Below, piece by piece: positions 1-22,452 of a stretch of 22,452 bases of DNA; positions within the stretch are counted from its first letter, which is position 1, and every line of letters begins with the position of its first letter. Position numbers and translations under genes: made by a program. The DNA is from a virus: positions 1 through 22,452 of the IMG/VR virus record IMGVR_UViG_3300018041_000077; one strand, given 5' to 3'. The notes under the pieces were generated by a model. The model saw only the letters and a program-made list of their open reading frames with translations. It had not been told where the DNA came from and searched no databases.

Positions 1-2204
1 ACAGGGTCTTGAACTGTTATAGGTGAATTACCTTTAAGGTGTGAAAATGAACCAGTTACAGCAGTTATAGTTTTATCTACATCTAAACTACCTGTAACAC
101 TAACACTACCTGTAAATTCATGTGTATCATCTAAGCTATCACCAAATTTAGTAGAACCTGATGAGTAAATTATGGATGAAGATTCATAAATGGTTACAAG
201 TGTATTAATAGAGGCAGTACCATATATAGTAACGTCTCCAGCTACATCTAAAGTACCTGCGTCAATTTTTCCTGTTACATCTAAATTACCTGCAATAAGA
301 GCATCTCCATTATATGGGAAAGTGGGAGGTGGGGCAGGAGGTGGAGGTATAGATACGTTAAAAGTTGAACTATCTCCTCTAGTAAAGGTGAGGGTTTGGG
401 TAGAGGGAGATGAAGCATTAATTAATAATGAACCTGTATCTGCCCCCTTTAAAACTCCTGTAAGATTACTACCATCCCCATAATATACCGAGGAAGAAAT
501 ATAATTTGAGGTTATATAAGGGAAGGAGCCAGTCCCTGAGAGGGTAATATCTCCTAACTCTAGATTGGCTGTTTTAGAAATAGCAGTAGCTATATAACCT
601 GATCCTGTATAAGAGAGTGTAGTAACACCAAGAAGGGAAGGGTTAAATAAGGCGTTAGTACCAAAAAAAGTATCTATTTTATTATAATTGGGGTTAAGGA
701 GGGTCCAAATTGGGGATGCATCTGTTAAATCTCCTACTCCTGCAGACTTATCCCAAATAAATTCTACAATATCCCCGGGTTCAAGAGTTCCTTTTGAGTT
801 AAAAAAAGTTTTAATGGAGTTAAGATCAATAAGGTAACAAAAGGTATTACCAATAGTAGTAAAATCTGCTACTTTATAAGTAACAAAGTTCCCATTTTTA
901 ATATTTTTTAAAGTTAATAAAGAACCTTTATCTTTAAATGGAAAACGTTCAAAAGGAGCAAACGGAGATGTAATACCACTACTACCTTTTGAGGCTTTAT
1001 CTATATCAAGCCCATTAAAAGAAGAAGTACTAAAACTAAGCCCTAAAAGATAAGAAGTACCAATTCTTACTTCTCCCTCGCTGACAGTGCCATCAGGGAA
1101 CGCACTACTTGTAAGATATTTATAAAGATAAGGGGAGGATGTAATTCCTGTAAGAGAGGAACCATCCCCCTCATAAGTAGAGGCACTTATAGATCCTGTT
1201 ACATTTAAGCTGCCTGAGATAGTAGCATTGCCTGTGTGAGGGAAAGGATCAAGGGAAGAAGTGGGGGTCGCTGTAGCGGTCCAATCACTGTTACCCGTCC
1301 AAAAATAGCCAGGGGGTAAATTAGGGACATCATTTGTTCTTCCTGCTCCAATAACGGTAAGTTCACCATTATTTTGACTATTACCTACTCTAGCAATTTT
1401 TTGAATTAAAGCAGAACCTGTTGGTCTATCTTTAGTTAATACTCCTTCACCAACATATAAACTATCATTAACATCTAATAAAGAAGTATTATAACCTCTT
1501 AAAGCACCTAATATAGTAGCATGACCTTGTTCATTATCTGCTAAATCTTGGTCTAAAACACCTACTGCAGGCATAGTATTTGATAAGGATGCCGAAGAGG
1601 GTGATACTTGGAATATTGATGCCCCTTGGAATCCGCTTATATACACAGGTGTTCCAAGTTCTAAAGGAACTCCTGAGGTGTTTTTTACATCTATATTGGT
1701 TCTATCAGCCCAATCAAAATATAAATTACCTTCTCCATCAGTTGTTATAAGTTGTTTTTCATCACCATCTATTGTAGGATAAATTAATCCAGAGGCTGTT
1801 AGATAATTTAATTCAGTAGATCCAGTTACTATAAGACTACCACTAATTATAACATCTCCTATATAAGGGGATTCAAAAGAAGTACCACTAGTACCTGAGG
1901 TACCACTGGTGCCTGAGGTACCACTGGTGCCTGAGGTGCCGCTGGTACCTGAGGTACCACTGGTGCCTGAGGTACCACTGGTGCCTGAGGTGCCACTGGT
2001 GCCTGAGGTGCCGCTGGTACCTGAGGTACCACTGGTGCCATTTCCTCCTTGGGGACCTAGAGCCGTTACTCCTATAACTTTTGTTATAGGTTGAGTTACT
2101 TGTATAGTTTTATTATGTACTTTATCTGTAATCTCAATCTTACGATTTTGATCTTCTAAAGATACATTATTATTAAATTGTTTAACTTCAATATTATTAG
2201 CCAT
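1..2204 (-). CDS. Tail fibre-like protein with Gly-Thr-Ser repeat (partial, C-terminus beyond window)
   Basis: Reading from ATG at 2204, the frame stays open to the left edge (about 734 codons), so the C-terminus is missing. The N-terminus ([13 protein letters not shown]) leads into a collagen-like GPQGGN stretch and then an uninterrupted Gly-Thr-Ser repeat at about residues 56-107. After it come recurring modules of the type [28 protein letters not shown] and [14 protein letters not shown], plus two GDGS-x-LTG motifs near residues 341 and 576. Such motifs are common in phage fibres, many of which end in an S74-type intramolecular chaperone. A proline-rich linker (PPPPAPPP) lies near residue 620. 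It starts one base after the stop of the preceding structural gene, so the two are probably co-transcribed. Its likely role is a trimeric fibre for host contact; exact virion position cannot be told. The fibre class is well supported, the specific function is inference. Confidence 0.85.
1882..2039 (-). repeat. Tandem repeat encoding (Gly-Thr-Ser)n
   Basis: About nine tandem copies of an 18-bp unit lie inside the fibre gene, each coding for two Gly-Thr-Ser triplets. Copies differ mostly at synonymous third positions (for example ggtacc versus ggtgcc), and a higher-order period of about 54 bp is visible. The array is in frame, so a gain or loss of whole units changes linker length without breaking the protein. 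Confidence 0.9.
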
Positions 2205-2205
2205 A

Positions 2206-2604
2206 TTAAAAAGGTCCTAATGTTACATTCTTACTTAATTTAACTTTACCTTCTAATATTCTGGTCACTGTTGGGAAAGGAGTTCCTGTAGCTATTTCTA
2301 AGTCATAAACCGCTTCATTAAAATCCAATTGGGAAGAAGAATTAGCTGATATATACACTCCTATAGTTCCTGATGTGTAAGGGTTTAATCCTTCAGCCCC
2401 ATTAAAATTTAATCCGGTTCCATCAGGTTCTAGACTACTTGACAAAGTAATATAGGTAGTATCGGATTCTGTGGAAGGACGGATTTGCATTCTTCCTTGG
2501 TATCCTGTTAAGTTTATAGGATTATTATTTGAATCTTTATATGCTAGTTCAAAGTTTAAAGTTGCTCCCTGTTCTATTGTAAATGAGTATCTTCCAGCAG
2601 ACAT
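2206..2604 (-). CDS. Putative virion structural protein (beta-rich, tail/baseplate-associated)
   Basis: This 132-residue protein has no signal peptide or membrane segment. Its N-terminal part ([20 protein letters not shown], then [12 protein letters not shown]) matches a recurrent pattern in small phage tail proteins, where a GAT-x(4)-L stretch is followed by a D-x-N/G loop and LTGY-x(3)-MQIR. It is rich in Thr, Ser and Asn and predicted mostly beta strand. It sits directly upstream of the fibre gene (one-base gap) and downstream of PhoH, so it belongs to the tail/fibre transcription unit. It may be a baseplate or fibre-attachment protein; that role is inferred from pattern and neighbourhood only. 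Confidence 0.6.
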
Positions 2605-2613
2605 GTTGTTTTT

Positions 2614-2628
2614 CCATAAATATTATGG
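2614..2628. repeat. Inverted repeat containing the recurrent junction motif ATAAATATTAT
   Basis: A perfect 6-3-6 inverted repeat (CCATAA-ATA-TTATGG) fills most of the gap between PhoH and the next gene. It contains the 11-mer ATAAATATTAT at 2616-2626, which also occurs at two other gene junctions (13734-13744 and 19971-19981). On the plus strand the core resembles a T4-type late promoter, but no gene lies in that direction. It may be a binding or processing site, or chance in AT-rich DNA. Confidence 0.3.
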
Positions 2629-2629
2629 A

Positions 2630-3328
2630 TTAATAAATAGGATTATCTACATAATAATTACGCAAATCTTCTACAATTTCATTACGATGGTTTGAAGTAA
2701 GTGTAATTGCTTCTAGATTTTTGACTTTACGTGATGCCTTATAAAGGTATTTAAATCCTGAATCTGCTTTTTTCTTTAAGTCAATTTGTTGTTCATCCCC
2801 ACACACAATCATTTTTGAGCGTAAACCTATACGGGTTACAATCATTTCCATTTGATCATGGGTAACATTTTGTGCTTCATCTACAATAACACATGAATCT
2901 AAAAATGTTCTACCTCTCATAAATGATACAGGTACAATTTCTATTTTACCATCACTTATAAGTTTTTCAACTTTAACTTTATCGTAAAGGATAAAAAAGT
3001 TTTGGTAAATAGGTTGAACCCATGGGTCCATTTTTTCTCTTAAGTCCCCTGGTAAGAAGCCAATTTCTTCTTTAGATACTGTGGGGCGAGTAATGATTAT
3101 TTTATCATATATTCTCCTTAAAAGACCATCTAATGCTATTTGACAAGCTAATAGTGTTTTTCCTGATCCTGCTTGTCCAGCCAGCATCGTAATTGTATTG
3201 TCTAGTATTTTTTGTTTAGCTTCTTTTTGTTCATCGTTTAAGGGAACCTTAAACTTAATTGGATTTTTTGGTATTCTTTTTTCTCTAAAAATTTCTTCTG
3301 CTTTAGGAGTATTGTTGAAATGGGTCAT
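2630..3328 (-). CDS. phoH: PhoH-like ATPase
   Basis: PhoH-family P-loop NTPase of 232 residues from the chosen start. A Walker A motif GQAGSGKT lies at residues 51-58, the family segment ITRPTVSKEEIGFLPGDL follows, then FMRGRTFLDS, and a Walker B motif VIVDEAQN at about 147-154, with a later CGDEQQ sensor-like motif. PhoH proteins are cytoplasmic ATPases common in marine phages and often grouped with the phosphate regulon, though their function in phage is not settled. The frame is open to an ATG at 3367, but that start would overlap the upstream decarboxylase gene by 65 bases. The ATG at 3328 (MTHFNNTPKAEE) overlaps by 26 bases and is preferred. It is the third gene of the unit that begins after the terminator at 5005-5030. 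Confidence 0.9.
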   Translation of the reverse strand: MTHFNNTPKAEEIFREKRIPKNPIKFKVPLNDEQKEAKQKILDNTITMLAGQAGSGKTLLACQIALDGLLRRIYDKIIITRPTVSKEEIGFLPGDLREKMDPWVQPIYQNFFILYDKVKVEKLISDGKIEIVPVSFMRGRTFLDSCVIVDEAQNVTHDQMEMIVTRIGLRSKMIVCGDEQQIDLKKKADSGFKYLYKASRKVKNLEAITLTSNHRNEIVEDLRNYYVDNPIY

Positions 3329-4046
3329 TTCTAAAATTGATTTTAACCAATTTATCCAAACCTGCATTTACGTGCATTTCATCTTCTAAGACTAAATCAA
3401 AGTCATATCTTTCATCTAAAGGTAAAACTAGATCTACTTGTGAACCCCATCTTATAAGTGAGAAACGCTCATTTTGCGAAACTGGAGAATTTTGGTCGTT
3501 GATGAATGGAGCTATAACGTTAACATCTTCATCCGCAATTTGGACTAGGAAATAAGTATAGTCTAATTGAGGTGAATATATTTTATTTAACATTCTTTCA
3601 TTATACTTCAAGTATTCCATATTATTAGGATTAATTGCAGCATTAAGAATATCTTTTTCAACTGCTAACATTGGTTTGTTAGTAGATTCAATAGGATCTA
3701 ATCCCCTATATTGTAATACACCGCTATATGGTATTCTATTTATATGAACATCATAAAACGACATGAATATACCAATTACAAGGGACGGTTGATTATAATG
3801 TTTATTACCCAATACGTCTTGTACTGTGTAGTTCATACCTTTAATCTCTACTATAGGTTCAGTAGCATCTTGAATATATTTTTGGTATAAAATTACTCCA
3901 TCTGCAGGAGAATAAAAATGCTTATAATCTATGTAGTTAGGACGCATAGGGTCTCTAAAGAAGAATGTATTAGATAACTCTCCTACGGGTACATTTGACC
4001 ACTTTTCTACTTCGGTTTCTAACCAATCTTCTAAATATTGAGCCAT
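3303..4046 (-). CDS. psd: Phosphatidylserine decarboxylase-family proenzyme
   Basis: The 247-residue product carries the hallmarks of the pyruvoyl-dependent PSD family: SPADG at 46-50 (catalytic Asp49), the signature FMSFYDVHINRIPYSG at 94-109 (catalytic His101), and IRWGSQVDLVLP at 198-209. Family knowledge puts autocatalytic cleavage between Gly201 and Ser202, giving a small chain with an N-terminal pyruvoyl group of about 46 residues. All three catalytic positions are intact. The enzyme makes phosphatidylethanolamine from phosphatidylserine, but relatives act on soluble amino acids, so the substrate is uncertain. The length fits the short bacterial type, and no transmembrane segment is evident. 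Its ATG shares one base with the stop of the amidinotransferase-like gene, indicating translational coupling. It lies between the major capsid gene and PhoH, an unusual place for a lipid enzyme. Confidence 0.85.
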   Translation of the reverse strand: MAQYLEDWLETEVEKWSNVPVGELSNTFFFRDPMRPNYIDYKHFYSPADGVILYQKYIQDATEPIVEIKGMNYTVQDVLGNKHYNQPSLVIGIFMSFYDVHINRIPYSGVLQYRGLDPIESTNKPMLAVEKDILNAAINPNNMEYLKYNERMLNKIYSPQLDYTYFLVQIADEDVNVIAPFINDQNSPVSQNERFSLIRWGSQVDLVLPLDERYDFDLVLEDEMHVNAGLDKLVKINFRNDPFQQYS

Positions 4047-4981
4047 TAGACTAAAGATTTGTTATAGTCAACATAGTTAAGATGCATTACCATACAACTT
4101 AACATAGCACCTGATTTCATGTATTCCGAAAGGTTAAAGAAAACAGGTTCAAGTCCTTCATTAAAACAAATTTTTTCCATTGTTTCAATTTTAGCTTTTT
4201 CCGCTTCATAATTTTCATCTGCTCTAGTCATTTCTGAGATATTAGAGGCACATAGAATCATGTTACCTAGTCTAACAGAGTTAGTTAAACCATTGAAAGC
4301 ATCGTCAACACTTATGTCTATTATCTCAGTATATTGTGATAACTGCGCTAATTCCTCTTCGGCAAACATTTCCGTGCAAACTAATGTTTTTTCTTTAGTT
4401 AACGGAAAAATAGAACAATCAAGGTGGTAAAGGTAATCATCTACCATTTCAACTTTAATAATGTTCATATCAAATGTTTCTTCCATCCACTCATAAGCCT
4501 CATATTGACTACGAATTCCGTACCCACCTACGTAAACATTATCGTAAAGATATTTTAAATCAGCTTCTCCTTCCCACTTAAAGGGACAAATAGTAGTTTC
4601 ATAACCCATTAAATCAAAAAACGGCTTACCTGCTTTTTCTTCACCTTGTCTTGGTTCTGAGGTGAAATTAGATAAGATGATTTGGTTTGATTTCTTTATG
4701 TGGGGTAGATAAATACCTAAATTAGCTACATATACTTGATCTTGAAAATTACCATATGAAGGTAAAAGATATGCTAAAGAATTACCTGCTATAAATTCGT
4801 AAAGATCTAAAAATTGTTTATATGCTGCTCCCTTATTTATTTTTAATTGATCGGGTTCTAATTCAGTCATCCAAACATTATTTGGGTTTGAAGTATCTAA
4901 AGTAAAGGGAAAATTCAAAACATATGCTGGTATAGGCAACTGTGATGGTGTTTCTTTCATCTTTTTTATTTTATTATACAT
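4046..4981 (-). CDS. Amidinotransferase / dimethylarginine dimethylaminohydrolase-like enzyme
   Basis: The roughly 311-residue protein fits the guanidino-group-modifying superfamily (amidinotransferases, DDAH, arginine deiminases). The elements appear in order: YVLNFPF and PNNVWM near the N-terminus, DQVYVANLGIYLP, the acidic motif KWEGEADLKYL followed by VYVGGYGIRS, the catalytic-type His in YHLDCSIFPL, and near the C-terminus GAMLSCMVMHLN with the expected nucleophilic Cys. Members use a covalent Cys intermediate to transfer or hydrolyse a guanidino group; which reaction and substrate cannot be told here. The frame opens at GTG 4987; ATG 4981 is used, and ATG 4960, preceded by an A-rich leader, is an equally good start. 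It is the first gene after the capsid terminator and is coupled to the decarboxylase gene by a one-base TAATG overlap. Confidence 0.75.
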   Translation of the reverse strand: MYNKIKKMKETPSQLPIPAYVLNFPFTLDTSNPNNVWMTELEPDQLKINKGAAYKQFLDLYEFIAGNSLAYLLPSYGNFQDQVYVANLGIYLPHIKKSNQIILSNFTSEPRQGEEKAGKPFFDLMGYETTICPFKWEGEADLKYLYDNVYVGGYGIRSQYEAYEWMEETFDMNIIKVEMVDDYLYHLDCSIFPLTKEKTLVCTEMFAEEELAQLSQYTEIIDISVDDAFNGLTNSVRLGNMILCASNISEMTRADENYEAEKAKIETMEKICFNEGLEPVFFNLSEYMKSGAMLSCMVMHLNYVDYNKSLV

Positions 4982-5004
4982 ATACACTACCTACTAGAAC
5001 AATA

Positions 5005-5030
5005 AAAAGCCCCACCGAAGTGGGGCTTTT
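5005..5030 (-). terminator. Rho-independent terminator after the major capsid gene
   Basis: A 7-bp GC-rich stem (GCCCCAC/GTGGGGC) with a CGAA tetraloop is flanked by A and T runs, so it could work in both directions. On the minus strand it lies 25 bases past the capsid gene stop and just before the amidinotransferase-like gene. It should isolate the abundant capsid message from the metabolic block. Confidence 0.9.
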
Positions 5031-5055
5031 CTTTAGTTTATACTAAAACTTTATA

Positions 5056-6687
5056 TTAGAGGGTGTTTAAACCACTAACGTAGATCTTAGCGTAGTATTC
5101 AGGTCTTAACATCTTCTTAGCGTAACGAGTCAAGAGACCTTTTCTTGGTGTAAAGGTTTCAGGATCGTACACTAGAGGTGTCATAATCAATGGAATATAA
5201 GGAGCAAATGTAGCACCTGTTTCCAAGAATTGTGAACCTTTAAATCCTAAGAGGATTGTATTTTCAGTCATGTATGGGTTTTTATAAACCTCATACTTAG
5301 CATTTAGGTTACCAACTTTTTGGATACCAAAAGCATAGTTCATAGTTTCTGCATCAGCACCATCTGCCGCTGCGAATCCAGGAATTGATTCCAAAACGGT
5401 ACCAATTGTGGGTGAGCAAACCATGAAGTTAGCACCTCCTCTTAAGGTCAACTGGTGGATCTTGTTAGATACCTTGTTGATCTTAGTACCGAGGGTTTGG
5501 AACCATTGGCCTTGTGTATTATAGAAAGTACCATTATCTACAGTGCCATTAGCATCAAATTGCTCATTATTTTTAGCTGACCAGTACTCTGTGGTAAGAG
5601 CATTCTCGATCAACATGCCTAGAATTTCTAGGTCAATTTCAAGAGCAATGTACTCACTCATAATGCTTGTCAACTCAGCCTCAGCATCTAAGCTGTGATA
5701 AGCGTTCAAGTCTTGAGCAAACTCAGGAGTCCAGACAGCTTTTAGCTTTCTTGTTTTAGCTACAATAGCTTCAGACTTCATTTTAATGTTAACCTCAGGG
5801 ATAGAGATAGGATCATTTTCACCATTAAGTGAAGTATTACCATCCTCAAAGTCACCTCTAAATTGGTCGGTAGGCTGTTGTACGTAGGTTACAGTAAAGT
5901 TTGCAGGAGCTGTTGATGAAGAAACGTACAATACGGGATCTCCTCCTACAGCTTTGTTGTATTCAGAAACATTAGCTGTAATGTTAGATCCTGAAGTTAC
6001 AAAGTAACCTCTAACGCCTACTAAGTCAGGGCTAGAAAGAGCGACACTTGCATCTACTGTAATCTTCCACAACTCACCTGCAGCTGCGGAAGCTGAAAGT
6101 GCTGAGTTAAATCCGGTATCAGCCCATGTAGCAGCTACTACAGTATGAGTAGAACCAGATGCTAAAGTAGCGGATTGTGTTACATTAGATGAATAGGTCC
6201 ACTTACCAGCACCGTATAAACCATCGGTAGGAGCAGTATTAGTATCAGTAACTCCATACATAGAGCCTGTACCAAATACATCACCGCCAGCATTAAACTT
6301 GCCTCCTAACTTATCAGTACCATACTGGAAGTCGAGGAAGAATACTAGACCAGAAGGTAAGCTCATTGGTTGTACACTAACAAAATCTTTTGCAGCGATT
6401 TGACCAAATACCTTTCTTACGAGGGGAAGGGCAATACCAGCCCATTGCTCACCAGTTCCGGCTGTAAAGGTAGCTGATGAAGCAGCTCCTCCACCAGTTT
6501 GGGAAGTTTCAACAACAAGTTGCTTAGCTTGGTTTTCAAGGATAAGAGACATGTTATTTCTGTCAATTTCACCTTTTAAACCTTCAAGCAAACCTGTTCT
6601 TTCCCATTTATTAGCTAACCTAGCAGCATCGCTCTGGACGACTTTCCACTGGTTAGCGCTCTCTAGAAGAGAATTTAAGTTTGACAT
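5056..6687 (-). CDS. gp23: Major capsid protein (T4 gp23-like)
   Basis: The 543-residue protein resembles T4 gp23. The N-terminal delta region (MSNLNSLLESANQWK) precedes SLILENQAKQLVVE, then GEQWAGIALPLVRKVFGQIAAKDFVSVQPM and LPSGLVFFLDFQYG, the conserved gp23 core start. T4 gp23 is trimmed by gp21; E60 in QLVVE before a Gly-rich stretch is a plausible cleavage point here, E51 an alternative. A Thr/Ser/Ala-rich central part (about residues 130-280) looks like a surface insertion, followed by the conserved EINIKMKSEAIVAKTRKLKAVW-type segment. It forms the hexameric capsid shell. It follows the scaffold gene by 25 bases and ends before a strong terminator. Codon use is more GC-rich than in neighbouring genes, as expected for high expression. 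Confidence 0.95.
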   Translation of the reverse strand: MSNLNSLLESANQWKVVQSDAARLANKWERTGLLEGLKGEIDRNNMSLILENQAKQLVVETSQTGGGAASSATFTAGTGEQWAGIALPLVRKVFGQIAAKDFVSVQPMSLPSGLVFFLDFQYGTDKLGGKFNAGGDVFGTGSMYGVTDTNTAPTDGLYGAGKWTYSSNVTQSATLASGSTHTVVAATWADTGFNSALSASAAAGELWKITVDASVALSSPDLVGVRGYFVTSGSNITANVSEYNKAVGGDPVLYVSSSTAPANFTVTYVQQPTDQFRGDFEDGNTSLNGENDPISIPEVNIKMKSEAIVAKTRKLKAVWTPEFAQDLNAYHSLDAEAELTSIMSEYIALEIDLEILGMLIENALTTEYWSAKNNEQFDANGTVDNGTFYNTQGQWFQTLGTKINKVSNKIHQLTLRGGANFMVCSPTIGTVLESIPGFAAADGADAETMNYAFGIQKVGNLNAKYEVYKNPYMTENTILLGFKGSQFLETGATFAPYIPLIMTPLVYDPETFTPRKGLLTRYAKKMLRPEYYAKIYVSGLNTL

Positions 6688-6712
6688 TTTGTTTTAGTTT
6701 TAAAATTAATAA

Positions 6713-8017
6713 TTATTTAATACCTGCTAATTTTTTAAAGCGTGACACCATAGCATCTTCTTCAACAACTTTTTGTTCGGTCATAAGACGCTTAGGGGCA
6801 ACACCCGCAGATTTTGAAGCAAGACCTATAGATTCTTTAATGTTAGATTTAGTTGACTTATTAACTAAATTTTCATTTAAAGTTTCGAAGATAGTTTTTG
6901 CTTCTTGTACTGTTTCAGCTTTATCAAAAGCCTTTAAAACCTTAATTTTTTGATTTTCTGTCAAGTTTTTGGCTTTGAAAATCTTGTTTGTGTAAAGGAG
7001 TTTAGAATTAAGAAGATTAACCTCATTAAGTTCGGTTTGGAGGTGTTTAATAACAAGTTTAGCCTCTTTAAGCTCTTTATTGTTAGAAGCTTCGAAACCT
7101 TCATTGCTAGTAGTTCCTCCTTTAATACCTGCACTTAAAGATGATGCTAAACCTTGTAATTTTTTAGCAGCTTTTGGGAAAACTCCCTCAAGTTTTGTCA
7201 TAAGGGCAGCTAATCCTGCCACAGAAGTTACACCAGCAGCCATTACCATAGCTTTAATAGCGGGTAATCCTAAGCCTAGGATTTCAGCTAGTTGCATTAA
7301 AGTTTCAGTAGTAAAGTCTTCATTTAAGATTTCCTCTTCTACTTCTTCATTTTCTTGAAGATCAACATCAACATCAACATCTGCATCTCCTATTTCACCT
7401 TCTTCATCTTTGCCTTCTTCTTCTTCTTCTTCAGACTCATCTGCTTCAGGTCCGGGAACTAATTCACCATCTTCGATCATATCTTCAATAACATCTTCGA
7501 TAAAGCTTTTTAGGTCATCCTCGCTCATGTCTTCAAGATTGATCTCTTCTTCGGTTTCAGTTTCAGTTTCAGCTTCTTCTTCTTCATACATGTCATCACC
7601 TTCATCCATGTGGTCACTTTCGTCCACATCATAAGCTTCGTCCATGTCTTCACCTCCACCTTCTTCTAATTCTAACTCAGCTAGAAGTTCGTCTAAATCT
7701 AGCTCTTCGTCCATGTCTTCAGCTTCTTTCATGTCTTCTTTGCCGTAGCCTTCATCCATGTCTTCAGATTCATCCATTTTTTCTTTACCTTCTTTCTCTA
7801 ACTTTTTTGCTTCTTCCATTTCTTCCTTTTCCTTGATTACCTTATCGGCTTCAGATATATCATCTTCTTCATCAAGTTGGGAAATTTTTTCAGAAAGCAT
7901 AGATTTAAGTTGGGGAGTAAAGGCTTCTTCTAAAGCAGCTTTTGCATTAGCAATAGCAACTTCTTTGACAGCTTTTGCGTCAGCAATAGCTTCTCTTAAC
8001 AAATCTCTGTTTGCCAT
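6713..8017 (-). CDS. gp22: Prohead core scaffolding protein (T4 gp22-like), hyperacidic
   Basis: The 434-residue protein lies directly upstream of the capsid gene, as gp22 does in T4-like phages. It has an Ala/Lys helix at the N-terminus (MANRDLLREAIADAKAVKE), then an extremely acidic stretch at about residues 45-230 with repeated EDMDE-type units. A short hydrophobic segment (AMVMAAGVTSVAGLAALM) follows at about 255-275, then a C-terminal domain with the pattern LLYTNKIFKAKNLTENQKIK and ending SRFKKLAGIK, which fits T4-like core proteins. The scaffold fills the prohead, is cut up by the prohead protease and leaves before packaging. The acidic region is long for the family and internally repetitive. 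Alternative names would be a fused gp67/gp68/gp22-like core protein; assignment rests on position and the C-terminal pattern. Confidence 0.8.
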   Translation of the reverse strand: MANRDLLREAIADAKAVKEVAIANAKAALEEAFTPQLKSMLSEKISQLDEEDDISEADKVIKEKEEMEEAKKLEKEGKEKMDESEDMDEGYGKEDMKEAEDMDEELDLDELLAELELEEGGGEDMDEAYDVDESDHMDEGDDMYEEEEAETETETEEEINLEDMSEDDLKSFIEDVIEDMIEDGELVPGPEADESEEEEEEGKDEEGEIGDADVDVDVDLQENEEVEEEILNEDFTTETLMQLAEILGLGLPAIKAMVMAAGVTSVAGLAALMTKLEGVFPKAAKKLQGLASSLSAGIKGGTTSNEGFEASNNKELKEAKLVIKHLQTELNEVNLLNSKLLYTNKIFKAKNLTENQKIKVLKAFDKAETVQEAKTIFETLNENLVNKSTKSNIKESIGLASKSAGVAPKRLMTEQKVVEEDAMVSRFKKLAGIK

Positions 8018-8138
8018 AATTCCTAAATTGTTTTGGTTGGGAAAATACGCTTATTCTGTAAAAGCGTAATAGTGATTAATAATAGTAGGTACCGTATAAA
8101 GTGACGGCACATTCAAGGATACATATGGTAGAAAAAAG

Positions 8139-8163
8139 AAAGGTGCGATTTCTCGCACCTTTT
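8139..8163 (-). terminator. Rho-independent terminator (copy A of a duplicated hairpin)
   Basis: A 10-bp stem (AAAGGTGCGA paired to its complement, TTTC loop) has a CTTTTTTC tail on the minus strand. It stands 23 bases past the stop of the gene at 8186 and upstream of the scaffold gene. A 31-base stretch, 8139-8169, is identical to 8780-8810, the terminator on the other side of that gene. Confidence 0.85.
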
Positions 8164-8185
8164 CCTTTTTGTGAAATTTTTTATA

Positions 8186-8680
8186 TCAGAGGGATTGAGA
8201 AGTGTACCACTTGATAAAATCAATAGCTTCATCCAAATTACAAAGGCCATGACCATTCCATGAAGAATATTCCTTTAGTTTATCAAACATTTGGTTTGAA
8301 AACATCTTTTTTTCCTCTGCATCAGGATCTCCTTTGTACCAGACTTGATTTCCATGATATTCATTTATAGAATCTCCTTTAGTGAATTCTCCTTTAAAAG
8401 GATTAAATGATTTAGCAATTGGAAATAAACTCCTAAAAGTATTCGAAAATTGCCACATTTCATCAGTAGCATTGTATAAAACTGTCATAGCAATACTTTT
8501 ATCTTTATTAAAGATATAAGGTTGAATAGTTTTTGCTTCAGGATGTTCTTTAAAAACATTTTTGAAGTATGTACTTCTTTCAAAACTTTCAATTTTGACT
8601 TCTTGTTCTTTACAAAGTGAAAGGAGGTCATTGTTCATTTGATCTTCAATCAGATGCTTTTGGTAATTACTATAAGACAT
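8186..8680 (-). CDS. Uncharacterised protein in a promoter-gene-terminator cassette
   Basis: The 164-residue product is not recognised. It is soluble, mixed charge, without signal peptide or membrane segment, and contains aromatic-rich motifs such as YNATDEMWQFSNTFRSLFP and SSWNGHGLCNLDEAIDFIKWY. It splits the otherwise conserved protease-scaffold-capsid order. It has its own candidate host-type promoter at 8721-8752 and its own terminator at 8139-8163, and it is bounded by near-identical terminator repeats. This is the organisation of a moron, a separately transcribed accessory gene. A role in host takeover, defence or superinfection exclusion is possible, but nothing in the sequence proves it. 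Confidence 0.75.
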   Translation of the reverse strand: MSYSNYQKHLIEDQMNNDLLSLCKEQEVKIESFERSTYFKNVFKEHPEAKTIQPYIFNKDKSIAMTVLYNATDEMWQFSNTFRSLFPIAKSFNPFKGEFTKGDSINEYHGNQVWYKGDPDAEEKKMFSNQMFDKLKEYSSWNGHGLCNLDEAIDFIKWYTSQSL

Positions 8681-8720
8681 GAAAAAAGGGGTTTTTGGGG
8701 GTTTTTGTAACTTTACTCCG

Positions 8721-8752
8721 TAAATATACGAAGAATTTTTTGTGATCCCAAA
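8721..8752 (-). promoter_or_regulatory. Candidate Bacteroidota-type promoter for the 8186-8680 gene
   Basis: On the minus strand, TTTG (8752-8749) and TATATTTA (8728-8721) are separated by 20 bases. This resembles the TTTG / TAnnTTTG consensus known for Bacteroidota. It lies 40 bases upstream of the start codon. The block TTGG..TCACA..TCGTATATTTA is shared with the site upstream of the FAD dehydrogenase gene at 18218-18249. Confidence 0.55.
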
Positions 8753-8778
8753 ATTTAAGATGACGTCAATATGACGAA

Positions 8779-8804
8779 AAAAGGTGCGATTTCTCGCACC
8801 TTTT
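8779..8804 (-). terminator. Rho-independent terminator after the prohead protease (copy B)
   Basis: The same GGTGCGA stem and TTTC loop as copy A, here with up to 11 bp including A-T pairs and a T-rich end on the minus strand. It lies 20 bases past the protease stop. The stretch 8780-8810 repeats 8139-8169 exactly, in direct orientation. Confidence 0.85.
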
Positions 8805-8823
8805 CCTTTTAAACCTTTTTAAT

Positions 8824-9435
8824 TTATATGATAGGACACTGTCCGTTGTTGCATAAAATTTCGGTTATAATTTCATTAACTCTTATATATTTACCAAGCT
8901 TAGGTGAAAATTCTAACCCTTCATTTACAGGTGATACATATGCTCCTGGGGTGGAAGGGGTCGATACAAAATCCCAGCATAGGAGTTCAAAATCATCTTG
9001 TACTTCTTGGGTTTCACCTAATTGTTTTAAACTACCCATACCACGGGAGGAAACACCTACAGTAATACCGTTTTTAAATAGCTGGGTTAAGATGTTACCT
9101 GATGGGGTTGGTAATATTTCAATTTTACCTATTACATCATCCCCATCCCACCAAATGTCTTTAATATTATGTGAGACATTTTTTAAATTTATAACTTGAG
9201 AGTCAGGATGGTCAAGTTCACCTAATGCTCTACTTTCTGCTATAGGGCCCTCTTTATACTTTTCAACTTCCCTTTCTAATACCTCTTTAGGATAATATCT
9301 CCCATTTCCGTTCTTTTTCTCAGCGGATTGAAGTCTTCCTTCTACAAGCAAATTACCTTCGTTGGTTTTAACAGCTTCGGTAATTGCTTGAGGAGAAAGT
9401 GTAAAAAGTTGTGTATCTATGAGAGTTTGTCTCAT
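8824..9435 (-). CDS. gp21: Prohead core protease (T4 gp21-like)
   Basis: The 203-residue protein matches the T4 prohead protease family. LLVEGRLQSAEKKNGNGRYY opens the domain, GELDHP places the catalytic-type His at residue 76, and GITVGVSSRGMGSL holds the nucleophile Ser (129/130), followed by DFELLCWDFVSTPSTPGAYV. This serine protease cleaves scaffold and capsid precursors during head maturation; its usual cut is after (L/I)-x-E. Length is close to T4 gp21. Its ATG overlaps the stop of the upstream gene by four bases (ATGA), and a terminator follows it. The C-terminal tail, ending CNNGQCPII, is not part of the catalytic domain and may be removed. Confidence 0.92.
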   Translation of the reverse strand: MRQTLIDTQLFTLSPQAITEAVKTNEGNLLVEGRLQSAEKKNGNGRYYPKEVLEREVEKYKEGPIAESRALGELDHPDSQVINLKNVSHNIKDIWWDGDDVIGKIEILPTPSGNILTQLFKNGITVGVSSRGMGSLKQLGETQEVQDDFELLCWDFVSTPSTPGAYVSPVNEGLEFSPKLGKYIRVNEIITEILCNNGQCPII

Positions 9436-10373
9436 TGCATATTGTTGTAGTTAGCTTCAGCGTTCATAAAGTACTTTTCGTACAAAGCAATTTCTTTTTG
9501 AACAGCTGCTATCTTACCTTCATCAATAAACTCAGTTAGATTTGTATCTTCATTTATAGTATTAAGGGTTTCTTCTAACTCTTTTTTCTTGCTACCATAA
9601 ATTTCCATCATAACTTTATTTTTAGCCATTTCACCTAATTTTTCGGCTTTTTTGACTACCTCCTCAAACTTCATTTTACCCTCTTTTTTAGGTTTTTTTC
9701 CTTCTTTAGCAGGATCTTTTTCATTAATAGCAAACCCACCAGGACCTCCGGCTTCTGGGGGAGGGGGAGGGAGATCATCATCTTTTTTAGTTTTTTTGGC
9801 TTTTGCAGTATTTTTTTTCTTTTCTTCAGCTAAATAAGCAGCAAATTTTTCCTCAAAATTAGCTTTTTTACGGTCTGCAAAAGGATTAGCAATGGATGGG
9901 ATTCCAGCTACGGCCTCTTCTAATAATTCTTTAAGTTGTGTTGATTTATTCATTTTGTTTTCTTTTAGATCTCCGTAGCCGGAGGATTTATATTTTCCAG
10001 TTGATTCTTTTCCGTTTTCTAGTTCTGTGTAACCTAGATCCTTAACACCAAATGCAGCATTTTTCATATAGTATAAAGGATCTTTTTCTAAATTTTTAGT
10101 TACGATATCTTTAGCTTTTAATAAAGCTTCTTTAGGCTCGTCAGCTAATAATTCAGGATTCTGTTCCATTTCAAATCTTAAACCTTTAATATATTGATCA
10201 AAAATTTGATTGTTTAAATTCTTTTTATCTTTATAATCGTATCCTGCTGTTTCTTTCTCACTTACTTCTTTAGTAGTTTTAGATTCAGTAGCTTTAGCTT
10301 CAAGGATTGTAAAAGGATTATCATGTTTTATTTCTAAATGATCCCTAAATTTGTATATCATATTATTTGCCAT
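9432..10373 (-). CDS. Uncharacterised head-module protein, Lys/Glu-rich with polyproline linker
   Basis: The 313-residue protein sits between two unrecognised genes and the protease, in the region where T4 carries small prohead core genes. It is highly charged and probably largely helical. A linker at about residues 190-215 has KKNTAKAKKTKKDDD followed by LPPPPPEAGGPGG, then a helical C-terminal part (residues 225-313) with VVKKAEKLGEMAKNKVMMEI and EKYFMNAEANYNNMQ. The composition would suit a scaffold/core or head-assembly protein, but there is no diagnostic motif. An internal ATG at 10361 is an alternative start. It overlaps the protease gene by four bases, so the two are probably translated together. 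Confidence 0.7.
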   Translation of the reverse strand: MANNMIYKFRDHLEIKHDNPFTILEAKATESKTTKEVSEKETAGYDYKDKKNLNNQIFDQYIKGLRFEMEQNPELLADEPKEALLKAKDIVTKNLEKDPLYYMKNAAFGVKDLGYTELENGKESTGKYKSSGYGDLKENKMNKSTQLKELLEEAVAGIPSIANPFADRKKANFEEKFAAYLAEEKKKNTAKAKKTKKDDDLPPPPPEAGGPGGFAINEKDPAKEGKKPKKEGKMKFEEVVKKAEKLGEMAKNKVMMEIYGSKKKELEETLNTINEDTNLTEFIDEGKIAAVQKEIALYEKYFMNAEANYNNMQ

Positions 10374-10384
10374 GGTAATACATA

Positions 10385-10918
10385 TTAATGTTTGTGTAAA
10401 TCCACATAATCCATTCCCTTAGATTTTTTTCTAAGGGCTTTTTGATTAACAGGTTTATATCCTAATTTTTTAGTATAATAATTAGATGCTTTACCAAAAG
10501 CATATTTAGTAAGATAATTTCCTCCTGCAGCTGTAGTAGTAATTTCTTTAATTTGTGATTTTACTATGCTATATTGGTTAGGGTAATTTTTCCTAAAATA
10601 CGTTCTAAAAGTGTTAAATGTTTTAGAAATATTATCTACTTGAGATTGGAATTTTTCGTCTCCTCTTAAAGTATCATCAGTAGACAATTCTTCAGCATCA
10701 TTTCGAGCTTGTCCTAAACTTGTAAATAATTTACCAAAACTGGGGAGGCGGATTATTTTGTGAGTAACATCCCCCTCAGTATCTATATCAGTAGTTTTAT
10801 AATAAGTAGTTAAATCAGGTTTAAAAAAATCATTAGTCATATCGATTTTTCCATACTTGTCCTCAATGCTTTTAAGAAAACCAGGGTTTAAATCTCGAGG
10901 TTTGACTATTTCAGCCAT
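10385..10918 (-). CDS. Uncharacterised head-module protein
   Basis: The 177-residue product is not recognised. It begins MAEIVKPRDLNPGFLKSIED, is soluble and mixed helical, and ends in a basic segment (KALRKKSKGMDYVDLHKH). The start codon lies inside the end of the preceding gene (eight-base overlap, AATGGCTGA), evidence of coupled expression with it. Its constant company is portal, protease and capsid, which suggests a structural or assembly function. No catalytic motif or membrane segment is visible. Confidence 0.7.
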   Translation of the reverse strand: MAEIVKPRDLNPGFLKSIEDKYGKIDMTNDFFKPDLTTYYKTTDIDTEGDVTHKIIRLPSFGKLFTSLGQARNDAEELSTDDTLRGDEKFQSQVDNISKTFNTFRTYFRKNYPNQYSIVKSQIKEITTTAAGGNYLTKYAFGKASNYYTKKLGYKPVNQKALRKKSKGMDYVDLHKH

Positions 10919-11771
10919 TACTTACTTTAGAAAGTTCTTCAGTTAATTCATAGTACTGAAGAAGGTTAACTAAATCGTCATTGTTTATTTTAGAACCTTT
11001 ATCTATTTCTTGTAGCAATTTAACTACTTCAATTAGTTTAATCTTAGTAGCTCCATCCTTTATTGTTCTGGTGTGAAGTTTAAGGGATTTTTTTAATTCG
11101 TTTACTTGAGTATTATAAATTTCTTTTAAACGAGGAGTATTATCAATTGAATTAATAAATTCTTTAAGTATTTCTTTTTGCCCTTTATTTAAATTAGCAT
11201 ATTTGCCATTAAATCTTTCAAGCATTACTTTATAAGTAAGTACCCTTAAATCTTTATCATACTTAGAAAATTCTTCAATTAAATCCTGTTTAACTTTCTT
11301 TTCACTAATAGCATTTTCAGTTAAACCTTCTAATATAGTAATTTTATTATTGATAATCTCATTAGTTTCAGATAGTTTATCTGAGTTGTATATTTCTATT
11401 AGTTTATAAAAAGCCGCATACCCCTTATAATTAGGGACTTGGTGTCTAAAGAATTCATTAACATTATAATGTTGTTGGATTTCCTTAATAAGATTATATT
11501 TTTCTCTTCTTAAAGCACTTCTATTTAATTTACGTGTAGCTTCTAAAACGGTGTTTAGGGTAACTTCAGCTTTACCTTCAGTTATATTTTTATTTTTAAA
11601 TAAAGTTTCATATAATTTATATTCTTTTCCTAATTCAGTTTTAGCAAAAGATTTTTTTAAAATACTTAATGAGGGAGATTCTCCTCCATTAAGAGTATCA
11701 GCAGTAATCTGCCTTACTAATAATTCAAATAAAAGGCCTGTATTTTTATATTTAGAATGTTTAATTTTCAT
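10911..11771 (-). CDS. Uncharacterised helical head-module protein
   Basis: The 286-residue protein begins MKIKHSKYKNTGLLFELLVR, then runs through Lys/Glu/Leu-rich helices to its C-terminus, with little aromatic content and no membrane segment. The opening pattern (KHSKYKNTGLLFELLVRQIT) looks like that of hypothetical proteins placed after the portal gene in marine T4-like phages; this is recollection rather than a search result. A TTG three bases earlier extends the frame by one codon, but the ATG at 11771 is the better start. It follows the portal gene by 31 bases and overlaps the next gene by eight. The function is unknown; assembly or packaging support is possible. Confidence 0.7.
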   Translation of the reverse strand: MKIKHSKYKNTGLLFELLVRQITADTLNGGESPSLSILKKSFAKTELGKEYKLYETLFKNKNITEGKAEVTLNTVLEATRKLNRSALRREKYNLIKEIQQHYNVNEFFRHQVPNYKGYAAFYKLIEIYNSDKLSETNEIINNKITILEGLTENAISEKKVKQDLIEEFSKYDKDLRVLTYKVMLERFNGKYANLNKGQKEILKEFINSIDNTPRLKEIYNTQVNELKKSLKLHTRTIKDGATKIKLIEVVKLLQEIDKGSKINNDDLVNLLQYYELTEELSKVSNG

Positions 11772-11802
11772 CAATAGGCTTTTTTATAAATATATAAAGA
11801 TT

Positions 11803-13716
11803 TTACCTTTTTAATTGCTTTTCATCAAGCAGTGACTCGTCTTGTTCATACACTAACTGCTTACGGTCAATTGGAATCTTTTTAAGCATATCTTTATTTT
11901 GTAAATAAGCCGTTTTAGCTTCTAAAGCTAATGGGGAACCTCCTTTAGATGTGGGGTTTATCGAATTGGAATCATTTTTATCGGTATCCTTCATTCTCTT
12001 AACACCTAATCTATCTTTACCAAAATTACCATCTTGAGTATTAATATCAGAAACTTTTTCTTCAGGCCTACCCAATTCTTTTTCGTTATACCCAGCAGGA
12101 ACATTATCGGGCTCATCATAATATCTGCCTTTACCATATAATGAGGCTAAATCATGTGGGGTACCATATGAAGTACCAGTTTCTACTGGGTCGTTTCCTT
12201 CTGCCTCTATTTGGCTTAATCTAAAGGCTCGTTTAGCATCTTCCCTAGACAAATCTCTAAATTCATTATATTCATCTTCACTCATATGGAATAAATGATC
12301 ATATATAAAGTCTGAAGGGAATAATTTGGTTTCCATCATTTGGGCGGCTAAATCCATTTTTTCTTTCATCAATGCTACCCTTTCCTGGTCGTATATAATT
12401 GATGGGGTTGTTAAGTTAAGTTCAAAATTAACTAAATCATCGCCTTCATAACCTTTAGTATAAAGATGGACAACTGCAATTTTGTATAATTCAGAGAGTA
12501 TAATTCTTTGAATACGTTCTATAGTACGAGCAAATCTAATATCTTCAGCTGCTAATGTAGCTTTACCCTCTGTGTTTTCATCATATCCAAGAAAAGCTTT
12601 TGGAATTTTTAACGCGGCAAATAACTTATTTCTTAAATATTCAACATCTGTTATTCCATCATATTGTAGGCCAGGAAGAGTGTCGATTTTAGTAGTATCT
12701 CCAGATGCTCCTCTTACAGGAATATAAACATCTTCTAACATGTTTTGCATGTTAAATTTTAGATTATAATCTCCAGTTTGTTGGTCAATATAAGGAGTAC
12801 GTTTTAATGAAGATATAGATTTTTGCATAAAGTTTTCAACTTCAGCAGGGGGAATATTTCCTATATCTAAATAAAATATTCTTTTTTCAGGGGCACGGAC
12901 AATTCTATGTACTAACATAGCATCTTCCATTAATGTATATTGTTTAAACAACTTACGAGCTGGCTCTATATAACTTCTGCCGTAAGGAAGGTAATTTACA
13001 TCTGAGAGAAGTCTGAAGTGGGCTATTTCATAATTATCAAAATAAATAGCTCTTCCTCCTCTGCTTGGAGAAGAAGTAGATTGTAGTCCTCCAAAATAAC
13101 CTCCATACTCCCCTCCTCCACTTAATCCATCAGGGTCAAATTTAAATTTAACTTCTACTTGGTGATTATTAGTTTCACTAATTTTTTCTTCTCTAATAAT
13201 ATTATAAGCCGTGTAAGGAATAACATTATAAACACCAAATTTTTCAGCAATCTCTAATTTTAAGAAGAAATCACCATATTTACACATTTGGCGAATCCAC
13301 ATCCATAGATTAAATTCTATATTTAATACATCATAAAATAAATTATATAGAATCTTTTGTAAGTGTTCGTCAGAAGATTTAATTTGAATAACCTCACCCA
13401 TAGTACTTTTAAGGGTAGATTCATCGGCTAATATATCAAGGGCAGATGCAATAATAGCATCCGTATCCATTGCTTCATAATCAGAATATAATTGGGTTCT
13501 TAAGGTTTGATAATTTAATGCCGGATTGTATACAGGCATTTGGTTTGTAGTGTATAGGCGATTAAACCTATCTATCATAGAATTGGTTTCAATTTGACCT
13601 GTTACCTGGTATTGGTTAAAGTCTAAAACGTTTAGTTGGCTTCCTCCTACATTACGGACAATTACATCTGTAGAAAATAATCTTTTTAATCTTGTAAATA
13701 CGCTTGTATCAGCCAT
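11803..13716 (-). CDS. gp20: Portal vertex protein (T4 gp20-like)
   Basis: The 637-residue protein matches the T4 gp20 portal family. The N-terminal half holds YSDYEAMDTDAIIASALDILADES and FNLWMWIRQMCKYGDFFLKL, the characteristic wing region. The middle has YDNYEIAHFRLLSDVNYLPYGRSYIEPARK, followed by LMEDAMLVHRIVRAPEKRIFYLDIGNIPP. The segment IPKAFLGYDENTEGKATLAAEDIRFARTIERIQR is the stem/crown signature. Portals form a 12-subunit ring at one capsid vertex, through which DNA is pumped by the terminase and to which the neck attaches. The length exceeds T4 gp20 (about 520 residues), mainly through a polar C-terminal extension after about residue 510. It follows the terminase gene by 24 bases. 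Confidence 0.95.
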   Translation of the reverse strand: MADTSVFTRLKRLFSTDVIVRNVGGSQLNVLDFNQYQVTGQIETNSMIDRFNRLYTTNQMPVYNPALNYQTLRTQLYSDYEAMDTDAIIASALDILADESTLKSTMGEVIQIKSSDEHLQKILYNLFYDVLNIEFNLWMWIRQMCKYGDFFLKLEIAEKFGVYNVIPYTAYNIIREEKISETNNHQVEVKFKFDPDGLSGGGEYGGYFGGLQSTSSPSRGGRAIYFDNYEIAHFRLLSDVNYLPYGRSYIEPARKLFKQYTLMEDAMLVHRIVRAPEKRIFYLDIGNIPPAEVENFMQKSISSLKRTPYIDQQTGDYNLKFNMQNMLEDVYIPVRGASGDTTKIDTLPGLQYDGITDVEYLRNKLFAALKIPKAFLGYDENTEGKATLAAEDIRFARTIERIQRIILSELYKIAVVHLYTKGYEGDDLVNFELNLTTPSIIYDQERVALMKEKMDLAAQMMETKLFPSDFIYDHLFHMSEDEYNEFRDLSREDAKRAFRLSQIEAEGNDPVETGTSYGTPHDLASLYGKGRYYDEPDNVPAGYNEKELGRPEEKVSDINTQDGNFGKDRLGVKRMKDTDKNDSNSINPTSKGGSPLALEAKTAYLQNKDMLKKIPIDRKQLVYEQDESLLDEKQLKR

Positions 13717-13733
13717 AGTATATTAATGTGTAA

Positions 13734-13744
13734 ATAAATATTAT
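13734..13744. repeat. Junction motif ATAAATATTAT (terminase/portal)
   Basis: An exact copy of the 11-mer found at 2616-2626 and 19971-19981. It overlaps the terminase stop codon and lies 18 bases upstream of the portal start. Confidence 0.3.
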
Positions 13745-15312
13745 AAAATCCAACTAAAATCTTCTTTTCCCCCTTTCCCATTATCCATGTGATAGGGGTT
13801 ATCAGCTCCTTTAGCAAAATATGCTGCTTTATAAGGGGTGGATCCTTGTGACATAGAGCCTAAAGCAGCTTTTGCAATATCTACTCCATGTTGTTTATAT
13901 TTTAATGCGGTATCTCGTACATATAAGCCAATACCAAAGCTCATTACTAAATCATCGTTATAACCCTGTTGAGCTTCTGCTCTACCATATTTCCATATAA
14001 ACGTTTTCATTTCTTCTAATAAACGTTTAGATTGGATTGTAACCCCTCTATCTGCAACATATTCTTGAAATTTGCCAATAACCATAGGACGAGTTCTTGA
14101 TGACATGGTAAACCCTGCTGTCATGTTAGATAATCGACCTGAGGCTCTTAAGTATGAATCTACGTCTACTGTTTCAGATTTTGGGGAATAATATAAATTG
14201 GGGTAATTTTTTTCAATTATGGTTTGAATTGTACTCCATCCTATATTAGCATTTTCTACTACTAACAAAGCATTATTATATTCAGTAGCAATTGCTACTA
14301 GTATATTACCAAAATCTTTAGTACCTACTTGCCCCTTATATTCACCTACTTGGGTAGCACTTTCAACATCAAAAATATGGAATGCAGAGTAGTCTTTACC
14401 ATCACCTCTAGCTACGTCAGCAGATATCATGTAGGATCTACTATAATCTGCGGGTTGCCATATCCATAAATTTTGGTCTACTCCACGTCTTTCAAGTGGT
14501 TCTTTAATTGTAGTTTTTCCTATAAATTCTAAATACTCGGGGTAAAATACTATGTCACCAGAAGTACTAAAGTCACAATCACATTCTTGTGCTGCCATTC
14601 TAGGATCTCCTAGTAATTCGTCTTGCCTATCTCTCCATTCTTGATTTCGTTCAGGGTGAACATACCAAGGTAATTTAATAGGTAAAAACTCATTTTCATT
14701 AGCCTCAGCTCGAGTCCAAGTTTGGTGAAACCAATTACCTGTACCATAGGGAGTAGACAATGCTATACATCCACCACCAGTAGCAAGGGTTTGTTGGGCT
14801 GAAGCCCATATTTCACCAATATTTTCAATAAATGCTGCCTCATCAATTAGTAGAAGAGAAACAGCTTCTGATCTACCTGCATCACTTGAAGCTGAAGTGG
14901 CTTTAATTTGGGATCCGTTTTCTAATCGAAGTGTTAATTTATTATTTTCTTCAAATTCTACTCGAAGCCACGAAGGTAAATTTTCATACATAAATTTAAC
15001 CTTTGTAACCATATTTTTAGCAGTTTCTTGTTTTGTAGCAATACAAAGAATATTTTTATCCTTTTGAAAAATCATTAACCATAAAGAATATCCTGCAGTT
15101 AGTGTAGATATACCTAACTGGCGGGATTTAAGTATGATTGAGTAAGGGTTATCTTGAAATAATTTTAAAGTTTTTTCTTGGAAAGGGTATAAATGAAAGT
15201 TAATTCTGCCCCTTTGGGGGTGTTGAATCATACAATACTTTTTCATAAAGTGTATAGGATCTTGTGCACACTTTATATACTCCTGTCTTATTATTTGCTT
15301 TAAATCACTCAA
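13741..15312 (-). CDS. terL: Terminase large subunit (T4 gp17-like)
   Basis: The 523-residue DNA-packaging motor has the adenine-binding pattern LYPFQ (41-45), a Walker A-type SRQLGIST at 63-70, Walker B LLLIDEAAF at 153-161 and coupling motif LSTPYGTG near 184-191. The RNase H-like nuclease domain shows ISADVARGDGKDYS (Asp298), LVVENANIGW (Glu352) and YNDDLVMSFG (Asp452/453). It cuts the concatemer and drives ATP-dependent packaging into the prohead at the portal. The only start upstream of ATG 15246 is a TTG at 15312, one codon after an in-frame TAA. Its four-base overlap with the previous gene, and family-like residues (EYIKCAQDPIHFMKKYC) ahead of Met23, favour the TTG start. Confidence 0.95.
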   Translation of the reverse strand: MSDLKQIIRQEYIKCAQDPIHFMKKYCMIQHPQRGRINFHLYPFQEKTLKLFQDNPYSIILKSRQLGISTLTAGYSLWLMIFQKDKNILCIATKQETAKNMVTKVKFMYENLPSWLRVEFEENNKLTLRLENGSQIKATSASSDAGRSEAVSLLLIDEAAFIENIGEIWASAQQTLATGGGCIALSTPYGTGNWFHQTWTRAEANENEFLPIKLPWYVHPERNQEWRDRQDELLGDPRMAAQECDCDFSTSGDIVFYPEYLEFIGKTTIKEPLERRGVDQNLWIWQPADYSRSYMISADVARGDGKDYSAFHIFDVESATQVGEYKGQVGTKDFGNILVAIATEYNNALLVVENANIGWSTIQTIIEKNYPNLYYSPKSETVDVDSYLRASGRLSNMTAGFTMSSRTRPMVIGKFQEYVADRGVTIQSKRLLEEMKTFIWKYGRAEAQQGYNDDLVMSFGIGLYVRDTALKYKQHGVDIAKAALGSMSQGSTPYKAAYFAKGADNPYHMDNGKGGKEDFSWIL

Positions 15313-15719
15313 TTTTTAGTTAGTAAAATAGGGGTCAATGTGCCTAGTACTGTTGTTAAAAGGGTTATAGTTCTAGTATTTCTAAGAGACTTAATTTTAC
15401 TATCTTTATCTTCTAATTCTAATTTTAGATTAACACTTTGCCAGTAACATTCCTCAGCTAATAATACTAGAGAATCAGTTGTTGTTTCATAGGTATTTAA
15501 TAAAATAGAATCTTGTTCTATAATAGAGTTTAAATCTGTAATTTCTGCTTTTAGAGAATCTCTCTCTTGCTGGCAGTAATCATAAGAAACTAGGTCTGCT
15601 GCTATTTCCCTAACTTGTTCAGTAGGGATACAAATTAGATCAGTTTCCGTATCTTTCTGTGAAAAAGTTGGTAAGCTCATTATGAGACATACCATCAATA
15701 TTAGATAATTGTTGCGCAT
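15309..15719 (-). CDS. Exported coiled-coil protein with C-terminal hydrophobic segment (spanin-like candidate)
   Basis: The 136-residue product starts with a clear signal peptide (LILMVCLIMSLPTFSQ, likely cleaved after FSQ as often in flavobacteria). It continues with a heptad-like region at about 45-115 containing several Cys residues, and ends with a hydrophobic stretch (TITLLTTVLGTLTPILL) that could span a membrane. LMVC is not a proper lipobox, so a lipoprotein is unlikely. Its first 80 bases overlap, in another reading frame, the gene of an N-terminally anchored coiled-coil protein. Overlap plus complementary topology recalls Rz/Rz1 spanin pairs, which fuse inner and outer membranes at lysis, but Rz1 would be a lipoprotein. 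The call is therefore tentative. The stop overlaps the terminase start by four bases. Confidence 0.75.
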   Translation of the reverse strand: MRNNYLILMVCLIMSLPTFSQKDTETDLICIPTEQVREIAADLVSYDYCQQERDSLKAEITDLNSIIEQDSILLNTYETTTDSLVLLAEECYWQSVNLKLELEDKDSKIKSLRNTRTITLLTTVLGTLTPILLTKN

Positions 15720-16014
15720 ATTTTCTTTTAATTCGGTTTAATTCTTTACTCCTATTGTCAATAGTAATGTTAAGACTATCTATAACCATTTCAGTAGAAG
15801 TTAAAGTATATTCTAAGTTATTTTTAGCAAAAGTTATTTTATCTAATTCACCTTGATATTTTGATTTTTCTGTTTCTAATAGTTCATTAAACTTAACTTC
15901 AGCATCAATTATTGCCTGTGTAGCTAGGTCTTTTGTCATATACCAAGTTAATCCTACTCCGGTAACTAATCCTATGACTATTCCTAATCCAATGGATATT
16001 ACATTATTTTTCAT
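15640..16014 (-). CDS. Membrane-anchored coiled-coil protein (inner-spanin-like candidate)
   Basis: The 124-residue protein has one N-terminal transmembrane segment (about residues 5-27, VISIGLGIVIGLVTGVGLTW) followed by a long hydrophilic, Lys/Glu-rich coiled coil up to residue 110. Such a topology, with a short cytoplasmic end and a long periplasmic helix, is that of inner-membrane spanins (Rz), though many phage accessory membrane proteins share it. The gene starts in a four-base overlap with the upstream kinase gene (ATGA) and its last 80 bases overlap the start of an exported protein in a different frame. No endolysin or holin gene is visible nearby, which weakens the lysis interpretation. 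Confidence 0.75.
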   Translation of the reverse strand: MKNNVISIGLGIVIGLVTGVGLTWYMTKDLATQAIIDAEVKFNELLETEKSKYQGELDKITFAKNNLEYTLTSTEMVIDSLNITIDNRSKELNRIKRKYAQQLSNIDGMSHNELTNFFTERYGN

Positions 16015-16547
16015 GATAATACATATTGAGGTTCAATAACTTCCATTATTTGTCCTATACGTTCTTCAGTAGAACCTTTAAGCTCATAATATGGGGGGTT
16101 ATATTTTAATATTAATTTTTGAATTTCTTCATCAATTTCAGCTCTATAATTAGTATCTGTTTCTCTAATACCATTATCTTCTATATCCATTCCTTTAGGA
16201 GAAATATAAAATATATAATCATACTGTTTAATAAATCGACAAGCATATTCCGCAAATGCATCCCTGTCCATTATACTAACCTTTTGAGCTCGATTTGTAA
16301 AGGCAATTACATCTAGAATAGTTCTATCAGTAATCAAATTAGGATTCATTAGTTCACTAACACGTTCAGCTAAAAATATAGTCTGTCCTTCAATAGTAGT
16401 TTCATAATTTAAAGGTATGCCAAGTGAACTCAAATATGCACTGCGTTCAGTGGTGAATGTGTAACCTTCAAATTGTGGTAAATTTTTAAGTGTATTCACA
16501 AGTGTGGTTTTTCCTACACTCATTGTTCCTGTAAATCCTATTTTCAT
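16011..16547 (-). CDS. P-loop nucleotide/nucleoside kinase-like ATPase (AAA_28/NadR-like)
   Basis: The 178-residue protein has a perfect Walker A motif GTMSVGKT at residues 7-14, then TTERSAYLSSLGIPLN, ITDRTILDVIAFTNRAQ with the kinase-type Asp-Arg pair, and YDYIFYISPKGMDIEDNGIRETD, a lid-like segment with Arg. This arrangement is that of AAA_28/NadR C-terminal-type kinases and deoxynucleoside kinases, which phosphorylate small substrates in the cytoplasm. Nucleotide or NAD-precursor salvage during infection is a plausible role; the substrate cannot be assigned by eye. It follows the small gene at 16549-16806 after one base, has an unusually strong ribosome-binding site, and overlaps the next gene by four bases. 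Confidence 0.75.
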   Translation of the reverse strand: MKIGFTGTMSVGKTTLVNTLKNLPQFEGYTFTTERSAYLSSLGIPLNYETTIEGQTIFLAERVSELMNPNLITDRTILDVIAFTNRAQKVSIMDRDAFAEYACRFIKQYDYIFYISPKGMDIEDNGIRETDTNYRAEIDEEIQKLILKYNPPYYELKGSTEERIGQIMEVIEPQYVLS

Positions 16548-16548
16548 C

Positions 16549-16806
16549 TTATCCTCCTTGTCTTGCTGATTCTCTCATTGCGGGGTTCTTATACCAAGGA
16601 AGTCCTTGAGTATTGCGTTTTGCTTCTCTCCATTCGTCCTCAGTGTATTGAGTACCATAAAGATAATATTCTCTTTTACGTTTCTCACCCTGAGGTATTA
16701 AGGCTGGGCCATCCCAGTTGTGGAGTTTCCCATCCCAATAATGTACTATTGTACCTTCAGGCGTTTTCAAGCGCTTCGGTTTTGGCCATTTCTCTTTGTT
16801 TTTCAT
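16549..16806 (-). CDS. Small DGPA-motif protein of unknown function
   Basis: The 85-residue basic protein contains HYWDGKLHNWDGPALIP and EYYLYGTQYTEDEW. The pattern of W-x-G-K-x-H-N-x-D-G-P-A followed by YY-x-x-G is found as a short repeat in many phage and viral hypothetical proteins; here it appears once. The start overlaps the end of the FAD dehydrogenase gene by 50 bases in another frame, and no later Met gives a shorter start. The C-terminal codons for RQGG also form the ribosome-binding site of the next gene. No function can be given. Confidence 0.7.
   Translation of the reverse strand: MKNKEKWPKPKRLKTPEGTIVHYWDGKLHNWDGPALIPQGEKRKREYYLYGTQYTEDEWREAKRNTQGLPWYKNPAMRESARQGG
16553..16559 (-). 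promoter_or_regulatory. Strong Shine-Dalgarno site for the P-loop kinase gene
   Basis: AAGGAGG lies five bases before ATG 16547, embedded in the last codons of the preceding gene. Most other genes here have only A-rich leaders, as usual for Bacteroidota, so this perfect site stands out, although it may simply reflect the coding of Gln-Gly-Gly. Confidence 0.5.
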
Positions 16807-18205
16807 TTTTTTCTAAAATTGATTCTGCTACATAAGTTCCTTGTGCTCCTGAGACTGTAATGCCTCTTGCGGATAGAGCATCTCCGACAAAGTGAATGTT
16901 AGGAATTTCTTTAAGAGCTAAAGTATCATAATCTACTAAAGGTTCAGGGCTAAGATACTTTACCTCCGGGATATACATACCCCAATCATCACCAAGTGTT
17001 GGAAATACTTTTTTCATATCCTCAATAAAATCTTCAATATATTTAAAGTATCCTTGGAAATGATCACGAACTTCTTGTAAACCTCTTTCAGTAATATAAT
17101 GGGCTTTTACCCAATCACCCTCAGATGTTTTACTCTTTAAACGGTTTACAACACCACCACCACCTTCTTCTTTAATCCAAGGTGAATAATATAGTCCTGC
17201 TTTATATTTAACTTGACGTCTACCAATAGCACGTGTTCCTGCAGCACCTTCACCAGGTACAATATCTACTTTTTGTACTTTAGAGACTAATTCACGAGAC
17301 CAATCAAATGGTTTATCAATTCCTTGAACTTCCATTAAAATACCAAAGTTAGTCATATCATTACGATATGATTCATCCTTTTTAGCATGTCCATTGTAAC
17401 TATAATCTCCATATGTTTCTTCAAGTGCTACATAAGCAGCATTATTATTGGTACAAAACGAACGGAGTGATACACCTTCATCTTCAAACTTACGATACAA
17501 TTTAAAATCATAACTTACATCAATAAGTTTTTGAAAGTGTTTTTGTGGGGCTTCAAAACGCACACCAATTTGTACTGGTTTAGGTTCAGTGGGTTGATTG
17601 TTTTCTTCAATAAATCTTTTACCAAAATCAATACCACTTTTACCTACTCCAAAAATTAAACGATCATAATGGACCCAACCTTCAGTAACTCCATCATAAT
17701 ATTTTACACTATTAAGTGTATGTTCTATATCTGTAACTTTAGTGTTCCATATAAATTTAACACCTTTATCACAAAGAAAATCATACCAATTTTTACCAAT
17801 CTCGTGTAGATAATCTGTACCTACGTGCCAAACTGGGAATAGTCGAAGTCCAAAATGTGGTTTGATAAAATCAGGTTCTGATTCTGGGTTTGAGCATTGG
17901 ACTTCTTCTGGTTTAGGATGGAATCGTTTAAAGTTAGTGATTACTTGGTCCATCAGTTCCATAGCCTTTTCATCGCCACAATACTTAGACATATGTCCAC
18001 CAATTGAAGTATGATAAGTAAGTTTACCATCACTCCAACCACCAGCACCCATAAACCCTGTCATTACTTCTTCAGGTTTACGTTTATAAGGATCGTTACC
18101 CATATCAATAATAGTGATGTGATCACCAGGGTAACCATTATCAACTAATTTGGTAGCAGCATTAACACCTGCTACACCTGCTCCGATTATTACTATTTTT
18201 TCCAT
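16757..18205 (-). CDS. FAD-dependent dehydrogenase (COG2509-like)
   Basis: From ATG 18205 the product has 482 residues and begins MEKIVIIGAGVAG, a classic Rossmann dinucleotide-binding motif (GAGVAG at 8-13). Further elements are GGWSDGKLTYHTSIGG (about 56-70), HVGTD, a second GVGKSG, QIGVRFEAP, RSFCTNN, and near the C-terminus IHFVGDALSARGITVSGAQG, the FAD-contacting end. This order fits the uncharacterised FAD-dependent dehydrogenases of COG2509, cytoplasmic flavoproteins whose substrate is not established. A longer frame reaches 18271, but it would run through the terminator and promoter, so the inner ATG is preferred. It is the first gene of its unit, with its own candidate promoter. A full-length redox flavoprotein in a T4-like structural neighbourhood is unusual. 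Confidence 0.85.
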   Translation of the reverse strand: MEKIVIIGAGVAGVNAATKLVDNGYPGDHITIIDMGNDPYKRKPEEVMTGFMGAGGWSDGKLTYHTSIGGHMSKYCGDEKAMELMDQVITNFKRFHPKPEEVQCSNPESEPDFIKPHFGLRLFPVWHVGTDYLHEIGKNWYDFLCDKGVKFIWNTKVTDIEHTLNSVKYYDGVTEGWVHYDRLIFGVGKSGIDFGKRFIEENNQPTEPKPVQIGVRFEAPQKHFQKLIDVSYDFKLYRKFEDEGVSLRSFCTNNNAAYVALEETYGDYSYNGHAKKDESYRNDMTNFGILMEVQGIDKPFDWSRELVSKVQKVDIVPGEGAAGTRAIGRRQVKYKAGLYYSPWIKEEGGGGVVNRLKSKTSEGDWVKAHYITERGLQEVRDHFQGYFKYIEDFIEDMKKVFPTLGDDWGMYIPEVKYLSPEPLVDYDTLALKEIPNIHFVGDALSARGITVSGAQGTYVAESILEKNEKQREMAKTEALENA

Positions 18206-18217
18206 TTTTCTAGGTTT

Positions 18218-18249
18218 TAAATATACGAAAAAAAAGTGTGACCCACCAA
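18218..18249 (-). promoter_or_regulatory. Candidate Bacteroidota-type promoter for the FAD dehydrogenase gene
   Basis: On the minus strand TTGG (18249-18246) and TATATTTA (18225-18218) are separated by 20 bases. The block TTGG..TCACA..TCGTATATTTA is nearly the same as upstream of the 8186-8680 gene. The site overlaps the terminator of the preceding unit and lies 12 bases before the ATG, so any leader would be very short. Confidence 0.5.
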
Positions 18250-18264
18250 TTAAGATGGGCCACA
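18228..18264 (-). terminator. Rho-independent terminator after the histone H1-like gene
   Basis: On the minus strand a nine-pair stem TGTGGCCCA/TGGGTCACA (one G-T pair) with a ten-base loop is followed by C and eight T residues. It lies about 50 bases past the stop of the histone-like gene and closes the transcription unit entering from the right. Confidence 0.75.
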
Positions 18265-18312
18265 GCTCCAAAATTTTTAATTAAATCGACTGGCTATGAA
18301 TCAGTCTGTAAA

Positions 18313-18486
18313 TTACTTAGCTTTATCTTCAGCGACAGAAGCTTTACGATACTCAGTAACTAATTTTTTAATTTCACCTAACGATTTTCTAGCTCTACCA
18401 TGAGCGGCTTTAGTTGTACCTTCATGTTCGGCTTTAAATGTTTCGTATAACTCATTGATTTGTTCAAATAACTCTTGTGTGTTCAT
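18313..18486 (-). CDS. Histone H1-like protein (Bacteroidota Hc1 type)
   Basis: The 57-residue frame begins MNTQELFEQINELYETFKAE and continues through TTKAAHGRARKSLGEIKKL to end in YRKASVAEDKAK. The order is an amphipathic helix, the signature KAA-x-x-R-A-R-K, and a helical EIKKLVTEYRK segment. This matches the small histone H1-like proteins nearly universal in Bacteroidota, which bind DNA. The product is Lys/Arg-rich but also acidic at the N-terminus. It is preceded by an A-rich leader and followed by a terminator. Possible roles are compaction of phage DNA or alteration of host nucleoid or transcription; the gene may have been acquired from a host. Family identity is by pattern recognition. 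Confidence 0.75.
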   Translation of the reverse strand: MNTQELFEQINELYETFKAEHEGTTKAAHGRARKSLGEIKKLVTEYRKASVAEDKAK

Positions 18487-18515
18487 TTTTTTATGATTTT
18501 AATTTTTAATTTATT

Positions 18516-18827
18516 TTAATCTTTATGGTTACCTATTATAAAGTTAGTTAAACCCGCATCTCTTAATATTTGATGTGCTACTCTTTGTTCTACATTAGCA
18601 TTTTTAAAATCAATATAGTAAGGACCTTTTGAAAAATCAGCATCAATTCCATTTTGTTTTAAAAGTTCCTGTGCTTTAAGGGCTTGTTGTTCACCTTTTT
18701 TTCCACTTCTATACCAAAAGAAAAAATCATTTTTATTAGTACCATCTTCGATATCATCATCAAATGACATTTCTTGTTCAAATAAGCGGCCTTCAGCTAA
18801 ATATTTTTTTAAATCAAAGTTATCCAT
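18516..18827 (-). CDS. Small uncharacterised phage protein
   Basis: The 103-residue protein starts MDNFDLKKYLAEGRLFEQE, an N-terminal pattern (x-KKYLAEGRL) often seen in small acidic proteins of marine T4-like phages. The middle holds NKNDFFFWYRSGKKGEQQAL, and the C-terminus (VEQRVAHQILRDAGLTNFIIGNH) looks like a small alpha/beta domain. No catalytic residues are evident. The leader AAAATAAAATAAAATG is A-rich without Shine-Dalgarno. It lies six bases after the cupin gene and is probably co-transcribed with it. Confidence 0.65.
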   Translation of the reverse strand: MDNFDLKKYLAEGRLFEQEMSFDDDIEDGTNKNDFFFWYRSGKKGEQQALKAQELLKQNGIDADFSKGPYYIDFKNANVEQRVAHQILRDAGLTNFIIGNHKD

Positions 18828-18833
18828 TTTATT

Positions 18834-19091
18834 TTATTTTATTTTAATTGTTAATTTTCCGTTTCCTTTTATTACCCGATGTAAATATCCTTGGGGGATA
18901 AAAAATTCGTCTCCTTCTTTTAATTCAAATGGAAGTTTTTCATCAAATTGAAATTTCCATCCGTTTCCTTCTATAACCTTTATCATTCTATCTTCTTGAT
19001 CTTCATGCCAAATTAATGACATTGGGTCTACATCAGCACTAAATTCCCTTATAATTTCTTTACCTTCAGTTAAGTTAGTATAGGGATTCAT
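18834..19091 (-). CDS. Small cupin-fold protein
   Basis: The 85-residue protein is about the size of a single cupin barrel. WHEDQEDRMIKVIEGNGWKF resembles cupin motif 1 (His and Glu metal ligands), and KEGDEFFIPQGYLHRVIKGN is a clear motif 2 (G-D-x(3)-I-P-x-G-x(2)-H). Cupins bind metals or sugars and range from isomerases to dioxygenases and simple binding proteins; the reaction is unknown. The start ATG at 19091 shares its A with the stop of the upstream gene (TAATG). A TTG six bases earlier is a weaker start. Similar mini-cupins occur among marine phages, from memory. Confidence 0.75.
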   Translation of the reverse strand: MNPYTNLTEGKEIIREFSADVDPMSLIWHEDQEDRMIKVIEGNGWKFQFDEKLPFELKEGDEFFIPQGYLHRVIKGNGKLTIKIK

Positions 19092-19966
19092 TACCAATAA
19101 GTATTCATTTTATTACCTAAACCAAGTGCAGGAGCGTATCTTGGTAAATTACAGCTCCAGTATGAGGCTTTTGTTCTGTCTTTTTTCTGTGAACATTTAT
19201 GTCTAGCGGCAAAAGCTGATCTAGCTTTGGGGTCTTTGATTTTAGCTCTTAAGCCACCAGAACCAAATCGTACTGTTTTAACATTTTTGGTTTTAGGATC
19301 TCTTACATATACTTTATAAGCACTACCACCAGAAGAAGACCTCATCGGTTTTCCAATAGGTGGATCTTTTTTCTTTTTTTTCTTTTTAGCTTCTTCTACT
19401 TCTTCCTCATTTAAACTTTCATTTGCTTTTTGTTGCGTTCTTATGGTAGAAAGTCTTTTTTTAGATAAAATACTTGCCATTACATCTAATGCATCTTTTA
19501 CCCTATCTAATTCTTTATTAGCATCATTTAACTCAGGTTCGGTATCATCAGTATTAGTATTAACAGCCTGCATTTGAGCTAGAATTTGTTTTAGCAAGTC
19601 TACTTCAGTTTCTTCAACAATCATAGGGATATCAAGTGGTACTTTTTTACCATTTAATATACCAAATTGACCTATATCTGTGTTTTCAATTAGGTGGCGG
19701 GAATTTTCATCTAATTGGATAGCACCCCACTCATTTAGCATACGAGCTTCAGCAAATAGTTGTAAATATTTTTTAGAACCCACTCTATATACATTTTCTT
19801 GTAATGAGATACCATTCTCGATGTGATAACGGAGGCCTTCGCTTATAGGCGTTTTACTTTCGAGTAATGCCATTTTATCTTCGGTTTTACCACACCCACA
19901 TCCTCCACCGTTTTTAATGATGTCGTAGTTTGATAAAGTTTCTTGTATTAAACGTTTTAATCCCAT
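19091..19966 (-). CDS. Uncharacterised protein with C-terminal DUF5872-like domain and GCGCG motif
   Basis: The 291-residue protein has an N-terminal segment with KNGGGCGCGKTEDK (about 18-31), a middle helical region and a Lys run (EEAKKKKKKKDPPIG, about 192-206), then a C-terminal domain. That domain contains AYKVYVRDPKTKNVKTVRFG, then ARSAFAARHKCSQKKDRTKA followed directly by SYWSCNLPRY. The pattern of S-F-x-A-R-H-x-C with a later YWSC fits DUF5872-like phage proteins, whose Cys/His residues suggest a metal or nucleic-acid site. The A-rich run coding the lysines includes an A-AAA-AAG heptamer. It starts 12 bases after the previous gene and is coupled to the cupin gene by TAATG. Confidence 0.7.
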   Translation of the reverse strand: MGLKRLIQETLSNYDIIKNGGGCGCGKTEDKMALLESKTPISEGLRYHIENGISLQENVYRVGSKKYLQLFAEARMLNEWGAIQLDENSRHLIENTDIGQFGILNGKKVPLDIPMIVEETEVDLLKQILAQMQAVNTNTDDTEPELNDANKELDRVKDALDVMASILSKKRLSTIRTQQKANESLNEEEVEEAKKKKKKKDPPIGKPMRSSSGGSAYKVYVRDPKTKNVKTVRFGSGGLRAKIKDPKARSAFAARHKCSQKKDRTKASYWSCNLPRYAPALGLGNKMNTYW

Positions 19967-19970
19967 GGTG

Positions 19971-19981
19971 ATAAATATTAT
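19971..19981. repeat. Junction motif ATAAATATTAT
   Basis: Third exact copy of the 11-mer seen at 2616-2626 and 13734-13744. It overlaps the stop of the 514-residue gene and lies just before the ATG of the DUF5872-like gene. Confidence 0.3.
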
Positions 19982-21522
19982 ACAATTGCGACCTGATTGC
20001 CTCCTGTTGTTCTAAATTTTCGGGATTCTTTTTTCCTGTCTGTAATTTCATTACCTTGTAGTACTGCTATGTTAGTATACAAAGTAAACCCACCAGCATT
20101 TGGTGAATTAGTAAATTTAGGATTATCAATAAATGATGTTGTTGAACCAGCAGGGAATCTACCAACTTTAGCTGATCCTCCTGATGTTGATCCTGTTACT
20201 TTAAAGAATGTTGGATTGATTCCTGAGAGACCCATTCCAAAACTAATTAGTGCTAGAATGTCTTTGCGTGGGTCGTTAGTTTTACTGTTAGCAAATAAAA
20301 ATTCTATTAATTTATAAGCACCATATTTAGTTCTTAATTGCCTAACATCTCTAGGTAATTCTTTCCAGTTTCCAACTAAATCAATACCTTTACCTTCTAC
20401 TTTTTGTACAAAGGCTTCTTGTTGAGCTTTAACTTTTTGCGTGAGAGTTTCTTGATCCCATTCTAGTTCTTCTTTACTTAAGTTAAAAGGTTTTCCTTTT
20501 AATCCTTGTATTCTAACAAGATTATCTAAATAAGATTTTGCTCTCCCAGGTTGGGCTTCTTCTTCTTTTAAAGAAACAGAAACTAGTTTACTATCTGTGC
20601 TTCCCCATTTATTTACAAATAAAGCATTTAGCTTAGTCAAATCATTAGGAACCGAATCAGGGGTGTCTAATACTACATAAACATCACCAGGATTCCACTT
20701 GTCAGGGGGAACTTGACATAATTTAGAACCCATTGCTCTAAGTTGATCAAAAATACCTTTTCTGGTGAGTTTTTTGTTTGGGTATGATTTATAAATCTCA
20801 TTAGCACAAGAAAAAGAGTTATTTAATTTACCTAAATTAGCTTTAGATGCTTGGCTAAGATCAGATGCTATAACTTTGTTAAAGTAAGATTTAACTTTAC
20901 TTATTGCTTTATTATCTAAACCCTCATATAGAGAGGAATCATCTACAGTAGTATTTAATATTTCAATATTGGATTGAATTGTTTCTTTGCTAAATGGTTT
21001 TAAGTCTACTCCATTACTTAATAGGTTATACATAAAAACTACTAAACCTTCTTTTTGATCTGTATCAGTATCAAATGGGTTTTTCCCAAATGTTTTTATA
21101 AAGATACGATATGTGTTATCTCCTATTTTAACATCAAGGTATGGAGATTCTGTAGCTTCTGAAGTTCCTGTGGGTTGGTACCCTTCAACTGAGCCGAGAG
21201 CTTGGGCAACTTGTTGGGCAAATTTTACTCTTTCTTTTCTGCTAGGTTCTATACCTTTAAAATAAAATTTAAACTTTTTCTTTGTTTCTTCTCTTACAAA
21301 AGATAAAGTGTCAAAGTTTGGTAAAGATTGGATAGCTTTTTTAAGTTTAAGAATATCACTTGGGAGGTCAGGAGTATCTTCTTCTGTAACTTCATTTAAT
21401 TCAATTCCCATTTCTTTTAACATTCCCTCCAACATCAACCAATCCTTAGGATCACTAATATCAGGATACCCTTTAGGAAACTTATAGGAAACTTTGTGTA
21501 AAAACTGTTCTATTATGTCCAT
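19978..21522 (-). CDS. Large uncharacterised phage protein, possible PD-(D/E)xK-like core
   Basis: The 514-residue soluble protein is not firmly recognised. Residues 1-110 look like a small alpha/beta domain. At about 270-330 the segment DKWNPGDVYVVLD, then LNALFVNKWG, then KLVSVSLKEEE has the spacing of a D...S-x-K core, as in some PD-(D/E)xK nucleases or their inactive relatives. The C-terminal 110 residues are Gly/Ser/Asn-rich and predicted beta (KVTGSTSGGSAKVGRFPAG, then FTLYTNIAVLQGN). Size and context (between small hypotheticals with one- to two-base gaps) suggest a core gene of this phage group. A nuclease function is only a suggestion. Confidence 0.65.
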   Translation of the reverse strand: MDIIEQFLHKVSYKFPKGYPDISDPKDWLMLEGMLKEMGIELNEVTEEDTPDLPSDILKLKKAIQSLPNFDTLSFVREETKKKFKFYFKGIEPSRKERVKFAQQVAQALGSVEGYQPTGTSEATESPYLDVKIGDNTYRIFIKTFGKNPFDTDTDQKEGLVVFMYNLLSNGVDLKPFSKETIQSNIEILNTTVDDSSLYEGLDNKAISKVKSYFNKVIASDLSQASKANLGKLNNSFSCANEIYKSYPNKKLTRKGIFDQLRAMGSKLCQVPPDKWNPGDVYVVLDTPDSVPNDLTKLNALFVNKWGSTDSKLVSVSLKEEEAQPGRAKSYLDNLVRIQGLKGKPFNLSKEELEWDQETLTQKVKAQQEAFVQKVEGKGIDLVGNWKELPRDVRQLRTKYGAYKLIEFLFANSKTNDPRKDILALISFGMGLSGINPTFFKVTGSTSGGSAKVGRFPAGSTTSFIDNPKFTNSPNAGGFTLYTNIAVLQGNEITDRKKESRKFRTTGGNQVAIV

Positions 21523-21523
21523 A

Positions 21524-22057
21524 TTATAAGTCTTCTACGGATTGAGGTACTGCTGGTTCTGGTTCTGGAGTTTCAGTTTCACCTCCGAGTCCACCCCCTG
21601 TATCTCCTCCTAGGTCACCACCTAAATCTTCATCACCGGGTGAAGCAGCCTTACCTGTATTAGCAAAATTAAATCTTAATAGACGAGCAATAGCTTCAGA
21701 AGCTTGTTGTTGTTCAGGAAGTGATTCTAAGTAGTATTTTTTACCCGATACTTGAGCTATGAATAATCCCTTTTCTTCGCCGTTTTTACCTTGGTAAATT
21801 AAATAAAAATCAGCTCCATTTACTAACTTAATTCTAAAAGTAGTAGGGCGGGGTGCTACCCATTGTATATCTTCTACAAAAGGTTCATATTGAAAATCAA
21901 ATAAATCCTCCATTACTTTTTTTAATGGGGGGAACTGGTCAATTACAGGGAATTTGCTAATCTCAATATCCTTAGGGTCTTCTAAAGGATTGGATTTTTC
22001 AGCATACACCTGTTTAGCAAGTGTTTTGATTTTTGCTATGAACTCAGACTTTTGCAT
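21524..22057 (-). CDS. Uncharacterised phage protein with acidic Gly-rich tail
   Basis: The 177-residue protein has a compact N-terminal domain (about residues 1-135) with TFRIKLVNGADFYLIYQGKN and VSGKKYYLESLPEQQQASEA, followed by a low-complexity tail of GGDLGGDTGGGLGG type ending in Glu/Pro. No catalytic motif or membrane segment is visible. It begins in a one-base overlap with the upstream partial gene (TAATG) and is one base from the next gene, so all three are probably translated in series. The role is unknown. Confidence 0.65.
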   Translation of the reverse strand: MQKSEFIAKIKTLAKQVYAEKSNPLEDPKDIEISKFPVIDQFPPLKKVMEDLFDFQYEPFVEDIQWVAPRPTTFRIKLVNGADFYLIYQGKNGEEKGLFIAQVSGKKYYLESLPEQQQASEAIARLLRFNFANTGKAASPGDEDLGGDLGGDTGGGLGGETETPEPEPAVPQSVEDL

Positions 22058-22452
22058 TATCTTTTTATTCTTGCAAGTTTATTCAACTCAGCTGTTGAAA
22101 GTACTTTGTATTGCTTTTTTGTACCCTTTAATTTAGCTATCGCTGCATCAATACGATCTAATTTAGCTCCATATTCGTCAGCAATAGGACCTCCTCCTGG
22201 TTCTGCTTCTTGTTCCATGTCCGCCATCAAACGTTCACGTTCTTTTTCTAAAGCGATTATTTTATTAGTATCCTCTTTTAGGTAATCTTTTTTTTCTTCT
22301 AATTTACCTTGTTCAGCATTTTTACTATCTGCATAATCTTTAGCGTCTTTTAAAGATGCAAATTTACCTACAAGGACACCATGTTCACGAGCATCTGCAA
22401 ATGGTTCACCTTCCCAAACATCATACCAACCTTTGCCCCCATAAACTGCTAC
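22057..22452 (-). CDS. Uncharacterised protein, C-terminal part (start beyond window)
   Basis: An open frame enters from the right edge and ends with TAA at 22057 after 131 residues; its start lies outside the window. The visible part holds VYGGKGWYDVWEGEPFADAR, then a Lys/Glu-rich coiled coil (about residues 40-85) interrupted by EAEPGGGPIADEYG, and a basic end (LSTAELNKLARIKR). It is not recognised. Frame openness, charge pattern and TAATG coupling to the next gene support it as real. Confidence 0.7.
   Translation of the reverse strand, partial: VAVYGGKGWYDVWEGEPFADAREHGVLVGKFASLKDAKDYADSKNAEQGKLEEKKDYLKEDTNKIIALEKERERLMADMEQEAEPGGGPIADEYGAKLDRIDAAIAKLKGTKKQYKVLSTAELNKLARIKR

Follow-up and report, generated by a model that had tools for sequence, protein, structure and literature searches.

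The Locus and Its Gene Order

Which reaction is served by a gene of the phosphatidylserine decarboxylase (PSD) superfamily that stands among the head genes of a T4-like phage? The question is raised by the window (the whole stretch of DNA analysed, 22,452 nt), which covers part of the record of a T4-like phage. An open reading frame in it (3303..4046, (-) strand, 247 aa, ATG start, phrog_12670) encodes a PSD-fold, probably pyruvoyl-dependent decarboxylase with D49, H101 and a predicted self-cleavage site G201-S202. The recognised head genes are gp17-type terminase, gp20 portal, gp21 protease, gp23 capsid protein and PhoH. The first-pass annotation had placed the gene in a T4-like structural/tail region; the structural part of this placement stands (portal, protease, scaffold, gp23 major capsid protein (MCP), terminase and PhoH form a head cluster), and the tail part was ruled out, the surrounding genes being head genes. 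A phage PSD had also been called unexpected there; precedent exists, as Campylobacter phage records annotate a "phosphatidylserine decarboxylase".

The gene directly upstream (4046..4987, (-) strand, phrog_12759), passed over in the first-pass annotation, encodes an arginine-dihydrolase-like pentein with N89, R113, E139, R159, H188 and C298. Its stop and the start of the PSD-like gene overlap in TAATG, by which the PSD-like gene is translationally coupled to the pentein gene. On its 3' side the PSD-like gene adjoins that of a PhoH-like ATPase (2630..3367, (-) strand in the window), as it does in almost every environmental phage locus; the ATPase was treated as a genomic neighbour outside the claimed pathway, and the upstream gp23-like MCP gene (5056..6687, (-) strand) as context only. 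Between the MCP and protease genes, at 6713-8017 on the (-) strand, a very acidic, repeat-bearing protein of 434 aa occupies the scaffold (gp22-like) position; it had no PHROG match.

The gap between the MCP and pentein genes contains an intrinsic-terminator-like hairpin (5004..5031, (-) strand; 12 pairs, UUCG loop, T run), given which the pentein and PSD-like genes may form their own transcription unit; the stem is strong and the statistics are weak, the terminator scan having returned 2 matches, this one included, vs 2.0 expected in shuffles. The T4 late promoter TATAAATA was not enriched upstream of the module (3 found vs 4.8 expected), and a tRNA scan of the window returned none.

Identity of the PSD-Like Protein

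The motifs SPADG (D49), YDVHINR (H101) and WGSQ (G201-S202) were found where the first-pass annotation had placed them, and its reading of a phage-borne member of the PSD superfamily with intact catalytic and self-processing residues was borne out by the profile search and structure prediction that it had proposed. Pfam PF02666 (PS_Dcarbxylase) matched 3303-4046 at E 5.4e-24 (85.4 bits vs a cut-off of 22); D49, H101, G201, S202 and Q203 were invariant in 49/49 homologues, drawn from phages and from bacteria of several phyla. Among solved structures, E. coli PSD was the one closest to the AlphaFold model (pLDDT 81, pTM 0.84, loops of moderate confidence), whose solved structural neighbours also include an Aspergillus oryzae arginine decarboxylase and the tryptophan decarboxylase PsiD. 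The dN/dS values vs eight phage relatives were 0.03-0.10 where estimable, synonymous sites being saturated in two comparisons. By the Pfam match, the invariant residues, the low dN/dS and the E. coli PSD-like model, the reading frame is a real, constrained gene and not a chance one.

Lipid Decarboxylase or Not

The preferred suggestion of the first-pass annotation was remodelling of host membranes by conversion of phosphatidylserine into phosphatidylethanolamine (PE). Membership in PF02666 and the intact triad agree with a true PSD of this kind, the pentein then being occupied with an unrelated task; most of the evidence points the other way. Scores against the NCBIfam PSD equivalogs were far too low (best 71.1 bits vs 183 required), and no cut-off was reached by the window protein or by its family. 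A separate canonical PSD was encoded in 14/17 bacterial genomes that carry the PSD-like gene, with PF02666 scores of 150-210 bits for the canonical proteins vs 77-97 for the PSD-like copies; a profile built from the PSD-like family scored its own members at 380-401 bits and canonical PSDs at 40 at most. The hydrophobic stretch of the canonical enzymes has no match in the PSD-like protein (best 19-residue hydropathy 0.95 vs 1.26-1.85 in most canonical PSDs of the same genomes), and no gene of the CDP-alcohol phosphatidyltransferase/PS-synthase family (CDP-OH_P_transf) was found in 10 phage records. The tight pairing with the pentein, described below, speaks in the same direction. The lipid interpretation is therefore probably wrong: conversion of phosphatidylserine into PE was rejected as the main function on the separate canonical PSD, the sub-cut-off scores and the pentein partner, and a true PSD beside an unrelated pentein is regarded as very improbable.

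In a tree, the PSD-like proteins stood apart from the canonical PSDs encoded alongside them, with moderate support (85/78). A tree had been proposed earlier as a check for a phage clade; such a clade was recovered for the 21 environmental phage rows (97/99), and Bacteroides phage DAC19 and Fletchervirus lay on long branches that were not placed.

The Pentein Partner

No Pfam model matched the pentein. The NCBIfam models for dimethylargininase (1e-21) and arginine dihydrolase (7e-20) did so below their curated cut-offs; for the Arg_dihydro equivalog 71 bits were obtained vs 450 required. The arginine dihydrolase model was matched by 43/43 members of the pentein family, and a PDB sequence search returned AgrE and ArgZ. 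Since the members score under the equivalog cut-off, the specificity may have shifted from that of the arginine dihydrolases.

The AlphaFold model of the pentein (pLDDT 90) was superimposed on ArgZ/AgrE with Z 34 and rmsd 1.9 Å over about 264 residues; the other matches were AstB (succinylarginine dihydrolase, Z 27), DDAH (26.6), arginine deiminase (25.6), amidinotransferases (24) and agmatine deiminases (20.9). By the alignment ranges C298 fell on ArgZ C264, presumably the Cys replaced by Ser in 6jv1, a substrate complex. By the sequence alignment N89 fell on ArgZ N71, presumably the active-site position mutated in PDB 6juz; PDB titles are the source for these roles of the ArgZ residues. The position of N89 is generally Asp in deiminases, Asn being common to ArgZ and also AstB.

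Among 45 homologues H188 and E139 were present in 45/45, C298 and N89 in 44/45, and R113 and R159 in 44-45/45; the sole exception in this residue set was one Streptoalloteichus copy. In penteins of the DDAH/ADI type arginines hold the substrate carboxylate (PMC11659421), and R113 and R159 are by analogy putative carboxylate-binding residues. The dN/dS values of the pentein vs eight phage relatives were 0.09-0.18, and both genes of the pair are thus under purifying selection.

The exceptional copy (locus L089, 6795-7694) belongs to Streptoalloteichus hindustanus, adjoins a PSD-like gene and carries N89D, R159H and C298R; a second pentein/PSD-like pair is present on another contig of the same genome. 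The Streptoalloteichus neighbourhoods were looked at since a Campylobacter record note cites AF210249, which we take to be the bleomycin cluster; inspection of the ORF starts gave no obvious gene cluster.

Co-Occurrence of the Two Genes

The PSD-like protein was found in 45 of 50,697 phage records and the pentein in all 45 of these; two further records had the pentein only, one being a fragmentary Campylobacter phage and the other a Xanthomonas phage with a distant DDAH. In the Campylobacter Fletchervirus the two genes are separated by ~40 kb, and neighbourhood alone therefore does not account for their co-occurrence. Environmental viral contigs showed the recurrent order MCP-pentein-PSD-PhoH: the pentein gene was directly upstream in 77/77 environmental phage loci having upstream sequence, and the PSD-like gene was present in 79/79 newly fetched viral loci that had been seeded with the pentein. 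These loci are related to each other, and the number of independent events behind them is much lower than 77.

The bacterial loci are a stronger test of the pairing than the environmental phage loci. GTDB genomes were searched with the PSD-like alignment to give 30 loci, of which 28 are bacterial and have a full-length or nearly full-length gene; as two conserved peptide patterns served to collect the loci, the sampling cannot be called unbiased. The encoded proteins are 45-53% identical to that of the window and come from Verrucomicrobiota, Actinomycetota, Latescibacterota, Campylobacterota and Gammaproteobacteria. The pentein was the next gene in 27/28, forming an operon with the PSD-like gene in the order opposite to that in phages, with the decarboxylase gene first; in the 28th locus (Latescibacterota) it was elsewhere in the genome, beside a MATE gene. 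With this unlinked case included, both genes were present in 27/27 genomes or records searched as a whole. The pentein and the PSD-like gene are thus one functional unit, with near-obligate co-occurrence.

A contig of a metagenome-assembled genome labelled "Flavobacteriales" (L086) carries MCP, pentein and PSD-like genes; because they stand in the phage order, the contig is probably phage, and it hints at a flavobacterial host.

Proposed Route from Arginine to Putrescine

Decarboxylation of a soluble amino acid, named as an alternative in the first-pass annotation, is now favoured, the substrate assignment resting on fold, residues, pairing with the partner and genomic neighbours. We consider the chances somewhat better than even that the pair is a short pathway in which arginine is converted into ornithine by the pentein and ornithine into putrescine by the PSD-like pyruvoyl decarboxylase. 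The pentein would hydrolyse arginine as ArgZ/AgrE do, with ornithine, CO2 and two ammonia as the products. For the PSD-like protein we infer pyruvoyl formation by self-cleavage at Gly201-Ser202, the cofactor then residing on Ser202; the processed enzyme would decarboxylate ornithine to putrescine. An infecting phage may in this manner turn host arginine into polyamine, with extension to spermidine by the host; the benefit of the polyamine would lie in the neutralisation of packaged DNA and in support for translation. Polyamine is a counter-ion in T4-type heads. Against the pathway reading stand the score of the pentein under the equivalog cut-off and the L089 pentein that lacks catalytic residues.

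Both orders of the two steps give putrescine. In the reverse order, arginine would be decarboxylated to agmatine by the PSD-like protein and agmatine hydrolysed directly to putrescine by the pentein as an agmatine dihydrolase; a PSD-fold arginine decarboxylase is known from Aspergillus oryzae (PDB 9jer, 9jf5; PMC12283126), and the decarboxylase gene precedes the pentein gene in bacteria. Agmatine, however, has no carboxylate, whereas the pentein keeps R113 and R159 at the positions at which DDAH/ADI-type enzymes hold one (principle: PMC11659421), and agmatine deiminases were the least similar group compared with the pentein. Ornithine is favoured as the intermediate because these arginines are retained, and the reverse order is given a low, though appreciable, probability.

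The bacterial neighbourhoods bear on the product. A MATE exporter follows or lies near the module in about 20 bacterial loci, suggesting an exported product, and this is compatible with a pentein that acts as an amidinotransferase, the pair making some other guanidino or amine compound which is exported by MATE in bacteria; amidinotransferases belong to the same superfamily, "amidinotransferase" is the GenBank label in Campylobacter phage records, and the polyamine amidinotransferase HsvA is among the structural neighbours (Z 23.8). The arginine dihydrolases are nevertheless a far better fit by Z, and N89 agrees with the Asn of ArgZ, so that an amidinotransferase is thought unlikely.

As to the route to putrescine, 10 Verrucomicrobiales loci have next to the module a gene for a PotD-like protein that would bind spermidine/putrescine (PotD model 2e-53; PDB PotD 1e-47), in most cases together with a sensor kinase; it is confined to one related lineage, and the 10 cases are therefore not independent. 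A search for SpeA (at cut-off), AguA and arginase/agmatinase gave no match in 5/6 Verrucomicrobiales genomes, so that, as far as these enzymes go, the module could be a main putrescine route there. Some module-bearing bacteria do possess speA/aguA, and in those it is not the sole one.

In 10 phage records SpeE, SpeD, SpeA and arginase/agmatinase were not found; with no recognised spermidine synthase or SpeD, putrescine is at most what the phage makes. Bacteroides phage DAC19 (MT074139.1) encodes a second, AguA-like (agmatine-deiminase-like) pentein (106362-107369, (+) strand; PF04371, 87 bits), distant from the PSD/dihydrolase pair, which could be another polyamine step.

Other Features of the Window

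A FAD/NAD-dependent oxidoreductase with a Rossmann N-terminus (16757-18271, (-) strand; phrog_12409 "dehydrogenase") lies in the head gene region. A P-loop kinase (16011-16547, (-) strand) resembles the thymidylate kinase of phages (phrog_2107) and, less strongly, NadR. Two small reading frames that overlap each other (15309-16014, (-) strand) immediately precede the terminase gene, one with an N-terminal hydrophobic segment (15640-16014) and the other with a signal-like start (15309-15719), an arrangement suggestive of an embedded spanin-like (Rz/Rz1) pair. An 18-base tandem repeat of 8.8 copies (1882-2039), encoding PEVPLV/APQVPV-type repeats on both strands, is probably part of a collagen-like tail or fibre gene.

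Modification of phage DNA bases with putrescine or ornithine from the pair, as in the alpha-putrescinylthymine phages, would account for the position in the head region and would suit the thymidylate-kinase-like protein; the bacterial modules are chromosomal and lie by transporters rather than by DNA modification genes, and this use of the product is held to be extremely improbable.

Significance and Comparison with Known Systems

Taken as a whole, the proposal is that two enzymes form a hitherto undescribed path leading from arginine to putrescine: an arginine dihydrolase that stands alone, and a pyruvoyl ornithine decarboxylase whose PSD fold would add one more to the folds known for this reaction. 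The path would be used in several bacterial phyla and would have passed to T4-like phages that infect Bacteroidota and Campylobacter, being misannotated there as lipid and creatine-type metabolism; we put the chances of this at about even. If it is true, cultivable Campylobacter and Bacteroides phages carry a polyamine source, and the module is a candidate for the missing putrescine route in those Verrucomicrobiales in which speA, aguA and arginase/agmatinase were not detected. Labels of psd in phages feed claims of viral reprogramming of host phospholipids; a survey of ocean auxiliary genes, for example, counts pssA and psd under PE synthesis (PMC11360552). Should the PSD-like family make putrescine, psd labels in phages ought to be checked. 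In a literature search, with most subscription journals outside its reach, no paper was found that joins both genes as a pathway.

With E. coli PSD the PSD-like protein shares the fold, the D-H-S triad and the GS cleavage site; it differs in a sequence well outside the equivalog range, in the lack of a comparable hydrophobic stretch and in its gene partner. The E. coli enzyme presumably has GST where GSQ is found here.

Both genes are already known singly from Campylobacter phage records. The homologues in Fletchervirus (e.g., NCTC12673 gp085 "phosphatidylserine decarboxylase" and gp044 "amidinotransferase") are 39% and 41% identical; they are ~40 kb apart and labelled as two unrelated functions, whereas the genes of the window are coupled.

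A. oryzae arginine decarboxylase and PsiD are examples of a PSD fold acting on a free amino acid, as is proposed here, the former being a distinct pyruvoyl-dependent arginine decarboxylase (PMC12283126); they are fungal, with solved chains of 350-380 aa and about 15% identity, and are without the pentein link found here. Viral routes to putrescine were also described by Li et al. in their work on phage polyamine enzymes, in which arginase was reported in giant viruses and in no phage (PMC9992855); the pyruvoyl ornithine and arginine decarboxylases of those phages are derived from AdoMetDC, and PSD and dihydrolase are both unmentioned there.

The cyanobacterial ArgZ/AgrE have in common with the pentein the fold, the His, the Cys, the dihydrolase Asn and both arginines at about 23% identity. 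They carry an ornithine cyclodeaminase domain, whereas the pentein of the window is followed by a PSD-like decarboxylase; with this enzyme in place of the cyclodeaminase, ornithine would go to putrescine and not to proline.
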